From Bacteroidota bacterium (lineage in GTDB: Bacteria; Bacteroidota; Bacteroidia; AKYH767-A; 2013-40CM-41-45), in contig SHNE01000033.1 of assembly GCA_004295015.1 (NCBI GenBank), positions 1 to 64,000 of the forward strand: a stretch of DNA of 64,000 bases. Reading direction: 5' to 3'. Numbering within the stretch: the stretch's first letter is position 1; the number at the start of each line of letters is the position of its first letter. The notes beneath the pieces were generated by a model, which worked only from the letters and a program-made list of their open reading frames with translations, was not told where the DNA came from and made no database searches. Both the position numbers and the translations under genes were made by a program. This document shows positions 1 through 64,000 of this stretch, one piece after another.

Positions 1-84
1 AGAAATTATCAATCCTGCTTTAGTAATTTGCTCCTCTTCACTAACATCAATCTTTGGGATTAACCATTAGCTTGGGGTCTAAAG

Positions 85-487
85 GTGCATTCGTGGCAAA
101 AAAACCACCATGCTTAAGGAAGGAGAATCAAATAATTTAGCAGGAAAAAAACACGAATGGTGGAGACACAGGTTCATGTATAGAAAAAATCGCTCAAGTT
201 AGAATGTTTCCTGTTATTCAGAATGAAGAATAGAATTGAAAGCGAATTCGTGCATTCGTGGCAAAAAAATCACCATGCTTAAGGAGGGAGAATCAAATAA
301 TTTAGCAGGAAAAAAACACGAATGGTGGAGTCACAGGTTCATGTGTAGAAAAAATCGCTCAGGTTAGAATGTTTCCTGTTATTCAGAATGAAGAATAGAG
401 TTGAAAGCGAATTCGTGCATTCGTGGCAATAAAACCCCCATGCTTGAAGAGGGAGAATCAAATAATTTAGCAGTAAAAAAATACAAG
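85..487. repeat. 165-bp tandem repeat, about 2.4 copies
   Basis: Three copies start with the same GTGCATTCGTGGC word at 85, 250 and 415, giving an exact period of 165 bp. Copies one and two are nearly identical over their full length. Copy three follows them for about 70 bp and then diverges just before the 3' end of purA. Each full copy contains CATTCGTG near its start and CACGAATG about 65 bp later, so a transcript could fold within each unit. I see no coding frame that runs through the repeat. Positions 1-84 hold no supported gene; a short minus-strand frame runs off the left edge but has no visible start codon. Confidence 0.9.
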
Positions 488-508
488 CCTAATTGGATTC
501 AGAAAAAA

Positions 509-1774
509 TCAGCGTATAATCGTCTGCTTACGATCAGGACCAACAGAGACAATGCTAATTGGAACTTCCAATTCCTTTTCCAGATAAGAGATGTAATTTT
601 TAAAATTAACCGGAAAATCTTTCTCGGCGCGCACAGGCATCAAATCCTGCTTCCAGCCTTTAACCTCTTTGTAAATTGGTTCTATGATGCTGTTAACGAT
701 ATCATAAGGAAAATAATCGTACACCTTTCCGTCAATTTTATACGCTGTACAAACTTTAATTATATCAAAGCCGCATAATACATCCGGCTTGGTCATGATG
801 AGGTCAGTGACACCGTTGATCATAATGGTATACTTAAGCGCCGGAAGATCAAGCCAGCCGCAGCGACGCGGACGACCGGTAGTTGCACCAAACTCATTTC
901 CTGCTTTACGAATTGCCTCGCCGGTCTCATCATTTAATTCAGTAGGGAATGGTCCGCTACCAACACGAGTGCAATAGGCCTTGAATATTCCGTACACCTT
1001 TCCGATGTGTCCGGGTGCAATACCTAATCCCGTACAGGCGCCGGCTGAAATGGTATTGGATGAAGTGACAAAAGGGTAGGAGCCAAAATCGATGTCCAAT
1101 AATGAACCCTGAGCGCCTTCTGCAAGAATTTGTTTCTTCTCTTTAATATGTTGATTCAGTAAATGCTCACTGTCGACAAAATTTAATTTCCTCATTGCCT
1201 CGATAGCTTCGAAGAAGATTGCCTCATCTGCTTCCGCAGTATGCTCATAATTCATTTGTCGGAGTAATTCCAGGTGCTTATAACGAAGTTTAACATATCT
1301 CTCCTTAAAATCGGATGCTTCAATATCACCAACACGCAAACCGTTCCTGCCTGTTTTGTCCATGTACGTCGGACCGATTCCTCTTAATGTAGAGCCAATT
1401 TTTTCTTTCCCTTTACCGGCCTCGGAAGCCGCATCCAGCAAGCGATGTGTGGGTATGATCAAGTGTGCTTTTCTGGAAATAAACAGATGAGCATTCACAT
1501 CAACATTAAGGGCAATTAATGCTTTGATTTCTTTTTGAAGTGTGATAGGGTCGATAACAACGCCATTACCAACGATGTTTTCAATTTCCTTATGAAAAAT
1601 CCCTGATGGGATAGTATGAAGTACGTGTTTAATGCCTTCAAACTCGAGTGTATGTCCGGCATTAGGTCCACCCTGAAAGCGTGCGACTACTTTGTATTTA
1701 GGAGTTAGTACATCTACAATTTTACCTTTTCCTTCATCACCCCATTGGAGGCCAAGCAGTACATCAACCGACAT
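509..1774 (-). CDS. purA: Adenylosuccinate synthetase
   Basis: Catalyses the GTP-dependent joining of IMP and aspartate to adenylosuccinate, the first committed step from IMP to AMP, in the cytoplasm. The protein is 421 residues, the usual length. The N-terminal phosphate-binding motif GLQWGDEGKGK lies at residues 8-18 and includes the catalytic Asp; NAGHT with the catalytic His follows near residue 40. GSTLRGIGPTYMDKTGR and TTGRPRRCGWLDL are the typical IMP and GTP/aspartate loop segments. The ATG start at 1774 gives the canonical N-terminus directly before the motif. The stop lies a few bases past the tandem repeat. It is first in position but last in transcription order of a minus-strand run that includes the STAS and Fur genes. 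Confidence 0.97.
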   Translation of the reverse strand: MSVDVLLGLQWGDEGKGKIVDVLTPKYKVVARFQGGPNAGHTLEFEGIKHVLHTIPSGIFHKEIENIVGNGVVIDPITLQKEIKALIALNVDVNAHLFISRKAHLIIPTHRLLDAASEAGKGKEKIGSTLRGIGPTYMDKTGRNGLRVGDIEASDFKERYVKLRYKHLELLRQMNYEHTAEADEAIFFEAIEAMRKLNFVDSEHLLNQHIKEKKQILAEGAQGSLLDIDFGSYPFVTSSNTISAGACTGLGIAPGHIGKVYGIFKAYCTRVGSGPFPTELNDETGEAIRKAGNEFGATTGRPRRCGWLDLPALKYTIMINGVTDLIMTKPDVLCGFDIIKVCTAYKIDGKVYDYFPYDIVNSIIEPIYKEVKGWKQDLMPVRAEKDFPVNFKNYISYLEKELEVPISIVSVGPDRKQTIIR

Positions 1775-1910
1775 TTTTTCTGATTCTTTATTAATAAATA
1801 ATTGAAAAGAAAATCTTTTGTTTTCTTAGAATAGTTCTCCGGAAAGCTCCTTCGAAATGATTGAAGAAAATTCTCCTGCTGCTATGCAACAAAAGCATCC
1901 ATTCGGAAAA

Positions 1911-2258
1911 TTAGTTTTGAAACTGACGAACAGCTGCAGGAAGATCTTCCGTAATGGTGAAAACGGTATTGAGTTTAGTGATGATCAAAAGTTCTTTGAT
2001 TTTATCACTGACACTGCAAATGGTAGTATCTCCGCCATTCTTGCGACTCTTAGTAAGGATATTAACCAACACATTCAGTCCGTTGCTGTTCATATAACGG
2101 AAGTTTTCCATTGAAATCACGAAACTCGTAATTCCATTGTTGATTATATTTTGGATTTCATCCAGGAGTGGTGTAGCCTGATTTTTGTCAATCAGGTTAC
2201 CGCTCATTTCTACGATGGCATAAGTGCCTTTATTGCTGATATTGTATGTAAAGTCCAT
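1911..2258 (-). CDS. STAS-domain protein (anti-sigma factor antagonist-like)
   Basis: A single STAS domain of 115 residues, the size of stand-alone anti-anti-sigma factors of the SpoIIAA/RsbV type, which bind partner kinases in the cytoplasm and are switched off by serine phosphorylation. The fold signature is clear: an N-terminal beta strand with TYAIVEMSGNLID, then FVISMENFRYMNSNGLNVLV. In SpoIIAA the corresponding loop reads D-S-S-G with the second serine phosphorylated; here residues 57-60 read N-S-N-G, so Asn59 occupies the phospho-acceptor position. Ser58 is still next to it. The protein may therefore be constitutively active or regulated differently. No anti-sigma kinase gene is adjacent. 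Confidence 0.85.
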   Translation of the reverse strand: MDFTYNISNKGTYAIVEMSGNLIDKNQATPLLDEIQNIINNGITSFVISMENFRYMNSNGLNVLVNILTKSRKNGGDTTICSVSDKIKELLIITKLNTVFTITEDLPAAVRQFQN

Positions 2259-2323
2259 GTCGACGAAGATAAAGGAATTAATTGATTGGTTGAAAATGAC
2301 CTTGAATCGAGTTTTTAACAGAA

Positions 2324-2797
2324 TTAGCTTTTTCTGTGTTTACAGCTGCCTTTTTCGGCTAATTCCCTGCACTTTCCGAACAGATGGAGGCTGTGGTGGG
2401 TAATGTCAAATTTGAGGATATCTCCCATCATGCTCTGGATCTGCTGGATCCGTGGGTCACAGAATTCAAGAACATGCTCGCAGTCTTCACAGATTAAATG
2501 GTCATGCTGTTTATAGGCATAGGATTTTTCAAATCGCGCCAGGTTTTTTCCAAACTGATGTTTGGTGACCAGATTTGATTCGAGTAAGAGTTCGATGGTA
2601 TTATAAATTGTTGCACGACTTACGCGATGTCCTTTTTTCTTCATATGAATGAAGAGAAAATCAACATCGAAATGTTCATTCATTGAGTAAATCTCTTCCA
2701 GGATTGAAAAGCGTTCAGCGGTTTTTCGCTGACCATGATCTTCAAGGTATTTGGTAAAGACCTTTTTGACTTCTGATTTAATTGTTGGTTCTGCCAT
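2324..2797 (-). CDS. Fur-family transcriptional regulator
   Basis: A 157-residue metal-responsive repressor of the Fur superfamily. The N-terminal half is a winged helix (RKTAERFSILEEIY, then VSRATIYNTIELLLESNLV as recognition region). The C-terminal half carries the metal-site segment HDHLICEDC and a late Cys pair, C-x8-C, in GKCRELAEKGSC. The first CxxC matches the structural zinc site of Fur and PerR, but the second pair is spaced wider than the usual CxxC. I cannot tell Fur from PerR or Zur by sequence alone. It ends 65 bp upstream of the STAS gene and begins 8 bp after the rel stop codon, so it is likely co-transcribed with rel. Confidence 0.9.
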   Translation of the reverse strand: MAEPTIKSEVKKVFTKYLEDHGQRKTAERFSILEEIYSMNEHFDVDFLFIHMKKKGHRVSRATIYNTIELLLESNLVTKHQFGKNLARFEKSYAYKQHDHLICEDCEHVLEFCDPRIQQIQSMMGDILKFDITHHSLHLFGKCRELAEKGSCKHRKS

Positions 2798-2805
2798 TTT
2801 TTAGA

Positions 2806-5037
2806 TCAATTCAAATCAGCACTTCTTCCTCCATCAATACGACTGACTGTTAGGATTCCATGAATTTCTTTTAATTTTTTCAGAAGTTTATCAAGGTGAT
2901 GGGTGTCATGTACAAAGAGCATAATGGTTCCTTCAAATATTCCATCGTTCGACTCAATACTTATGCTGCGCATGTTTACTTTCAACTCACTTGAAATTAC
3001 TTTGGATATTTTATTTACAACGCCAACTTCATCTATTCCCGTCATTCTTACTCCGGCAAGGAATGCTATCTGTTGTTGATTGGTCCATTTGGCTTTTACA
3101 ATCCGATAAGCATAATTCGACATCAACTGAATGGCATTCGGACAATTTACTCTATGAATTTTAATTCCTTCATTGATTGTGATAAATCCGAACACGTCAT
3201 CACCGGGAATAGGATTGCAGCAAGGAGATAGTTTATAATCAATCTTCTCCATGTTTTCACCTAATACCAGCATATCACTGGAACCGCGCACATTTTTTAC
3301 AATCTGCTCCAGAGAATGTGGCTCGATGCGTTGCGGAGTTTTCATCTTTATAGATCCTTTTTCATTGGCAAAATCCCGCAGATCCTGAATGTCGATCACG
3401 CCCTTGGCAATACGATAGTACAATTCAAGTGTATTCGGAATTTTATAATAAGCCAGGAGTTCATTTAAATTATCATTATTGAATTGAATTTTTAGGTGCT
3501 TGAATTTACGTTCAAGAATTTCTTTCCCGTCTTCGGCTACGGTTTTCTTCTCTTCTTTTAAAGCGCCTTTAATTTTTGATTTAGCTTTAGCCGTAACAAC
3601 ATATTTAAGCCAGTCTTCCTTCGGTGTTTGTTTGTTGGAAGTAAGAATCTCTACCTGATCACCGCTCCGCAGTTTATGCGAAAGCGGAACAAGTTTATGA
3701 TTCACCTTGGCTCCGATGCATTTGCTCCCCAAATCAGTATGGATTTCAAAGGCAAAGTCGAGCGCAGTTGCTTGAGATGGCAGAGATTTCATATCGCCGG
3801 TAGGAGTGAAGACAAAAATTTCATCAGCGAAAAGGTTTAATTTAAAGTCATCAATAAAATCTAGCGCATTGGTCTCCGGACTTTCTAAAAGCTCCCTGAT
3901 CTTTTGGATCCATTCGTCAAGAGCCGTTTCTGCTGCTGACTCTTTATACTTCCAATGGGCAGCATATCCTTTTTCGCCGCTCTCATCCATCCGACGTGAA
4001 CGAATTTGAACTTCTACCCATTTTCCACTCGGTCCCATCACCGTTGTATGCAAGGATTCATAACCTGTGGCCTTCGGCGTAGAGATCCAGTCACGCAAAC
4101 GGTCCGGATTGGGGTGATAATAATCTGTGATGATCGAATACGCTTTCCAACACATGGCCTTCTCCACATCTTCGGGAGCATCAATGATAATACGAATGGC
4201 GAACAAATCATATATTTCGTCAAAGGTCACACCCTGACGTTTCATTTTATTCCAAATAGAATGTATTGATTTTGATCTTCCTTTTACTTCAAAGCTAAAT
4301 CCCTGTTTGGTCAGTTCTTCTTTTATAGGAACCGTAAACTCATTTATAAACCTTGTTCGTTCTCTTTTTGTTTGGGTCAGGCGGTTTGTGATGTCCTGGT
4401 ATACTTCCGGCTCAGTATAACGCATCGACAAATCTTCCAATTCTGTTTTGAAAGCATAAAGTCCAAGGCGATGGGCGAGGGGAGCATAAAGATAAGCAGT
4501 CTCTGAAGCGATCTTCAATTGCTTTTCACGCTGCATAGAATCCAGCGTTCGCATATTATGCAAACGATCAGCAAGTTTGATAAGAATAACGCGGATGTCA
4601 TCTGATAAAGTCAGCAACATCTTCCTGAAATTTTCTGCCTGGAGAGAAGTTCCTTTATCGAACACTCCCGATATCTTAGTCAGTCCGTCAACAATCGTTG
4701 CAGCTTTTTCTCCGAATGAACTCCTGATATCTTCAAGAGTCATGTAGGTATCTTCGACGGTATCGTGTAATAATGCACAAACGATAGCCAAAGGTCCAAG
4801 GCCAATTTCTTCAGCACAGATTAAAGCTACAGCAAGGGGATGTAGAATGTAAGGCTCGCCTGTTTTACGGCGCATATCCTTATGCGCTTCCAGTGCCATG
4901 TCAAAAGCAAGACGAATCATGTCCTTATCACCCTTGCCAAGTGTGGGTTTCAAGGCACGTAACAAAGCTCGATAGGCTTTTAGGATCTGATCCTTTTCAG
5001 CTTCTGCATTTATAACACCGGGTACTGTTTCTGACAT
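2806..5037 (-). CDS. rel: Bifunctional (p)ppGpp synthetase/hydrolase (Rel/SpoT family)
   Basis: A long RelA/SpoT homologue (743 residues) that makes and degrades the stringent-response alarmone. Domains in order: HD hydrolase (His52, His66, the HD pair at 91-92 in ALLHDTVEDT, and KLADRLHNMRTL), so hydrolysis is probably intact; synthetase (YDLFAIRIII, STPKATGYESLHTTV, VEVQIRS), also with its expected residues; TGS domain (DEIFVFTPTGDMKSLPS); and a C-terminal zinc-finger/ACT region (SPCCNPIPGDDVFGF, then an ACT domain from about residue 665). Both activities therefore look present. It starts at 5037 and is followed by the Fur-family gene after 8 bp. Confidence 0.96.
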   Translation of the reverse strand: MSETVPGVINAEAEKDQILKAYRALLRALKPTLGKGDKDMIRLAFDMALEAHKDMRRKTGEPYILHPLAVALICAEEIGLGPLAIVCALLHDTVEDTYMTLEDIRSSFGEKAATIVDGLTKISGVFDKGTSLQAENFRKMLLTLSDDIRVILIKLADRLHNMRTLDSMQREKQLKIASETAYLYAPLAHRLGLYAFKTELEDLSMRYTEPEVYQDITNRLTQTKRERTRFINEFTVPIKEELTKQGFSFEVKGRSKSIHSIWNKMKRQGVTFDEIYDLFAIRIIIDAPEDVEKAMCWKAYSIITDYYHPNPDRLRDWISTPKATGYESLHTTVMGPSGKWVEVQIRSRRMDESGEKGYAAHWKYKESAAETALDEWIQKIRELLESPETNALDFIDDFKLNLFADEIFVFTPTGDMKSLPSQATALDFAFEIHTDLGSKCIGAKVNHKLVPLSHKLRSGDQVEILTSNKQTPKEDWLKYVVTAKAKSKIKGALKEEKKTVAEDGKEILERKFKHLKIQFNNDNLNELLAYYKIPNTLELYYRIAKGVIDIQDLRDFANEKGSIKMKTPQRIEPHSLEQIVKNVRGSSDMLVLGENMEKIDYKLSPCCNPIPGDDVFGFITINEGIKIHRVNCPNAIQLMSNYAYRIVKAKWTNQQQIAFLAGVRMTGIDEVGVVNKISKVISSELKVNMRSISIESNDGIFEGTIMLFVHDTHHLDKLLKKLKEIHGILTVSRIDGGRSADLN

Positions 5038-5112
5038 TCGAAGAGAATCTTATTGGTAGAATTTTGATTAAAAGGTAAATTATTTTTTTGATTAGATAAA
5101 TTATCTTCAAAC

Positions 5113-6144
5113 CTAAACGACTTGAACTGCTTTCTTTAATGCCAGAATACTGAAATCAGAATTTTCTTTTCGAATAGTGTTTTTCAGGTGACCGAGGTGT
5201 TCGATTTCCATTTCAACGACATCGCCTTCCTGTAACCATTGAGCTTTAAAATTCGGGTCATTGAGAAGTCCGGTACCGTTTAGTTCAAGAAAACATCCCG
5301 TACCGACGGTACCTGATCCTATAACATCGCCGGGCAATACGTCTACACCGTAAGCACAGCGTTCAATGATCTCAGCAAATGTCCAGTCCATATCTTTCAT
5401 GTTTCCTGAGCTAACAAGTTTTCCGTTTACCCAACATTTCATGGCAAGATCATAAGCATTACCTGTATGCCCAGGTTTAGCCGGAACTTTATATGGTTCC
5501 AGTTCATCCGGAGTTACCAGCCAAGGCCCGATGACTGTGCTAAAATCTTTTCCTTTGGCCGGACCAAGATTCAGTTTCATTTCTTCCATTTGCAAAGTAC
5601 GAGCACTCATATCGTTCATGATCATATAGCCTGCGATATAGGAATCAGCTTCTGCAGCGCTAAAGTTTCTTCCTTTTTTTCCTATAACAATGCTTGCCTC
5701 TAATTCGAAATCCAGTTTTTGAAAATGATCAGGCATACAAACGATATCACCCTGGCCTTGGATCGCATTATGATTTGTGAAATAAAAAATCGGGTATTGA
5801 TCGAATTCAGGAATCATGTCCACCTTACGATTTCTCCTGGCCGAAGCAACATGCTGACGGACTGCATAGCCATCGCGGCAGCTGGTAGGATTTGGAATAG
5901 GAGCACGGAAATCAGATTCATTTACTTTAGCAACGATAGCTTCAGAACTTCCCGATTTGATAGCTTTTTCTATTTCTCCGGCAATATTCATGTTTACCTC
6001 GCCACCCTGAAGGAATTGAAGCATGTTCGCCGGAAGAGGAGCTAATCCCATGGATTTTGCATTTTCAGCAAGAGGATAGACTTTCCCCTCAAAAAAGAGC
6101 CCTATTTGTTCAACATTATTAATGGTAAAATTTACGAGTTTCAT
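5113..6144 (-). CDS. Fumarylacetoacetate hydrolase family protein
   Basis: A 343-residue member of the FAH superfamily, which cleaves or hydrates acylpyruvate-type substrates with a divalent metal. Metal ligands are visible in DFELEASIVIGKKG (Glu147 and Glu149) with a downstream Asp in YMIMNDMSAR. The N-terminal about 80 residues form the small domain seen in bacterial fumarylacetoacetases. Homogentisate 1,2-dioxygenase lies 3.5 kb away at 9692, so the likely role is cleavage of fumarylacetoacetate (or a maleyl isomer) to fumarate and acetoacetate at the end of tyrosine catabolism. That assignment is from context; other FAH-family activities are possible. Confidence 0.85.
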   Translation of the reverse strand: MKLVNFTINNVEQIGLFFEGKVYPLAENAKSMGLAPLPANMLQFLQGGEVNMNIAGEIEKAIKSGSSEAIVAKVNESDFRAPIPNPTSCRDGYAVRQHVASARRNRKVDMIPEFDQYPIFYFTNHNAIQGQGDIVCMPDHFQKLDFELEASIVIGKKGRNFSAAEADSYIAGYMIMNDMSARTLQMEEMKLNLGPAKGKDFSTVIGPWLVTPDELEPYKVPAKPGHTGNAYDLAMKCWVNGKLVSSGNMKDMDWTFAEIIERCAYGVDVLPGDVIGSGTVGTGCFLELNGTGLLNDPNFKAQWLQEGDVVEMEIEHLGHLKNTIRKENSDFSILALKKAVQVV

Positions 6145-6544
6145 AGTTTAGGCTTTATTTGCCGTAAAAATACAAAACACAGAGGAAACGGGGGAAATAA
6201 TTGGAAAATAGTCTCGACAGGGCTTTGCCAGCTGAACCGGGGTCTTGGCTCACTTGTCTGGACTTGGATTCTTGGGATTTTTAGGATTGCCAGGAAGGGC
6301 TTGCGATTAGCTGTTTTAGTCTACCGAACATTTTCATGCCAGTAGGCTCCTTGCTCATTTAGGGAGTTCTGTTCAAATTGTAATCCTGAAATAGTTCGTT
6401 GTCAATTTTCAAAATACACATTGAATTTTCTCAACAACAAGTCCGAATTTTAATGATTGACAAAGGGAAAGCAAGAACAAATTGTTTAGATATCTGATAG
6501 CGTAATCCCATCAATCCCATACATCCCAAAAATCCCAGTTAAGA
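6145..6544. other. Non-coding stretch with degenerate GGGATTTTT-type words
   Basis: No gene is supported here. The stretch contains CTTGGGATTTTTAGGATT near 6268-6287 and an inverted, imperfect counterpart with ATCCCA repeated several times near 6506-6539. The two arms could base-pair over about 270 bp, or mark a decayed small repeat element. A short open frame at 6106-6345 on the plus strand has no homology I recognise and starts inside the neighbouring gene. Confidence 0.5.
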
Positions 6545-6578
6545 CTATAAAAAAAAGGGTCCAACCACGGACCCTTTT
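6545..6578 (-). terminator. Rho-independent terminator of the T9SS gene
   Basis: A perfect 10-bp stem (AAAAGGGTCC at 6553-6562, GGACCCTTTT at 6569-6578) with a 6-nt loop. Read on the minus strand it is followed by a run of eight T, as expected for intrinsic termination about 40 bp past the stop of the minus-strand T9SS gene. Confidence 0.88.
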
Positions 6579-6615
6579 AACTAACCATTAAAATAATCAA
6601 CCATGAAAACTATTC

Positions 6616-9369
6616 TCAATATATTATTATCTTTTGCTGGAGGTTTTCTTTACCATCGCTTGCACGGATAAAGTAAACCTGCCCTGATACAATCTGAGTT
6701 TCGTCAACACTAAGTGTCACGTTTCCGTTTTCTTCGCGGTGTACAGAGGCCGGGATCACTTTTCCCTGGATGTCTTGAACGGTGATATCATAGTATTTTA
6801 ACTCATCGTCGCCATAGCTCACTTGCACCTTTGCAGCAGGGGCCGGGTTAGGGTAAGCATAAAAATCTTTTCTGATCACATTATTCACAACTGCAGTCGG
6901 GAGGTATTCTGTATGCCCGTCATAATCGGTTTGTTTTAAACGGTAGTAAGATATTCCTTTTAAAGGCTGAGCATCTACATAAGCGTAGCTGTGTCTCATA
7001 GAAGAGTTTCCATGCCCATCCACCTGATTAAGGCTTGTGAAATGAATATTGTCTTCCGAACGTTCAATGGTGAAGTAATCATTATTGATTTCGGTTTCGG
7101 TTATCCAATTCAGGTTTACTTGTTGTTTGTTTAGTTGAGCAGTGAAGCTGATTAATTCAACCGGCAATGGATTTCCACCTCCAGGAGGGTTGGCAAGAGC
7201 GAAATACGTGTTGAATTTGTTAAACACATTTGAAGTAATACTTCCTGTCCAGTTTGCCGTTGCAACTCCGCCTTCATTTTGCCATAATGAAACACCATCG
7301 TCTTGTGCCACCAGAAGTGAGTTCTTATCTGCAACACCATCATCGGAATCATAATACAATTGTATACGTCCGTTATTAAAGTTGTTGATCAACTGACGGG
7401 TAAATCGTGTATAGCGGATGTTAGATACATTTGCAATACTGGGTGGAAGTCCATAAGGAAGTCCTGATGCAGGTGCATTAAACACTTCAGAACGATACGT
7501 AACTGAAGTTGCATTCAGGTGTGTAACCGTGATGACGTTTGGTCGATATGCATTTGATTTACCGATAGGATAAGTTTTGCTTATCGAGGTTGATGTTGCC
7601 ACAGTATGTACCATAGGACCATCAACATAAGAGCTGTTTGATCCAAGGTTTGCATTAGCTGTTGCAAGGCATGTTAAAACATTGGTATTTGTTGTAATCA
7701 GTTTGCCGTTAACCATACTCAGGTAATTGCTTACGTTGGCAGGTCGGTTCAGCGTAATATTGCTGATATTGTTGATCGCAAGATTGTAGAATGTAGTTGT
7801 AACACTTCCACCAATTGCCTGAGCTCCTGTAGGATTAAAGGTTACAGTACTCGTCCTCGCAGTAAATGTTCCATGATTAACTAATGCATCCGTACCGTTG
7901 GCCGTTGCAGTCAGTGTCATGGTCTTTGAATCACCTGCTGTTCCTCCGATAGAACGAATATCAAATATTTTATTCGCATCAATTTGCAAACTTCTTAATC
8001 TGAAATTTGTCGTGGAGCTGTAAGATGGCTTTAATGTAATCGTACGTGTTGATAATCCTGTTACTTTAAAATTTGGTTGTACAACACTTGTGAATGGTTG
8101 GAAGCTGAATATTCTCCCGCTGGCCGTACTGTTATCCCCGAATTGTACTATTCCTCCTGCTGAAATCACATTTCCAAAGTTTCCACACAGGCCGAAGTCG
8201 CAGGTGAGTGGCCCATTGGTATTAGGTTTAGAGAGAACAATTGTTCCGCCCGTCATAGTGAAAGTACTTCCCGGACGATCATTCACATAAAACACTTGTC
8301 TGTTTGTTCCTGTTGATCCGCTGTTAAGCATAATCGTACCACCGGTCATATTAAAGCTAAAGGCATCTGCCGAAGCCGAAGCTGCATAGCTTATTCCGCC
8401 ATATACCAACAGGGTTCCACTGCTCACTTCAAGATATGGGATTGGAGTTCCAAACCGGTCTGTCCTTAAGCCTTGTGTACCCGCACTTGAACCAATGCGA
8501 ACAGTTCCTCCATTTACATACAATGATCCCTGAAGGATAACATCTGTAGACAAGGCAGAGAACCACATGATTCCTGCAGGAACTTTAAATGCGACATTGG
8601 GACCAATGGTAAAATTTCCGGCTGATGGGTTGATGGCATACACACCGGTATTACTGTGAATATACGTTCCCATTGTACCTACGAAATTTTTTATTCCTGT
8701 TTCGAAGCCATTAGTTTGAACTGTTACCTGTGAAGTAGTGAGCGACTTATTCATCGTCACTATATATAAGTCAAAAGTTCCGATCCCTGATATTGTTGCA
8801 TTACTTGCTGAATTCAAAGTGAGATTAACTGCCTGAGCTGAATTTCTGTAAAAATCAACAGTACCATAGTTCGTGAAACTTCCACCGATTAAGCAGGAGT
8901 GCGAACGGTTTGTCGCTGTATTGTACCAAAATCTGGCGCCATTATTAACAGTAACATTTCCACTTACAGTAAGACTGTAGTTTGCTGCGGATGCATATTC
9001 AAGCGTTCCACTGGAACCTTGTCCTATATTTACCAGAGCACAACTCACATTGTTATTTATAAAGACAGTATACCCGTCACCGATAAATACCTGGTCACCT
9101 GCCATAGGGTAGGTACCTGTATTGGTAGGATTACCATAAGTAATCGTTGACCATGTGCTTGGCGTTGTCCAGTTACCTCCGTTAATACGTGAGTAGTAAC
9201 GGGCAGCAAAGCTGCTTGAAGCCATGCTCATCAGGAGTAATACGACAAATGCTGTTTTTCCCTTTTTATTTTGGGAAGAAACTTTTTTACGTATGCTCTT
9301 TCCTTTGGAGCGAATTTGCGACAGCAGGGATGAAAATTCTATAAGAACCTGCATTCTCGACTTTTTCAT
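6616..9369 (-). CDS. Large T9SS type A sorting-domain secreted protein
   Basis: A repetitive secreted or surface protein of about 917 residues. From the chosen ATG at 9369 (MKKSRMQ) the N-terminus has a long basic stretch, then a hydrophobic segment FVVLLLMSMASSSFA typical of signal peptides. The body begins GGNWTTPSTWST and consists of repeated beta-strand rich, Ser/Thr/Gly-rich segments (such as MTGGTI, repeated), resembling beta-helix surface proteins. The C-terminal region carries LPVELISFTAQLNKQQ, WITETEINNDYFTIERS and DFYAYPNPAPAAKV, followed by a T9SS type A sorting domain. An in-frame ATG 60 bp further upstream (9429) exists, but it adds a non-signal-like extension. Its role is unknown; adhesion or matrix function is a guess. 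Confidence 0.85.
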   Translation of the reverse strand: MKKSRMQVLIEFSSLLSQIRSKGKSIRKKVSSQNKKGKTAFVVLLLMSMASSSFAARYYSRINGGNWTTPSTWSTITYGNPTNTGTYPMAGDQVFIGDGYTVFINNNVSCALVNIGQGSSGTLEYASAANYSLTVSGNVTVNNGARFWYNTATNRSHSCLIGGSFTNYGTVDFYRNSAQAVNLTLNSASNATISGIGTFDLYIVTMNKSLTTSQVTVQTNGFETGIKNFVGTMGTYIHSNTGVYAINPSAGNFTIGPNVAFKVPAGIMWFSALSTDVILQGSLYVNGGTVRIGSSAGTQGLRTDRFGTPIPYLEVSSGTLLVYGGISYAASASADAFSFNMTGGTIMLNSGSTGTNRQVFYVNDRPGSTFTMTGGTIVLSKPNTNGPLTCDFGLCGNFGNVISAGGIVQFGDNSTASGRIFSFQPFTSVVQPNFKVTGLSTRTITLKPSYSSTTNFRLRSLQIDANKIFDIRSIGGTAGDSKTMTLTATANGTDALVNHGTFTARTSTVTFNPTGAQAIGGSVTTTFYNLAINNISNITLNRPANVSNYLSMVNGKLITTNTNVLTCLATANANLGSNSSYVDGPMVHTVATSTSISKTYPIGKSNAYRPNVITVTHLNATSVTYRSEVFNAPASGLPYGLPPSIANVSNIRYTRFTRQLINNFNNGRIQLYYDSDDGVADKNSLLVAQDDGVSLWQNEGGVATANWTGSITSNVFNKFNTYFALANPPGGGNPLPVELISFTAQLNKQQVNLNWITETEINNDYFTIERSEDNIHFTSLNQVDGHGNSSMRHSYAYVDAQPLKGISYYRLKQTDYDGHTEYLPTAVVNNVIRKDFYAYPNPAPAAKVQVSYGDDELKYYDITVQDIQGKVIPASVHREENGNVTLSVDETQIVSGQVYFIRASDGKENLQQKIIIY

Positions 9370-9429
9370 AGTGTGAGATATTAGTATTAGTTTCTTCGAG
9401 GTTTTAGACCTTTTAAATGTTTGGTACAA

Positions 9430-9691
9430 ATTAATCGTAAATGGAAGCTTAACGTTGGCAGCTTCGCAAGCAAAGCTGTCAATTGTAAGAAATACATCAA
9501 TAAAAATCAGTACGAAGTTTTTCCTGATGTTTTATTAAAATTTCTGTCAATTAGAAGGATTTGATCCGGTGACTCACTGAATCACACCATCATATTATGG
9601 GAGATATGACAACTTTCATGTTTTTATTACAAAGCATGTTTCGATAAAAGCAGGAATTGAGTAAATTTGTGGATCAAATAACATAGATCTT
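9430..9691. other. Divergent intergenic region with a hairpin
   Basis: Separates the minus-strand T9SS gene from hmgA. It contains a 10-bp stem with one G-T pair (9455-9464 with 9473-9482, 8-nt loop), whose meaning is unclear. On the minus strand a TTAATTTG box near 9433-9440 is one base off the TAnnTTTG consensus; transcription from it would start downstream of the 9429 ATG and support the internal start at 9369. Confidence 0.4.
9662..9669 (+). promoter_or_regulatory. Putative Bacteroidota promoter (-7 box) for hmgA
   Basis: TAAATTTG matches the Bacteroidota -7 consensus TAnnTTTG and lies 22 bp before the hmgA ATG. No clear TTG -33 element is found at the usual spacing. Confidence 0.45.
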
Positions 9692-10849
9692 ATGCCACAA
9701 TATCATACGCTCGGTAAAATTCCTGCCAAGCGACATACGCAATTCAGAAAAGCAGATGGAACCTTGTATGCGGAAGAATTGGTTTCAACGCATGGTTTTT
9801 CAAATGTCTACTCTCTTATATATCATTGCCATCCTCCGACAATGATCAAGGACGCAGCAGAGCCTTACAGTGTGTTTCCTGAAGTGGCTTTACGACATTC
9901 ACTAAAACATGAAAGCTTTGAAGGTTTTGAAATTAAACCCGAAGATGATTTTTTAAAAAGCAGGAAAGCTGTTCTTATTAATAATGATCTGCATATTGCA
10001 CTTGCCGCACCGCGTAAGTCCATGAAAGATTATTTCTACAAGAATGCCGACGCTGATGAGGTACTGTTCATTCACGAAGGAGAAGGTTTGCTGAAGACGA
10101 TTTACGGCGAACTGGATTTTGCTTACGGGGATTATGTGCTTATCCCACGTGGTACCATTTACCAGATTGAATTTAAAACCGAAGCCAACCGTTTATTGAT
10201 TGTTGAATCATTTAGCGCTGTCGAAACATGTAAGCGTTACAGAAATGCATACGGACAGCTGGAAGAACATTCGCCCTATTGTGAGCGTGATATCCGCAAG
10301 CCAAAAAACATGAAGACCATTGATGAGACAGGAGATTTCAAAATCCTTATCAAGAAAGAAGGCCACATGTATCCATACACTTATGGAACGCATCCATTTG
10401 ATGCCATTGGTTGGGATGGAAATTTATATCCATGGGCTTTGTCTATTCATGATTTCGAGCCGATCACCGGCAGAGTACATTTGCCGCCTCCTATACACCA
10501 AACATTTGAAGCACATAATTATGTGATCTGTTCATTCGTTCCAAGGTTGTACGATTATCATCCTTTGGCAATTCCGGTACCTTACAATCACAGTAATATC
10601 GACTCCGATGAAGTACTCTATTATGTAGATGGAGATTTCATGAGCCGTAAATCTGTCACGAGAGGAATGATCACCTTGCATCCTGCAGGTATCCCTCATG
10701 GCCCGCATCCCGGCACAGTTGAAAAAGGAATTGGTCAGAAAGAAACCAAGGAGCTTGCTGTGATGATAGACACCTTCAAACCTCTCTGGATTACCAAAGA
10801 TGGGATGTCAATCATGAAAGGTGATTACTATAAGAGTTGGATGGAGTAG
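9692..10849 (+). CDS. hmgA: Homogentisate 1,2-dioxygenase
   Basis: Opens the aromatic ring of homogentisate to maleylacetoacetate using Fe(II) and O2, a cytoplasmic step of phenylalanine/tyrosine catabolism. The protein is 385 residues, the short bacterial form. The N-terminus (YHTLGKIPAKRHTQFRK) and the two cupin halves fit the family. Likely iron ligands are His300 and Glu307 in PYNHSNIDSDEVLYYVDGD and His336 in HPAGIPHGPHP. A Bacteroidota -7 box lies 22 bp upstream. The gene stands alone, with the fumarylacetoacetase-family gene 3.5 kb to the left on the other strand; 4-hydroxyphenylpyruvate dioxygenase is not in the window. Confidence 0.94.
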   Translation: MPQYHTLGKIPAKRHTQFRKADGTLYAEELVSTHGFSNVYSLIYHCHPPTMIKDAAEPYSVFPEVALRHSLKHESFEGFEIKPEDDFLKSRKAVLINNDLHIALAAPRKSMKDYFYKNADADEVLFIHEGEGLLKTIYGELDFAYGDYVLIPRGTIYQIEFKTEANRLLIVESFSAVETCKRYRNAYGQLEEHSPYCERDIRKPKNMKTIDETGDFKILIKKEGHMYPYTYGTHPFDAIGWDGNLYPWALSIHDFEPITGRVHLPPPIHQTFEAHNYVICSFVPRLYDYHPLAIPVPYNHSNIDSDEVLYYVDGDFMSRKSVTRGMITLHPAGIPHGPHPGTVEKGIGQKETKELAVMIDTFKPLWITKDGMSIMKGDYYKSWME

Positions 10850-10871
10850 ATCCTGATTAATTTATCAGGAT
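10850..10871. terminator. Hairpin between convergent hmgA and glyA
   Basis: An 8-bp stem (ATCCTGAT at 10850-10857, ATCAGGAT at 10864-10871) with a 6-nt loop fills the gap between two convergent stops. It has no long T tract, so it may be only a weak bidirectional terminator. Confidence 0.4.
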
Positions 10872-12194
10872 TTAGTACAAAGGAAATCCTTCCATCATCG
10901 AATTAACTTTCTTTTTGATGGCTTTCAGTTCCGTTTCATTGTCGTGATTCATCAAGACTCTGTCGATCAGTTCAACAATTTTAACTGAATCTTTTTCCTT
11001 GATTCCTCTGGTAGTCATAGCCGGGGAACCAATTCGGATACCGGATGTAGTGAATGGGCTTTTGTCATCAAAAGGCACCATGTTCTTATTCACCGTAATG
11101 TCTGCTTTTACTAAAGTATTTTCAGCAAGCTTGCCTGTGATATTTTTGGAGCGAAGATCAATCAGCATACTATGATTATCTGTTCCGCCACTGATAATTT
11201 TATACCCAAGCTGGGTAAAAGTCTGAGCCATCACTTGCGCATTCTTTACCATTTGTACACAGTACTCTAAGTATTCATCTGATAAAGCTTCTGCGAAAGA
11301 AACAGCCTTGGCTGCAATCACGTGCTCAAGCGGACCACCTTGTGTTCCCGGGAAAACGGCACTGTCGAGCAATGCGCTCATCATTTTTACTTCTCCTTTT
11401 GGTGTTTTCAGTCCCCATGGATTTTCAAAATCTTTCCCCATCATGATCATTCCACCTCTCGGACCGCGTAATGTTTTATGTGTTGTGGTAGTTACAACAT
11501 GACAGAAGGGAAGTGGGTCGCTGAGAAGTCCTCTGGCTATGAGCCCTGCAGGGTGGGCGATATCCGCCATTAATAAGGCGCCTACTTTATCGGCAATCTT
11601 TCTCATGCGCGGGAAGTCCCAATCACGGGAATAAGCAGAGGCACCGGCGATTATCATTTTTGGTTTTTCTTTCATTGCCGTTTCTTCCATGGCATCATAA
11701 TCAACACGTCCTGTATTTTCTTTCACACCATAAAAGACCGGACTATATAATTTACCGCTGAAGTTCACGGGAGAACCGTGAGTAAGATGGCCTCCATGCG
11801 AGAGATCAAAGCCTAAGAATTTATCTCCAGGCTGCAGCAAAGCCAGCATCACCGCAGCATTTGCCTGTGCACCTGAGTGTGGTTGCACATTAATATACTC
11901 CGCATTGAATAATGTTTTCGCACGGTCAATAGCAAGTTGTTCCACAATATCCACAACCTCACAGCCGCCATAATAGCGTCTTCCGGGATAACCTTCTGCG
12001 TATTTGTTGGTCAGACAAGATCCCATGGCTTGCATAACCTGTTTGCTCACGAAGTTCTCAGAAGCGATAAGTTCGATTCCTTCTTGCTGTCTTTTTTTCT
12101 CTTTATTAATCAGTCTGAAAATTTCTTTGTCTTTTTCCATGCTATATGAATGTGATTGCGCTTTGCTTTGTTCTTTAGAAATGAGAGTGTCCAT
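10872..12194 (-). CDS. glyA: Serine hydroxymethyltransferase
   Basis: PLP enzyme that interconverts serine plus tetrahydrofolate with glycine plus methylene-tetrahydrofolate, the main source of one-carbon units. The family signature is plain: [49 protein letters not shown] and the PLP-lysine segment [14 protein letters not shown]. The start is uncertain. The frame is open to 12254, which would overlap the upstream gene by 29 bp; ATG at 12194 adds [12 protein letters not shown] at 12140 ([11 protein letters not shown]) best matches where characterised GlyA proteins begin. I chose 12194 as the first start clear of the neighbour, but 12140 is equally credible. Confidence 0.93.
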
Positions 12195-12225
12195 GATATT
12201 TCGAATTAAATCTTGTTTTAGTATT

Positions 12226-13218
12226 TCAACCAAAATCAATCTCCGTGCTGTCACCCAGGTTTAAAGACTGACTCAGTCCACGTAAGCCGGCATCACTTCC
12301 TATAACAGAATGATGTAGCACTGCATTTTCAATAGAGGAGTAGGAGCCTATAATTGCATCTTTGAGTATCGCATAATTCAATGTGGTATGGTCGCCAATA
12401 GAAACATTCGGACCAATGATGCTATTGCTGATTTTGCAATGTTCGGCAATGCTTACAGGAGGAATGATGATGGTGTTTTCAAAACTATGCTTCACAGCAT
12501 GCCCGTTACCTTTTTTGAGTAATACAGCATTAGTTTCCAGTAAACTGTCTTTATTACCGCAATCGTACCAGTTTTCTACAGGAAATGTTTTAATAACAGA
12601 TCCCTTTTCAATCATCCGCATAATACCATCGGTAAGATGAAACTCACCATGTGTGCGATGATTTTTTTCTATGATTTCTTCCAGGGAATGCATGAGCTTC
12701 CTGCCTTCGCGGATTTTATAAAGCCCTACAAGCGCAAGGTTCGACTTTGGAATGGGAGGCTTTTCTACCAGGTTTTTAATAATTCCCTTTTCATCAAGCT
12801 CCGCAACCCCATAATTTCTGGGATCGTCAACTTTTTTAACACCAAGCATCGAGTCCGGCTGATGAAGCACATCTCTTAACTGAACATCAAAGATGGTATC
12901 TCCCAAAGCTATGATGACTTCGTCTTTGTCTTCAATCAGATTTCGTGCGAGCCAAACTGCATGGCCGGTTCCTTCACGCGGCTCCTGAAGAACGAAACGT
13001 GTTTCAATACCGGGATAATGTCCTTTGATATAATCTTCGACTTTATTTCCCAGATAACCGATTATAAAAATAAACTCGCGGATTCCGGCTTCTATTAGAT
13101 TGTCAACGATATGAGAAAGAATCGGCTTTCCGGCCACAGGCACTAAGGCCTTTGGTTGAGTATGCGTATGAGGACGCAGCTTACTTCCAATTCCGGCTAC
13201 CGGTATAATTACTTTCAT
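12226..13218 (-). CDS. Sugar-1-phosphate nucleotidyltransferase
   Basis: A 330-residue NDP-sugar pyrophosphorylase. The N-terminal Rossmann-like domain starts [18 protein letters not shown], with Lys where many family members have Arg in the GTRL loop, followed by [14 protein letters not shown]. Asp in IIALGDTIF and EKPPIPKS are typical for the nucleotide and sugar sites. The C-terminal third (from about residue 245) has the hexapeptide-repeat pattern of a left-handed beta helix ([18 protein letters not shown]). The activated sugar cannot be told from sequence (glucose-1-P thymidylyl- or uridylyl-, or mannose-1-P guanylyltransferase). It sits just upstream of glyA on the same strand. Confidence 0.88.
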
Positions 13219-13243
13219 AGATGGTCTGTGGAAATTAGGTTCT

Positions 13244-13281
13244 TTTGATCCGTGTACAAGGTCGTAAAAGTATTACTTTTG
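13244..13281 (+). promoter_or_regulatory. Putative promoter of the nitronate monooxygenase-like gene
   Basis: TTTG at 13244-13247 and TACTTTTG at 13274-13281 match the -33 and -7 elements of Bacteroidota promoters, although the 26-bp spacer is a little long. The ATG follows 44 bp downstream. Confidence 0.4.
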
Positions 13282-13324
13282 GCGACGCTGCGCATCAAGC
13301 TTTTTAATTGAAATTAACAGATTA

Positions 13325-14272
13325 ATGAAAGAAAATCGCATCAGTACACTTTTTAACATCAAATACCCTATTATTCAGGCAGGTATGATTTGGTGTAGCG
13401 GATGGGAATTGGCATCAGCCGTCAGTAATGCCGGTGGTTTGGGGATTATTGGTGCAGGTTCAATGTATCCTGAGGTCCTCCGGGAGCATATTCAAAAATG
13501 TAAAGCGGCTACAAAAAAGCCCTTCGGAGTGAATGTACCCTTACTTTATCCGGATATAGATAAAGTGATGGAAATCATAGTTCAAGAAGAGGTGAAGGTA
13601 GTCTTTACATCAGCAGGAAATCCTTCAATATGGACAGGCTTTTTAAAACAAAAAGGATGTACTGTCGTTCATGTTATTGCCAATACTAAGTTTGCTAAAA
13701 AAGCGGAAGAGGCAGGTGTTGATGCTCTTGTGGCAGAAGGCTTTGAAGCCGGAGGCCATAACGGGCGGGAGGAGACAACTACGCTGGTCCTCATTCCGCT
13801 TATCAGGAAGATTAGCAATTTACCATTGATAGCTGCCGGTGGAATCGCAAGCGGAAGATCCATGCTTGCATGCATGGCACTCGGTGCCGATGCTGTCCAA
13901 ATGGGTACACGTTTCGTCGCTTCGATTGAATCATCCGGACATGCTTCATTTAAAGAAAGGGTGATCAATTCGTCGGAAGGTGATACCGTTTTAACCTTGA
14001 AACAACTCACACCGGTACGTTTAATAAGGAATAAATTTTATTCCGAAATTGAAGCTGCCGAGATTCGTGGTGCCTCAAAAGAAGAACTGAAAGAATTGCT
14101 TGGCAGAGCGCGCGCCAAGAAGGGCATGTTTGAAGGGGATATGATCGAAGGGGAATTGGAAATAGGGCAAGTTTCTGCCTCGATAAAAGAAGTCAAACCT
14201 GCGGGAGAAATTGTTCTAGATGTGTGGAATGAATTTCTTGAAGCCAAAGAGGAAATTTGCAAGTTGAAATAA
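13325..14272 (+). CDS. Nitronate monooxygenase / FabK-like FMN protein
   Basis: A 315-residue TIM-barrel flavoprotein of the 2-nitropropane dioxygenase family, which includes nitronate monooxygenases and the enoyl-ACP reductase FabK. Visible features: YPIIQAGMIWCSGWELASAV, SNAGGLGIIGAGSM, FGVNVPLLYP, the GGHNGR segment that follows EGFEAG, PLIAAGGIASGRSM and GADAVQMGTRFVAS for FMN phosphate binding. The substrate is not evident. A FabK-type role in fatty acid synthesis or detoxification of nitronates are both possible. It stands 38 bp upstream of the M16 peptidase pair and may be read with it. Confidence 0.85.
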   Translation: MKENRISTLFNIKYPIIQAGMIWCSGWELASAVSNAGGLGIIGAGSMYPEVLREHIQKCKAATKKPFGVNVPLLYPDIDKVMEIIVQEEVKVVFTSAGNPSIWTGFLKQKGCTVVHVIANTKFAKKAEEAGVDALVAEGFEAGGHNGREETTTLVLIPLIRKISNLPLIAAGGIASGRSMLACMALGADAVQMGTRFVASIESSGHASFKERVINSSEGDTVLTLKQLTPVRLIRNKFYSEIEAAEIRGASKEELKELLGRARAKKGMFEGDMIEGELEIGQVSASIKEVKPAGEIVLDVWNEFLEAKEEICKLK

Positions 14273-14310
14273 TCGAAATACCTTGAAACAAATCAGAATT
14301 TTATAATACT

Positions 14311-15558
14311 ATGATACCATATAAAACAAAAACACTTGCAAACGGACTGAAGGTTATCGTCCACGAAGATCCTTCTACGCCCCTGGCAACGATGAATATC
14401 CTATACAAAGTTGGAGCGAGAGATGAAAGTCCGGACAAAACCGGTTTCGCTCATCTCTTCGAACATCTTATGTTTGGCGGTTCAGCAAATATTCCGGACT
14501 ACGACGAGCCTCTTCAGATGGCAGGTGGTGATAATAATGCTTGGACAAACAATGACGTAACTAATTATTACCTCACTCTTCCGGCGGATAATATTGAGAC
14601 AGGTTTTTGGCTCGAGAGTGATCGTATGCTCAACCTTGCTTTTTCGAAGAAGAGTCTGGAAGTACAGCGAAATGTTGTGATTGAGGAATTCAAACAGCGT
14701 TACCTGAATCAACCATACGGTGATGTATGGTTGCACTTGCGTCCATTAGCTTATAAAGTTCACCCTTATCAGTGGGCTACGATAGGAAAAGAAATTTCTC
14801 ACGTAGAGAATGCGACGATTGAGGATGTGAAAGACTTCTTCAACCGTTTTTATTGTCCGGATAATGCTTCATTGGTCGTTGCCGGCAATGTAAAAGCCGA
14901 TAAAATATTTTCTCTTGCGGAAGAATGGTTTGGTGGAATACAAAGAAGCGTGGTGAAACGTTCCCCTTATCCTGTCGAGCCGCCACAGACGGAAAAAAGA
15001 GAACTAACCGTTGAAAGAGACATTCCTTTTGATTCAATTTATAGAGCCTATCATACCTGTTCACGTCTCGATAAGGAATTTTATGCTGTGGATTTGCTCA
15101 CCGATATAATGAACAGAGGCAGATCTTCCCGCTTATTTCATGCATTGGTGAAAGAAAAGAATCTGTTTAGCGAAATCAATACCTATACCACTTCGGATTT
15201 TGATAAAGGATTGCTTGTGATTGAAGGGAAATTGATAAAAGGTGTCAAGATGAAAGATGCTGAAGCTGCCATTGATGAAGAGTTAGCAAGACTTTGCAAT
15301 GGGGAAATTAATGATGAGGAAGTCGAGAAAGTAATTAATAAAGTCGAATCCACTATGGAGTTTTCGGAAATGGATTTGGCAGACAGAGCACTGAATCTCG
15401 CTATAGCCGATTACATGGGAGACATTAATCTGGCCAATACAGAAATCGAACTTTACCAGGCCGTGAAAGCAAAGGATATTCAGGAACAGGCAAGGCAAAT
15501 TTTCCGCGAGAGCAATTGTTCCGTTTTATATTATCTGAGCAAGACTCAGTCTAATTAA
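14311..15558 (+). CDS. M16-family zinc metallopeptidase, catalytic subunit
   Basis: A 415-residue insulinase-type (M16B) peptidase. The inverted zinc motif HxxEH is at residues 48-52 (HLFEHLMFGG), with the further ligand Glu in NVVIEEFKQRY about 75 residues later. No signal peptide is visible. Such half-size subunits work as heterodimers with a non-catalytic partner, and exactly such a partner is encoded 17 bp downstream. Substrate unknown; peptide degradation or processing is the general role. Confidence 0.93.
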   Translation: MIPYKTKTLANGLKVIVHEDPSTPLATMNILYKVGARDESPDKTGFAHLFEHLMFGGSANIPDYDEPLQMAGGDNNAWTNNDVTNYYLTLPADNIETGFWLESDRMLNLAFSKKSLEVQRNVVIEEFKQRYLNQPYGDVWLHLRPLAYKVHPYQWATIGKEISHVENATIEDVKDFFNRFYCPDNASLVVAGNVKADKIFSLAEEWFGGIQRSVVKRSPYPVEPPQTEKRELTVERDIPFDSIYRAYHTCSRLDKEFYAVDLLTDIMNRGRSSRLFHALVKEKNLFSEINTYTTSDFDKGLLVIEGKLIKGVKMKDAEAAIDEELARLCNGEINDEEVEKVINKVESTMEFSEMDLADRALNLAIADYMGDINLANTEIELYQAVKAKDIQEQARQIFRESNCSVLYYLSKTQSN

Positions 15559-15575
15559 TCTGAAAAATAATCATC

Positions 15576-16865
15576 ATGCAAAATATTGTTGACCGATCAA
15601 CACCTCCTTCTTTAAAGCCAATTGAAAAAATAATAATTCCGCATGCCGAAAAGCATATGCTCGATAACGGGATCCCTGTCTATGTGATCAATGCCGGTTT
15701 GCAGAATCTTGTAAAAGTGGATTTGATTTTTGGAAACCTCAGCTATGATCCTTCTCAGCCTTTGCTTAGCTCTGCCACCAACAGAATGCTGGCGGAAGGC
15801 ACTGCCCGACACAGCGCACTCGAATTGGCTGATCTTATCGATTACTATGGTTCCTTCTATGGTACCGAGGAAAGTGCTGATCATTGTTCGGTGAATCTTT
15901 ATTCATTGAATAAGCATTTGGATAAAACATTGCCAACACTCAGAGAGATACTTACGGAAGCAATTTTTCCTGACTCAGATCTGGCCACATTTATTCTGAA
16001 TAACACGCAAAGAATCGCCGTTGAAAATGAAAAGGTGAATTCCATTGCCAGGAAAAAGTTCAATGAAATCCTTTTTGGTCCTAAGCATCCCTATGGACAT
16101 ATTATGACAGCGGATGATTATTCAGCCATTCAACGAAGCGCATTGAAGGATTATCATGTTCGTCAATACGTAAGCGAGCATTGCACCATTATTCTCAGCG
16201 GAAAAGTTACTGACGAAACAATCAAATTAATCAACAAGCATTTGGGTGATAAGAATTGGAGTCGAAGTAATGGTCAGGCTGCTGCCGGCGTTCCTCTCTC
16301 ATCTGCTTCCGGAAGAATTCATCGGGTAGAGAAAGAAGGGGCCATCCAATCGGCCATCAGAATTGGAAAGAAAATGTTCACCCGTTCTCATGCCGATTAC
16401 CCCGGAATGGCCGTGTTGAACACACTTTTTGGAGGATACTTTGGCTCGAGGCTCATGTCTAATATCAGGGAAGACAAAGGTTATACTTATGGTATCGGTT
16501 CGGCTGTTGTTCCTATGAAAGATCATGGATACTTTTTCATCAGTACGGAAGTAGGATCTGATGTAACGGAAGCCGCACTTACAGAGATATACAAAGAGAT
16601 GATTGACCTTCGTGAAACCACTGTGGAAAAAGAAGAACTTGAAACGGTTAGAAATTATATGTTGGGTTCCTTCATCAAGAGTCTTGAAACTGCATTTCAT
16701 TTGTCTGACCGCTTTAAATCCATGCACCTTAGCGGTCTCGAATACGATTATTATGATCGCTATCTGGCGAAACTAAGAAGCATACAACCGGATGAAATTC
16801 AGGCACTGGCCCGGAAGTACTTCGATCCGGAAAGCATGACAGAACTTGTCGTTGGCCCTAAATAA
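15576..16865 (+). CDS. M16-family peptidase, non-catalytic partner subunit
   Basis: A 429-residue M16B homologue without the HxxEH motif in the N-terminal domain, where NRMLAEGTARHSALEL stands instead. It keeps the C-terminal domain signature SRLMSNIREDKGYTYG, whose Arg/Tyr pair binds substrate in the two-subunit M16 enzymes. This is the classic alpha/beta pair arrangement with the preceding gene, from which it is separated by 17 bp. It ends with TAA at 16865, and the next gene begins about 50 bp further. Confidence 0.93.
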   Translation: MQNIVDRSTPPSLKPIEKIIIPHAEKHMLDNGIPVYVINAGLQNLVKVDLIFGNLSYDPSQPLLSSATNRMLAEGTARHSALELADLIDYYGSFYGTEESADHCSVNLYSLNKHLDKTLPTLREILTEAIFPDSDLATFILNNTQRIAVENEKVNSIARKKFNEILFGPKHPYGHIMTADDYSAIQRSALKDYHVRQYVSEHCTIILSGKVTDETIKLINKHLGDKNWSRSNGQAAAGVPLSSASGRIHRVEKEGAIQSAIRIGKKMFTRSHADYPGMAVLNTLFGGYFGSRLMSNIREDKGYTYGIGSAVVPMKDHGYFFISTEVGSDVTEAALTEIYKEMIDLRETTVEKEELETVRNYMLGSFIKSLETAFHLSDRFKSMHLSGLEYDYYDRYLAKLRSIQPDEIQALARKYFDPESMTELVVGPK

Positions 16866-16913
16866 TTGACAGGCGTTCTGCATTGTCGTATTTTTATAAG
16901 AAATTCTAAATTG

Positions 16914-18953
16914 ATGCGGATTTTTAGCCGTTTTTTGCTAATCAGCCTGTTTATGGCCACTATAAGCATGAGTACTTCTGCTTTTAGTGTTCGCTGCATT
17001 TCTGTAAATACGGATGGTTCGGTATTCCTAAGCTGGGATCAGACTGCATTAAATGCTGCGGATTTTCGTTGCTACTATATTTATCACAGTACCAATGCCG
17101 CCGGGCCTTTCAATCCAATCGACAGTATTTTCTTTTTCAATACAACGACCAGAACGCACCTCACAGCTCTGGCGAACTCTAATCCTGCCTTTTACTACCT
17201 GGTTTTTAAAAGTAATAATGGAACACCTGATATTACAACACAGACAGTACAGGCAATTTATTTGAATGTATTTAATCCGGGAACGGGATTTGCAAACCTT
17301 AGCTGGAATGCCACTGCCAATCCTTTGATTGCATCCAATTCATTGTATTATAAAGTTTATAGAGAATACCCCGCGGGCATTTTCACCCTTCTTGATTCGG
17401 TTAATGCCTCTACTGCAAGCCAGCCGATGACATATGCAAATCAAATTTCAATTTGTAGTGACACCATTAAGTTCAAAGTTGAAGTGAGCGATGATCCTGC
17501 TTTTGGTTGCAAGTCTGTCTCCAATCTCGCCGGCGAATTTTTTCGCGATCTGCAACCGCCCGCACAACCTGTCATTGATTCAGTGAGCCTTGACGTTAAT
17601 GGCAATGCAATAATAGGGTGGAATCTAAGCCCTTCTCCTGATGCCGATGAATATGTAGTATTACAGGGTACAGGGACAGTTGATACTGCCAGAGGTATTA
17701 ACAATACCATGTTAGCCACAAGCATTTCAGGAAATTCCGGATCAGTTCCTTTTTCTGTCTATGCCGTTGATTCATGCAATAACCCAAGTGCACCTGGAAT
17801 TCCGCATAGCACAATTTATACTACAGCAATTTTTCTTTTATGTGATAAGTCGATTCAGCTCAATTGGAACGCTTATTCTTATTGGCCAAATCCTGCAGAG
17901 TATGAAATTCTGGTTAGCGTGAATGGGGGAGCTGAGAGCATTGCCGGTATAACTACCGCTTTAGTTTTCAATGATACGAATCTCGTCTCAGGTTCTTTTT
18001 ATTGTTATCGCGTTAGAGCAAGAGAATCCGGTGCAGGTTTGCGCACGTCCACTTCGAATAAAGTTTGTGTGACTCCGATTTTTCCGCCACCACCTGCATA
18101 TTCATATATAAGAAGCGTTAGTGTAATAGGATCATCAATCGTACAGGTTCGGGCTTATGTAGATGCGGCAGCAGCAGCAATTGCAGGATACAGGCTGCTT
18201 CGTTCAACTTCTCCAACGGGTCCGTTTACCGTGGTTGCATCGCATACCGCAAGTTCCTCGACTAATATAATTTTTTACGATCAATCTGCTCAGCCAGATC
18301 TGTTCACCTATTTTTACCGGGTAAATAGTATTGATTCCTGCAATAATGTGGTGTTACAGTCACAGATAAGTAACACGATTTTACTTTCCGGATTTGCAGA
18401 ACCTGAATATACAAATAGTTTAAATTGGACTCCCTATGCTTCATGGCCGGGCTCTGTCGATCATTATAATTTATATATCAGGATAAACGGCGTTCTCTCA
18501 AATGTTCCCTTGTACACATTTTATAGCGGGGATCCATTTTCATATCTTGATACTGTCATTGATGATGTTTTCAGTAATGGAGAATTCTGCTATGTAATTG
18601 AAGCTATAGAGGGAAGCGGGAATCCTTATTTTTTCCTTGACTCCGCACGATCAAATGAAGTCTGTCTGAACCAGGATCCTGCCATATTTATTCCCAATGC
18701 TTTCCATCCCGGAGGCGGTTTGAATGAAATTTTTTATCCGAGCAATGGTTTCGTCGATACAAAGACCTATAGCCTCGACATTTTTAATCGCTGGGGTGAA
18801 GTGATATTTCATACCGGTGATCCGCGTATCGGTTGGGATGGCTCTACCAATGGCAAGTCGGCACCGGAGGCGGTATATATTTACAAGCTCAAGGCTGAGA
18901 AAGCGGATGGTACAGCGATAGAAAAGGTGGGGAGTGTGACTTTGATTAGGTGA
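16914..18953 (+). CDS. T9SS type B (gliding-motility-associated) sorting-domain protein with FN3-like repeats
   Basis: A secreted protein of about 679 residues. The ATG at 16914 gives a clean signal peptide (MRIFSRFLLISLFMATISMS). The frame is open back to a TTG at 16866, directly after the previous stop, but that extension is not signal-like. The body has repeated fibronectin-III-like units marked by Trp and Tyr positions such as INLNW- or LSWNATANP-type strands and YYKVYREYPAG, YCYRVRARE, YFYRVNSIDSC. The C-terminus (IFIPNAFHPGG, LDIFNRWGEVIFHT, WDGSTNGKSAPEAVYIY) is the gliding-motility-associated CTD used by T9SS type B substrates. Surface-attached; ligand unknown. Confidence 0.9.
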   Translation: MRIFSRFLLISLFMATISMSTSAFSVRCISVNTDGSVFLSWDQTALNAADFRCYYIYHSTNAAGPFNPIDSIFFFNTTTRTHLTALANSNPAFYYLVFKSNNGTPDITTQTVQAIYLNVFNPGTGFANLSWNATANPLIASNSLYYKVYREYPAGIFTLLDSVNASTASQPMTYANQISICSDTIKFKVEVSDDPAFGCKSVSNLAGEFFRDLQPPAQPVIDSVSLDVNGNAIIGWNLSPSPDADEYVVLQGTGTVDTARGINNTMLATSISGNSGSVPFSVYAVDSCNNPSAPGIPHSTIYTTAIFLLCDKSIQLNWNAYSYWPNPAEYEILVSVNGGAESIAGITTALVFNDTNLVSGSFYCYRVRARESGAGLRTSTSNKVCVTPIFPPPPAYSYIRSVSVIGSSIVQVRAYVDAAAAAIAGYRLLRSTSPTGPFTVVASHTASSSTNIIFYDQSAQPDLFTYFYRVNSIDSCNNVVLQSQISNTILLSGFAEPEYTNSLNWTPYASWPGSVDHYNLYIRINGVLSNVPLYTFYSGDPFSYLDTVIDDVFSNGEFCYVIEAIEGSGNPYFFLDSARSNEVCLNQDPAIFIPNAFHPGGGLNEIFYPSNGFVDTKTYSLDIFNRWGEVIFHTGDPRIGWDGSTNGKSAPEAVYIYKLKAEKADGTAIEKVGSVTLIR

Positions 18954-19040
18954 TTTGAATGCCTATTCTTTTCGGTTGATTCAGTGGAAGACTCTAGCCA
19001 TTCTCATTTCTTGATTTGATATTAAACCTGTAGTATTTTT
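18954..19040. other. Short spacer before the long hairpin
   Basis: I see no gene or strong signal in this stretch between the T9SS type B stop and the long hairpin. Confidence 0.4.
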
Positions 19041-19188
19041 ACACCCACAAGATCCTAAAGGATGACAGGTGGCTATTATTTTATTTCTCAAAAAGGGGAA
19101 GAAAGTGAATGCCGAAGGCATTCACTTTCTTCCCCTTTTTGAGATGATTGAACGGCTGACCTGTCATCCTTTAGGATCTTGTGAGTGT
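19041..19188. repeat. 148-bp nested inverted repeat (long hairpin)
   Basis: Two nested palindromes. The outer arms (19041-19070 and 19159-19188) pair over 30 bp with one mismatch and contain GATCCTAAAGGATGACAGG. The inner arms (19086-19113 and 19117-19144) pair perfectly over 28 bp around a 3-nt GAA loop. Internal loops of 15 and 14 nt separate them. The structure lies between a plus-strand gene and a minus-strand gene whose stops face each other. It could act as a bidirectional terminator, but the size and two-level design suggest a dispersed repeat element. The rest of the gap (19189-19355) shows nothing I can name. Confidence 0.92.
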
Positions 19189-19355
19189 AAAGGACAAACC
19201 AAAATCTAAATTGCTCTGGTTCGGCTGAAGGTTTTTTGAAAAACTGTGTGCAATCTAATTCCGCCGATCGAGAATGTTGGGAGAATCAATTTTGATTAGG
19301 TAAGTCAAACCAAATCTCATCGCTTTGCGATTTCTTTGCTAAAGTCAGTTCAACT

Positions 19356-20213
19356 TTAATAATTAATTAATTTAATTGTTTTCGACTCTGATTTACTAAA
19401 AACTTTGCAAAAGTAAATGCCCGATGGACTTTGAGTTAAGTCTATTGAAGCCTGTGAGTTCTGATTGTTTTCACCGGAATCTTTGTTTTCAATAATTATT
19501 TTTCCGCTCATGTCATAAACTTGAAATGCAAAATTGGCCCAGTCATTATCAGAACCTAAAAGTCTGAATTTTCCACGATTCACTTCTTTTATTTTAATTC
19601 CTGCCAGAGCATTTGGAGATGCTGCTTCACCTGTACTTATGTCAAAACGAATGTCATCAATATTGGAGTACCCGGCAGGGTTGCCACCGAAATTGGTCCA
19701 GCTGATTCGAATGGAAAAGAAAGCAGCCGAATCACTCGAAGTGTAAGTGATAGGAATAGAAAACGGAGTCCAGGAACTTAAAGATCCAACAAATGGAGTC
19801 TGTTTAGCACCAGAGCCAATTTCTATCAGACTGGAATTGTAAATCTGAACGTCTGCCAGTACAATGTCTGAATTGGTTGGATTAAAAGTCTTCCAGTTTC
19901 CCAGCAAGGAATTTGGTCTCATTGTTCCTGTAAAGGGAACCTCAATCAATTGAACAAATCCACCTTGATAATAGCCAACCGACGAATCATACACTGAAAC
20001 AAATTTAGCAGAATAATCGCTCCCTGACTGTCCGACATCTTGCAATAGAGTTGGAGCAGAAAAATTTAAATTATTGGTTATCCAATCCTGAAGATCCAGG
20101 CGGCCAACAGAATTGGTATTCCAGTTATTAAAATCGCTGTCGGGAATTTGTCCGCTCGATTGAAAATGTGACAAGAAAATAAATGCAAAAATTAAACTTA
20201 GTATTGGTTTCAT
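19356..20213 (-). CDS. T9SS type A sorting-domain secreted protein
   Basis: A 285-residue secreted protein. The signal peptide is MKPILSLIFAFIFLSHFQSS followed by GQIPDSDFNNW, a start seen in many Bacteroidota extracellular proteins with a jelly-roll carbohydrate-binding or PCMD-like module. The middle (VQLIEVPFTGTMRPNSLLG, GNPAGYSNIDDIRFD) fits such a beta-sandwich. The C-terminal about 75 residues (FQVYDMSGKIIIENKD, SPSGIYFCKVFSKSESKTI) are a T9SS type A sorting domain. Function is not known. It lies on the left border of the accessory island and faces away from it. Confidence 0.85.
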   Translation of the reverse strand: MKPILSLIFAFIFLSHFQSSGQIPDSDFNNWNTNSVGRLDLQDWITNNLNFSAPTLLQDVGQSGSDYSAKFVSVYDSSVGYYQGGFVQLIEVPFTGTMRPNSLLGNWKTFNPTNSDIVLADVQIYNSSLIEIGSGAKQTPFVGSLSSWTPFSIPITYTSSDSAAFFSIRISWTNFGGNPAGYSNIDDIRFDISTGEAASPNALAGIKIKEVNRGKFRLLGSDNDWANFAFQVYDMSGKIIIENKDSGENNQNSQASIDLTQSPSGIYFCKVFSKSESKTIKLINY

Positions 20214-20288
20214 GAAAAGTTAAGGTTTTGGGTTTGCTAAACTAATTCATTTTTTTGAGATTTATCTTTTCCTGACCAGCTATGCAGA

Positions 20289-21929
20289 ATGACCATACGC
20301 ACAGGAATTCTTACATCATTTAGAACGGAGAATACCGAATCGACCTATGCCAATCGCTATTTTAATCAGTTCAGTTATGATGCCAATGGTAATATAATTA
20401 ACCAGGACAGATACGGCGAAACCGGTGGAATTATTGATCAGTTTCATTATCTTTACGACTCTCTAAATTCTTGTAGTGATGCAACTATGCGTACCGTTCG
20501 AAACCGATTGGAAAGCGTTGTGAATACTTCCTCCGGCTCTCTTGATAGTATGGATTTCGCCTATGACGCCATCGGAAATCTGGTGAAGGAAGATAGTGCT
20601 CAAATTGATACAATATACTGGACAGTAAGCGGCAAAATCAAAGAAATTGTTCGTACAACCTCTAGTACAATGAAAGGCCTTCGCTTTGATTATGACCCAA
20701 GTGGAAACCGGATTGCGAAGCATGTATATGCCAGCAATAATACTCTTGAGACAAGCACCTATTATGTTCGGGATGCACAGGGAAATATTCTCAGTACCTA
20801 TGAGCTTAGCCCCGGTTCCTATATGGTAAAAGAGCGTGAAATATATGGCAGTAGTCGCTTGGGTATAACGAAGGATTCTCTCGAATTGGTCGGTGTTGAC
20901 CCTGTTTGCTCCATAACGAATTTTAACAGACCAATAGGTTTAAAACGCTATGAGTTGACGAACCACCTGGGAAATGTGCTGGCCACTATCTCAGATAGGA
21001 AGCTCCCGTATTCCTCAAATACCACCACGATTGACTTCTATCAACCCGACATTTTGAGTGCAAATGACTATTATCCCTTTGGGATGATGATGGTAGGGAG
21101 GAGTTTTAGTGCTTCGGAGTATCGGTTTGGCTTTAATGGGAAAGAGAATGACAATGAGGTTAAAGGGCAAGGGAGTCAACAGGATTATGGTATGAGAATT
21201 TACAGCCCTAAATTGGGAAGGTTTTTAAGTATTGATCCATTGTATTACGAATTTCCTCAACTTACACCATACCAATTCAGTAGTAATAATCCAATAATGA
21301 ATGTTGATATTGATGGACTGGAAGGAACTGCTGCGAATGGCGCCTCCACAATCTCACCTCAACCAAGGACAATTCCATTGCCTAGGATTATTCCACTACC
21401 CTCTCCTGTTATAAGAGTACTAGGTTCATTAGGGGTGTTTATTCAAATTGTTAACAATATGCCTATGATTAATTTTAGGCACATAAAGAAAGAGCTAAAG
21501 TATGACGGGTTTGGATTAGGAATCTTATTGACCACAGGTCAAGTAGATGTCGGAAAAGTTGCTGATGTCCCAGATTTGAGTGGGAAATCAATTAAAGAGG
21601 CAGAAGAAATTTTAAAGGCAAATGGTTTTGAGGGTGGTCCAAAATATGACAAGGATGGGAATGAGAAAAAGAATAGAGACCGGGAATATACAAATAGTGA
21701 AGACGATTCAAAGATCCGAATTAAGTCCAACGGAGATGTAGTTAGACATTCAAAGACACGAAAAGATCTACAAACTGGACAGCCATCAAATAGTGGAGAA
21801 AAATTAATAAAAGATAAAGATGGCGAGTTTAAAGCAACAAGAGATCAAGATATCATTCACGATAACAGACCTAGTAATGGTGGAAGTGGAGAAGCTATTC
21901 AAACGGAAAAACCAATTTCAAAGCAATGA
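20289..21929 (+). CDS. Orphan RHS C-terminal module with polymorphic toxin tip
   Basis: Residues 1-345 are RHS/YD repeats (FSYDANGNI, FDYDPSGNRI) ending in the RHS core (DYYPFGMMM, FGFNGKENDNE, LGRFLSIDPL, NPIMNVDIDGLEG). The last about 200 residues are unlike the core: hydrophobic, then PDLSGKSIKEAEEILKANGF, then a highly charged end (KIRIKSNGDVVRHSK). This is the layout of polymorphic toxins, where the variable tip is the toxin. The protein lacks any signal peptide or N-terminal delivery region, and RHS-like sequence (DQLCRM) continues upstream of the ATG to a stop at 20256-20258. It is therefore a 5'-truncated fragment rather than a whole gene. The tip's activity is unknown; a nuclease is only a guess. 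A candidate immunity gene overlaps its stop by 4 bp. Confidence 0.88.
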   Translation: MTIRTGILTSFRTENTESTYANRYFNQFSYDANGNIINQDRYGETGGIIDQFHYLYDSLNSCSDATMRTVRNRLESVVNTSSGSLDSMDFAYDAIGNLVKEDSAQIDTIYWTVSGKIKEIVRTTSSTMKGLRFDYDPSGNRIAKHVYASNNTLETSTYYVRDAQGNILSTYELSPGSYMVKEREIYGSSRLGITKDSLELVGVDPVCSITNFNRPIGLKRYELTNHLGNVLATISDRKLPYSSNTTTIDFYQPDILSANDYYPFGMMMVGRSFSASEYRFGFNGKENDNEVKGQGSQQDYGMRIYSPKLGRFLSIDPLYYEFPQLTPYQFSSNNPIMNVDIDGLEGTAANGASTISPQPRTIPLPRIIPLPSPVIRVLGSLGVFIQIVNNMPMINFRHIKKELKYDGFGLGILLTTGQVDVGKVADVPDLSGKSIKEAEEILKANGFEGGPKYDKDGNEKKNRDREYTNSEDDSKIRIKSNGDVVRHSKTRKDLQTGQPSNSGEKLIKDKDGEFKATRDQDIIHDNRPSNGGSGEAIQTEKPISKQ

Positions 21930-22264
21930 ACAAAAAGAAAGTTATAGATCAATTATTTTTTAGGTACCTAGTAAAAATATATGATTTTTCATTTGATGGC
22001 AATATTCTAAAAATGAATGTAATGTGCGTTGAGGAGAGGGGAACCAAAGACATTGATTATTTAGTAGCGATTTTTGGAATTTCTACCTTTGAGTTTTGGA
22101 GAGACGATGTTTTACCCAGGGGCTATGAAGTTGATGTAGATGATATTAGTTTGTCAAATGCAGATGACAAAACCCCTCTTTCTAAAATAGATTTTGCATG
22201 TGTAAATTTTGGCTTGAAAATAACTTTTTCGGAAATAGAAATACAACCACTTTCCAAGATGTAA
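21926..22264 (+). CDS. Candidate immunity protein for the upstream RHS tip
   Basis: A 112-residue soluble acidic protein (CVEERGTKDIDYLVAIFG, FWRDDVLPRGYEVDVDD). I recognise no named family. It starts inside the stop codon of the RHS module (ATGA overlap), the usual translational coupling of a toxin with its immunity gene, and its base composition is as AT-rich as the toxin tip. The immunity role is inferred from position and size only. Confidence 0.7.
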   Translation: MNKKKVIDQLFFRYLVKIYDFSFDGNILKMNVMCVEERGTKDIDYLVAIFGISTFEFWRDDVLPRGYEVDVDDISLSNADDKTPLSKIDFACVNFGLKITFSEIEIQPLSKM

Positions 22265-22379
22265 AATTCATTTCCCTAAGAAGTGCAGGAGCTTAATTTC
22301 ATCAATATTGATAATGTTATAGTGAAATTATTTAAAAGTAGAAACCGCCATTCCTAGCTGATAATGCAGCCAGAGCTAA
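22265..22379. other. Spacer between immunity gene and insertion sequence
   Basis: No gene. It includes a possible 8-bp stem (TAATTTCA with TGAAATTA) that could end transcription of the toxin-immunity unit, but it has no T tract. Confidence 0.35.
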
Positions 22380-22450
22380 TGTAAGCTCCCCTAAAATTCG
22401 GTCAATTAAAAGTAGGGAAAATAAAAACAAATCTCTAAATTTAATGAGCC

Positions 22451-22735
22451 ATGAAAAAATCAAGATTTACCGAAACACAGATTGTCAGTATACTGCAGCA
22501 GTATGCGCAAGGCAAAAAGGTAGCAGAGCTGTGCCGAGAGTACGGGATCTCTGAGCAGACGATTTACAACTGGAAGGCCAAGTATGGCGGGATGGATGTA
22601 AATGAACTTAAGCGGGTGAAGGAACTGGAAGATGAAAACTCCAGGTTAAAACGCATTGTAGCCGACATGACCCTTCAGATTGATGCCTTCAAACACGTGT
22701 ATGAAAAAAAGTACGGCGGCCTGCCGAAAGGCTAA
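22451..22735 (+). CDS. IS3-family transposase OrfA
   Basis: A 94-residue helix-turn-helix protein (RFTETQIVSILQQYAQGKK, ELCREYGISEQTIYNWKAKY) with a leucine-zipper region (LKRVKELEDENSRLKRIV). It binds the element ends and provides the N-terminus of the OrfAB transposase made by frameshifting. Complete, with ATG at 22451 and TAA at 22733-22735. Confidence 0.95.
   Translation: MKKSRFTETQIVSILQQYAQGKKVAELCREYGISEQTIYNWKAKYGGMDVNELKRVKELEDENSRLKRIVADMTLQIDAFKHVYEKKYGGLPKG
22705..22711 (+). promoter_or_regulatory. Programmed -1 ribosomal frameshift site
   Basis: The heptamer A_AAA_AAG in the orfA frame (codons AAA at 22706-22708 and AAG at 22709-22711) is the canonical slippery site of IS3-family elements. 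A -1 slip enters the orfB frame, which is open from 22705. A small CGGC/GCCG stem at 22714-22726 just downstream could stimulate it. Confidence 0.85.
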
Positions 22736-22749
22736 GTTTTGCCAGAGCA

Positions 22750-23619
22750 ATGGTAGAAGAGAAAAATCTATCCATTCGACAGGCCTGTCAGTTGGCAAAC
22801 ATAGCTCGGAGCAATTACAGCTATGTAGCCAGACCGGATAAAAATGAACCGGTACGTCAGCAATTACAGTCGCTCATTGAAAAACATCCAACCATAGGGT
22901 TTTGGCAGAGCTACTTCCGCATTCGAAAGATGAATTTTAGTTGGAACCACAAACGGGTTTACAATGTCTACACGCAAATGGGATTAAACATTACCAGGAG
23001 AATGAAAAAGCGTTTGCCGGCACGAGTGAAGCAAATGCTCTATCAGCCTGATAGTATCAATCAGGTCTGGAGTATTGATTTCATGAGCGACAGCTTATGG
23101 GATGGTCGTAAAATACGCCTGTTAAATGTCCTGGATGATTTTAACAGAGAAGTGCTGTGGATAGAAGTCGATACTTCTCTGCCGACTCTTCGGGTCATAC
23201 GGGTGTTAGAAGCCTTAAAAGAAATGAGAGGACTACCTAAATTAATCCGTGTTGACAATGGGCCTGAATTTATCTCGCATCAGTTGGACCTCTGGTGCAA
23301 GGAACATGGCATTACGCTTTTGTTCATTCAGCCAGGCAAACCTACACAGAATGCCTTTATAGAACGATGCAACGGGAATATCAGGAGGGAATTCTTGAAC
23401 GCAAGTATTTTTAAATCGCTTGATGAATTTCGTGCTAAAGCGGAAGCATACAAAATGGATTACAATTATTACCGGCCACATGCGGCATTGAATTATAAAA
23501 CGCCTATTGAAATGAAAAACATGAAATGTGATGAGGATGTTGAAATGTTGAGAAGTCAATCCGATGAAATTAAAAGAGACTTATCAATATTTCAATGTCC
23601 AATACAATTAAATAATTAA
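22750..23619 (+). CDS. IS3-family transposase OrfB (DDE integrase domain)
   Basis: A 289-residue rve/DDE transposase domain. The three catalytic acids are in place: Asp in VWSIDFMSD, Asp in RVDNGPEF and Glu in NAFIERCNG, with the closing YNYYRPHAALNYKTP motif. The ATG at 22750 is only a nominal start; the functional protein is probably the OrfAB fusion made at the upstream A_AAA_AAG site. The frame is intact to its stop, so the element could be active. Confidence 0.95.
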   Translation: MVEEKNLSIRQACQLANIARSNYSYVARPDKNEPVRQQLQSLIEKHPTIGFWQSYFRIRKMNFSWNHKRVYNVYTQMGLNITRRMKKRLPARVKQMLYQPDSINQVWSIDFMSDSLWDGRKIRLLNVLDDFNREVLWIEVDTSLPTLRVIRVLEALKEMRGLPKLIRVDNGPEFISHQLDLWCKEHGITLLFIQPGKPTQNAFIERCNGNIRREFLNASIFKSLDEFRAKAEAYKMDYNYYRPHAALNYKTPIEMKNMKCDEDVEMLRSQSDEIKRDLSIFQCPIQLNN

Positions 23620-23702
23620 CTTCGATTCTCCATTTTTAAATGGCCTGAAAAAAAGGGGAGCTTACACCGCCAAGCGGGGGCGTCACTAAAAATGTCAACT
23701 AT

Positions 23703-23882
23703 TCAATTTTTAAAGAAATAAATTATCTCCAATATTCCAATTATTATCAAACCTATTCCTGATAACAAATACCTAAAGTTTGTGCCGATCCCGCTGGTTT
23801 TAGTTTGAGGAAATCTGAAACGAAAGTACAGACTTAGTAATCCTAACAAAATAAATATAATCCCTAAAAATAGTTTGTTCAT
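23703..23882 (-). CDS. Small two-helix membrane protein, candidate immunity protein
   Basis: A 59-codon frame with ATG at 23882 and TGA at 23703. The protein starts MNKLFLGIIFILLGLLSLYF, has a short basic loop (RFRFPQTKTSG) and a second hydrophobic helix (LLSGIGLIIIGILEIIYFF), so it is an inner-membrane hairpin. It lies 70 bp downstream of the second RHS tip on the same strand, exactly where an immunity gene is expected. Small two-helix immunity proteins are known in polymorphic toxin systems, and a membrane-active or periplasm-acting toxin tip would suit it. The role is inferred from position; the gene is short but its frame and composition look real. Confidence 0.65.
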   Translation of the reverse strand: MNKLFLGIIFILLGLLSLYFRFRFPQTKTSGIGTNFRYLLSGIGLIIIGILEIIYFFKN

Positions 23883-23952
23883 CTATAAATACCTTTTACT
23901 GAAATGGTTGACAGATTTGATTTCTAAGTTCAAGTATGTTTTTATTAACAAG

Positions 23953-24906
23953 TTAATCATTCTTCTTATCTCCAATTGCTGTTTCAGTAATTTTTTTTAT
24001 CGATTGGTCGACTCCGGCCTTTGCTCCAAGCTTACGGGACTCATCTAGTGTATTAATTTTACCTATACCTGTCGCTGCTCCTGCTCCGACTAGATCGGCT
24101 CCTAAGCGAATTGCGGCATCCTCCAATTTGCCTTCATTAACATCGGAAGCTATGTTTGCAATTGTACTGCCTCGATCGATAATCTCACCAAATTCAAAAA
24201 TTGGAATACCAATCTCTGGACCAGCAAAAAGTGTAGCAGCTAATCCGATTCCTTTTACATAAGTACTCGTAGTACTTAAGTCTTTTCCTACTTTTCTTAA
24301 ACCCAACGGTCCATCATATGGGTCAACTGCATTACCCCTTGGAACTAAGCCATCCAAATATCGTCCGGATTGAGCAGCATAATCACTAAATGTTTTAGAC
24401 GGCTTAATATCAACGGTTGGAATAAATGTGGCTTGAACATTAGTTAGAGGTACACCTATTTCAGTTTGCTCAGCATAAGTTGTAAAAGATCCAGATAACG
24501 GGATTTGAGTTATATCAATCCCCATTTCTTTTGCCCATTGAAATCTTGTATTTTCAAAATTGTCATCGCCAGAAAAAATCTGAAATGTCATTTCTGAACC
24601 GTCTCTATACCTTATCGTACTCGTCCATAGATCTTCAAGGCCATCTAAATCTATGGCAGATACAGGATTATTTCCTGCATAATGGTATGGAGAATAAAAC
24701 GGAAATTTTTTAATCAATGGGTCTATGCTTGAAAATGTTCCTAATCTCTGATTATAAATTCTAAATCCATAATCTTGAGTTTGTGTTTCACCATCATTCT
24801 CCTTTCCATTGAACCCAAACCGATACCCCTCATTCGAAAAACTCCTGCCTAGCATCATCATCCCAAAGGGATAATAGTCATTTTGATATATGTGCTTATC
24901 AATCAT
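23953..24906 (-). CDS. Second orphan RHS C-terminal module with toxin tip
   Basis: A 317-residue fragment. Residues 9-92 are the RHS core alone (NDYYPFGMMMLGRSF, FGFNGKENDGE, YNQRLGTFSSIDPL, NPVSAIDLDGLED). Everything upstream of a normal RHS protein is missing, and the homology begins only about eight residues after the ATG. Residues 93-317 are the variable tip, with glycine- and alanine-rich hydrophobic stretches (YVKGIGLAATLFAGPEIG, ADLVGAGAATGIG). Its activity is unknown; a membrane-acting or pre-toxin segment is possible. The first 31 bp of its core are identical to the other RHS module and in inverse orientation. A candidate immunity gene follows. Confidence 0.85.
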   Translation of the reverse strand: MIDKHIYQNDYYPFGMMMLGRSFSNEGYRFGFNGKENDGETQTQDYGFRIYNQRLGTFSSIDPLIKKFPFYSPYHYAGNNPVSAIDLDGLEDLWTSTIRYRDGSEMTFQIFSGDDNFENTRFQWAKEMGIDITQIPLSGSFTTYAEQTEIGVPLTNVQATFIPTVDIKPSKTFSDYAAQSGRYLDGLVPRGNAVDPYDGPLGLRKVGKDLSTTSTYVKGIGLAATLFAGPEIGIPIFEFGEIIDRGSTIANIASDVNEGKLEDAAIRLGADLVGAGAATGIGKINTLDESRKLGAKAGVDQSIKKITETAIGDKKND

Positions 24907-24979
24907 TATAATTTAGACAATTTGATGGCTCTAATTTAAGCAGTTTTTGCACAAATTGTACCGTTTTACGAGCATTTAT

Positions 24980-26026
24980 TCATCCAAAACTTAAGAATTT
25001 TTCGTGCACTAGTTTCATTTCATTTTCCAGCAATTCTTCTGAAAATTTAACATATCGGAAGAACTCCTTGCTCCCTGAAGAATGCCCGGAAATACGACGC
25101 ACCAACTGTTCGTGCATTCCTAATGATAGATAAGTAGTTATTGCAGTTCTGCGCATCGTATGTGAAGTGATCAGATCACAGAAACGGAATTTGTTTTTTG
25201 CACTCGTCTTCTTGATGATTTTTCTTGAACCTCTTTTGCTACGTGTTTTGTCAATGAAATAAGTCCAACCGGCTTTCTCTGCTATTTCTTTGATGTGTCT
25301 GTTAAAATATATTAACTGGGTATGAGGTAGCAATGTAGGGATTTTTCCTTCATACTTTTTCAGAATGTCTACGGCATATTCAGGTAATTTTATCCTCGTA
25401 AATGTCGAGGTTTTTTTAGAGAATACTTTAATATAATAATCTCTGTAATTTTTTTCAACGTTTCGCTTAGAAAGAAGTTTTAAGTCAGATATCCTTAAAC
25501 CTACAGCACAACCAAAAACAAAGGTATCCTTCGCCTTTTGCAGCTTCCGGCAAAGGGATGCTTCAAACTCTTTATTAAATATGAGGAATTTTAGTTGCTC
25601 CTGACTGAGAACTACAATTGGCACCTCTTCTTTGGTTACATAAAACATTTTAGGGATATCTCTGCAATCAATCCCTTTCTCATACTTGAGGTAGTTGAAG
25701 AATGAACGAATTAATTTCATTGTAGCTCCTACATAATTGTCATAGTGATTGCATTCAGAATACATATATTGAGTCAACTTATTATAAACTTTTTTCCATT
25801 GGTTTTTCTCCTTGACATACTCTCGCTGTGAACATTTTATCAAATTCGTAATTTTAAGTGTTACTTTTTTCTCAGTACAGAATTTGATTAGAAGTTTATT
25901 AAGGCTTTTGTAATTGTTAATACTTCCTTCCCGCATCTTTGAACCATTCTTCAGAAGATGCTTTCCCGATTCGCATTCAGAAATGTAATTATTCAATAAG
26001 GTGAAAAAATCATATTCTTTTGTCAT
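24980..26026 (-). CDS. Tyrosine recombinase / phage integrase family
   Basis: A 348-residue site-specific recombinase. The N-terminal half is a SAM-like core-binding domain. The catalytic domain has all expected residues: Arg178 (GLRISDLKLL), a lysine near 204, His289 and Arg292 in SHTMRRTAIT, His315 in ISGHSSGSKEFF and the nucleophile Tyr325 in FFRYV. It therefore looks active. It lies 74 bp upstream of the second RHS fragment and on the same strand. It could be the integrase of a small island or could rearrange the neighbouring cassettes; no attachment site could be identified. Confidence 0.93.
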   Translation of the reverse strand: MTKEYDFFTLLNNYISECESGKHLLKNGSKMREGSINNYKSLNKLLIKFCTEKKVTLKITNLIKCSQREYVKEKNQWKKVYNKLTQYMYSECNHYDNYVGATMKLIRSFFNYLKYEKGIDCRDIPKMFYVTKEEVPIVVLSQEQLKFLIFNKEFEASLCRKLQKAKDTFVFGCAVGLRISDLKLLSKRNVEKNYRDYYIKVFSKKTSTFTRIKLPEYAVDILKKYEGKIPTLLPHTQLIYFNRHIKEIAEKAGWTYFIDKTRSKRGSRKIIKKTSAKNKFRFCDLITSHTMRRTAITTYLSLGMHEQLVRRISGHSSGSKEFFRYVKFSEELLENEMKLVHEKFLSFG

Positions 26027-26209
26027 GTGCTTCTTTGTTTAAGATTCAATGTTTCAGGGACTTTAATAACAATATCTATAATTGAAAAATAGTATAGCTC
26101 TTCTTATTATACTCGGAAGTTTTTGATGTAACTCAATTTTAGTTTGTTTTTCTTCATTTGCGAATTGTCAACCGGTAATTTTAGTTATTGAAGGTTCAGA
26201 TGCATGGAT

Positions 26210-26250
26210 AAAAAAAAGGTTCTTACAGTTAAGCTGCCAGATCCTTTTTC
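26210..26250 (-). terminator. Terminator downstream of the broken T9SS gene
   Basis: On the minus strand AAAAAGG (26243-26249) pairs with CCTTTTT (26213-26219), with an inner CAG/CTG pairing, and is followed by more T. It lies about 30 bp past the T9SS stop codon. The rest of 26027-26280 shows nothing I can name. Confidence 0.55.
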
Positions 26251-26280
26251 TCATTTTATCTACTCTGATAATATGTGGTA

Positions 26281-26934
26281 TTATTTGATGTCGCCCACAA
26301 GAAACCGGCCTTTAGAAAATGAATTGTTTGCTCCACGAACCGTGTAGAAATACAATCCTGGTGAGAATTTACTGGTCGATAATGAAAGCTCATTGCTATT
26401 TACGATGCTTTCATTGCTAACAAGCGAACCGAGAGAGTTGAAAATTTGTACCTCATAATTGTTAAAGTCTGAGAGGCCGCGAATTACAAGTTTGGATGAA
26501 GCGGTAAGCGGGTTAGGGTATACGTCAGCACTGATTGTGTTTTGATTTACATCGTTAATTCCGGTTGTCCCTGTGCAATAGTGAACTTGTCCCAGGAATA
26601 CGCGCACTAAAGGAGCAAATCCCATAAACGGATAGTCAGCCGAACAACCTTGCTTAATTGCAAGATTCGCATCAGAAGACGCTGGGTCTCCGATTAATGA
26701 ACCAACCAGCATCGAGAGATTAGCTCCGTTTATAGTTGAAGTGACATACCATCCATAAGTTTCACCTGCATTCATGGTTAGGTTAATATTAATTGGTACA
26801 GGGGTCCATGGGCTGTGTGGGACAACACCAGAAGCGGATCCTGCAAGTATCCACCCGGCGGAACTAGATTCATGTCCCCATTGAAGTTTTACAGTTACAG
26901 CGACGACACTGGAATCCAGTGCCCTACTTGAGGC
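26281..26934 (-). pseudogene. 5'-truncated T9SS type A sorting-domain protein
   Basis: The first usable ATG is at 26775, which would give 164 residues without a signal peptide. The frame, however, continues upstream for 53 more codons of convincing protein sequence (VTVKLQWGHESSSAGWIL, SPWTPVPININLTMNAGETY) until a TAG at 26935-26937. A signal-like start (MKDPVKLSIYTLLMY) is encoded further upstream but in another reading frame. The gene is thus broken, either by a frameshift near 26935 or by loss of its 5' part. The C-terminal end (ADVYPNPLTASSKLVIRG, FSPGLYFYTVRG) is a normal T9SS type A sorting domain. It sits at the right border of the accessory island. Confidence 0.7.
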
Positions 26935-27096
26935 CTATCAAATAAAGATAGCAGTCGGTATACATAAGTAGTGTGTAGATAGATAATTTAACGGGATCTT
27001 TCATGTTAATTACTTTTCGTACCTTATCAAGGATTAGTCTGTTTTGGTTTAATTCCCAGCTGTAATAATTTTTTTTTCGAGAAGAAAACCTGCTGC

Positions 27097-27897
27097 ATGA
27101 TAGCTATTGATACAATAAGAAAAATCAGTATCTCATTATTTTTAATTTTGAGTATTGATTCAGCAAATGCACAATTCAATGAAAGCATTAGAACGGGAAG
27201 GCCGGGACAGGCAGATGATCCTTTTGCGGTAGGGACAAATGTCTTTCAAACTGAAACCGGATTGGATGCAGGAGGTTTTAAATTGAAGGACAAGAATTAT
27301 AAAGGAAGTTTTTTGGTCCCTAATACTTTTCTTAGGTTTGGTATGAGTGAACATTTCGATCTGAATTGTGTTCTTGAATTCCGGGCAGATCATTTCGACT
27401 CTTACGGAAGAAAAACCGATTTCGGCGGACTAAGTGCATTGAATCTTGGAGCACGCATCAACCTGACCGAAGGAGAAGGTTTTTTTCCGGCAAGTGGCTT
27501 GCAGATAAGTTTAAAACTTCCCTTTCTGGGATATCAGTATGAGAAGGATTATGTGGCACCAAAAATAGTTTTTCTTTCCGGAGGAAAGCTGACAGAGCGT
27601 CTGGCCGTGCTGGTAAATCTGGGCATTGATTACAATGGTTTTGACAGCAAACCAAACGGCTTATATGTTCTTAACTTTGCTTATACTATTTCAAATTCTC
27701 TCGGAATTTTTATTGAAAATTATGCTAGCTTCACGGAAGATTATTTTGAGAATCACTGGGATGCAGGACTGGGATATACAGTGAACAGTAATTTGCAACT
27801 CGACTTGTTTGGTGGCGCCGGTTCTAATGATGGGCGCGTCGATTATTTTGCAAGTCTGGGTTTCTCCTGGCGTATTCATAACAAAGATTTAAAATAG
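27097..27897 (+). CDS. Outer-membrane beta-barrel 'transporter' (MetA/phenol-degradation barrel family)
   Basis: A 266-residue secreted protein with a signal peptide (KISISLFLILSIDSANA) followed by QFNESIRTGRPGQADDP and alternating beta strands that end in an aromatic-rich C-terminus (YFASLGFSWRIHNKDLK). It resembles the small barrels annotated as transporters of the meta-pathway of phenol degradation. Substrate unknown. It begins the operon that continues with the MscS-type channel 21 bp downstream, so an envelope or osmotic role is possible. Confidence 0.75.
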   Translation: MIAIDTIRKISISLFLILSIDSANAQFNESIRTGRPGQADDPFAVGTNVFQTETGLDAGGFKLKDKNYKGSFLVPNTFLRFGMSEHFDLNCVLEFRADHFDSYGRKTDFGGLSALNLGARINLTEGEGFFPASGLQISLKLPFLGYQYEKDYVAPKIVFLSGGKLTERLAVLVNLGIDYNGFDSKPNGLYVLNFAYTISNSLGIFIENYASFTEDYFENHWDAGLGYTVNSNLQLDLFGGAGSNDGRVDYFASLGFSWRIHNKDLK

Positions 27898-27918
27898 TTT
27901 ATTGAGCAAAAATCTACT

Positions 27919-29793
27919 ATGAAAAAACATGTTATCATACTTCTATTATTGATATGTGCAATCCTGTTTTCACGGCAGGTTTTTGCACAAATCGATAGTG
28001 CCACTACAAATAATGATTCTCTCAATGCCCTCATCCTTCAGGAGTATAACCAAAAGCTTGCAGCCATTGAAGGACAAAGAAAAAATGACTCTGTCAGAAA
28101 AGCTGAGCTTGAAGCTGAAATCAATTCCTTAAAGACCACCGATAACCTGAAAAAGGAGGAACTTCAAAATCAGTTACAAGAGTTGAATGAACAGGAAACA
28201 AAACGAATTGCAGCAAAAAAAGCTCAGATTGACTCCCTGAGAATTACTGCGAAAGCATTTCCCGTTATTGGTTTCTTCAACGATACCTTGTTTAGCATTT
28301 ATAGTAAGTTGGGAAGTTTTTCAGCTAAAGACAGGGCAGAGGCCATACGAGGACGTATAAAGAGTATACGTTCATCCTTCGGTTTCAAGCCTGACTCTCT
28401 CCTGATAATCGAATCAGAATCTACCGTTGATATTATGTTTGGCGAGAGCATCATTATGAGCGTTTCAGAGAATGACGCTTTATGGGCTAACTCCTCAAAG
28501 CTGGAAGCGGCAAGCTTTTATAAGGGAAGAATTTCTGATGCAATAATGCATTACCGTTCAGAAACAAGCCTTAAGTCATTAACGAAAGAAATTGGTTTGG
28601 CTCTGCTGGTATTAGGAGTTATTGTTGTGCTCATATTCTACACAAGAAAACTATTTTTCTGGACAGCTTCGAAAATAGAAGCTCAGGAAGACAAAGCAAT
28701 TAAAGGAATTAAAATACGGAATTATACTTTGTTTGATGCAAAGAGGGAAGTAAATGCCATTTTGCTGGTTAATAAAATTATAAAGTGGGTGATTATTTTA
28801 TTGATAGTCTACATTGCCTTGCCGGTGCTCTTCGGAATTTTTCCATGGACAAAAAACTTTGCAGATACGCTCTTTGGTTATATCCTTAATCCTATGAAGA
28901 AAATCTTATTAGGCTTCTGGAATTATTTACCCAACCTTATTACTATCATCGTTGTGCTCTTTGTTTTCAAATACGTTCTTCGCGGAATTCGTTTTCTTAA
29001 AACCGAAATTGAAAAAGGGGATCTTTCCATACCCGGATTTTATCCCGACTGGGCAAATCCTACCTACCAGATTGTACGGGTGCTTGTCTTTGCCTTTATG
29101 ATTGTGGTAATATTCCCATACCTGCCGGGTAGTGATTCTCCGGTCTTTCAGGGAGTTTCTGTTTTTCTTGGATTTCTCTTCACCTTTGGTTCCGCGGGAT
29201 CTTTGTCAAACATTATTTCCGGCCTCGTCCTCACATATATGCGCCTCTTCAAAATCGGAGATCGTGTAAAAATCGGCGATGTGTTCGGTGATGTAATTGA
29301 GAAGTCACTGTTGGTCACCCGAGTCAGAACTATTAAGAATGAAATTATTTCCATTCCGAACTCTTCTGTCATGAATGGCCATACCATTAATTACAGCAGT
29401 GATGCACCGGAGAAAGGCTTGATCATTCACACAACGGTTACTATCGGTTATGATGTTCCCTGGAGAGATATGCACAAAGCCTTAATCGATGCCGCTGATA
29501 AAACGGATTTAATCCTCAAGGATCCAAAGCCCTTTGTATTGCAAACAAGCCTTGATGACTTTTATGTGTCGTACCAGATCAATGCCTACATAAGAGAGGC
29601 AAATAAGCAGGCATTTATTTATTCTGAACTTCATCAGAATATTCAGGACACTTGCAATGAACGAGGTATCGAAATCCTCTCACCGCATTATCGTTCTGCA
29701 AGGGATGGAAATATGGTAACCATTCCTGCCAACTATTTACCGAAGGATTACAAAGCACCAATTTTTAATGTCCAAATAAAGAAGGATGACTAA
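27919..29793 (+). CDS. Large MscS-family mechanosensitive channel
   Basis: A 624-residue protein. After a signal peptide (MKKHVIILLLLICAILFS) comes a periplasmic coiled-coil region (about residues 38-105), then several transmembrane helices (about 225-245, 285-310, 335-360, 385-405), and the MscS pore helix and beta domain: FTFGSAGSLSNIISGLVLTY, then FKIGDRVKIGDVFGDV. Such channels open under membrane tension and protect against hypo-osmotic shock. It is the first of three MscS-type genes in a row and overlaps the K+ channel gene by 8 bp. Confidence 0.93.
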   Translation: MKKHVIILLLLICAILFSRQVFAQIDSATTNNDSLNALILQEYNQKLAAIEGQRKNDSVRKAELEAEINSLKTTDNLKKEELQNQLQELNEQETKRIAAKKAQIDSLRITAKAFPVIGFFNDTLFSIYSKLGSFSAKDRAEAIRGRIKSIRSSFGFKPDSLLIIESESTVDIMFGESIIMSVSENDALWANSSKLEAASFYKGRISDAIMHYRSETSLKSLTKEIGLALLVLGVIVVLIFYTRKLFFWTASKIEAQEDKAIKGIKIRNYTLFDAKREVNAILLVNKIIKWVIILLIVYIALPVLFGIFPWTKNFADTLFGYILNPMKKILLGFWNYLPNLITIIVVLFVFKYVLRGIRFLKTEIEKGDLSIPGFYPDWANPTYQIVRVLVFAFMIVVIFPYLPGSDSPVFQGVSVFLGFLFTFGSAGSLSNIISGLVLTYMRLFKIGDRVKIGDVFGDVIEKSLLVTRVRTIKNEIISIPNSSVMNGHTINYSSDAPEKGLIIHTTVTIGYDVPWRDMHKALIDAADKTDLILKDPKPFVLQTSLDDFYVSYQINAYIREANKQAFIYSELHQNIQDTCNERGIEILSPHYRSARDGNMVTIPANYLPKDYKAPIFNVQIKKDD

Positions 29794-30580
29794 TCTAAGG
29801 AAAGAATTGTATTATATTGTTTTTGGAACAGAGTCAAAGGCTGGGAAAACCTTTGATGTCTTTTTATTGTGGACGATTCTTTTCAGTGTATTAGTCGTCA
29901 TGCTGGAAAGTGTTCCGGAGTTAGGAAGCCGGTACAGCCGGGAGTTTTTTATTCTGGAATGGGTATTGACAGTAATATTTACCCTCGAATTTTTGTTGCG
30001 ACTTTGGATTAGCCCTAAGCCCGTCGCATATGCGAAAAGTTTCTGGGGTATAATTGATTTTCTTTCCATTCTGCCAACTTATCTCAGTTTATTTATTGTT
30101 GGTTATCACTATCTTCTTGTCGTTAGGATTTTTCGATTGCTTCGTGTATTCCGTGTCCTTAAACTGGCAAGGTTTAGTTCCGAAGCTCAAGTGCTTGTAG
30201 ATGCATTGAAATCCAGTCTTTATAAGATTAGTATTTTTCTTTTGGCTGTTGTTTCAATAGTAACATTCATGGGAACTATCATGTATGTTGTTGAAGGTGG
30301 GGAGGAGGGTTTTACCAGTATCCCGCAAAGTATTTATTGGGCTGTTGTAACCGTCACTACCGTTGGCTATGGAGATATGGTGCCGCATACTGTTTTGGGG
30401 AAATTTATTTCATCCATTGCTATGATCATGGGTTATGCCATCATTGCAGTTCCTACCGGAATTGTTACCGTGGAGATGGCGAAGAGAAGTAACGCAACAA
30501 GAGAATGTATCAACTGTCATAAATCCGTGGAGACCGAATCGACTTATTGTAGGCATTGCGGCGTTAATTTAAAAGCATGA
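29786..30580 (+). CDS. Voltage-gated K+ channel (Kv-like) with C-terminal zinc ribbon
   Basis: A 264-residue six-helix ion channel. S1-S4 occupy about residues 20-130, with S4 carrying spaced arginines (VVRIFRLLRVFRVLKLARF). The pore loop has the K+ selectivity filter TVTTVGYGDM, followed by S6 (MIMGYAIIAVPTGIVTVEM). The C-terminus ends in a zinc-ribbon (CINCHKSVETESTYCRHCG), a less common addition to this family and possibly a protein-protein or sensing module. The gene overlaps both neighbours (8 bp and 4 bp), so it belongs to one translationally coupled operon with the MscS genes. Confidence 0.94.
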   Translation: MTNLRKELYYIVFGTESKAGKTFDVFLLWTILFSVLVVMLESVPELGSRYSREFFILEWVLTVIFTLEFLLRLWISPKPVAYAKSFWGIIDFLSILPTYLSLFIVGYHYLLVVRIFRLLRVFRVLKLARFSSEAQVLVDALKSSLYKISIFLLAVVSIVTFMGTIMYVVEGGEEGFTSIPQSIYWAVVTVTTVGYGDMVPHTVLGKFISSIAMIMGYAIIAVPTGIVTVEMAKRSNATRECINCHKSVETESTYCRHCGVNLKA

Positions 30581-31392
30581 TCATGAACGAAGTACTTCAA
30601 CACTCTATTTTTCAAATTGGCGATTTTAGCCTAAGCGTATTGTCTTTGGTAAAGTTTCTTGCTTATTGTGCAGTCGTAGTACTTTTTTTGCAAATCTTAA
30701 AGCGCATCATTTATCGTCCTGCTAAAATGGATCTTTCCAGAAAGTTTGCCATTTACAGTCTGCTTAAATATGTTGTCTTAGTAGTAGCCTTTATTTTTGG
30801 CTTACAAATTCTTGGATTTAATTTATCTGTATTACTGGCGGGTTCAGCGGCCTTATTGGTTGGCGTTGGACTGGGCCTTCAAAATTTATTCAGTGATTTT
30901 GTTTCAGGTATAATCATCCTTATTGAGTCTTCAGTGAAAGTCGAAGATGTTATTGAGGTTAATGGCTTGGTTTGTAAAGTGCAGAAAATAAATCTTCGTA
31001 CAACAACTGTGCTTACCAGGGAAGACAAATACATTATTCTCCCTAATTCAGACCTGACCCGAAATCAGTTGATAAATTGGACACACAGCAATATCAGATC
31101 CCGCTTTGAAATTGCCGTCGGCGTCGATTACTCATCAGATGTAAAACTTGTAATGAGTATACTTAAGCAGGCAGCTTCGGAACATCCGGGAGTGCTCAGC
31201 GATCCGACACCATCGGTTCGCTTTAGTGATTATGGAGATTCAGCTTTGCAGTTCCTTATTTTTTTCTGGTCAGAAGAGGTGTTTCGCGTTGAAAATATAA
31301 AAAGCGAAATTAGAGTACGAGTATTCGAATTGCTGAGAGAAAACCAAATCACGATTCCTTTTCCGCAACGTGTCGTTCATTTAAGCAAATAG
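30577..31392 (+). CDS. MscS-family mechanosensitive channel (small form)
   Basis: A 271-residue MscS-type channel. Helices cover about residues 15-45 and 60-85, then the pore helix and beta domain (LLAGSAALLVGVGLGLQNLF, SDFVSGIIILIESSVKVEDV). The C-terminal cytosolic domain ends with FPQRVVHLSK. Its ATG overlaps the stop of the K+ channel gene (ATGA). The start is either ATG at 30577 or the second ATG at 30583. Confidence 0.93.
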   Translation: MIMNEVLQHSIFQIGDFSLSVLSLVKFLAYCAVVVLFLQILKRIIYRPAKMDLSRKFAIYSLLKYVVLVVAFIFGLQILGFNLSVLLAGSAALLVGVGLGLQNLFSDFVSGIIILIESSVKVEDVIEVNGLVCKVQKINLRTTTVLTREDKYIILPNSDLTRNQLINWTHSNIRSRFEIAVGVDYSSDVKLVMSILKQAASEHPGVLSDPTPSVRFSDYGDSALQFLIFFWSEEVFRVENIKSEIRVRVFELLRENQITIPFPQRVVHLSK

Positions 31393-31396
31393 TATT

Positions 31397-32296
31397 ATGG
31401 AAGAGCAGATTAGGGAAATATTATTCAACCCCGTAGTTGGCAAATTGGTCACCATCTTTATCGGCATTGCCGTAATTTGGATTTTAGTAAAAGCATTACA
31501 GAAAAATCTGTTTTCAAAAATTAAGGATACTGATAACCGTTATCGCAGCAAAAAACTCAGCAGCTATATAGGCTATGTTTTTACCATCATTTTAATTACG
31601 GTGGTTTATAGTGACAAGCTTGGGGGTTTTACAGTTGCTCTGGGAGTTGCCGGTGCCGGAATAGCTTTTGCATTGCAGGAAGTGATTACCTCCTTTGCCG
31701 GTTGGCTTGCCATCATGTTCGGCGGTTTTTATAAGACCGGTGACAGGGTGCAGCTTGGTGGTATAAAAGGAGATGTCATGGATATTGGTGTGCTCAGGAC
31801 AACGGTAATGGAAACCGGACAATGGGTTGACGGAGATTTGTATAATGGAAGAATTGTTTTGGTGGCAAACAGTTTTGTCTTTAAAGAACCTGTTTTTAAT
31901 TACTCAGGTGACTTTCCATTTTTATGGGATGAAATAAAATTACCTATACAATATGGGAGTAATTACGAAAAAGCCAAAGAAATAATATTAGCGGTAGGAA
32001 AAGATGTTGCAGGTGATCTTACAGAGCAATCAAGATTAAAATGGATTGCCCTTCAAAGAAAATTCCGACTGGAAGATGCGCAGACAGAACCGATGGTTTC
32101 AATTATAGCGAATGATAATTGGGTGGAGTTCACCTTACGCTATGTAGTAAGTTATAAAAAACGCAGAGCTACCAAGACAGAATTATTTACACGTCTTCTC
32201 ACAAAAATAGAGGCAACAAACGGAGAGATTAAGTTCGCTTCAGCAACCTTTCATTTGGTTGAGGCACCGGAATTCAAAGTCAAGATGAGTTCTTAA
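31397..32296 (+). CDS. MscS-family mechanosensitive channel
   Basis: A 299-residue member. A first helix (LVTIFIGIAVIWILVKAL), then VFTIILITVVYS and the pore region with glycine-alanine packing (GVAGAGIAFALQEVITSFAG), followed by the beta domain (FYKTGDRVQLGGIKGDV, which carries the DIGVLRTTVMET extension). It follows the previous gene by 4 bp and is the last in the channel operon. The cytosolic part is larger than in the small homologue upstream. Confidence 0.92.
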   Translation: MEEQIREILFNPVVGKLVTIFIGIAVIWILVKALQKNLFSKIKDTDNRYRSKKLSSYIGYVFTIILITVVYSDKLGGFTVALGVAGAGIAFALQEVITSFAGWLAIMFGGFYKTGDRVQLGGIKGDVMDIGVLRTTVMETGQWVDGDLYNGRIVLVANSFVFKEPVFNYSGDFPFLWDEIKLPIQYGSNYEKAKEIILAVGKDVAGDLTEQSRLKWIALQRKFRLEDAQTEPMVSIIANDNWVEFTLRYVVSYKKRRATKTELFTRLLTKIEATNGEIKFASATFHLVEAPEFKVKMSS

Positions 32297-32437
32297 GCAT
32301 ACGACATGACTCCGCTGCTTCAATTCGATCACCTGCATTATCATCTGTTCTGGTTGAGACTAAATTTCTTTTCCCCCTCGAATATTGAAATAAGCTGATT
32401 AAGTCGATATAATCAGGATTTTATCCATTAATTTTCC

Positions 32438-32445
32438 TACTTTTG
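32438..32445 (+). promoter_or_regulatory. Putative -7 promoter box for guaB
   Basis: TACTTTTG matches TAnnTTTG and lies 27 bp before the guaB ATG. A -33 TTG at the usual spacing is not obvious. Confidence 0.5.
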
Positions 32446-32463
32446 CGTGCAACTTTTTTTTAA

Positions 32464-33942
<1,479 letters not shown>

Positions 33943-34072
33943 GTAGTTGATTGTGAGATCTATTTATTAATTTGAAAGAAGTTGTTTTTAAACGGATTGT
34001 AACTCCTTCAAAATCTACAAGTTCATCATTGCTTCATAGAATAAACTCCAAATAAAGTCAAATTTGCAAGGT

Positions 34073-34102
34073 TTTGTCGAAAGGCAAGGTTTATTAAATT
34101 TG
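34073..34102 (+). promoter_or_regulatory. Promoter of the peptidyl-prolyl isomerase operon
   Basis: TTTG at 34073-34076 and TAAATTTG at 34095-34102 are separated by 18 bp, a very good match to the Bacteroidota consensus, and the ATG follows 27 bp later. Confidence 0.65.
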
Positions 34103-34129
34103 CGCTCCTAAAATAAATAGAAAACAACC

Positions 34130-36088
34130 ATGAAGAAAAATTTCTTTCTCTTAGTCATCACATTTTTCAGTTTGAATACTTTTCTTTTTGCACAAGTGGA
34201 TAAGGATCCAACTATTTTAAACATTGCCGGCGAAAATATTCCTCGAAGTGAATTTGAAAGAGTGTTTAAAAAGAACAACAATAAAGAAACTGATTTCAGT
34301 CAGAAGGCTGTCACTGAATATTTACAATTGTATATTAACTATAAGCTAAAGGTTCGTGAATCTCTTGAGTTAGGTATGGATACTGTCCAGGCATTTGTTG
34401 ATGAACTTGCCGGTTATCGTAAACAACTTGCACAACCTTATTTGGTCGACAAAGACGTTACCGAAAATTTATTGAAGGAGGCATACGAACGAATGAAGAC
34501 GGATATTCGCGCAAGCCACATCCTTATCAAATGTGAATTAGGTGCTTTACCAAAAGATACTATCGAAGCTTTCAACAAAGCCCTCAAGGTCCGGAATGAA
34601 TTAATAAAAGGTTCTGACTTTAATAAAACGGCCAGAAAATATTCTGAAGATCCTTCTGTAAAAGATAATTCAGGCGATCTCGGATATTTTTCCGCATTGC
34701 AAATGGTTTATCCTTTTGAAACTGCTGCATATTCAACTAAACAGGGAGAAGTTTCCATGCCTGTGCGTACACGCTTCGGATATCACCTGATTAAAGTTAC
34801 TGATTCACGCCCGGCACAGGGAGAAGTTCGGGTGGCTCATATCATGGTGAAAATCGGACAGGGTGCAAGCGCTGAAGATTCCTTGAAGGCTGCCCAAAAA
34901 ATCAATGAGATTTACACTAAGCTGAAAGCCGGCGAACGATTCGATGATCTGGCTCGTCAATTCTCCGATGATCCCAGCTCGGCTAAAACCGGTGGTGCTC
35001 TGCCAATGTTTGGGACCGGAAGAATGGTTCCTGAATTCGAACGCGCTGCTTTTGATCTTAAAAATTTGAATGACTATACTCAACCGATTCGTACAAGCTA
35101 TGGTTGGCATATCATTCGACTTCTTGACAAAAAGCCATTAGGTACTTATGAAGAACTTCAGGCTGACCTGAAACAAAAAATTCAAAAGGATTCACGATCA
35201 GATCTGAGCCGTACTTCCATGATCAATAAAATTAAATCGAAGTATAATTTTAAAGATGTGCCAAAAGCAAAAGCGGAAGTTGTTGCCAAGGCAGATACAA
35301 CTTTGCTCGAAGGAAAATGGACAGTCGATAAAGCAGCCGGATTGAATGGAAAACTTTTTAGCATCGGAAATAAAATTTATACCCAGGCTGATTTCACATC
35401 GTATATGGTGAATCATCAGTCAAAGAGGGCTCAAGGTGCCGTTCCGGAGGCAGTTGCAAATGCACTTTATTCTGAATTTGAGACTGAATCATGTCTTGCT
35501 TACGAAGAATCCAAACTCGATTCCTTGTATCCTGATTTCAGAAACCTTATGCAGGAATACCGTGACGGAATCCTTCTCTTCGAATTGACTGATAAAAAAG
35601 TTTGGTCCAAAGCAGTGAAGGATACCCTTGGTTTGAAAGAGTTTTACGAGACGAATAAACGTAATTACATGTGGAATGATCGCGTGGAAGCAACAATCTA
35701 TACTTGCGCCAGTCCACAGTTAGCTGCTGAGACCCGAAAACTGATGAAAAAGATTGATGATTCTGACACCCTCATGGCTCGCATCAATAAAAATTCTCAG
35801 CTCAACCTGCAGGTGAAGTATGGCAAGTTTAGCAAAGGAGACCAGGAAATCATAGACCAGATCGAGTGGAAGCCCGGTTTAACCAAGGATATTGAAAAGG
35901 ATGGTCAGGTTATTTTTGTGAATGTCCATAAAATGATACCGGCCCAACCAAAATCCCTCGAAGAAGCTAAAGGATTGGTGACAGCTGATTATCAGAATTC
36001 ATTGGAGAAGGCCTGGATTAGTTCACTGCAACAGAAGTATCCTGTCAAAGTCAATGAAGAAGTCGTTAAATCGGTAAGCAAGAATTAA
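34130..36088 (+). CDS. Periplasmic parvulin-type peptidyl-prolyl isomerase
   Basis: A 652-residue secreted protein with signal peptide (MKKNFFLLVITFFSLNTF) and two PpiC/parvulin domains, the first starting at RASHILIKCELG and the second at VRVAHIMVKIGQG, each ending with a typical FGYHLIKV or YGWHIIRLLD strand. The C-terminal third is a chaperone-like region. It helps outer-membrane proteins fold in the periplasm, like SurA. It starts the operon that includes a lipoprotein and a SurA-like gene, both with related domain content. Confidence 0.9.
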   Translation: MKKNFFLLVITFFSLNTFLFAQVDKDPTILNIAGENIPRSEFERVFKKNNNKETDFSQKAVTEYLQLYINYKLKVRESLELGMDTVQAFVDELAGYRKQLAQPYLVDKDVTENLLKEAYERMKTDIRASHILIKCELGALPKDTIEAFNKALKVRNELIKGSDFNKTARKYSEDPSVKDNSGDLGYFSALQMVYPFETAAYSTKQGEVSMPVRTRFGYHLIKVTDSRPAQGEVRVAHIMVKIGQGASAEDSLKAAQKINEIYTKLKAGERFDDLARQFSDDPSSAKTGGALPMFGTGRMVPEFERAAFDLKNLNDYTQPIRTSYGWHIIRLLDKKPLGTYEELQADLKQKIQKDSRSDLSRTSMINKIKSKYNFKDVPKAKAEVVAKADTTLLEGKWTVDKAAGLNGKLFSIGNKIYTQADFTSYMVNHQSKRAQGAVPEAVANALYSEFETESCLAYEESKLDSLYPDFRNLMQEYRDGILLFELTDKKVWSKAVKDTLGLKEFYETNKRNYMWNDRVEATIYTCASPQLAAETRKLMKKIDDSDTLMARINKNSQLNLQVKYGKFSKGDQEIIDQIEWKPGLTKDIEKDGQVIFVNVHKMIPAQPKSLEEAKGLVTADYQNSLEKAWISSLQQKYPVKVNEEVVKSVSKN

Positions 36089-36112
36089 GAGTTCTCAATA
36101 AAATTTAGCAAA

Positions 36113-36147
36113 CGGCGTTCATTCTTCATTGGACGCCGATTTGTTTT
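36113..36147 (+). terminator. Putative terminator or attenuator within the isomerase operon
   Basis: An 8-bp stem (CGGCGTTC at 36113-36120, GGACGCCG at 36131-36138, one G-U pair) with a 10-nt loop, followed by ATTTGTTTTT. It would terminate or reduce transcription between the first isomerase and the lipoprotein gene. Confidence 0.6.
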
Positions 36148-36203
36148 TCATGTAATCCCTGAATTCTAAGAAGAAGAGATCACATTCAATGAAATCAAAT
36201 TAA

Positions 36204-37061
36204 TTGGTGAATAGAATTATTTATTTTCTTTTAGTCTTGATCTTATTCTCCTCCTGCAAAATGTGGCAAGAGAAAGAGGATATGGATGGCAGGGTTAAAG
36301 TTGCCAAAGCATTTGATTATATCCTCTACCTGGAAGATTTGAATGGCATCGTTCCTCCCTCTGCCTCAAAAGAAGACAGTATCACTGTCACGAAAAACTT
36401 CATCGAAAATTGGATTCGACAGAAAGCAGTTTTGCATAAAGCAGAAAGAAATCTTGATGAAGAAAAAAAGGATGTTGCAAAAAAGCTTGAAGAGTATCGA
36501 AATTCTTTGCTCACCTACACCTATGAAACCCAGCTCGTTCAACAATCTCTCGATACTGTCGTTTCTGAGGAGGAAATCGAGAAGTTTTATGAGTCAAACC
36601 GGAATAATTTCGAACTGAAAGACAATATTATTAAGGTTATATACATCAAACTCAATAAGAAATCTCCAAAGTTGAACAAGGCTCGCGATTGGTTCAAGAG
36701 TAATTCGGCAAAGGATAGAAAATTGCTTCAGGATTATTGCCATCAGTATGCTTTAAATTATTTCCTGGACGATAGCACCTGGCTGCTCTTCGATGATTTG
36801 TTAAAAGAGATTCCTATCAAAACCTATGATAAAGAACAGTATCTTCAAAATAACCGTAATATTGAAATTGAAGATTCAAGTAATATCTACATGGTCAGTA
36901 TCAAAGGTTTTATGATGAAGAACAGCACATCTCCACTAAGTTTTGAAAGAAATAACATACGAACGATGGTGATCAATGAACGTAAGCTTAAACTGATCGA
37001 AAGAATGGAACAGGAAGCCTATGACGATGCCCGAAAGGGAGGCGATGTAGAAGTATATTAA
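36204..37061 (+). CDS. Lipoprotein with SurA-N-like region
   Basis: A 285-residue lipoprotein (signal segment IIYFLLVLILFSSC with a lipobox Cys at residue 18). The start is non-ATG: TTG at 36204 or GTG at 36207, both directly before NRIIYFL. The rest is a helical, charged protein (WIRQKAVLHKAERNLDEE, VSEEEIEKFYESNR) similar to the N-terminal chaperone part of SurA-type isomerases, but it has no parvulin domain. It lies between two parvulin genes, so it probably helps outer-membrane protein folding as a partner. Confidence 0.75.
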   Translation: MVNRIIYFLLVLILFSSCKMWQEKEDMDGRVKVAKAFDYILYLEDLNGIVPPSASKEDSITVTKNFIENWIRQKAVLHKAERNLDEEKKDVAKKLEEYRNSLLTYTYETQLVQQSLDTVVSEEEIEKFYESNRNNFELKDNIIKVIYIKLNKKSPKLNKARDWFKSNSAKDRKLLQDYCHQYALNYFLDDSTWLLFDDLLKEIPIKTYDKEQYLQNNRNIEIEDSSNIYMVSIKGFMMKNSTSPLSFERNNIRTMVINERKLKLIERMEQEAYDDARKGGDVEVY

Positions 37062-37082
37062 AAACGTACCTTTGTAATCCTT

Positions 37083-38471
37083 ATGAAAAAAACAGTCAAT
37101 TTTTACCTGAATAAGTCGAGGAATATTTACACCCTGGCTGCCTTGTTGTTTCTGTCCGGCATTGCTCCAACGGCGAAAGCGCAGGTTGTTGTCGACAAGA
37201 TTCTTGCTGTTGTGGGAAGTAAAATAATCCTTCAGTCGGATATAGAAAAGCAACATGTCCAGTACATAGCGCAAGGAGCTGAAGATAATAGTCAGACTAA
37301 ATGCCTCATTTTTGATCAGCTTCTGCTTCAGAAACTTTTACTTAACCAGGCTGAAATTGACAGTGTAACAGTCTCAGAAAGTCAGGTCGACGGTGAATTG
37401 GATCGACGGATGCGATTCTACATCAAGCAAATTGGTTCCGAGGAAAAGCTGGAAGAGTATTTCCATACTACCATTCGAGAATTAAAGGCTGAGTTGAGGG
37501 ATATGATCCGTGAGCAGCTACTGGTTCAAAGTATGCAAAGTACAATCACCAAGGATGTGGTTGCGACTCCATCTAATGTCAGGGAGTATTTTGAAAGCAT
37601 CCATCCGGATAGCTTGCCTTATATTGATGCTGAGATGGAAGTGGGACAAATCGTTCGCAAACCTCCTGTCAGTGACTCGGAAAGAAAATCTGTAAAGGCC
37701 AGGCTTGAAGAGTACAGAAAGAAAATAATGGCCGGAGAGGATTTTGCTGTATACGCTGCATTATATTCCGAGGATAAATCGACAGCAAAAAAAGGCGGTG
37801 AGTTGGGTATGTTCGAACGGGGAACCATGGTTCCTGAATTTGAAGCGGCTGCTTTTAATCTTCGCACCGGAGAAGTGTCTCCTATCATCGAAACGAAATT
37901 TGGATTTCATATCCTCCAGCTTATAGAGAGAAGGGCTGATCAGATAAACGTTCGCCACATCTTATTGCAACCTCAAACAGATGAGAAAGACCTGTACAAA
38001 TCATACGCTTTGCTTGACAGCTTGCGTAAGCAAATTAATCTTGGCACCATTTCATTCGACGAGGCTGCGCAGAAATTTTCAGATGATGAGGAAACCCGTA
38101 ATAACGGTGGCCTTCTGGTAAATCCTGAAACAGGAACCACCAGGTTGTCGCCTGATAAGATGGACAGGCTCTTGTTTTTTCAGGTGGATTCAATGGCATT
38201 AAATACGGTATCAATGCCACTGGGTATGGCTACTGCCGAAGGCAAGCAGGCTTATCGCATTGTGATGGTCAAGTCGAAGAACCTTCCACACAGAGCAAAC
38301 CTTAAGGATGACTATCAAAAAATTCAGGAGGTTGCATTACAACAAAAGCAGAATGAGTTACTCACAACCTGGGTAGAAAATAAAAAGTCTGTTACTTATA
38401 TCCACCTTAACGACACTTTCGATAATTGTGAAATGTTAAAGGCCTGGACTAATTCAGGGATTAAGCAGTAA
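37083..38471 (+). CDS. SurA-like periplasmic chaperone/peptidyl-prolyl isomerase
   Basis: A 462-residue protein with a signal peptide (about residues 12-34, ending KAQ) and the mature start VVVDKILAVVGSKIILQSD, the hallmark of SurA. Two parvulin regions follow (AEMEVGQIVRKPP and FGFHILQLIERRADQINVRHILLQP). The last about 100 residues form the second isomerase domain. It delivers outer-membrane proteins in the periplasm. It follows the lipoprotein gene by 21 bp and precedes the MoxR gene by 42 bp. Confidence 0.92.
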   Translation: MKKTVNFYLNKSRNIYTLAALLFLSGIAPTAKAQVVVDKILAVVGSKIILQSDIEKQHVQYIAQGAEDNSQTKCLIFDQLLLQKLLLNQAEIDSVTVSESQVDGELDRRMRFYIKQIGSEEKLEEYFHTTIRELKAELRDMIREQLLVQSMQSTITKDVVATPSNVREYFESIHPDSLPYIDAEMEVGQIVRKPPVSDSERKSVKARLEEYRKKIMAGEDFAVYAALYSEDKSTAKKGGELGMFERGTMVPEFEAAAFNLRTGEVSPIIETKFGFHILQLIERRADQINVRHILLQPQTDEKDLYKSYALLDSLRKQINLGTISFDEAAQKFSDDEETRNNGGLLVNPETGTTRLSPDKMDRLLFFQVDSMALNTVSMPLGMATAEGKQAYRIVMVKSKNLPHRANLKDDYQKIQEVALQQKQNELLTTWVENKKSVTYIHLNDTFDNCEMLKAWTNSGIKQ

Positions 38472-38513
38472 GAGTTCAATAGTACTATTCATAAAATATA
38501 TTTTTTTAAAATT

Positions 38514-39485
38514 ATGTCAACAAATTATAAAAGTGATGTTGATGCTGTTCAGGATCTGGTCAGCAAATACACACAACTGCGTTCAGAAATTGGTAAAGTA
38601 ATCATTGGACAAGATGAGGTTGTTCGTGATGTACTCATTTCTATTTTCAGCCGTGGCCATTGTTTATTGGTTGGTGTACCCGGATTGGCAAAAACGCTCC
38701 TAGTAAATACTATTGCCCAAACATTGGGATTAACCTATAACCGTATTCAGTTTACGCCGGATCTGATGCCTTCGGATATTATTGGTACCGAAATCCTGGA
38801 TGAGTCGCGTCATTTTCGTTTTATTAAAGGGCCTCTGTTTGCAAATATCATTCTCGCAGATGAAATCAACCGAACTCCGCCTAAGACGCAGAGCGCCTTG
38901 CTTGAATCTATGCAGGAGTACGCTGTCACTGCTGCCGGAAAGCGCTATGCACTGGATCTTCCTTTCTTCGTACTGGCTACTCAAAATCCGATCGAGCAGG
39001 AGGGAACATACCCATTACCTGAAGCACAGCTTGACCGTTTCATGTTCAATGTTATGCTTACCTATCCGGATCTTGAGCAGGAGATCATGGTTGTGAAGAA
39101 TACAACATCTGACTACAAACCTAAGCTCGATAAAATTATCGGTGCTGAAGAAATTTTATTTTTCCAGGAATTGGTGAGACGAATTCCTATCCCTGATAAT
39201 GTTCTGCAATACGCCGTAAAGCTTGCTGCCAAGACGCGTCCTAACACTGATTCTGCAGCCCCTGAAGCAAACGCATTCCTTTCATGGGGTGCCGGACCAC
39301 GTGCTTCACAGTATCTGGTAATCGGTGCCAAATGCCATGCTGCCTTGAAGGGAAAATTTTCTCCTGATATTGAAGATGTAAAGGCCGTTGCTCTGCCAAT
39401 ACTTCGTCACCGTATAGTTCGAAACTATAAGGCTGAAGCCGAAGGCATGACCGTTGAAAAAATTGTCGAGGCCTTCATGAAATAA
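38514..39485 (+). CDS. MoxR-family AAA+ ATPase
   Basis: A 323-residue AAA+ ATPase. Walker A is GVPGLAKT (after CLLV), Walker B is IILADEINR, and the sensor-1 region ATQNPIEQEGTYPLPEAQLD is the MoxR signature, with a C-terminal lid domain (GPRASQYLVIGAKCHAAL). These ATPases act as chaperones with von Willebrand-type partners, often encoded nearby. Here the next gene downstream is convergent (mutS2, 6 bp away), so no partner is adjacent. It may belong to the SurA operon by position only. Confidence 0.94.
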   Translation: MSTNYKSDVDAVQDLVSKYTQLRSEIGKVIIGQDEVVRDVLISIFSRGHCLLVGVPGLAKTLLVNTIAQTLGLTYNRIQFTPDLMPSDIIGTEILDESRHFRFIKGPLFANIILADEINRTPPKTQSALLESMQEYAVTAAGKRYALDLPFFVLATQNPIEQEGTYPLPEAQLDRFMFNVMLTYPDLEQEIMVVKNTTSDYKPKLDKIIGAEEILFFQELVRRIPIPDNVLQYAVKLAAKTRPNTDSAAPEANAFLSWGAGPRASQYLVIGAKCHAALKGKFSPDIEDVKAVALPILRHRIVRNYKAEAEGMTVEKIVEAFMK

Positions 39486-39491
39486 TCTACT

Positions 39492-41585
39492 TCATGATTC
39501 ATCATTTTCGTACACCGGTTGCAGGTTTTGAATGGCAACGATTGCTCGAATTGAACCGAAAAGAACAACAACATCATTTTTCTTTATTTCTTCTACAACA
39601 CCCGTTTGCTTGCTCTTGAGCATTCTCACGCGTGAGCCAACCTGAATTTCTTTCTTGAGTTTTTCAATCAAGGCTTGCTTTCTCTTTTCTACTTTGGCAG
39701 GTGCGTTTTCGGCAGCTTTGCGTTTCACTTCTGCAGTCAGACTTCCAACAAATTTTTTAATAACTGCTTTTCTATCTTTATTCTGTTCCCATTCTTCAAG
39801 TAATGAATTCATTTTTCTACCCAGTAAAGCGAGCTTTTGAGTTTCCTCACGCTTCGATTTATCCTTCTCCATTTTTAACTCAAGCTTTTTAGTCATCTCC
39901 TTGTACTGCATTTCAGCCGCACTCATTTTTGCTTCCTGTAGTTTTAGGGATTTACTTTCTTCTACTTGCTTGTTTTTTTGTAAGTGCAACCCTGAAAGTA
40001 AGGTGTTGAGCTTTAGTTTATCCTTTTGAACTTTACTCTTCGCCTTGTCAAGCACATGCTGAGGTAAACCGATTCTTTCAGCCACTTCAAAAGTGTATGA
40101 ACTTCCGGGTTGTCCTGTGATAAGCTGATACTTCGGACTCAGAGTTTCAGGATCAAAAAGCATAGACGCATTTTGAACTCCGGGTAAATTTTCAGCGATT
40201 AATTTGATATTGGTATAATGCGTTGTAAAAACGCCAAAGGCTTTTCGTTTATTGAGTTCTTCCAGCACCGCTTCTGCAATTGCTCCTCCAAGTTCAGGAT
40301 CTGTTCCGGTTCCAAATTCATCAATGAGAATTAATGACCGGTTATTCGCAGAACGCAGAAAATTATTCATCCTGATGAGTCTTGAACTATAAGTACTCAA
40401 GGCATTTTCAATGGATTGACTATCGCCGATGTCTGCAAGAAAATGATTGAAAAAACACATACATGAGTTTTGTTTCGCAGGCACAAGCAATCCACTTTGA
40501 AGCATCAATTGAAGCAGTCCAACCGTTTTTAAGGTGATCGATTTTCCCCCGGCATTCGGACCACTGATGACAAGAATACGATTATCCTGATTCAGAAAAA
40601 TAGTTAGGGGAACAACCGACTGATTTAGTTTTTTGTTTTTCAGGTAAAGCAATGGATGAACTGCATCATATAGTTCTACACGGGAATTCTTGTCGATTTT
40701 CGGAAGATGTGCATTCAATTCAAGAGCATATAATGCCTTAGCCCTGATAAAATCCAACAAAGTCAGCACAGAATGATAGGCAGTGATCAGAACAGCATGT
40801 GTTCTGATTTTTTCCGTAAGCTCTCTCAACAATCTAAGTATTTCACTTCGTTCATCCTGTTCCAATTCTGAAACTGAATTGTTCAATTCAACAAGCTCTT
40901 CAGGTTCTATAAAAGTGGTCTTTCCGCTTTCGCTTTTACCATGGATGAGTCCCTTCACATTTCTTTTAAACTCGGATGGTATTGCCAGGACTCGACGGTT
41001 ATTGTAAAAATTTTCTTCATTCTCTCTCAACCATCCTTTTTTGTTGAGCTCATTGATATAAGATCGAAATCGCTTGTCTGCTTCTCTTCGTTTGGAATGT
41101 AACTGATTTCTGATATCCTGTAATTCAGGCGAGGCAGAATTTTTTACGATGGCATGTGCATCGATGATTGCATCAATTTCCTCAATAATTTCTTTTGTCT
41201 CGTAAACCCCCGACATGACTTCCGACAGTGATGTATAAAATTCTTGTCGTTCTTTCAGAAACTTCAAAATGGAATTGACAGTTGAAGATGCGGATCGAAT
41301 TCTGCTGAATTGCATTTCTGTCAAAACTGAGCCCGCTTTGCTCAATAATTGGCAATCAGCTTCGAAATCTTCGAAGGTGGTATCCGGAAAGTGGCCTTTG
41401 TTCGCCAGGGTACTTTTATATTCTTCTGTTTGTCTTAGTATCAGATTTAAGTGATCCCGGCTTTGAATGGGTTCCATTGATAAAGCCAATCGTCTTGCAG
41501 AAGCTGATCTGCAATGAAATGCCACTTGTTCGCATACTTTATCGAACTCAAACAGTTTCAATATATCTTCTCCGTGGATTTTCAT
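39492..41585 (-). CDS. mutS2: MutS2-family ATPase without a Smr domain
   Basis: A 697-residue MutS2-type protein: core/lever region, then the ATPase with Walker A GPNAGGKSITLK, Walker B LILIDEFGTGTDPE and the switch ATTHYT-type segment FGVFTTHYTNIK. A long charged coiled-coil segment (about residues 500-640) is followed by a small KOW-like beta domain (IQVGSRVRMLKSKQTGVV) and then the stop. The C-terminal Smr nuclease domain usually found in MutS2 (total about 780-830 residues) is missing. The gene stop is normal and close to moxR, so this is either an intentional short form or an old truncation. Role: ribosome rescue or DNA structure processing. Confidence 0.9.
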   Translation of the reverse strand: MKIHGEDILKLFEFDKVCEQVAFHCRSASARRLALSMEPIQSRDHLNLILRQTEEYKSTLANKGHFPDTTFEDFEADCQLLSKAGSVLTEMQFSRIRSASSTVNSILKFLKERQEFYTSLSEVMSGVYETKEIIEEIDAIIDAHAIVKNSASPELQDIRNQLHSKRREADKRFRSYINELNKKGWLRENEENFYNNRRVLAIPSEFKRNVKGLIHGKSESGKTTFIEPEELVELNNSVSELEQDERSEILRLLRELTEKIRTHAVLITAYHSVLTLLDFIRAKALYALELNAHLPKIDKNSRVELYDAVHPLLYLKNKKLNQSVVPLTIFLNQDNRILVISGPNAGGKSITLKTVGLLQLMLQSGLLVPAKQNSCMCFFNHFLADIGDSQSIENALSTYSSRLIRMNNFLRSANNRSLILIDEFGTGTDPELGGAIAEAVLEELNKRKAFGVFTTHYTNIKLIAENLPGVQNASMLFDPETLSPKYQLITGQPGSSYTFEVAERIGLPQHVLDKAKSKVQKDKLKLNTLLSGLHLQKNKQVEESKSLKLQEAKMSAAEMQYKEMTKKLELKMEKDKSKREETQKLALLGRKMNSLLEEWEQNKDRKAVIKKFVGSLTAEVKRKAAENAPAKVEKRKQALIEKLKKEIQVGSRVRMLKSKQTGVVEEIKKNDVVVLFGSIRAIVAIQNLQPVYENDES

Positions 41586-41682
41586 CTTTGCAAAGATTTG
41601 ATTTTAAACCGAACTCACAAAATAGAATAAGAATGAAGGAAGAATTATTCTTTTTTCGTTCATTGCATGCATAAGATTTCAA

Positions 41683-42936
41683 ATGGAAAGGGTGAAAACT
41701 GTTATTGTAATCGGAGGTGGCGCAGCAGGCTTTTTTGCTGCCATTGCTTGTGCTGAAGCTAACCCAAATTTAAAGGTCATTATTCTTGAGAAATCCTCAA
41801 AACTTCTCGCTAAGGTACGTGTGAGTGGAGGAGGACGTTGTAATGTAACACATGCTTGTTTCGATCCTTCTGACCTTGTGAGAAATTACCCACGCGGTGG
41901 AAGGGAACTGCTCGGTCCCTTTCATGTGTTTTCACCTGAAAATACAATTGAATGGTTCGCATCCAGGGGCGTTAAACTAAAGATAGAAGCCGATGGACGA
42001 ATGTTCCCGACCACAGATGATAGTACAACGATTGTCAATTGCCTGATGAATGCCGCTCAAAACGCACTGGTTAACATCAGAATGAACAGTCCGGTTCATT
42101 CGATTCACAAGCGAGAAGATAATTTGTTTGAACTGGGCTTATCGGATGAAGAGAAGATGCTATGCGATGCAGTGATAGTTGCAAGCGGAGGTTCACCCTC
42201 ATTAAAAGGTTTCGATTGCCTGAAAGGAACAGGCCATACCATTATAGAACCGGTTCCAAGTTTGTTTACTTTTAATATGCCTCACAATCCAATTACTCAA
42301 CTCATGGGTATTTCGGTTGATCCGGTTCAGGTAAAAATTATTGGCACAAAATTCATCAATGAGGGCCCACTGCTTATTACACATTGGGGAATGAGTGGTC
42401 CGGCAATACTTAAACTGAGTTCTTTCGCTGCACCTAAGCTGGCTGAACTAAATTATAATTTTTCCATTCTTATTAAGTGGCTGCCTCAATTTACCGAAGA
42501 TAGCATGCGATCTAAATTAAACGAACTCCGTAAAGAGTTGGCTAAAAAGAAGGTCTCAACTTCCAATCCCTTCCTGCTGCCAAAAAGACTTTGGGAGCAT
42601 TTACTAAATGTTTCTGTTACTGATGTTGAAAAAGAATGGGCGCAGCTGAATAATGAGGAATTGCGAAAACTAATTTCTGTCCTGATCGCTGATGAATATA
42701 ATGTTCAAGGTAAGACCACATTTAAAGAAGAGTTCGTCACCTGCGGAGGAGTGTCACTTAAAGAGGTTGATTTCAAAACAATGCAAAGCAAAAAAGCGCA
42801 GGGATTATTCTTTGCCGGTGAGATTCTTGATATTGATGCTGTAACAGGTGGATTTAACTTCCAATCTGCCTGGACCACCGGATTCATTGCCGGGAAATCG
42901 CTTGTCTATTATTTAGAACATCTCTCTACACTGTGA
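41683..42936 (+). CDS. HI0933-family FAD-dependent oxidoreductase
   Basis: A 417-residue NAD(P)/FAD flavoprotein. It begins with the dinucleotide-binding VIVIGGGAAGFFAAIAC and has the family motif VRVSGGGRCNVTHAC. The middle (THWGMSGPAILKLS) and the C-terminal FTTGFIAGKSLV-type FAD contact (GGFNFQSAWTTGFIAGKS) fit. Substrate unknown. It diverges from mutS2 across a 97-bp gap. Confidence 0.92.
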   Translation: MERVKTVIVIGGGAAGFFAAIACAEANPNLKVIILEKSSKLLAKVRVSGGGRCNVTHACFDPSDLVRNYPRGGRELLGPFHVFSPENTIEWFASRGVKLKIEADGRMFPTTDDSTTIVNCLMNAAQNALVNIRMNSPVHSIHKREDNLFELGLSDEEKMLCDAVIVASGGSPSLKGFDCLKGTGHTIIEPVPSLFTFNMPHNPITQLMGISVDPVQVKIIGTKFINEGPLLITHWGMSGPAILKLSSFAAPKLAELNYNFSILIKWLPQFTEDSMRSKLNELRKELAKKKVSTSNPFLLPKRLWEHLLNVSVTDVEKEWAQLNNEELRKLISVLIADEYNVQGKTTFKEEFVTCGGVSLKEVDFKTMQSKKAQGLFFAGEILDIDAVTGGFNFQSAWTTGFIAGKSLVYYLEHLSTL

Positions 42937-43042
42937 TTTGTTCATTGTCCTATGTATATTTTTAGTTGGATTTGAACGATTTTTCGCGCATAATTTTATT
43001 TTCAATTGAAAAAAAAGACGTGCCTCATTCAATTTCAACTCT

Positions 43043-43050
43043 TACTTTTG
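43043..43050 (+). promoter_or_regulatory. Putative -7 promoter box of the TonB-dependent receptor
   Basis: TACTTTTG fits TAnnTTTG and lies 20 bp before the ATG at 43071. It also supports choosing that start over the upstream TTG at 42966. Confidence 0.45.
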
Positions 43051-43070
43051 GGAAAATCAAATTCTTGAGA

Positions 43071-45413
43071 ATGTTTTACCTAAGAAGCTTCGGTCTGATT
43101 ATTTTATTCTTGTGTTCAAGTGCACAAATAATATTCGCTCAATATTCTCTCAGTGGAATAATTGGAGGAGATAGCAAAGAAACTCAATTGCTGGAAGGCG
43201 TTCAGATTTATATTCCGGAGATTAATCGTGTGGATTTTTCCAAAGAGGGTGGAACTTATATCTTTCGTGATATCGGTGCAGGGGTTATCCATGTACAGTT
43301 CTCCAAAATCGGATTCAAAACGGTTCTTAAAACTATTTTGATCAAGGATAGTGCAACGGTTGTGCATGTTAATCTGGAAAGCTCGGGTTCATCCGACAAA
43401 GAAGTCTTGAGTCTCTCAGGTTATTCCGACATGAGTCCTTCTGTTCCCAATGCAATCGAAACACTTTCACGCAATGAATTCGTCGAATCCGGTGCCATGA
43501 ATCCTGCACTTGCTTTGTCCTATAAACCGGGCCTGGATTATATTTCCGAAGGGAATGGATTTGCCAAACCTGTCATCCGTGCTTTTTCGAACAACAAAAT
43601 CCAACTCAGACAATTTGGAAGCAGAATCGAAAATCAGACCTGGTACGACCGTAGTAGTCCCGGTTTTAATACCAATGGAGCCGATGGATTTGAAATAATC
43701 AAAGGACCCTCATCGCTTCTGTATGGTGCAGATGCTTTAGGCGGAGTGATTATTCTCAATGAAGAAAAGCCTTCTCCTGCCGGAACAATCAGCGGGGAGT
43801 TCAATGGAGAGTTTCATTCCAGCTCTTTGGGTTATAATGTTGAAGCCGGCCTGAAAGGGCAGACAAGATCAGGAGTTTTTTACGGATTGCGTCTCGGAAA
43901 TCTTTCCCATACAAGCTATGTACAAGGCGATGGTTCTGATGTCAGGAAAAATTCCGAGGATCTTGACTTCGCCATCAACAGCAAATTCAATAATCAGAAT
44001 TTAAAATTCTACACAGGCCTGACTAAAGCCTGGGGCATGTCAAGGCTGACTTTTTCTTACATGCAACAAGAGGCAGGGATCATCGGTTTTGAAGATTCTG
44101 TATACAATGATCCATTTCGATACAATGAAATTCAAAGGGAGAGAAGCTTCAGCCTTCCATACATCGGAACCGAAAGCATGATCCTTTCTTCTCAGAATAC
44201 TATTCTTGCCGGACATTCAAAACTTGAATTGAATCTGTCCTACCAGCAAAATAATAACCGCGAGTTTCAGTCTTCCGGTCAGGAAAATCCTTCAACTTTT
44301 GCTCTTGATTTGAGCACAATTACCTATGATTTAAAGTACAGTTCTGATCCCCTAAAAAAAGTTGGTTATACAATAGGTTCTCAAGGTTATTTTCAGAGTA
44401 ATGATAATATACAAACTGAAGGTTTAATTCCGGATTCAAAAATATCAAATTTGGGTGCTTTTGTTATGATGCGCTATGATTTGAAGCGTTGGAATTTTTT
44501 GGCCGGCGCCCGAATTGATACACGTCGGCTGGAACTGAAATCAAACATTGTTCCGGTAGATGAATTCGATGCTCGAAAAAACTCTGTAACAAACGACTAC
44601 CTTCCTTTAAGCGGATCTGCAGGATTCGTTTATCATGCCTCAGATAAAGTATATTTTAAACTGAATGGAGCTACAGCTTACGCTGCTCCTGATTATCTCC
44701 AGTTGTATAGCTATGGGATGTCTTCTGACACCGCTCGTTTTATTTATGGTTCCGATTCTTTGAATCTGGAGACAAATGCCGGATTGGATTTAAGCTTTCA
44801 CATTGATCAAAAATCATTTTCATTGGGGGCAACTTTTTTTTATAATGCTTTGCAAAACTTCACTCATCTTGTAAATACAGGAGGACTGAGAGCCGTGACC
44901 TTGTCTGCCAATGACACATTACTTCCTGTTTATTATTTTACTCAATCGGATGCAAACTTGAGTGGTGCGGAAATTTCAGTGGCTATTCACCCCATTGCAG
45001 CACAATGGTTCAGATTAAACCTGGCTTATTCTACTCAAACAGGTAAATTTAAAGATGCAGGAGATTTAACAGGACTTAGTGGAGATAAGGCAATTGTTGC
45101 ATTGCAGTTTCAATCTGAAAAAATGAACTATTTGTATGGTCCGTACATCAGAATAATTCTCAGAAATTATTCGGCACAATCGCTGACGAATGAATTGCAA
45201 ACTGCTGCACCGGGCTACTCACTGGTTGACTTTCAACTGGGAGGAAGGATAAAAATTGCCAGACAGTTCCTGCATGTTTCTGTGGCTGTCAATAATTTGA
45301 TGAATGAAAGTTATTCAAATCAGCTCTCTCGGTTGCCGTCCGGAATCCACGAAATGGGTAGAAATGTGTGTATTAGGCTCAGTATGCCATTTGCTATCAT
45401 GAAAATGAAATGA
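43071..45413 (+). CDS. TonB-dependent outer-membrane receptor
   Basis: A receptor of about 780 residues. The ATG at 43071 gives a proper signal peptide (MFYLRSFGLIILFLCSSAQ). A carboxypeptidase-like regulatory domain (YSLSGIIGGDSKETQLLEGV) follows, then the plug with its IKGPSSLLYGADALGGVIIL motif, and a long beta barrel closing with NLMNESYSNQLSRLPSGIHE. These receptors import large or scarce substrates (metal chelates, sugars, vitamins) across the outer membrane. No SusD partner is adjacent, which favours a metal or vitamin type, but the substrate cannot be told. Confidence 0.93.
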   Translation: MFYLRSFGLIILFLCSSAQIIFAQYSLSGIIGGDSKETQLLEGVQIYIPEINRVDFSKEGGTYIFRDIGAGVIHVQFSKIGFKTVLKTILIKDSATVVHVNLESSGSSDKEVLSLSGYSDMSPSVPNAIETLSRNEFVESGAMNPALALSYKPGLDYISEGNGFAKPVIRAFSNNKIQLRQFGSRIENQTWYDRSSPGFNTNGADGFEIIKGPSSLLYGADALGGVIILNEEKPSPAGTISGEFNGEFHSSSLGYNVEAGLKGQTRSGVFYGLRLGNLSHTSYVQGDGSDVRKNSEDLDFAINSKFNNQNLKFYTGLTKAWGMSRLTFSYMQQEAGIIGFEDSVYNDPFRYNEIQRERSFSLPYIGTESMILSSQNTILAGHSKLELNLSYQQNNNREFQSSGQENPSTFALDLSTITYDLKYSSDPLKKVGYTIGSQGYFQSNDNIQTEGLIPDSKISNLGAFVMMRYDLKRWNFLAGARIDTRRLELKSNIVPVDEFDARKNSVTNDYLPLSGSAGFVYHASDKVYFKLNGATAYAAPDYLQLYSYGMSSDTARFIYGSDSLNLETNAGLDLSFHIDQKSFSLGATFFYNALQNFTHLVNTGGLRAVTLSANDTLLPVYYFTQSDANLSGAEISVAIHPIAAQWFRLNLAYSTQTGKFKDAGDLTGLSGDKAIVALQFQSEKMNYLYGPYIRIILRNYSAQSLTNELQTAAPGYSLVDFQLGGRIKIARQFLHVSVAVNNLMNESYSNQLSRLPSGIHEMGRNVCIRLSMPFAIMKMK

Positions 45414-45464
45414 GATTTTGTAAACATGATGAGCTTTTTAATAACCTTGTGAAAGATTGTGATT

Positions 45465-45500
45465 TTTGACATTTTCTTAACAAGATAGCCTGTATCTTTG
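45465..45500 (+). promoter_or_regulatory. Promoter of the S41 peptidase gene
   Basis: TTTG at 45465-45468 and TATCTTTG at 45493-45500 are separated by 24 bp, close to the consensus spacing. Transcription would start near 45507, downstream of the first in-frame start at 45498 and upstream of the ATG at 45537. Confidence 0.55.
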
Positions 45501-45536
45501 TTGTATATTGTTTTAAACCCAAAATCGTATACAGGC

Positions 45537-47144
45537 ATGATCCAATCAAGATTAATGAAATTTCGTGTGGCATTTTTATCGCTGCTTATCATATTGACCG
45601 GACTTTTTCAGTCCAGCGCTCAATTAATGCAGCCAAGTAAAGTAGACCATGCTCTCGAAATAGTGAAATACTATTACGTTGACACTGTCAATGAAAAGGC
45701 ACTCATGGAAGAAGCCATGAAGGCTATGATAAAAGAACTCGACCCACATTCGGTATATATTCCTCTTGAAGAGCTAAGAGAAATGAATGAACCATTGCTT
45801 GGTAAGTTTGAGGGAATAGGGATTCAGTTTAATATTCATGAAGACACCATTATGGTTACACAAACTATCGTTGGCGGACCTTCCGAGAAACTTGGAATAC
45901 GTGCAGGCGACAGAATTGTAAAGATTGATACGCAAAATGTGGCAGGTATAAAGATCACCAACAATGATGTTCTTAAAAAGTTACGAGGTGATAAAGGAAC
46001 AAAAGTGACAGTCGGAATTTACAGAAGAGGAATGAGTGAGTTAATTGACTATACGATTACCCGTGATCAGATTCCTTTATTCAGCGTGGATGCCTCTTAT
46101 ATGGTTGCACCTGAAATCGGATATATCAAAATATCCCGCTTTGCTGATGCCACGGTGGAGGAGTTTAAAAAAGCTTTGGCAGATCTGAAAACCAAAGGCA
46201 TGACCAGTCTGATTTTAGATCTGCAAGGAAATGGAGGAGGTTACCTCAATCGTGCAGTCGAATTGTCGGATGAGTTTTTAGCTGACGGCAAAAAAATTGT
46301 TTACACAAGAGGTCGCGCTAATCCGGATGAGGATTTCATGTCCAGCTCCAGAGGAGGATGGGAAAAAGGAAATATCGCCGTATTGATAGATGAAGGCTCA
46401 GCTTCTGCTTCGGAAATTGTATCAGGGGCTATTCAGGATTGGGATAGAGGATTGATTATTGGCAGAAGGTCTTTCGGTAAAGGACTTGTGCAGAAGCCAT
46501 TTCAATTGCCTGATGGTTCAATCATTCGACTAACCGTTGCTCATTATTATACACCTTCAGGCAGAAATATTCAAAAGCCCTACACACTGGGAGACGAGGA
46601 AGACTATTACCTTGATTATTCCACCCGGGCCAAACAAGGTGAGTTTTTCTATGAAGACAGCGTGCATTTTGCTGATACCACTCAGTATTTCACCAGTTCA
46701 AAACGTGTTGTTCGTGGTGGTGGAGGTATAATGCCGGATTTGTTTGTCCCGATGGACACAAGCCATAACAGTACCTACTTTTCAGACCTCTTTAGAAAAG
46801 GAGTGTTCAACGATTTTACGCTCACCTATGTAGACAATAACCGGAATTCCCTTAAGAGTAATTATCCGAACATCGATGCTTTCAAAGCAAACTTTTCAGT
46901 CGACGGAAAGGTCTTTGATGATTTCCTTGCCTTAGCCAAGAAACAAGGAGTGGAAAAGGATAGCGCCGGATTTATCAGATCTGAAAAAGCAATTCGCATC
47001 CATCTCAAAGCACTTATTGCCAGAAATCTCTGGGATACAGATGCATACTTTGAAATCAGCAATGAACTGAATCGTTCCTTGGATAGAGCAATTGAAGCAG
47101 TACAGAATAAGACATTTGAAAAAATGAAATTGGCAGGTAAATAG
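45537..47144 (+). CDS. S41-family C-terminal processing peptidase
   Basis: A protein of about 535 residues. ATG at 45537 (MIQSRLMKFRVAFLSLL) or 45555 gives the signal peptide; the frame is open to 45498 but the promoter lies over that start. A PDZ domain (IVGGPSEKLGIRAGDRIVKI) is followed by the catalytic S41 core with Ser in DEGSASASEIVSGAI and Lys in SFGKGLVQKPF. The protease acts in the periplasm, trimming or degrading proteins from a C-terminal tail. It stands between the receptor gene and a T9SS nuclease-type gene, with its own promoter. Confidence 0.93.
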   Translation: MIQSRLMKFRVAFLSLLIILTGLFQSSAQLMQPSKVDHALEIVKYYYVDTVNEKALMEEAMKAMIKELDPHSVYIPLEELREMNEPLLGKFEGIGIQFNIHEDTIMVTQTIVGGPSEKLGIRAGDRIVKIDTQNVAGIKITNNDVLKKLRGDKGTKVTVGIYRRGMSELIDYTITRDQIPLFSVDASYMVAPEIGYIKISRFADATVEEFKKALADLKTKGMTSLILDLQGNGGGYLNRAVELSDEFLADGKKIVYTRGRANPDEDFMSSSRGGWEKGNIAVLIDEGSASASEIVSGAIQDWDRGLIIGRRSFGKGLVQKPFQLPDGSIIRLTVAHYYTPSGRNIQKPYTLGDEEDYYLDYSTRAKQGEFFYEDSVHFADTTQYFTSSKRVVRGGGGIMPDLFVPMDTSHNSTYFSDLFRKGVFNDFTLTYVDNNRNSLKSNYPNIDAFKANFSVDGKVFDDFLALAKKQGVEKDSAGFIRSEKAIRIHLKALIARNLWDTDAYFEISNELNRSLDRAIEAVQNKTFEKMKLAGK

Positions 47145-47162
47145 TAATTAAAAAAAGATTCG

Positions 47163-47200
47163 GAAGCGGAAGAGTTGATTCGGCTCTTTCGCTTCTTCTA
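47163..47200 (+). terminator. Putative terminator after the S41 gene
   Basis: A 12-bp stem with one G-U pair (47163-47174 with 47184-47195, 9-nt loop), followed by TTCTAATTT. The T tract is poor, so efficiency is uncertain. Confidence 0.5.
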
Positions 47201-47243
47201 ATTTATATCAGTACATTATTTACAATACTTATTCTTCCCTCTA

Positions 47244-48491
47244 TTGAAAAAGATATTTCTACTCATAATTAGCATTACTACCGTAATTTCAATCCAGGCT
47301 CAAGTATCATCAATCAGGCTGATGAGTTGGAACCTGCTAAATTGGCCTATCACTTCTAATGCCGTGTCCGACAGCACAACACGTTGTCCACACTACCGTG
47401 CTGTTGTCGAGTATGTGAATCCGGATATTTTGGTAACGCAGGAAAACGCTGCAACTTATAGCACAACCTGGTTTTTGAATTGCGCAATGAATGCCAATGG
47501 GAATGAATACAGTCAAGGCAGTTACATTCATGGATACGATACCAATAATGGTATATTTTATAAAGACTCTTTGTTTCAGTTTATAAGTAATACCAGAATA
47601 CAGACTCAGCTTCGGGATATCAATGAATTTAAATTGCTATTCAAAGAGACAGCGGACACTTTGAGAATATATTCTGTGCATCTCAAGGCGAGTAGTGGTT
47701 CTGTTAATGAGGCAGCTCGTGCTGCAGAGGTTGATTCATTGAGAAAGATCACGAATCAATTGCCCTTTGGTTCGGATTTCATCGTCTGTGGTGATTTCAA
47801 TATTTACGAAACGTTCGAAAGTTCTTTTTTGAAATTAATTCAGGTGAATGGAACGGATGAAGGTCATTTTATTGATCCGGCTAACCTGCAAGACACACTC
47901 TGGAATAAATATATTTATCGCCAGCATCATACCCAATCAAGTCATGATCTTCAAAGTGGAGGATTTGTCGGTGGTGGATTGGATGATCGTTTCGATATGA
48001 TCCTCTTTTCAGAGGCAGTCTCTCAACCGACCGGGGTTTATTACATTGCAGGATCCACAACACCTGTTGGCAATGATGGTAACCACTACAATAAAGCCAT
48101 CAATGATGGCTTCAATTCAGCAGTTCCTGCAAACATAGCTGATGCTTTATTCGGAGCCTCTGATCACTTGCCGGTCTATGCTCAGTTTGACATCGGTCCA
48201 ACATCCGGTATCGATGATTTTAATTGGGATGTTTCGGATGTATCGGTTTATCCGAATCCTGCATCTTCATCCGTAAATATTGAATTTACTTCCCGTTCAA
48301 GTGCAGAATTAACGATCAGCCTGAGCGACCTCAGTGGTAAAATTGTCTATGTGAATACCATCAGCGACAAATACATTGGAAGGAAATTACTGGCAATTCC
48401 TGAATTTGCTTCTTTTGAAACTGGCATCTATTTTCTTTCGATCAGGACAAATAAGTCATTGATTAACAAGAAGTTAATAAAAGTTGAATAA
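47244..48491 (+). CDS. Secreted endonuclease/exonuclease/phosphatase-fold protein with T9SS domain
   Basis: A 415-residue protein starting with TTG at 47244, the only start before the signal peptide (KKIFLLIISITTVISIQAQ). The DNase I-like fold is shown by LMSWNLLNWP, then VTQENAATY, VCGDFNIYE and the closing ASDHLPVYAQF with the catalytic Asp-His pair. The last about 85 residues (SVYPNPASSSVNIEF, FETGIYFLSIRTNKS) are a T9SS type A sorting domain, so it is secreted. A nuclease or phosphodiesterase acting outside the cell is likely. Confidence 0.9.
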   Translation: MKKIFLLIISITTVISIQAQVSSIRLMSWNLLNWPITSNAVSDSTTRCPHYRAVVEYVNPDILVTQENAATYSTTWFLNCAMNANGNEYSQGSYIHGYDTNNGIFYKDSLFQFISNTRIQTQLRDINEFKLLFKETADTLRIYSVHLKASSGSVNEAARAAEVDSLRKITNQLPFGSDFIVCGDFNIYETFESSFLKLIQVNGTDEGHFIDPANLQDTLWNKYIYRQHHTQSSHDLQSGGFVGGGLDDRFDMILFSEAVSQPTGVYYIAGSTTPVGNDGNHYNKAINDGFNSAVPANIADALFGASDHLPVYAQFDIGPTSGIDDFNWDVSDVSVYPNPASSSVNIEFTSRSSAELTISLSDLSGKIVYVNTISDKYIGRKLLAIPEFASFETGIYFLSIRTNKSLINKKLIKVE

Positions 48492-48583
48492 TTTTCGCAT
48501 AAATTAATTGATTTAGCCCTGCTCCTAAACTATCATTGAAGAGGAAATCCATTCGATATTGGGGTTTAATAATAGGAGCTGTC

Positions 48584-49162
48584 ATGGGAAAAAAGAAGAA
48601 GGCAAAAGCTGTATTACCGAAACCGAAAGTCGGCGCACTATTGATTTCAGAGCCATTCAATCCAGAACCTGTTTTTAAGCGTTCAGTGGTAGTCCTCAGT
48701 CAGCATGGTCGCAAGGGTTCCATCGGCTTTATCATCAACAAGCCGACTCCTTTAAAAATTCATGAAGCTTTGGAGGATTTTCCTGAATTTGACGCACCTG
48801 TTTATTGGGGCGGGCCCCTGCGATTAGATTCGATCTACTATCTTCATTCAATTCCTAGTCTGGAAGGCAGTCATGAAATTGCCGATGGTGTTTATTGGGG
48901 AGGTAACTTCAAACAACTACGCCTGATGATTGAAGCTGACGAAATAAGTCCTGAACAAATAAAATTTATTGCAGGATATTCATCATGGAGTCCTAAACAG
49001 CTCGAAGAAGAGTTGAAGCAGGAGAATTGGTGGATGACTACTGCGGATCTATACAGTACGCTCATCGAAGAGCCTACCATCGTATGGGGCAAAGTACTCA
49101 CACGTATGGGACACGTTTATGGAATCATGAATGACTTTCCGGAAGACCCGGGTTTAAATTGA
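48584..49162 (+). CDS. yqgE: YqgE/AlgH family protein
   Basis: A 192-residue protein of the conserved YqgE (DUF179) family, function unknown but widespread in Bacteria. The motif region ALLISEPFNPEPVFKRSVV, SIGFIINKPTPL and PVYWGGPLRLDSIYYLHS is clear, as is GYSSWSPKQLEEELKQENWW. The ATG at 48584 starts just before the conserved part; a TTG at 48536 would add sixteen non-conserved residues. A strong terminator follows. Confidence 0.9.
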   Translation: MGKKKKAKAVLPKPKVGALLISEPFNPEPVFKRSVVVLSQHGRKGSIGFIINKPTPLKIHEALEDFPEFDAPVYWGGPLRLDSIYYLHSIPSLEGSHEIADGVYWGGNFKQLRLMIEADEISPEQIKFIAGYSSWSPKQLEEELKQENWWMTTADLYSTLIEEPTIVWGKVLTRMGHVYGIMNDFPEDPGLN

Positions 49163-49235
49163 ACAAAAAGAAATTTAATACGAGTGATTAATAAGAACGC
49201 CGGGTGAGTTTATCACCTCCTTTTGTCTGCGAAAA

Positions 49236-49261
49236 AAAACCACCGGTATTCCGGTGGTTTT
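49236..49261. terminator. Bidirectional terminator between convergent genes
   Basis: An 11-bp stem (AAAACCACCGG at 49236-49246, CCGGTGGTTTT at 49251-49261) with a 4-nt loop and T or A tracts on both sides, so it can terminate both yqgE and the minus-strand lipoprotein gene. Confidence 0.93.
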
Positions 49262-49288
49262 TTTATTGAATGATAGCTGCTCGAATTT

Positions 49289-50140
49289 TCAAGGTCTTAA
49301 ATGTATGGTGTATGTATTTCCATTCACAGTCACACTTGCCAAATCATCACAGGTTCCATTTCCAAAATCGATTAATCTCACAGGCCTTGAAGAAGGAGTA
49401 TTTTCGATCGTACCGTTGATTATCCAATGGCAGGAATTATCCCGAACAAGATTTGTGAGGACAGAAGTAGAAGAGTGTCCACGACTGTTAGCTCCTGAAC
49501 CGCTTCCATTAATCAGATAAACATCATTGACCCACAAGGAGTCACCAAGGCCGGCGGTCATTTCTCTGTTACGTTGATCGTTCCAAGCCTGCCAGCTTCC
49601 GTTTGGATTGGTGATAAGCATGTTGGTGGCAGTAATGGTCCAATTCATATTTCCGGCGGTATTGAAACCATTGTTTACTATGGAACGGCTTCCTTCTACA
49701 TGTCTCCCATCGATATAATAATTGACGAAAGTAACGGTTCTTGTAGCTCCAGGATCAAAATAATGCCCGCCCGAATAATTGATCTGTATGATACCGCTCC
49801 TTGTTCGGCCATGAGGGCCTGTACAACCGGTTCCAAAATCAATGGTTAATACTCCGTTTATCGAATCATTTGTTACTGTTGCGCATGCATTTAAAATAAA
49901 TGAATTCGCATCCTGAGGATTTGAAAAACGACCGTTCACCGAACCGTTTACTGAGGCTTCAGCTACAAGATTATCTACATCTGTAAAAATACTTTCCATT
50001 TGTCCGATATCCTGAGGGCTGGTTTGATAGTCAGTAATGTCCGAACTTGTTTTTTCTTTCTGACAAGACATAAAAGTCAAGCTGGTAGAAATTAGTAATG
50101 CAGCAATTGCATAATTGATCTGGCTTCTGAAGATTTTCAT
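49289..50140 (-). CDS. Hypothetical lipoprotein
   Basis: A 283-residue secreted protein with a signal peptide and lipobox Cys at about residue 26 (LLISTSLTFMSC). The mature part is rich in beta strands and repeats the pattern LTIDFGTGCTGPHGRTRSG and INYSGGHYF, then SVTVNGNTYTI at the end. It resembles a set of uncharacterised Bacteroidota lipoproteins; I know no function. Probably on the cell surface or in the periplasm. Confidence 0.7.
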   Translation of the reverse strand: MKIFRSQINYAIAALLISTSLTFMSCQKEKTSSDITDYQTSPQDIGQMESIFTDVDNLVAEASVNGSVNGRFSNPQDANSFILNACATVTNDSINGVLTIDFGTGCTGPHGRTRSGIIQINYSGGHYFDPGATRTVTFVNYYIDGRHVEGSRSIVNNGFNTAGNMNWTITATNMLITNPNGSWQAWNDQRNREMTAGLGDSLWVNDVYLINGSGSGANSRGHSSTSVLTNLVRDNSCHWIINGTIENTPSSRPVRLIDFGNGTCDDLASVTVNGNTYTIHLRP

Positions 50141-50280
50141 TTTTCGATTTTTAAGTTGATTTCAACTGATCTTTTTTCTAAGACGAAGCATAGATCAAAT
50201 GGTTTAAAGCAATCCGGATCGAATCGAATTTTCAATGTGTTGTGCTTACAATTCTCCAATTAACATACCGTATTATCGAC

Positions 50281-50736
50281 TCAATGTTTCTCCCTATCAA
50301 CTATCATAGCAAAGTGATGACTGGTAATATTAAATCCTTTCTTGAGATATAAGCGATGAGCATCATATCTGCTCGCCTGACAGCCGGAATCGAGGTGAAT
50401 TTGTCCGCAGGAATTTTCGATAGCCACTTGTTCGATATAATCCAGAAGTCTGGAAGCAAATCCCTTTGAACGTTCCGATTGCATTGTTGTCAGGTCGTCA
50501 ATATAAATTGCTTTACCCCAATGCAAGAGTTCTGTGATTCGAAAGCCTGCTGCAGCTAAAGCAACACCATTATGATTTGGTATATAAATCAAACGATAAG
50601 CAAGCCCTTGCATGCGCTTCACCTTTTCCACAAAGCTCTGTTCTTCCAAATAGGGTCGCAATTCCTTCATGACAAGGAAGCATTTCAGGATTTCAGAATC
50701 ATTTTTTGCCTCCTGAATTGTCTGTGTATTGTTCAT
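50281..50736 (-). CDS. GNAT-family N-acetyltransferase
   Basis: A 151-residue acetyl-CoA-dependent acyltransferase. Beta strands 4 and 5 and the acetyl-CoA loop are visible (IYIDDLTTMQSERSKGFASR, with the R-x-x-G-x-A type pyrophosphate loop), followed by LLDYIEQVAIENSCGQIHLD and FNITSHHFAM. Substrate unknown. It is a single gene directly upstream (divergently) of the tRNA-Lys promoter. Confidence 0.88.
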   Translation of the reverse strand: MNNTQTIQEAKNDSEILKCFLVMKELRPYLEEQSFVEKVKRMQGLAYRLIYIPNHNGVALAAAGFRITELLHWGKAIYIDDLTTMQSERSKGFASRLLDYIEQVAIENSCGQIHLDSGCQASRYDAHRLYLKKGFNITSHHFAMIVDREKH

Positions 50737-50822
50737 AATTGTTTTTTTTAAGATTTAAGAGCTTAGCAACCAGTGGAGAAGAGCAAAAATATCTTAATTT
50801 TCAATTATTTTTCCACAAACTA

Positions 50823-50851
50823 TTGCAGAATCGTAGAGATTACTATTTTTG
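50823..50851 (+). promoter_or_regulatory. Promoter of the tRNA-Lys gene
   Basis: TTG at 50823-50825 and TATTTTTG at 50844-50851 have an 18-bp spacer, matching the Bacteroidota consensus. Transcription would start about 15 bp before the tRNA. Confidence 0.7.
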
Positions 50852-50872
50852 CACCCGCTTCAACAAATTAAT

Positions 50873-50945
50873 GATTCCGTAGCTCAGTTGGTAGAGCAAT
50901 ACACTTTTAATGTATGGGCCCTGGGTTCGAGTCCCAGCGGGATCA
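50873..50945 (+). tRNA. tRNA-Lys (TTT anticodon)
   Basis: The full cloverleaf is present: acceptor stem GATTCCG with CGGGATC (one G-T pair), D arm GCTC...GAGC, anticodon arm ATACA-CTTTTAA-TGTAT with anticodon TTT, and T arm CTGGG-TTCGAGT-CCCAG. Length is 73 nt without an encoded CCA. The 3' half is repeated 325 bp downstream. Confidence 0.96.
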
Positions 50946-50978
50946 CAAAAACCGGTTTTACCGGTTTTTTTTATGATG
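50916..50978 (+). repeat. Direct repeat copy 1: tRNA 3' half, terminator and nuclease start
   Basis: Positions 50916-50978 are repeated at 51241-51302 with a single T missing. The repeat includes the variable loop, T arm and acceptor 3' strand of tRNA-Lys, the terminator, and the first two codons (ATGATG) of the GIY-YIG gene. Weaker similarity continues into the nuclease coding region. Confidence 0.93.
50948..50972 (+). terminator. tRNA terminator
   Basis: AAAACCGG (50948-50955) pairs with CCGGTTTT (50961-50968) with a 5-nt loop and further T. It ends the tRNA transcript directly before the GIY-YIG ATG, and is repeated at 51272-51296. Confidence 0.85.
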
Positions 50979-51221
50979 GCCTTTGTTTATATATTATTCT
51001 CTAAGAAGTTGAACAAGCACTATATAGGCGCTTGTAAAGATATTGATCGGAGAATATATGAACATAATATTGGCCATTCAAAGTTTACCAAAACAGGTCT
51101 ACCTTGGGAATTAATGTATGTTGAAGAATATGAAGATTTGGCGAAAGCTAAAAAAAGAGAATTAGAGATAAAGAAAAAAAAGTCAAGAAAGTTCATTGAA
51201 GAGTTGATTGCGAAGGGTTGA
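50973..51221 (+). CDS. GIY-YIG nuclease-domain protein
   Basis: An 82-residue single-domain GIY-YIG endonuclease (FVYILFSKKLNKHYIGACKD with the Tyr and Gly signature, a basic arm RRIYEHN, then the catalytic Glu region LPWELMYVEEYEDL). The ATG at 50973 is chosen because the open frame from 50910 lies inside the tRNA and would not be translated. It lies directly behind the tRNA terminator and is flanked by copies of the tRNA 3' half, as expected of a homing-type element that targets a tRNA gene. The substrate site is unknown; such small nucleases occur often in Bacteroidota. Confidence 0.88.
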   Translation: MMAFVYILFSKKLNKHYIGACKDIDRRIYEHNIGHSKFTKTGLPWELMYVEEYEDLAKAKKRELEIKKKKSRKFIEELIAKG

Positions 51222-51222
51222 G

Positions 51223-51240
51223 CATCCCGCCTTAGCGGGA
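51223..51240 (+). terminator. Hairpin after the GIY-YIG gene
   Basis: TCCCGC (51225-51230) pairs with GCGGGA (51235-51240) around a CTTA loop, directly after the stop codon and before the second tRNA fragment. It has no T tract of its own. Confidence 0.5.
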
Positions 51241-51302
51241 GGGCCCTGGGTTCGAGTCCCAGCGGGATCACAAAAACCGGTTTTACCGGTTTTTTTATGA
51301 TG
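51241..51302 (+). repeat. Direct repeat copy 2: displaced tRNA-Lys 3' half and terminator
   Basis: Repeats 50916-50978 almost exactly: variable loop, complete T arm, acceptor 3' strand, terminator and ATGATG. It is not a functional tRNA, since it has no 5' half. It looks like the original 3' end displaced by an insertion that restored the tRNA with its own copy. Confidence 0.92.
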
Positions 51303-51345
51303 CTAATCGTTTTGAAAATATTCTCTAAGAAGTTGAGTATACACT
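51297..51345 (+). pseudogene. Decayed GIY-YIG nuclease start
   Basis: Beyond the repeat, the sequence still resembles the start of the GIY-YIG gene (TATTCTCTAAGAAGTTGA is shared, then a degraded match), reading IFSKKLSIH and then a stop where the intact gene has HYIGA. It is the remnant of a second, older copy of the nuclease. Nothing else is supported between it and 51580. Confidence 0.7.
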
Positions 51346-51580
51346 AAATAGGTGACTCCGGAACATGCTGGAAGAAGGAATAATAATCCTTGTAATTAAT
51401 TTTGGCTAAGGTCTTTTGGATTTTTGGTGGATACCTTCGACATTCTGATGCATTTAATTGGAAATAGCTGCTAAATGCTACCAGGACACAAAATTCAAAA
51501 TTGTGAAATCGATATATTACAGCTACTTTTCAAAAATTTTCAATTGATAGGGAAATACTCTTCTCCTTGAATGAATTAAT

Positions 51581-53137
51581 ATGGTTGAAATTGATATGAT
51601 TGAAATAGGTGCAAAGGATCTGAGCCTGGAGGATATGTATTTGCTTTTGTTTAAGGAGCAGCATATTAGCCTGTCAGATAAAGCTTTAGCTAAAGCAGAA
51701 GCGAATTATACTTTCTTACGGGAATTTTCCAGCGGTAAACTGATCTACGGAATTAATACAGGATTCGGTCCGATGGCTCAATATAAAATTGCCGATAAGG
51801 ACTTGAGACAATTGCAGTTCAACCTGATCAGAAGTCATTGCTCAGGTTCAGGAAATCTTTTGTCAGAAACTGATATTAAAGCCCTGATGATAGCTCGTTT
51901 GAGTTCTCTGATGAAAGGCTATTCGGGTGTGAGTCAGGGACTATTGACTACACTTCGGGAATTGATTAATCGAAATATTAATCCATGTATTTACGAACAT
52001 GGTGGAGTAGGCGCCAGTGGCGATCTTGTTCAGTTGGCTCACCTTGCCTTGGCACTAATTGGAGAAGGTGAAGTAGTTTATGATGGAAAGGTTCAGGATT
52101 CTTCGGCTGTATTCAAGAAAGAAAATATTGAGCCCGTTGAAATTCACCAACGCGAAGGTATCGCTTTGTTGAATGGAACTTCTGCTATGACAGGTATTGG
52201 CGTTGTGAATCTGATTTATGCAAAGAAGTTAATCAACTGGTCTGTTCTCATTTCTACATGTATCAATGAGCTGGTGGAAGCTTTTGATGATCACTTTTCC
52301 CTCGAACTGAACTCTGTAAAATTGCATCATGGACAATTAGAGGTTGCAAAGGCAATGGGTGCAATTGTTAAAGACAGCAAACTGATTCGCAAACGTACGG
52401 ATCATTTATACCAGGGCGCGAAAATCGAAGTCGATATCGTTGAAGAAAAAGTGCAGGAATACTACTCACTTCGTTGTGTGCCTCAAATCCTTGGTCCGAT
52501 TTACGATACCATTAAGAGTGCCGAGAAAGTTGTGATGCATGAAGTGAATTCTGTAAATGATAACCCTGTTATCGATTCAGAAAATAAAAATATTTACCAT
52601 GGTGGTAATTTTCATGGCGATTATGTTGCCCTTGAAATGGATAAACTAAAAATTTCCATCACCAAACTTGCTATGCTCGCAGAACGTCAGCTAAACTTTT
52701 TGTTGAATGATAAACTCAACCAGAAATTGCCTCCATTCGTAAACCTTGGCAAACTGGGTTTGAATTATGGTTCACAGGGCATGCAGTTCACGGCCACTTC
52801 CACAGTTGCAGAATGTCAGACGCTTTCAATGCCAACATACATTCATAGCATACCTAACAACAATGATAATCAAGACATCGTAAGTATGGGCGCAAATGCT
52901 GCTCTCATCACACGGAAAGTAATTTCAAATTCATTTGAGGTGCTTGCTATACAAGTCATCGCCTTGATTCAGGCTATTGATTATACGAATTGTGCGGATA
53001 AACTCTCCGGTCCCGCACGAAAAATGTATACTGAGTTAAGAAAAATTTGTCCGAAATTCGTGGAGGACAGACCTCTTTTTAAAGATATCAGACTTGTTAC
53101 GGCATATCTGAAGGAAAAAGAAATCGAACTCTTATAA
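51581..53137 (+). CDS. Aromatic amino acid ammonia-lyase (probable tyrosine or histidine lyase type)
   Basis: A 518-residue MIO-dependent lyase that removes ammonia from an aromatic amino acid to give the corresponding cinnamate-type acid. The self-forming MIO triad Ala-Ser-Gly is at residues 145-147 (GGVGASGDLVQLAHLAL), the catalytic Tyr56 in YGINTGFGPMA, and the selectivity pair Ser85-His86 in LIRSHCSGSGN. In flexirubin clusters this enzyme makes the coumarate starter from tyrosine, which the gene neighbourhood supports; by sequence alone histidine ammonia-lyase cannot be excluded. First gene of the pigment operon; the start is ATG at 51581 or 51596. Confidence 0.88.
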   Translation: MVEIDMIEIGAKDLSLEDMYLLLFKEQHISLSDKALAKAEANYTFLREFSSGKLIYGINTGFGPMAQYKIADKDLRQLQFNLIRSHCSGSGNLLSETDIKALMIARLSSLMKGYSGVSQGLLTTLRELINRNINPCIYEHGGVGASGDLVQLAHLALALIGEGEVVYDGKVQDSSAVFKKENIEPVEIHQREGIALLNGTSAMTGIGVVNLIYAKKLINWSVLISTCINELVEAFDDHFSLELNSVKLHHGQLEVAKAMGAIVKDSKLIRKRTDHLYQGAKIEVDIVEEKVQEYYSLRCVPQILGPIYDTIKSAEKVVMHEVNSVNDNPVIDSENKNIYHGGNFHGDYVALEMDKLKISITKLAMLAERQLNFLLNDKLNQKLPPFVNLGKLGLNYGSQGMQFTATSTVAECQTLSMPTYIHSIPNNNDNQDIVSMGANAALITRKVISNSFEVLAIQVIALIQAIDYTNCADKLSGPARKMYTELRKICPKFVEDRPLFKDIRLVTAYLKEKEIELL

Positions 53138-53220
53138 ATTATTTGATAAAGTCATTTATGCCTTTGATGAGGTTATTGACTGTTTCAAACTAGTTAAGTT
53201 CTAACAATAAAATTAGAATT

Positions 53221-53949
53221 ATGAATTTTGCTTTCATAACAGGGGGGTCAAGGGGTATAGGACGTGCAGTCTGTATACAATTAGCTCGCATGAATTATAA
53301 CATCTTATTAAATTACAAGAGTAATGATGAAGAGGCTAACAAAACCAAAGCTCTTATTGAAGAATTGGGGCTGACTTGTGAATTGTTAAAGTTTGATGTG
53401 TCTGATAAAGATCAAATCAAACAAGTACTCGGCGATTGGATTGAAAATAATAAAGAGAAAAACATTGAAGTTCTAGTAAACAACGCCGGTATTCGTCAGG
53501 ATAACCTGCTTATGTGGATGAGCGACGAACAATGGGAAACCGTGCTTAACACCAGTTTAAATGCCTTCTTTTATGTCACCAGACTCGTACTTAACGGTAT
53601 GCTTGTTAAGAAATATGGAAGGATTGTAAATATCGTTTCCCTCTCAGGACTGAAAGGTTTACCGGGTCAAACGAATTATTCTGCAGCTAAGGCCGGGATG
53701 ATAGGGGCAACCAAAGCTCTTGCACAAGAAGTAGCCAGAAGAGGAGTTACAGTGAATGCAGTTGCACCCGGATTCATTAAAACAGACATGACCGGTGATC
53801 TTGACGAGAAGCAACTTTCCACGCTGATTCCCATGAAACGCTTTGGAACAGCGGAAGAAGTGGCTGAAGTTGTTGGTTTCCTTTCTTCTAAAGGGGCTTC
53901 TTATGTGAATGCAGAAGTGATATCCGTCAATGGAGGACTCTATTCGTAG
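53221..53949 (+). CDS. fabG: 3-oxoacyl-ACP reductase (FabG-like)
   Basis: A 242-residue short-chain dehydrogenase with NADP motif FITGGSRGIGRAVCIQL, the NNAGI segment, the catalytic Ser-Tyr-Lys (SLSGLKG, then NYSAAKAG) and VNAVAPGFIKTDMT. It reduces the beta-keto group on ACP after each chain extension in the pigment polyene assembly. It follows the lyase by 83 bp and precedes the ketosynthase. Confidence 0.93.
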   Translation: MNFAFITGGSRGIGRAVCIQLARMNYNILLNYKSNDEEANKTKALIEELGLTCELLKFDVSDKDQIKQVLGDWIENNKEKNIEVLVNNAGIRQDNLLMWMSDEQWETVLNTSLNAFFYVTRLVLNGMLVKKYGRIVNIVSLSGLKGLPGQTNYSAAKAGMIGATKALAQEVARRGVTVNAVAPGFIKTDMTGDLDEKQLSTLIPMKRFGTAEEVAEVVGFLSSKGASYVNAEVISVNGGLYS

Positions 53950-53974
53950 TCATATAAATTTTTAAATTTGTAGA

Positions 53975-55201
53975 ATGAAAAGGGTAGTAATAACAGGTAC
54001 CGGAATTTATTCTTGCATTGGTAAAAATTTGCAGGAAGTAAAAGATTCCTTGTATCAGGGAAAATCAGGAATTGTTCTTGATCAGGAGAGAAAAGACTTC
54101 GGATACCGTTCCGGCTTAACCGGAAGAGTTGAAAGACCCGCTTTGAAAGGCTTGCTCGACAGACGTGCGCGCATTATGCTTCCTGAACAAGGCGAATTCG
54201 CCTACATGGCTACAATTGAAGCTTTGAAAAATGCAGGTATCGATCAAACCTATTTGGACGAATATGAAGTAGGAATACTATACGGAAACGACAGTTCGGC
54301 ACAACCTATCATAGAAGCAACCGACATCATTCGCGCTAAGAAGGACACGATGTTGGTTGGATCAGGATCAGTCTTTCAGACTATGAATTCGACTGTAACG
54401 ATGAACCTCTCAACGATCTTTCGATTGAAAGGAATAAATTTTACGATTAGCGCGGCTTGTGCCAGTGGCTCACATGCCATAGGAATGGCTTATCTGTTTA
54501 TCAGTCAGGGACTTCAGGATATGATTATCTGCGGAGGTGCTCAGGAAGTGAATATTTATTCAATGGGAAATTTTGATGCGCTTTCTGCCTTTTCTGTCAT
54601 GGAGTCTCAACCGCAAAAAGCTTCACGTCCTTTTGATAGAGACCGCGACGGACTTGTTCCAAGCGGAGGTGCAGCAACTGTTATTCTTGAGAGTCTGGAA
54701 TCGGCGCAAAGACGTGGAGCCAACATTTTAGGTGAAGTGATTGGATATGGATTTTCTTCCAATGGTGGTCATATATCAAATCCTACCGTTGATGGTCCTG
54801 TCAGAGCCTTGAGGATGTCAATGAAAGAAAGCGGAATATTGGCCAAAGATGTAGACTATATCAATGCACACGCCACATCGACACCTGCCGGAGATGCAAC
54901 AGAAGCAAAAGCCATCGATGCCGTATTTGGGCAATCCAGACCACCTGTTAGTTCAACTAAGTCCATGACAGGTCATGAGTGCTGGATGGCGGGGGCGAGT
55001 GAAATTGTTTATTCTATGCTTATGATGCAGGAAAACTTTGTAGCACCCAATATAAATTTCGAAAATCCTGATGAGGATTCAGCAAAATTGAATATTATTG
55101 CCAAAACAATAGATAAGAAGATTGACGTCTTTTTATCTAATTCATTTGGTTTTGGGGGGACAAATTCATCGATTATTGTAAAAAAGTGGAACGGAAAATA
55201 A
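53975..55201 (+). CDS. Beta-ketoacyl-ACP synthase (ketosynthase 1)
   Basis: A 408-residue ketosynthase with the full Cys-His-His set: Cys162 in SAACASGSHAIG, His in NAHATSTPAGDATEAK, and His in STKSMTGHECWMAGASE. It condenses malonyl-ACP with the growing chain. N-terminus KRVVITGTGIYSCIG. Downstream ACP follows by 1 bp, so they are co-translated. Confidence 0.94.
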   Translation: MKRVVITGTGIYSCIGKNLQEVKDSLYQGKSGIVLDQERKDFGYRSGLTGRVERPALKGLLDRRARIMLPEQGEFAYMATIEALKNAGIDQTYLDEYEVGILYGNDSSAQPIIEATDIIRAKKDTMLVGSGSVFQTMNSTVTMNLSTIFRLKGINFTISAACASGSHAIGMAYLFISQGLQDMIICGGAQEVNIYSMGNFDALSAFSVMESQPQKASRPFDRDRDGLVPSGGAATVILESLESAQRRGANILGEVIGYGFSSNGGHISNPTVDGPVRALRMSMKESGILAKDVDYINAHATSTPAGDATEAKAIDAVFGQSRPPVSSTKSMTGHECWMAGASEIVYSMLMMQENFVAPNINFENPDEDSAKLNIIAKTIDKKIDVFLSNSFGFGGTNSSIIVKKWNGK

Positions 55202-55202
55202 A

Positions 55203-55457
55203 ATGGATAGTTCAGAAATAATAGAAAAAATCAATGCTTTCCTGGTGGAGGAATTTGAGGTAGATGCTGAGAAGATATTGCCTGAAGCCAATTTAAGGGA
55301 CACCCTGGAACTCGATAGCCTGGATTATATTGACCTGGTGGTAGTTATTGAAAGTAATTTTGGTTTCAAAGTAAAGCCCGAAGACTTTACCGATATCCAA
55401 ACTTTTCAGAATTTTTATGACTACGTTCAATCACGGGTTGGCGAAGAGGTAAAGTAA
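55203..55457 (+). CDS. Acyl carrier protein 1
   Basis: An 84-residue ACP with the phosphopantetheine Ser39 in LELDSLDYIDLVV. Carries the growing chain for the pigment synthases. It is one of two ACPs in the cluster and lies directly between the ketosynthase and the acyltransferase. Confidence 0.94.
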   Translation: MDSSEIIEKINAFLVEEFEVDAEKILPEANLRDTLELDSLDYIDLVVVIESNFGFKVKPEDFTDIQTFQNFYDYVQSRVGEEVK

Positions 55458-55458
55458 A

Positions 55459-56343
55459 ATGACTTCCTGGAAAGGTAAGTCTCAGGCAAACACATTAGGT
55501 TACAAAATTTTTGTATTCCTTATCCGAACTTTCGGCTTGAAAGTCTGCTATTTCGTCTTGCGATTTGTAGCATCGTATTATTTTTTCTTCTCACTCCACA
55601 GTTCAAGACCTGTCTATTCATTCTACAGACATAGAATTAAGTTCGGTCGATTGAAATCAATCAGACTTTTGTACACAAATTATTTTCGTTTCGGGCAAAC
55701 CTTGCTCGACAAAGTAGCTGTGATGTCACAAACTGAAAAGCTCTTTGATTTCGATTTTACAGGAGAGGAAAATCTGCACAAAATGGTGGAGGAGAAAAAA
55801 GGCGGAATTCTCTTAAGCGCTCACGTAGGAAACTGGGAAGCCGCAGGTCACATGTTGAAGAGGCTTAAAACCCGCATAAATATTTTGATGTATGATGGGG
55901 AAGACGCGAAGATTAAAAAATACATGGATGAGGTAACCGGCGTTAGAAATTTCAATATTATTTATGTGAAGGATGATCTTTCACACATCTATAAAATTAA
56001 TCAAGCCCTGGCATCCAATGAACTGGTTTGTATGCATGCCGACCGATTTCTTGAAGGCAATAAAACTCTAAGCTGCGAGTTTTTCGGTGAGCAAGCCTTG
56101 TTTCCTGAAGGACCTTTTCTCCTTAGCTTGAAATTAAAAGTCCCTGTAGCCTTTGTACATTCTTTTAAAGAAAGCAGTTCACATTATCATTTTTATTCCA
56201 CAGAATTGAAGTATTTTTATGCTGAGAAAGGAGCAACAATGCATAGTATTCTGAAAGAATATGTTGATAATCTGGAACTGATGCTGAAGTTGTATCCTGA
56301 ACAATGGTTTAACTATTATAATTTTTGGCAAAAGAAAGCATAA
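55459..56343 (+). CDS. Lipid A/lysophospholipid-type acyltransferase
   Basis: A 294-residue HtrB-like acyltransferase, with an N-terminal membrane stretch (YKIFVFLIRTFGLKVCYFVL) and the H-x-N-W-E type catalytic motif in LLSAHVGNWEAAGHM. Expected to transfer an acyl chain from the ACP at the inner membrane, as in aryl polyene and flexirubin clusters where it helps form the final ester. It follows the ACP by 1 bp and overlaps the dehydratase start by 1 bp. Confidence 0.88.
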   Translation: MTSWKGKSQANTLGYKIFVFLIRTFGLKVCYFVLRFVASYYFFFSLHSSRPVYSFYRHRIKFGRLKSIRLLYTNYFRFGQTLLDKVAVMSQTEKLFDFDFTGEENLHKMVEEKKGGILLSAHVGNWEAAGHMLKRLKTRINILMYDGEDAKIKKYMDEVTGVRNFNIIYVKDDLSHIYKINQALASNELVCMHADRFLEGNKTLSCEFFGEQALFPEGPFLLSLKLKVPVAFVHSFKESSSHYHFYSTELKYFYAEKGATMHSILKEYVDNLELMLKLYPEQWFNYYNFWQKKA

Positions 56344-56783
56344 TGGAAGCATTAATTTCCGGAAATGAGTTGCTTGAACTGATCCCACAGCGTCCACCCG
56401 TGGTTATGATCGATAAATTTCTGTATTCTGACGAAACTACTTCCATAAGCGGTTTGACAATTCCTTCAACTTGTGTATTTTGTGAAAATGGACTATTATC
56501 TGAAAGCGGTTTGGTTGAAAATATTGCTCAAACAGCTGCAGCAGGCGTAGGCTATGAGTGTAAACGAGAAAATAAGAAAGTTCCTCTTGGTTTTATTGCC
56601 TCAATTAAAAATCTGGAAATTTTTAGTTTGCCGCCAATTGGAGCCGAATTAAGAACTGAAGTAAAAATTATTAACCAGGTAATGGACGTAACCATTATTG
56701 TCGGGACGGTTAAAATGAATGAGACCCTCCTCGCACAATGCGAAATGAGAATATTTCTATTACCGGAAAATTTGAAATCATGA
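56343..56783 (+). CDS. 3-hydroxyacyl-ACP dehydratase (hotdog fold)
   Basis: A protein of 146 residues starting at the TAATG overlap with the acyltransferase (MEALISGNELLELIPQRPPV). The FabZ-like opening motif IPQRPPVVMIDKF and VENIAQTAAAGVGYE, where the usual His/Glu or Asp pair sits, fit the dehydratase fold. It removes water from the beta-hydroxy intermediate to create the polyene double bonds. The frame is open six codons earlier (56325) but the overlap start is more natural. Confidence 0.85.
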   Translation: MEALISGNELLELIPQRPPVVMIDKFLYSDETTSISGLTIPSTCVFCENGLLSESGLVENIAQTAAAGVGYECKRENKKVPLGFIASIKNLEIFSLPPIGAELRTEVKIINQVMDVTIIVGTVKMNETLLAQCEMRIFLLPENLKS

Positions 56784-57421
56784 AAAAAACGTTGACAATC
56801 CTATCCATTGCCTTGCTTATTACCGGAGCAATGAACACAAAGCATTTATCTGCACAAAGCCTTGCCGATATTTTTAAAAGTCAAACGCCTGTCACATGGC
56901 TGGGCGTTGATTATTCTGATATGCGATTTATCGGGCCAATTGATGTTAGCACTTCTCAACTTGATGAATATGCCAAAATTCTGAATGATCTTTATTTGCG
57001 GGAACCCAAAAAGTATAATATCACTTCTGCATTCGATAAACAAAGTATCAGCTCGAATCTAAAATATGTCGAAAAGGCAAACGCAGCCATGAATACGGAT
57101 AAGGTTATGTCATCCGATTCAAAAGACATGACCAGGTTCAATGCTGAGACTATCAGCAAAAAGATTAAGGCCTACGGCCTGAAAGAAAGCGGGATAGGTT
57201 TGGTGTTTATCACGGAAGCACTGAATAAAAATGATCAGGAGGGTGCATATTGGATAACTTTTGTAAACATGGCTGAGGGGAAAATTCTTCTCACAGAAAG
57301 AGTTGTCGGAAAAGCGGCCGGCTTTGGTTTTCGAAATTATTGGGCCGGATCTTTTTATAGCTGCCTTAAACAAGTAAAAGGAAATTTGTATAAAGATTGG
57401 AATAAGAAATACAATAAGTAA
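56780..57421 (+). CDS. Secreted protein of unknown function in the pigment operon
   Basis: A 213-residue protein starting in the stop of the dehydratase (ATGA overlap), with a signal peptide (KKTLTILSIALLITGAMN). The mature part (LADIFKSQTPVTWLGVDYS, KIKAYGLKESGIGLVFITE, AGFGFRNYWAGSFYSC) has no family I can name. Its coupling to the operon suggests a periplasmic role in pigment processing or transport, perhaps the place taken by a LolA-like protein in aryl polyene clusters; that comparison is only positional. Confidence 0.75.
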   Translation: MKKTLTILSIALLITGAMNTKHLSAQSLADIFKSQTPVTWLGVDYSDMRFIGPIDVSTSQLDEYAKILNDLYLREPKKYNITSAFDKQSISSNLKYVEKANAAMNTDKVMSSDSKDMTRFNAETISKKIKAYGLKESGIGLVFITEALNKNDQEGAYWITFVNMAEGKILLTERVVGKAAGFGFRNYWAGSFYSCLKQVKGNLYKDWNKKYNK

Positions 57422-57435
57422 AACCTCTTTTTCCG

Positions 57436-57467
57436 GGATAAAAATTTCAAGCTTGAAATTTTTATCC
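57436..57467. repeat. Perfect 32-bp palindrome inside the pigment operon
   Basis: GGATAAAAATTTCAAG followed at once by its exact reverse complement, with no loop. It lies in the 86-bp gap between the secreted protein and the thioesterase gene, the only sizeable gap in this part of the operon. It could be an operator, an attenuator or a processing hairpin. No T tract follows directly. Confidence 0.85.
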
Positions 57468-57507
57468 TGAGATATTTGGTTGATCGCCGGAAGGTAGAAT
57501 TTACTCT

Positions 57508-57927
57508 ATGAAATTATCTGATAAGCACAGTGTGAAAGTTCGCTTTAATGAAGCTGATCCATTAGGAATTGTTTGGCATGGGCATTACTTAAGGTATTTT
57601 GAAGACGGACGCGAAGCCTTTGGTGAAAGGTATGATCTAAGCTACCTCGGAATGTATAAACTTGGCTTTATAGCACCACTGGTAAGCATACACTGTGATT
57701 TCAAAAGATCTCTTAAGTATGGAGATACGGCTATTGTCGAAACTACCTACACTTATAATCCTGCTGCTAAAATAAACTTCAGTTACAAAATCTTCGACCC
57801 GATAAGCCAGGGAATATTGGCTGAAGGTTATAGCGTACAAGTCTTCCTTGATAAGGATACAAAGGAGTTACAACTTTCCTCGCCTGCTTTTTTTGAGGAG
57901 TGGAAAAAGAAACATTTGTCGATCTGA
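57508..57927 (+). CDS. 4-hydroxybenzoyl-CoA thioesterase-like protein
   Basis: A 139-residue hotdog thioesterase with the catalytic Asp17 in RFNEADPLGIVWHGHYL. It probably releases or edits acyl chains from ACP or CoA in the pigment pathway. Starts at ATG 57508, 40 bp after the palindrome; followed by the second ketosynthase after 9 bp. Confidence 0.88.
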   Translation: MKLSDKHSVKVRFNEADPLGIVWHGHYLRYFEDGREAFGERYDLSYLGMYKLGFIAPLVSIHCDFKRSLKYGDTAIVETTYTYNPAAKINFSYKIFDPISQGILAEGYSVQVFLDKDTKELQLSSPAFFEEWKKKHLSI

Positions 57928-57936
57928 TCCGGAAAC

Positions 57937-59103
57937 ATGAAGGCTGTCTTCCTACAAAGTACTAATATAATTTCTCCTCTGGGAAATACAACAGAAGAGA
58001 ATTTTGTCGGGGTCAATTCCGGAATGCGGGGTGTGAAGCTGCATGCTCCGGGAATGCTAACCCAATCAGAAATGCACGCATCCTTATTTCCGGCTGAACA
58101 AATTAGTTACCTCGAAGAAAAACTTCAAACAAAAAAAAAATTATCAAAGTTTGAATTGCTTTTAATTGCCTCTGTAAATGATGCCTTGAATTATTGTGAT
58201 GTTGATGCCTCTTCAGAAAAAACAGTCTTTATTGTTTCTACGACCAAAGGGAATATTGATGAGCTTGATCAGGCTACACCTTCAGATTTTGCAATAGAGA
58301 AACTGGAATTGTATCCTTCCGCAAAATTGCTGGCGGATTTTTACAAAAACCCGAACGATCCTCTCGTGATTTCGAATGCCTGCATTTCAGGTGTGGCGGC
58401 AGTAATCGTAGCGCAAAGATTGTTGAAAGCAGGATTATTCGAAAATGCCATTATTGTTGGGGCTGATACGATTGGCTCTTTTGTTTATTCCGGTTTCCAT
58501 TCTTTCCAGGCATTTAGTCCGGGCTTTTGTAAACCCTTTTCTAGCGATAGAGATGGAATTAACCTGGGTGAAGCTGCCGCAACGATGATACTTTCTGTAA
58601 AAGGCAAAAAAAGTCCCATTGCTGAAATTGAAAACATATTGATTGGCGAAGGCTCAATGAGCAATGATGCCAACCACATTTCAGGACCTTCAAGAACTGG
58701 CGAAGAGTTGGTGATTTCAATTAGAAAGGTATTGAATTTCAATCAACTTAATCCGTCTGAAATCGGATTGCTCTCAGCCCACGGAACTGCTACCCCTTAC
58801 AATGACGAAATGGAAGCAAAAGCTATACATTTTGCCGGCCTGGAAAATGTACCTTTGAACAGCCTTAAAGGGTATTTTGGTCATACTTTGGGAGCCGCCG
58901 GCTTGCTTGAATCCATCATAAGCATTGAATCTATGAAAAAGGGACTTATCTTGGCTTCGAAAGGCTTTTCCATAGGAGGGATGGATCCTTTGGTAAATGT
59001 TTGTTCTCAATCAATATCGAAAGAATATCAGCATTGTGTCAAAATGGCCTCCGGTTTTGGCGGGTGTAACGCGGTAATAGTTTATTCAAAAAAAATAATT
59101 TAG
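57937..59103 (+). CDS. Beta-ketoacyl-ACP synthase (ketosynthase 2)
   Basis: A 388-residue ketosynthase with Cys149 in SNACISGVAAV, His in LLSAHGTATPYNDEMEA, and His in LKGYFGHTLGAAG, so it should be active. Sequence differs clearly from the other two ketosynthases. It could set starter or chain-length choice. The next gene starts 4 bp after its stop. Confidence 0.92.
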   Translation: MKAVFLQSTNIISPLGNTTEENFVGVNSGMRGVKLHAPGMLTQSEMHASLFPAEQISYLEEKLQTKKKLSKFELLLIASVNDALNYCDVDASSEKTVFIVSTTKGNIDELDQATPSDFAIEKLELYPSAKLLADFYKNPNDPLVISNACISGVAAVIVAQRLLKAGLFENAIIVGADTIGSFVYSGFHSFQAFSPGFCKPFSSDRDGINLGEAAATMILSVKGKKSPIAEIENILIGEGSMSNDANHISGPSRTGEELVISIRKVLNFNQLNPSEIGLLSAHGTATPYNDEMEAKAIHFAGLENVPLNSLKGYFGHTLGAAGLLESIISIESMKKGLILASKGFSIGGMDPLVNVCSQSISKEYQHCVKMASGFGGCNAVIVYSKKII

Positions 59104-59107
59104 ATCT

Positions 59108-60184
59108 ATGCAAGAAGTAATTGAAATGTTTCAAAAGGACACGCGCAATGCAATGTCTGCAAAAGTATATGCACAGCAGATTGCTTTTGCACCTTTCGTC
59201 TTTCAAAGTTCCAGGGCACTCAGAAATTTCGGTATCCTGAATATTATTGAGGACAGTGGAGAATTGGGTATCACAGCAAAGGATATTCATTCAAGAACAA
59301 AATTGTCTGAATACAGTGTTCGTGTATTGCTCGAGGCCGGTTTAGGAATTGGCCTGCTTACTATCGATGATGGTAAGTATATTCTCACACGCACAGGATA
59401 TTTTATTCTGCATGATAAGATGACAATAGCAAACATGGATTTTACACACGATGTTTGTTATAAGGGTCTTTTTGATCTTGACAAATCACTCATGTCCGGG
59501 AAGCCGGAAGGATTGAAGGTTTTTGGCGATTGGAAGACCATTTATGAAGCACTGGCGCATCTTCCGGAACACGTGCGGACGAGTTGGTTTGCATTCGATC
59601 ATTACTATTCAAGTGATTCTTTTCCTGTTGTTCTTGAACACGTTTTTAAATCCAAGCCGAAAAAAATTCTTGACATAGGAGGCAACACCGGCAAGTGGGC
59701 ACTTCAGTGTTTTTCTCACTCACCTACAGTTATTATGGGTATAGCAGATTTACCCGGCCAGCTTAATGTAGCCAAACAAACTATTGCTACAAATGGATTT
59801 ACCAATCGCGCCGAATTTTTTGAAGTGGATCTTCTTGATGAAAAATGTCCATTGCCTACAGGTTTTGACGTAATCTGGATGAGTCAGTTTTTAGATTGCT
59901 TCTCTGAAGATGAAATTGTCTCCATCCTGAAAAGATGTTATGCAGCTCTTCCTGATAATGGTCAAGTGATCATCCTTGAGCCCTTGTGGGACAAGCAAAC
60001 CTATGAAGTTTCAGCCTTTTGTCTTCAGATGACTTCCTTGTATTTTACAGCGATGGCTAACGGTAACAGTCAGATGTATCATTCAGAGTTATTTACCGGA
60101 CTCATTCGTAAAGCCGGCTTTACTTTTATAGAACGAATAGATAGAATTGGAATTTGTCATTCCATGATGAAATGCAGTAAGTGA
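59108..60184 (+). CDS. SAM-dependent O-methyltransferase
   Basis: A 358-residue methyltransferase of the two-domain plant-like family: an N-terminal winged-helix dimerisation part (RTKLSEYSVRVLLEAGLGIG) and the SAM-binding core with ILDIGGNTGKWALQC and VIWMSQFLDCFSEDE. It probably methylates the aromatic head group, a common change in flexirubins and aryl polyenes. Substrate inferred from neighbourhood. Confidence 0.88.
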   Translation: MQEVIEMFQKDTRNAMSAKVYAQQIAFAPFVFQSSRALRNFGILNIIEDSGELGITAKDIHSRTKLSEYSVRVLLEAGLGIGLLTIDDGKYILTRTGYFILHDKMTIANMDFTHDVCYKGLFDLDKSLMSGKPEGLKVFGDWKTIYEALAHLPEHVRTSWFAFDHYYSSDSFPVVLEHVFKSKPKKILDIGGNTGKWALQCFSHSPTVIMGIADLPGQLNVAKQTIATNGFTNRAEFFEVDLLDEKCPLPTGFDVIWMSQFLDCFSEDEIVSILKRCYAALPDNGQVIILEPLWDKQTYEVSAFCLQMTSLYFTAMANGNSQMYHSELFTGLIRKAGFTFIERIDRIGICHSMMKCSK

Positions 60185-60197
60185 TAAATATTATTCA

Positions 60198-61433
60198 ATG
60201 AAAACCGAACAGGTTGATGTATTAGTTATTGGTGCCGGTCCCGCTGGATCTATTGCTTCATCTTTGCTGCATAAGCAAGGTTTCAATGTTAAAATGCTGG
60301 AGAAAGAAAAATTCCCCCGATTTGTCATTGGCGAAAGCCTGTTGCCGAGGGTTATGGATCACCTTGAAGAGGCCGGATTACTTGACGCAGTGAAGAAAGA
60401 AAATTTCCAGGAGAAGTTTGGAGCAAAATTTGTCCGCGGTGATGAAATTTGTGATTTTAATTTTGGAGAACAGTTTTCGAATGGATGGAAATTGACCTTG
60501 CAGGTACCACGTGCGCAATTTGACCAGGTGCTTGCTGAAACGGTGAAGGCGAAGGGCGTATCAGTTGAATTTGAAACTGCTGTTACAGCAATTAGTTTTG
60601 ATGGAACGGATTCTACCACGACAGTTGTTGATAAAGCCGGAAAAGAAAAGCAAATTAAAGCTCGATTCATCGTAGATGCAAGTGGCTACGGTCGTGTTAT
60701 TCCTCGTATGTTTAATCTTGATAAGCCATCAAATTTTGAGTCGAGAAAAACGCATTTCACACATTTCAAAGATAAGCTTCGCCCGGAAGGAGTAGACGGT
60801 AATAGAATAACGGTCATTGTACACGAGCAAAGAACCTGGATATGGATTATCCCATTTTCAAATGGGAACACTTCTGTCGGTTACGTGGCCGATCCTGAAT
60901 TTTACTCCGGGTACCCTGCTGATCCTTCAGAAAGAATGAGAGCACTCATTGATGCTGATGAGAATACCCGGGAACGATTTGCCAATGCAGAAATGGTTCT
61001 GCCTCCAAGAAGCATCGAAGGTTATGCTATTTCCACCAAGCAGTTGCACGGTGAAGGTTTTGTATTATGCGGAAATGCTACAGAATTTTTGGACCCCGTA
61101 TTTTCCTCCGGTGTTACTTTTGCGATGGAATCGGGTAACAAAGCAGCGAAATTAGTTGGAGATTTCCTTAATAATAAAAATGTTAACTGGGATAAAGACT
61201 ATACTGAATATATGATGCAAGGGATTAATACATTCCGCTCCTACGTTTTGGGATGGTATGATGGAACTTTGCACGATATTTTCTTTTCTAAATTCACAAA
61301 CCCGGAAATAAAAAGGCAGATATGTTCTGTTCTTGCCGGCTATGTTTGGGATATGGAGAATCCATTCGTTAAAAAACATGATCAGGTCTTGCAAACCTTA
61401 TCAAAAGTTATAAAAATTGAAAATACGATTTAA
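60198..61433 (+). CDS. Flavin-dependent halogenase-like oxidoreductase
   Basis: A 411-residue FAD protein. It starts with the GxGxxG motif in VLVIGAGPAGSIASSLL, has the GESLLP segment, and carries WIWIIP at residues 214-219, the WxWxIP signature of flavin-dependent halogenases, plus FLDPVFSSG. A candidate active-site Lys is Lys73 in QEKFGAKF. Halogenation (for example chlorination) of the aromatic ring is therefore plausible, and chlorinated flexirubins are known; a hydroxylation role is the alternative. The next gene starts at 61433 and overlaps its last base. Confidence 0.82.
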   Translation: MKTEQVDVLVIGAGPAGSIASSLLHKQGFNVKMLEKEKFPRFVIGESLLPRVMDHLEEAGLLDAVKKENFQEKFGAKFVRGDEICDFNFGEQFSNGWKLTLQVPRAQFDQVLAETVKAKGVSVEFETAVTAISFDGTDSTTTVVDKAGKEKQIKARFIVDASGYGRVIPRMFNLDKPSNFESRKTHFTHFKDKLRPEGVDGNRITVIVHEQRTWIWIIPFSNGNTSVGYVADPEFYSGYPADPSERMRALIDADENTRERFANAEMVLPPRSIEGYAISTKQLHGEGFVLCGNATEFLDPVFSSGVTFAMESGNKAAKLVGDFLNNKNVNWDKDYTEYMMQGINTFRSYVLGWYDGTLHDIFFSKFTNPEIKRQICSVLAGYVWDMENPFVKKHDQVLQTLSKVIKIENTI

Positions 61434-62059
61434 TGAGCGGCGATAAGTACGTAATTGAAAAATTCGCTGCTATAAAGAAGGGAAGGATTCTGTCAAATGG
61501 AAAGCTGGTTCATGATTCTCCTGAAGAAAAATTTGAAGAATTGATGGATAGTGTTTATCGTCTGAACAACTTGTCTTATCCAAAATTTCATAAGATGGAT
61601 CATTTGTCCAAATTGGGATTTATGACCTCTGAGTTTTTACTTAAAGATTATAATTTAACAGATAGCTATTCGAGTGATAAAATTGGTGTGGTTCTGGCAA
61701 ATAAAAGTTCCAGTCTTGATACGGACTTAAAATACAATACCATGCTAAGAAATGGAATTGCAAGTCCGGCTGTCTTTGTATACACTCTTCCAAACATTCT
61801 TATAGGGGAGATTTGTATTCGGAACAAAATAAAAGGCGAATCTGTTTTCTTTATTTCTGATCATTACAAAATGAAGGAGCAGATAGATTACATCAAATTA
61901 CTTTTTGCCACGGAAGTAATAGACGCATGTATATCAGGATGGGTTGAGTTCATCCGGGGCAATTATGAATCCTTTCTCTACCTTGTTACAAGGAAAGATG
62001 ATCAGCAAGGTGAGGAATTTTCAAATGAATCATTAACCAAATTGTATAATCTTATCTAA
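61433..62059 (+). CDS. Half-length ketosynthase-like protein without catalytic Cys
   Basis: A 208-residue protein with a ketosynthase N-terminal fold (DKIGVVLANKSSSLDTDL, FVYTLPNILIGEICIRNK). At the point where the active-site Cys should appear, after the IKGES segment, the sequence reads VFFISDHYKMK, and the His-containing C-terminal half is absent. It is thus non-catalytic, and may serve as a partner or scaffold for another ketosynthase. It lies between the halogenase-like gene and the second ACP. Confidence 0.8.
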   Translation: MSGDKYVIEKFAAIKKGRILSNGKLVHDSPEEKFEELMDSVYRLNNLSYPKFHKMDHLSKLGFMTSEFLLKDYNLTDSYSSDKIGVVLANKSSSLDTDLKYNTMLRNGIASPAVFVYTLPNILIGEICIRNKIKGESVFFISDHYKMKEQIDYIKLLFATEVIDACISGWVEFIRGNYESFLYLVTRKDDQQGEEFSNESLTKLYNLI

Positions 62060-62071
62060 TCCAATATACAC

Positions 62072-62329
62072 ATGCAGGAATTAATGCAGAATCTGAAAGT
62101 TCAGATTGTTGAGCAGCTTAATCTAAAAGATATCAAACCTGAAGATATAGGCGACGATCAGCCTTTATTTGTAGAAGGACTTGGTCTCGACTCAATTGAT
62201 GCCTTGGAACTCATAGTATTGTTGCAGCAACACTATGGTTTGAAACTGGCAAAGGCAGAGGATGGCCCGGATGTTTTCAGGTCAGTGTCATCAATGGCTA
62301 AATATATTACAGCCAATAAGGTTAAATAA
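62072..62329 (+). CDS. Acyl carrier protein 2
   Basis: An 85-residue ACP with the phosphopantetheine Ser41 in GLGLDSIDALELIVL. The motif and length differ from the first ACP, suggesting that the two carry different chains or interact with different synthases. Followed directly by the third ketosynthase. Confidence 0.94.
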   Translation: MQELMQNLKVQIVEQLNLKDIKPEDIGDDQPLFVEGLGLDSIDALELIVLLQQHYGLKLAKAEDGPDVFRSVSSMAKYITANKVK

Positions 62330-63526
62330 ATGGTCGATCCGGTATTTCTTACGGGACTGGGAATAATTTCCGCAATTGGAAATGATGTTAATGAAACGAT
62401 TGATTCTTTTGTAAATCATCGTTCGGGGATTGGTCCTTGTCGCTTTCTCAATACGGTTCATAAAGATATTTTTCCGCTGGGAGAAGTAAAAATGAGCAAT
62501 GCTGAGATTGCATCAATTCATGGTCTGGATTCTCGTCTCAGCAGGACCATCTTACTGAGTTACCATGCGGCCTTGGCTGCTTTGAAAACAATTCCCTCCA
62601 TTCAGAATACAAAGTGGCGCAAAGGATTTATTTCCGGGAGTAGTGTTGGTGGCATGGACAGAACAGAATTCTTCTTTGAAGATTTCTGTCAAGACCCTCT
62701 GACCGGCGATTTACGGGATGTAATGAACCACGATTGCGGGAAGGCAACAGATTTTGTTGCTGAAAGAATTGGGTTCAAAGATTTCGTATCTACGCTTAGC
62801 ACTGCTTGTTCATCTTCTGCGAATTCCATTATGTTGGGTGCGAGACTAATCAAAGCGGGCAAATTGGATATTGTCATAGCCGGAGGAGTGGATTCTCTTA
62901 CTAAGTTTACCTTGAATGGTTTTAACAGTCTCATGATTGTCGACAAAGAGCAATGCAGACCTCTTGATGAAAGTCGTGTTGGTTTGAATCTGGGCGAAGG
63001 GGCAGCCTATGTAGTATTAATGAGTGAAAAAGTTTTGAAGGAATTGGACCTGGATCCTTACTGCAGGCTATCAGGTTATGCTAATTCCAACGACTCTTTT
63101 CACCAGACTGCTTTATCCAATGAGGGAAATGGTCCTTTTCTGGCTATGGAAGCGGCATTGAAGATGAGTGGACTGATTCCGACTCAAATTGATTATATCA
63201 ATATGCATGGTACCGGTACACAAAATAATGATATGGCTGAAGGCAAAGCGGTAGAAAGAATTTTTCATCCACATTATCCGAAGCTGAGTTCCACCAAATC
63301 TTTCACCGGACATACACTCGGTGCAAGTGGAGGCGTTGAAGCGGTCTTGTCTGCACTGGCTATAAAAGAAGGATACTTGTTTCCTAATTATCAGTATAAA
63401 AATCAGATGAGCAATCTGGATATTGTTCCGGAAACGAAATTTCAAAAGGGACAAACTATCAGAAATGTACTTTCTAATTCTTTTGGCTTTGGAGGAAACT
63501 GTACAGCACTGGTATTTTCAAAATAG
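62330..63526 (+). CDS. Beta-ketoacyl-ACP synthase (ketosynthase 3)
   Basis: A 398-residue ketosynthase with Cys160 in STACSSSANSIML, His in INMHGTGTQNND and His in STKSFTGHTLGASGG. Starts at the base after the ACP stop. Together with the next protein it resembles a ketosynthase/chain-length-factor pair, as used in aryl polyene synthesis. Confidence 0.93.
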   Translation: MVDPVFLTGLGIISAIGNDVNETIDSFVNHRSGIGPCRFLNTVHKDIFPLGEVKMSNAEIASIHGLDSRLSRTILLSYHAALAALKTIPSIQNTKWRKGFISGSSVGGMDRTEFFFEDFCQDPLTGDLRDVMNHDCGKATDFVAERIGFKDFVSTLSTACSSSANSIMLGARLIKAGKLDIVIAGGVDSLTKFTLNGFNSLMIVDKEQCRPLDESRVGLNLGEGAAYVVLMSEKVLKELDLDPYCRLSGYANSNDSFHQTALSNEGNGPFLAMEAALKMSGLIPTQIDYINMHGTGTQNNDMAEGKAVERIFHPHYPKLSSTKSFTGHTLGASGGVEAVLSALAIKEGYLFPNYQYKNQMSNLDIVPETKFQKGQTIRNVLSNSFGFGGNCTALVFSK

Positions 63527-63532
63527 AAGAGC

Positions 63533-64000
63533 ATGGGAATATTTATAAATGGAGTCGGACTTATATCACCCGGATATACTCAGGAAAATGAGTTGATTCG
63601 AGTTGAGGACGATCGCCTGTTTTGTGCTGAACCGGATTATAGTAAGTTCATTGATGTGAAGGCTATACGACGAATGAGTCGTATTATTAAGATGGGCGTT
63701 ACTTCATCTATGCTTTCGCTAAAAGGATCCGGAATCGATAAGCCGGATGCGATTATTGTTGGTACCGCCTTAGGTTGTCTTGAGGACACCGTGTCCTTTT
63801 TAAATAAACTGGTATTGAATAAGGAGGAGCTATTGAATCCCACAGCTTTTATTCATTCCACTCACAATACAATTTCTTCTCAGATTGCTCTTAATCTTAA
63901 GTGCATGGGCTATAACAGCACCTATGTTCACCGGAATCTTTCGTTCGAATCTGCTCTGATTGATGCTATGCTGTTATTCGATGAGTCAGCAATTGGCACT
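63533..64000 (+). CDS. Chain-length-factor-like ketosynthase (partial, runs off the window)
   Basis: The ATG at 63533 opens a frame that is intact for 156 codons to the end of the window. It has the thiolase-like N-terminal half (IFINGVGLISPG, AIIVGTALGCLEDT, FIHSTHNTISSQIALNLK) and the segment NSTYVHRNLSFESALID where the catalytic Cys of a ketosynthase would be, without a Cys. This is the pattern of beta-ketoacyl synthase chain-length factors. It follows ketosynthase 3 by 6 bp. The 3' part and the rest of the cluster (aryl polyene clusters usually continue with a ligase, exporter and lipoprotein genes) are outside the window. Confidence 0.85.
   Translation, partial: MGIFINGVGLISPGYTQENELIRVEDDRLFCAEPDYSKFIDVKAIRRMSRIIKMGVTSSMLSLKGSGIDKPDAIIVGTALGCLEDTVSFLNKLVLNKEELLNPTAFIHSTHNTISSQIALNLKCMGYNSTYVHRNLSFESALIDAMLLFDESAIGT

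Follow-up and report, generated by a model that had tools for sequence, protein, structure and literature searches.

A palindrome-marked GIY-YIG nuclease unit at a bacterial tRNA-Lys gene and its relation to a candidate family of homing-like elements in tRNA genes

The closest known system to the units described in this study is SegB of T-even phages, a free-standing GIY-YIG homing endonuclease that adjoins tRNA genes of many isotypes, as its relatives do, and that drives the tandem amplification of a tRNA segment in phage T6 (PMC13096335). Both the position of a GIY-YIG gene beside tRNA genes of many isotypes and the repeated tRNA segments are shared with our units. However, SegB is described in phages whereas the present units reside in bacteria, and the passages on SegB that were consulted mention neither palindrome-split tRNA genes nor displaced halves or lineages tied to particular isotypes (PMC13096335). 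The nuclease encoded in the window (the entire stretch of 64,000 nucleotides of the Bacteroidota contig SHNE01000033.1 analysed here) has no match in a tblastn search of 50,697 phage records at an E-value of 1e-5, and thus neither shows the homology expected of a SegB orthologue nor supports a phage origin, which was rejected on these grounds.

Partial likeness is also found in three other systems. Group I intron and intein endonucleases of the I-TevI type likewise have a GIY-YIG catalytic domain and are located within an essential gene or next to it. The function of this gene is kept after insertion, which in the present case would not involve splicing but instead a replacement gene part that is carried along. 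Integrative elements and satellites targeting tRNA genes similarly insert at the tRNA, restore its 3' end and leave a displaced 3' copy. In contrast, our unit measures only about 0.3 kb, the break is located inside the anticodon, D or T arm, the junction carries a palindrome, and the integrase gene expected for a tRNA element of the tyrosine-recombinase kind is absent between the repeats of the window. REP/REPIN-RAYT systems finally resemble the units in the pairing of palindromes with a small dedicated nuclease gene. There, the palindromes are dispersed in the genome and the nuclease is of the HUH (Y1) type, whereas here it is a GIY-YIG protein and those palindromes whose exact sequence was checked occur exclusively within tRNA-derived repeats located at tRNA loci, so that a reading as REP-like dispersed repeats was dismissed.

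The locus in the window is centred on an intact tRNA-Lys(ttt) gene (anticodon UUU; 50873–50946, forward strand, assigned by ARAGORN), which is the only Lys tRNA in the list of tRNA genes found in this genome and whose anticodon arm occupies 50899–50915. On the same strand, it is followed by a terminator-like inverted repeat with a T-run (50947–50972), unlike the terminator at an empty site of the same genus, and by a gene coding for a GIY-YIG nuclease of 82 amino acids (50973–51221), the sole gene between the repeats. The initial annotation had described a recurrence of the 3' half of tRNA-Lys and its terminator 325 bp downstream with one base missing, an intact nuclease between the copies and the decayed start of a second nuclease behind them, all of which we recovered. 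Positions 50916–50971, covering tRNA nucleotides 44–74 and the terminator, are identical to 51241–51296 in 56 of 56 nucleotides at a spacing of 325. The second copy consists of the displaced 3' part of the tRNA (51241–51271, forward strand), which is identical to the intact gene, and a terminator (51272–51296, forward strand) whose T-run upon sequence comparison is shorter by one base. Behind it, the start of a second and different nuclease allele (51297–51353, forward strand) agrees with the first in 42 of 57 nucleotides (74%) and then decays. Missed in the earlier description was a perfect palindrome, TCCCGCCTTAGCGGGA, at 51225–51240, which in the displaced copy substitutes exactly for the anticodon arm (tRNA nucleotides 27–43) and thus defines a junction 26|44. 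The sequence and junction position of the preceding GGTTGAGCA (51216–51224, forward strand), which overlaps with the stop codon of the nuclease, identify it as the approximate counterpart of the D-arm end, reading GGTAGAGCA in the intact gene. In a search with a tRNA covariance model, the region 51206–51270 still scores as a weak yet full-length tRNA (23.5 bits). The unit thus combines, in about 0.3 kb, a GIY-YIG gene with a palindrome-marked spare half of tRNA-Lys; when its surroundings were searched, neither a 5' piece nor a further (third) 3' copy could be convincingly identified, and no palindrome-marked 5' piece is found upstream of the intact gene. The longest open reading frame of the region (50910–51221, 103 amino acids) starts within the tRNA and is a spurious extension, whose false N-terminus MYGPWVRVPAGSQKP... 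runs through tRNA and terminator, and annotated relatives are likely to contain start errors of the same kind. Further downstream (51581–53949), an aromatic amino acid lyase-like gene is followed by a reductase-like gene, both of which, judged from their sequence, are possibly part of a pigment cluster.

The nuclease consists of a bare catalytic domain, as reflected in its match to PF01541 above the Pfam cut-off (55.5 bits), its conserved residues and an AlphaFold model with a pLDDT of 92.9. Tyr6, Tyr17, Arg27, His31 and Glu63, which in the context of a GIY-YIG fold place the protein into this superfamily, show little or no variation among 30 sequences, and an added DNA-binding domain is absent. 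Its nearest solved relatives are the UPF0213 proteins 1zg2 and 1ywl, which are closest in both sequence and fold and equally contain only the GIY-YIG domain, followed by SLX1, with I-TevI ranking behind. SLX1 is a structure-specific nuclease that works with SLX4 and it is larger than the protein described here. By analogy, a cleavage of branched DNA as in SLX1 would fit the sites encountered in this study, whose nature as stem-loops and palindromes is consistent with a structure-seeking enzyme. Between genomes, dN/dS values where dS is measurable are mostly in the range of 0.07–0.35 and the coding sequences thus indicate that the nuclease is under purifying selection.

The same layout, which had equally escaped the initial annotation, is found at other tRNA genes. 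Three of the six GIY-YIG matches in the source genome are small separate genes and all three are located just downstream of a tRNA on the same strand (122 bp from tRNA-Met, 27 bp from tRNA-Lys and 320 bp from tRNA-Ser), with the layout being repeated at tRNA-Met and, without a visible displaced piece, at tRNA-Ser. It is present in most of the 40 relatives examined, at tRNAs for Val, Ala, His, Leu, Arg, Asp, Asn, Pro, Met and Ser. Among the 95 nuclease copies obtained from these genomes, some of which are fragments, 55 have an intact tRNA nearby on the same strand, 54 a displaced tRNA piece and 70 either one or both, and in no case where both are readable do the isotypes disagree; the proportion expected by chance, based on 37 tRNA genes in 3.86 Mb and a neighbourhood of about 1 kb, is about 0.5%. 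From a phylum-wide sample of 247 genomes, 29 loci were fetched (two of which overlap), and 27 of these have a tRNA within about 350 bp, adding Gly to the isotypes. In relatives and sample combined, small GIY-YIG genes adjoin tRNA genes of 12 isotypes. The association extends to loci from Ignavibacteria and Chlorobiota (L012, L013). Many of the GIY-YIG genes that are not attached to a tRNA form one separate clade, which probably constitutes another GIY-YIG family and whose small members were found at L040, L043, L045, L094, L104, L106, L107 and L116.

With A denoting the 5' part of a tRNA and B its 3' part, P the palindrome and a' and b' short pieces of the same tRNA, the loci follow the order (A-P-b'-short spacer)n - intact tRNA - terminator - nuclease - a'-P-B, with further nuclease-a'-P-B units following at some of them. 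A mirror form, where the nuclease is placed between A-P and the intact tRNA, is found at L012, L018, L021, L078 and L198. The palindrome either replaces or enters a stem-loop, which is the anticodon arm in tRNAs for Val, Ala, His and Lys, the D-loop in Leu and some Met tRNAs and the T-arm in some tRNAs for Asp, Val, Asn and Leu. In other Asp and Met elements, it is located in the stretch from the anticodon loop to the variable loop, and in a lineage at tRNA-Arg at nucleotides 26|27. When inspecting 276 GC-rich palindromes around the nuclease-associated tRNAs, 105 were found to be flanked by the tRNA's own sequence, compared to 5 in a control with the reversed tRNA. At 17 loci P is present on both sides of the tRNA, in 9 of them at the same tRNA position and with the same stem; at the other 8 the positions disagree, possibly as a consequence of several layers of insertion. 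Stems are kept within a lineage while loops vary, as in TCTCGTCA-nnnn-TGACGAGA at tRNA-Asp of several genomes. Within the source genome, the Lys palindrome TCCCGCCTTAGCGGGA occurs once and the Met palindrome TCCGCCAGCTGGCGGA four times, all within the tRNA-Met array, and a loose palindrome motif is found 15 times in 3.9 Mb. The view of displaced 3' halves was correct for the window locus but incomplete for the family, since 5' pieces are displaced as well and since the palindrome is typical of displaced pieces. On the minus strand near the tRNA-Leu of L077, further palindromes interrupt existing ones close to the middle (TCCCGATAGC-TCCCGACACTTCGGGA-...), as though the centre of P were itself a favoured site of insertion.

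Genes orthologous to the tRNA-Lys of the window by their neighbours are found in a genome of the same genus (G001) and in two of the same family (G006 and G009), with neither a nuclease nor a repeat behind them, and a unit directly behind tRNA-Lys is found in 0 of the 29 relatives compared. In this comparison, synteny was anchored on upstream genes; the downstream lyase gene was dropped as an anchor because relatives carrying it have no tRNA at this position. The initial annotation had proposed that its interpretation should be abandoned if empty sites were missing in close relatives, and their existence establishes the variable occupancy expected of a homing element, although between species and not strains. 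G001 itself carries traces at tRNA-Val, -Asp, -Cys and -Met, the palindrome at the latter being a different one located in the D-loop, which points to a turnover of elements within the genus. At locus L007 of a Chitinophagaceae MAG, a nuclease with 64% identity to that of the window is found in the same arrangement at tRNA-Lys, with the intact gene located at the contig end in opposite orientation.

The target is also reflected in the phylogeny of the protein. On a tree of 94 nucleases, which is based on a short alignment and leaves many forks open, the target isotype requires 28 changes compared to at least 45 in shuffled assignments (mean 51.7, 0 of 500 as low), whereas the host family requires 35 changes compared to a shuffled mean of 41. 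Nuclease lineages are thus strongly tied to their target, as expected for homing elements, and weakly to their host, and nucleases of one isotype cluster across families and even phyla. The assignment of tRNA-Lys as target therefore holds for the window but not for the family, whose lineages differ in the isotype they use.

Collectively, the anatomy of the loci, their isotype-specific lineages, the presence and absence at orthologous sites, the mosaic of two alleles in the window and the selection on the nuclease are observed directly in the sequences, and we consider it likely that the units belong to a family of minimal homing-like elements living in tRNA genes. Such an element would consist of a GIY-YIG nuclease of about 80 amino acids, a tRNA piece that restores the gene and a palindrome flanked by about 7–25 nucleotides of the same tRNA, which as a hairpin or a dyad site may form the end of the element. 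A stem-loop of the tRNA gene would be broken by the nuclease at its dyad, with lineages differing in the arm concerned (D, anticodon or T), and the break would be repaired from a copy of the element, presumably acquired by transfer between cells, via the short tRNA-derived arms beside P. In this process, the inserted DNA would complete the tRNA gene anew and so preserve the function of a single-copy essential gene, while the old part, marked by P, would be displaced to the far side, a 3' part downstream and a 5' part upstream. If the restored gene were entered again, P-marked pieces would accumulate in arrays together with older nucleases undergoing decay. Break and repair of this kind would account for displaced pieces of both types, for nested arrays, for empty sites and for the common position that P occupies on either side. 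The proposal of a lone nuclease that without an integrase resides at a tRNA, restores its 3' end and leaves displaced halves has thus gained support, except that the break would be located in a stem-loop and not at the 3' end as for integrases. The intact tRNA-Lys of the window is identical to its counterpart at the empty site of the same genus and P interrupts the target in displaced copies. The restored gene is therefore not protected by recoding and, in contrast to classical homing alleles, could be exposed to renewed cleavage, which led us to reject a drive with recoded rescue; on the basis of these sequences, a simple self-immune drive is not supported. At tRNA-Met, the terminator following the intact gene resembles that of a nuclease-free relative, and the extent of the inserted part at this locus is for that reason not clear-cut.

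The main rival explanation assumes a local amplification driven by the nuclease, where in a SegB-like manner tRNA and nuclease are duplicated in tandem, spare tRNAs decay, palindromes originate from repair and the arrangement is inherited vertically without being mobile. Such amplification of a tRNA segment is known for SegB (PMC13096335), and it would account for the nearly identical nucleases within L199 and the arrays of identical units in L081 (four of 85 bp) and L022 (three of 73 bp), which look like tandem duplications. It does not conform with the clustering of single-isotype nucleases across families and phyla, the empty orthologous sites in the same genus or the replacement of a precise part of the tRNA by P at the same site in different genomes. 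It is also at odds with different nuclease alleles inside one locus, as observed in the window and at the tRNA-Leu of L077, whose two nucleases are 64% identical. We thus regard amplification without transfer as unlikely, though it is the strongest of the alternatives. A distinctly less probable scenario concerns a domesticated host system, in which the nuclease and P-marked pseudo-tRNAs would serve the host, for instance by acting in tRNA processing or regulation, or by diverting as decoys those nucleases or integrases that target tRNAs. The long-term selection on the nuclease and the tRNA-like folding that some displaced pieces keep in part would be in line with such a role, which is in turn contradicted by the patchy presence at any given tRNA, the many decayed copies, the occurrence of 5' or 3' pieces alone and the different tRNAs occupied in two congeneric species. 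That the tRNA 3' end was simply duplicated in tandem, with a functionless nuclease as passenger, might be suggested by the exact 56-nucleotide repeat of the window, but such a reading is hardly credible in view of the recurrence at 12 isotypes with junction palindromes, the purifying selection and the invariant catalytic residues. It is already contradicted in the window itself, where nuclease copies differing by 26% follow identical copies of the 3' part and terminator, since plain duplication and decay would have led to equal wear. As read from these two alleles, and in line with the repeated insertion proposed in the initial annotation, a new element appears to have entered a tRNA that already carried one.

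In the open-access literature, we found no description of tRNA-splitting, palindrome-marked GIY-YIG units in bacteria, and the family of homing-like elements that we favour is thus apparently undescribed. Its members are related in kind to tRNA-associated homing-type GIY-YIG nucleases, and there is a fair chance that they form a class of their own. A wider proposal, to which we give slightly less than even odds, would define a new class of mobile elements by a structure-seeking GIY-YIG nuclease with lineages specialised on particular tRNA stem-loops, by palindromic ends and by a carried tRNA part that serves as repair. Such elements would be widespread among Bacteroidota, with further members in Ignavibacteria and Chlorobiota, and would represent nature's equivalent of 'cut and rescue' gene drives. 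A very common and overlooked element would in that case colonise essential, often single-copy tRNA genes by mending its own damage, requiring only about 0.3 kb and neither integrase, transposase nor splicing. This would open to direct testing by which means a nuclease of 80 amino acids, lacking an added DNA-binding domain, selects a single tRNA isotype, and whether it is by their structure that palindromes and tRNA stem-loops are recognised. The same elements would account for predicted proteins that start with translated tRNA sequence and for displaced tRNA pieces that are easily mistaken for remnants of attachment sites.

Three further sites of the source genome contain tRNA-derived pieces. 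On contig C27 (L183, 1224–1500), four tandem units of about 69 bp, which correspond to the first 28 nucleotides of tRNA-Gly(gcc), are located upstream of the intact gene, with no nuclease seen nearby on a contig that ends soon after. On contig C19 (L189, about 900–1400), a piece resembling the 5' part of tRNA-Ala with the palindrome CTGATCCGAAAAGATCAG is located in the interval from tRNA-Ile to tRNA-Ala, probably the spacer of an rRNA operon, and a weak pseudo-tRNA (27.9 bits) follows the tRNA-Ala. Finally, the assembly breaks inside a pseudo-tRNA-Met array at the end of L117 and the start of L118 (contigs C44 and C3), and such arrays seem to often coincide with contig ends in relatives as well.
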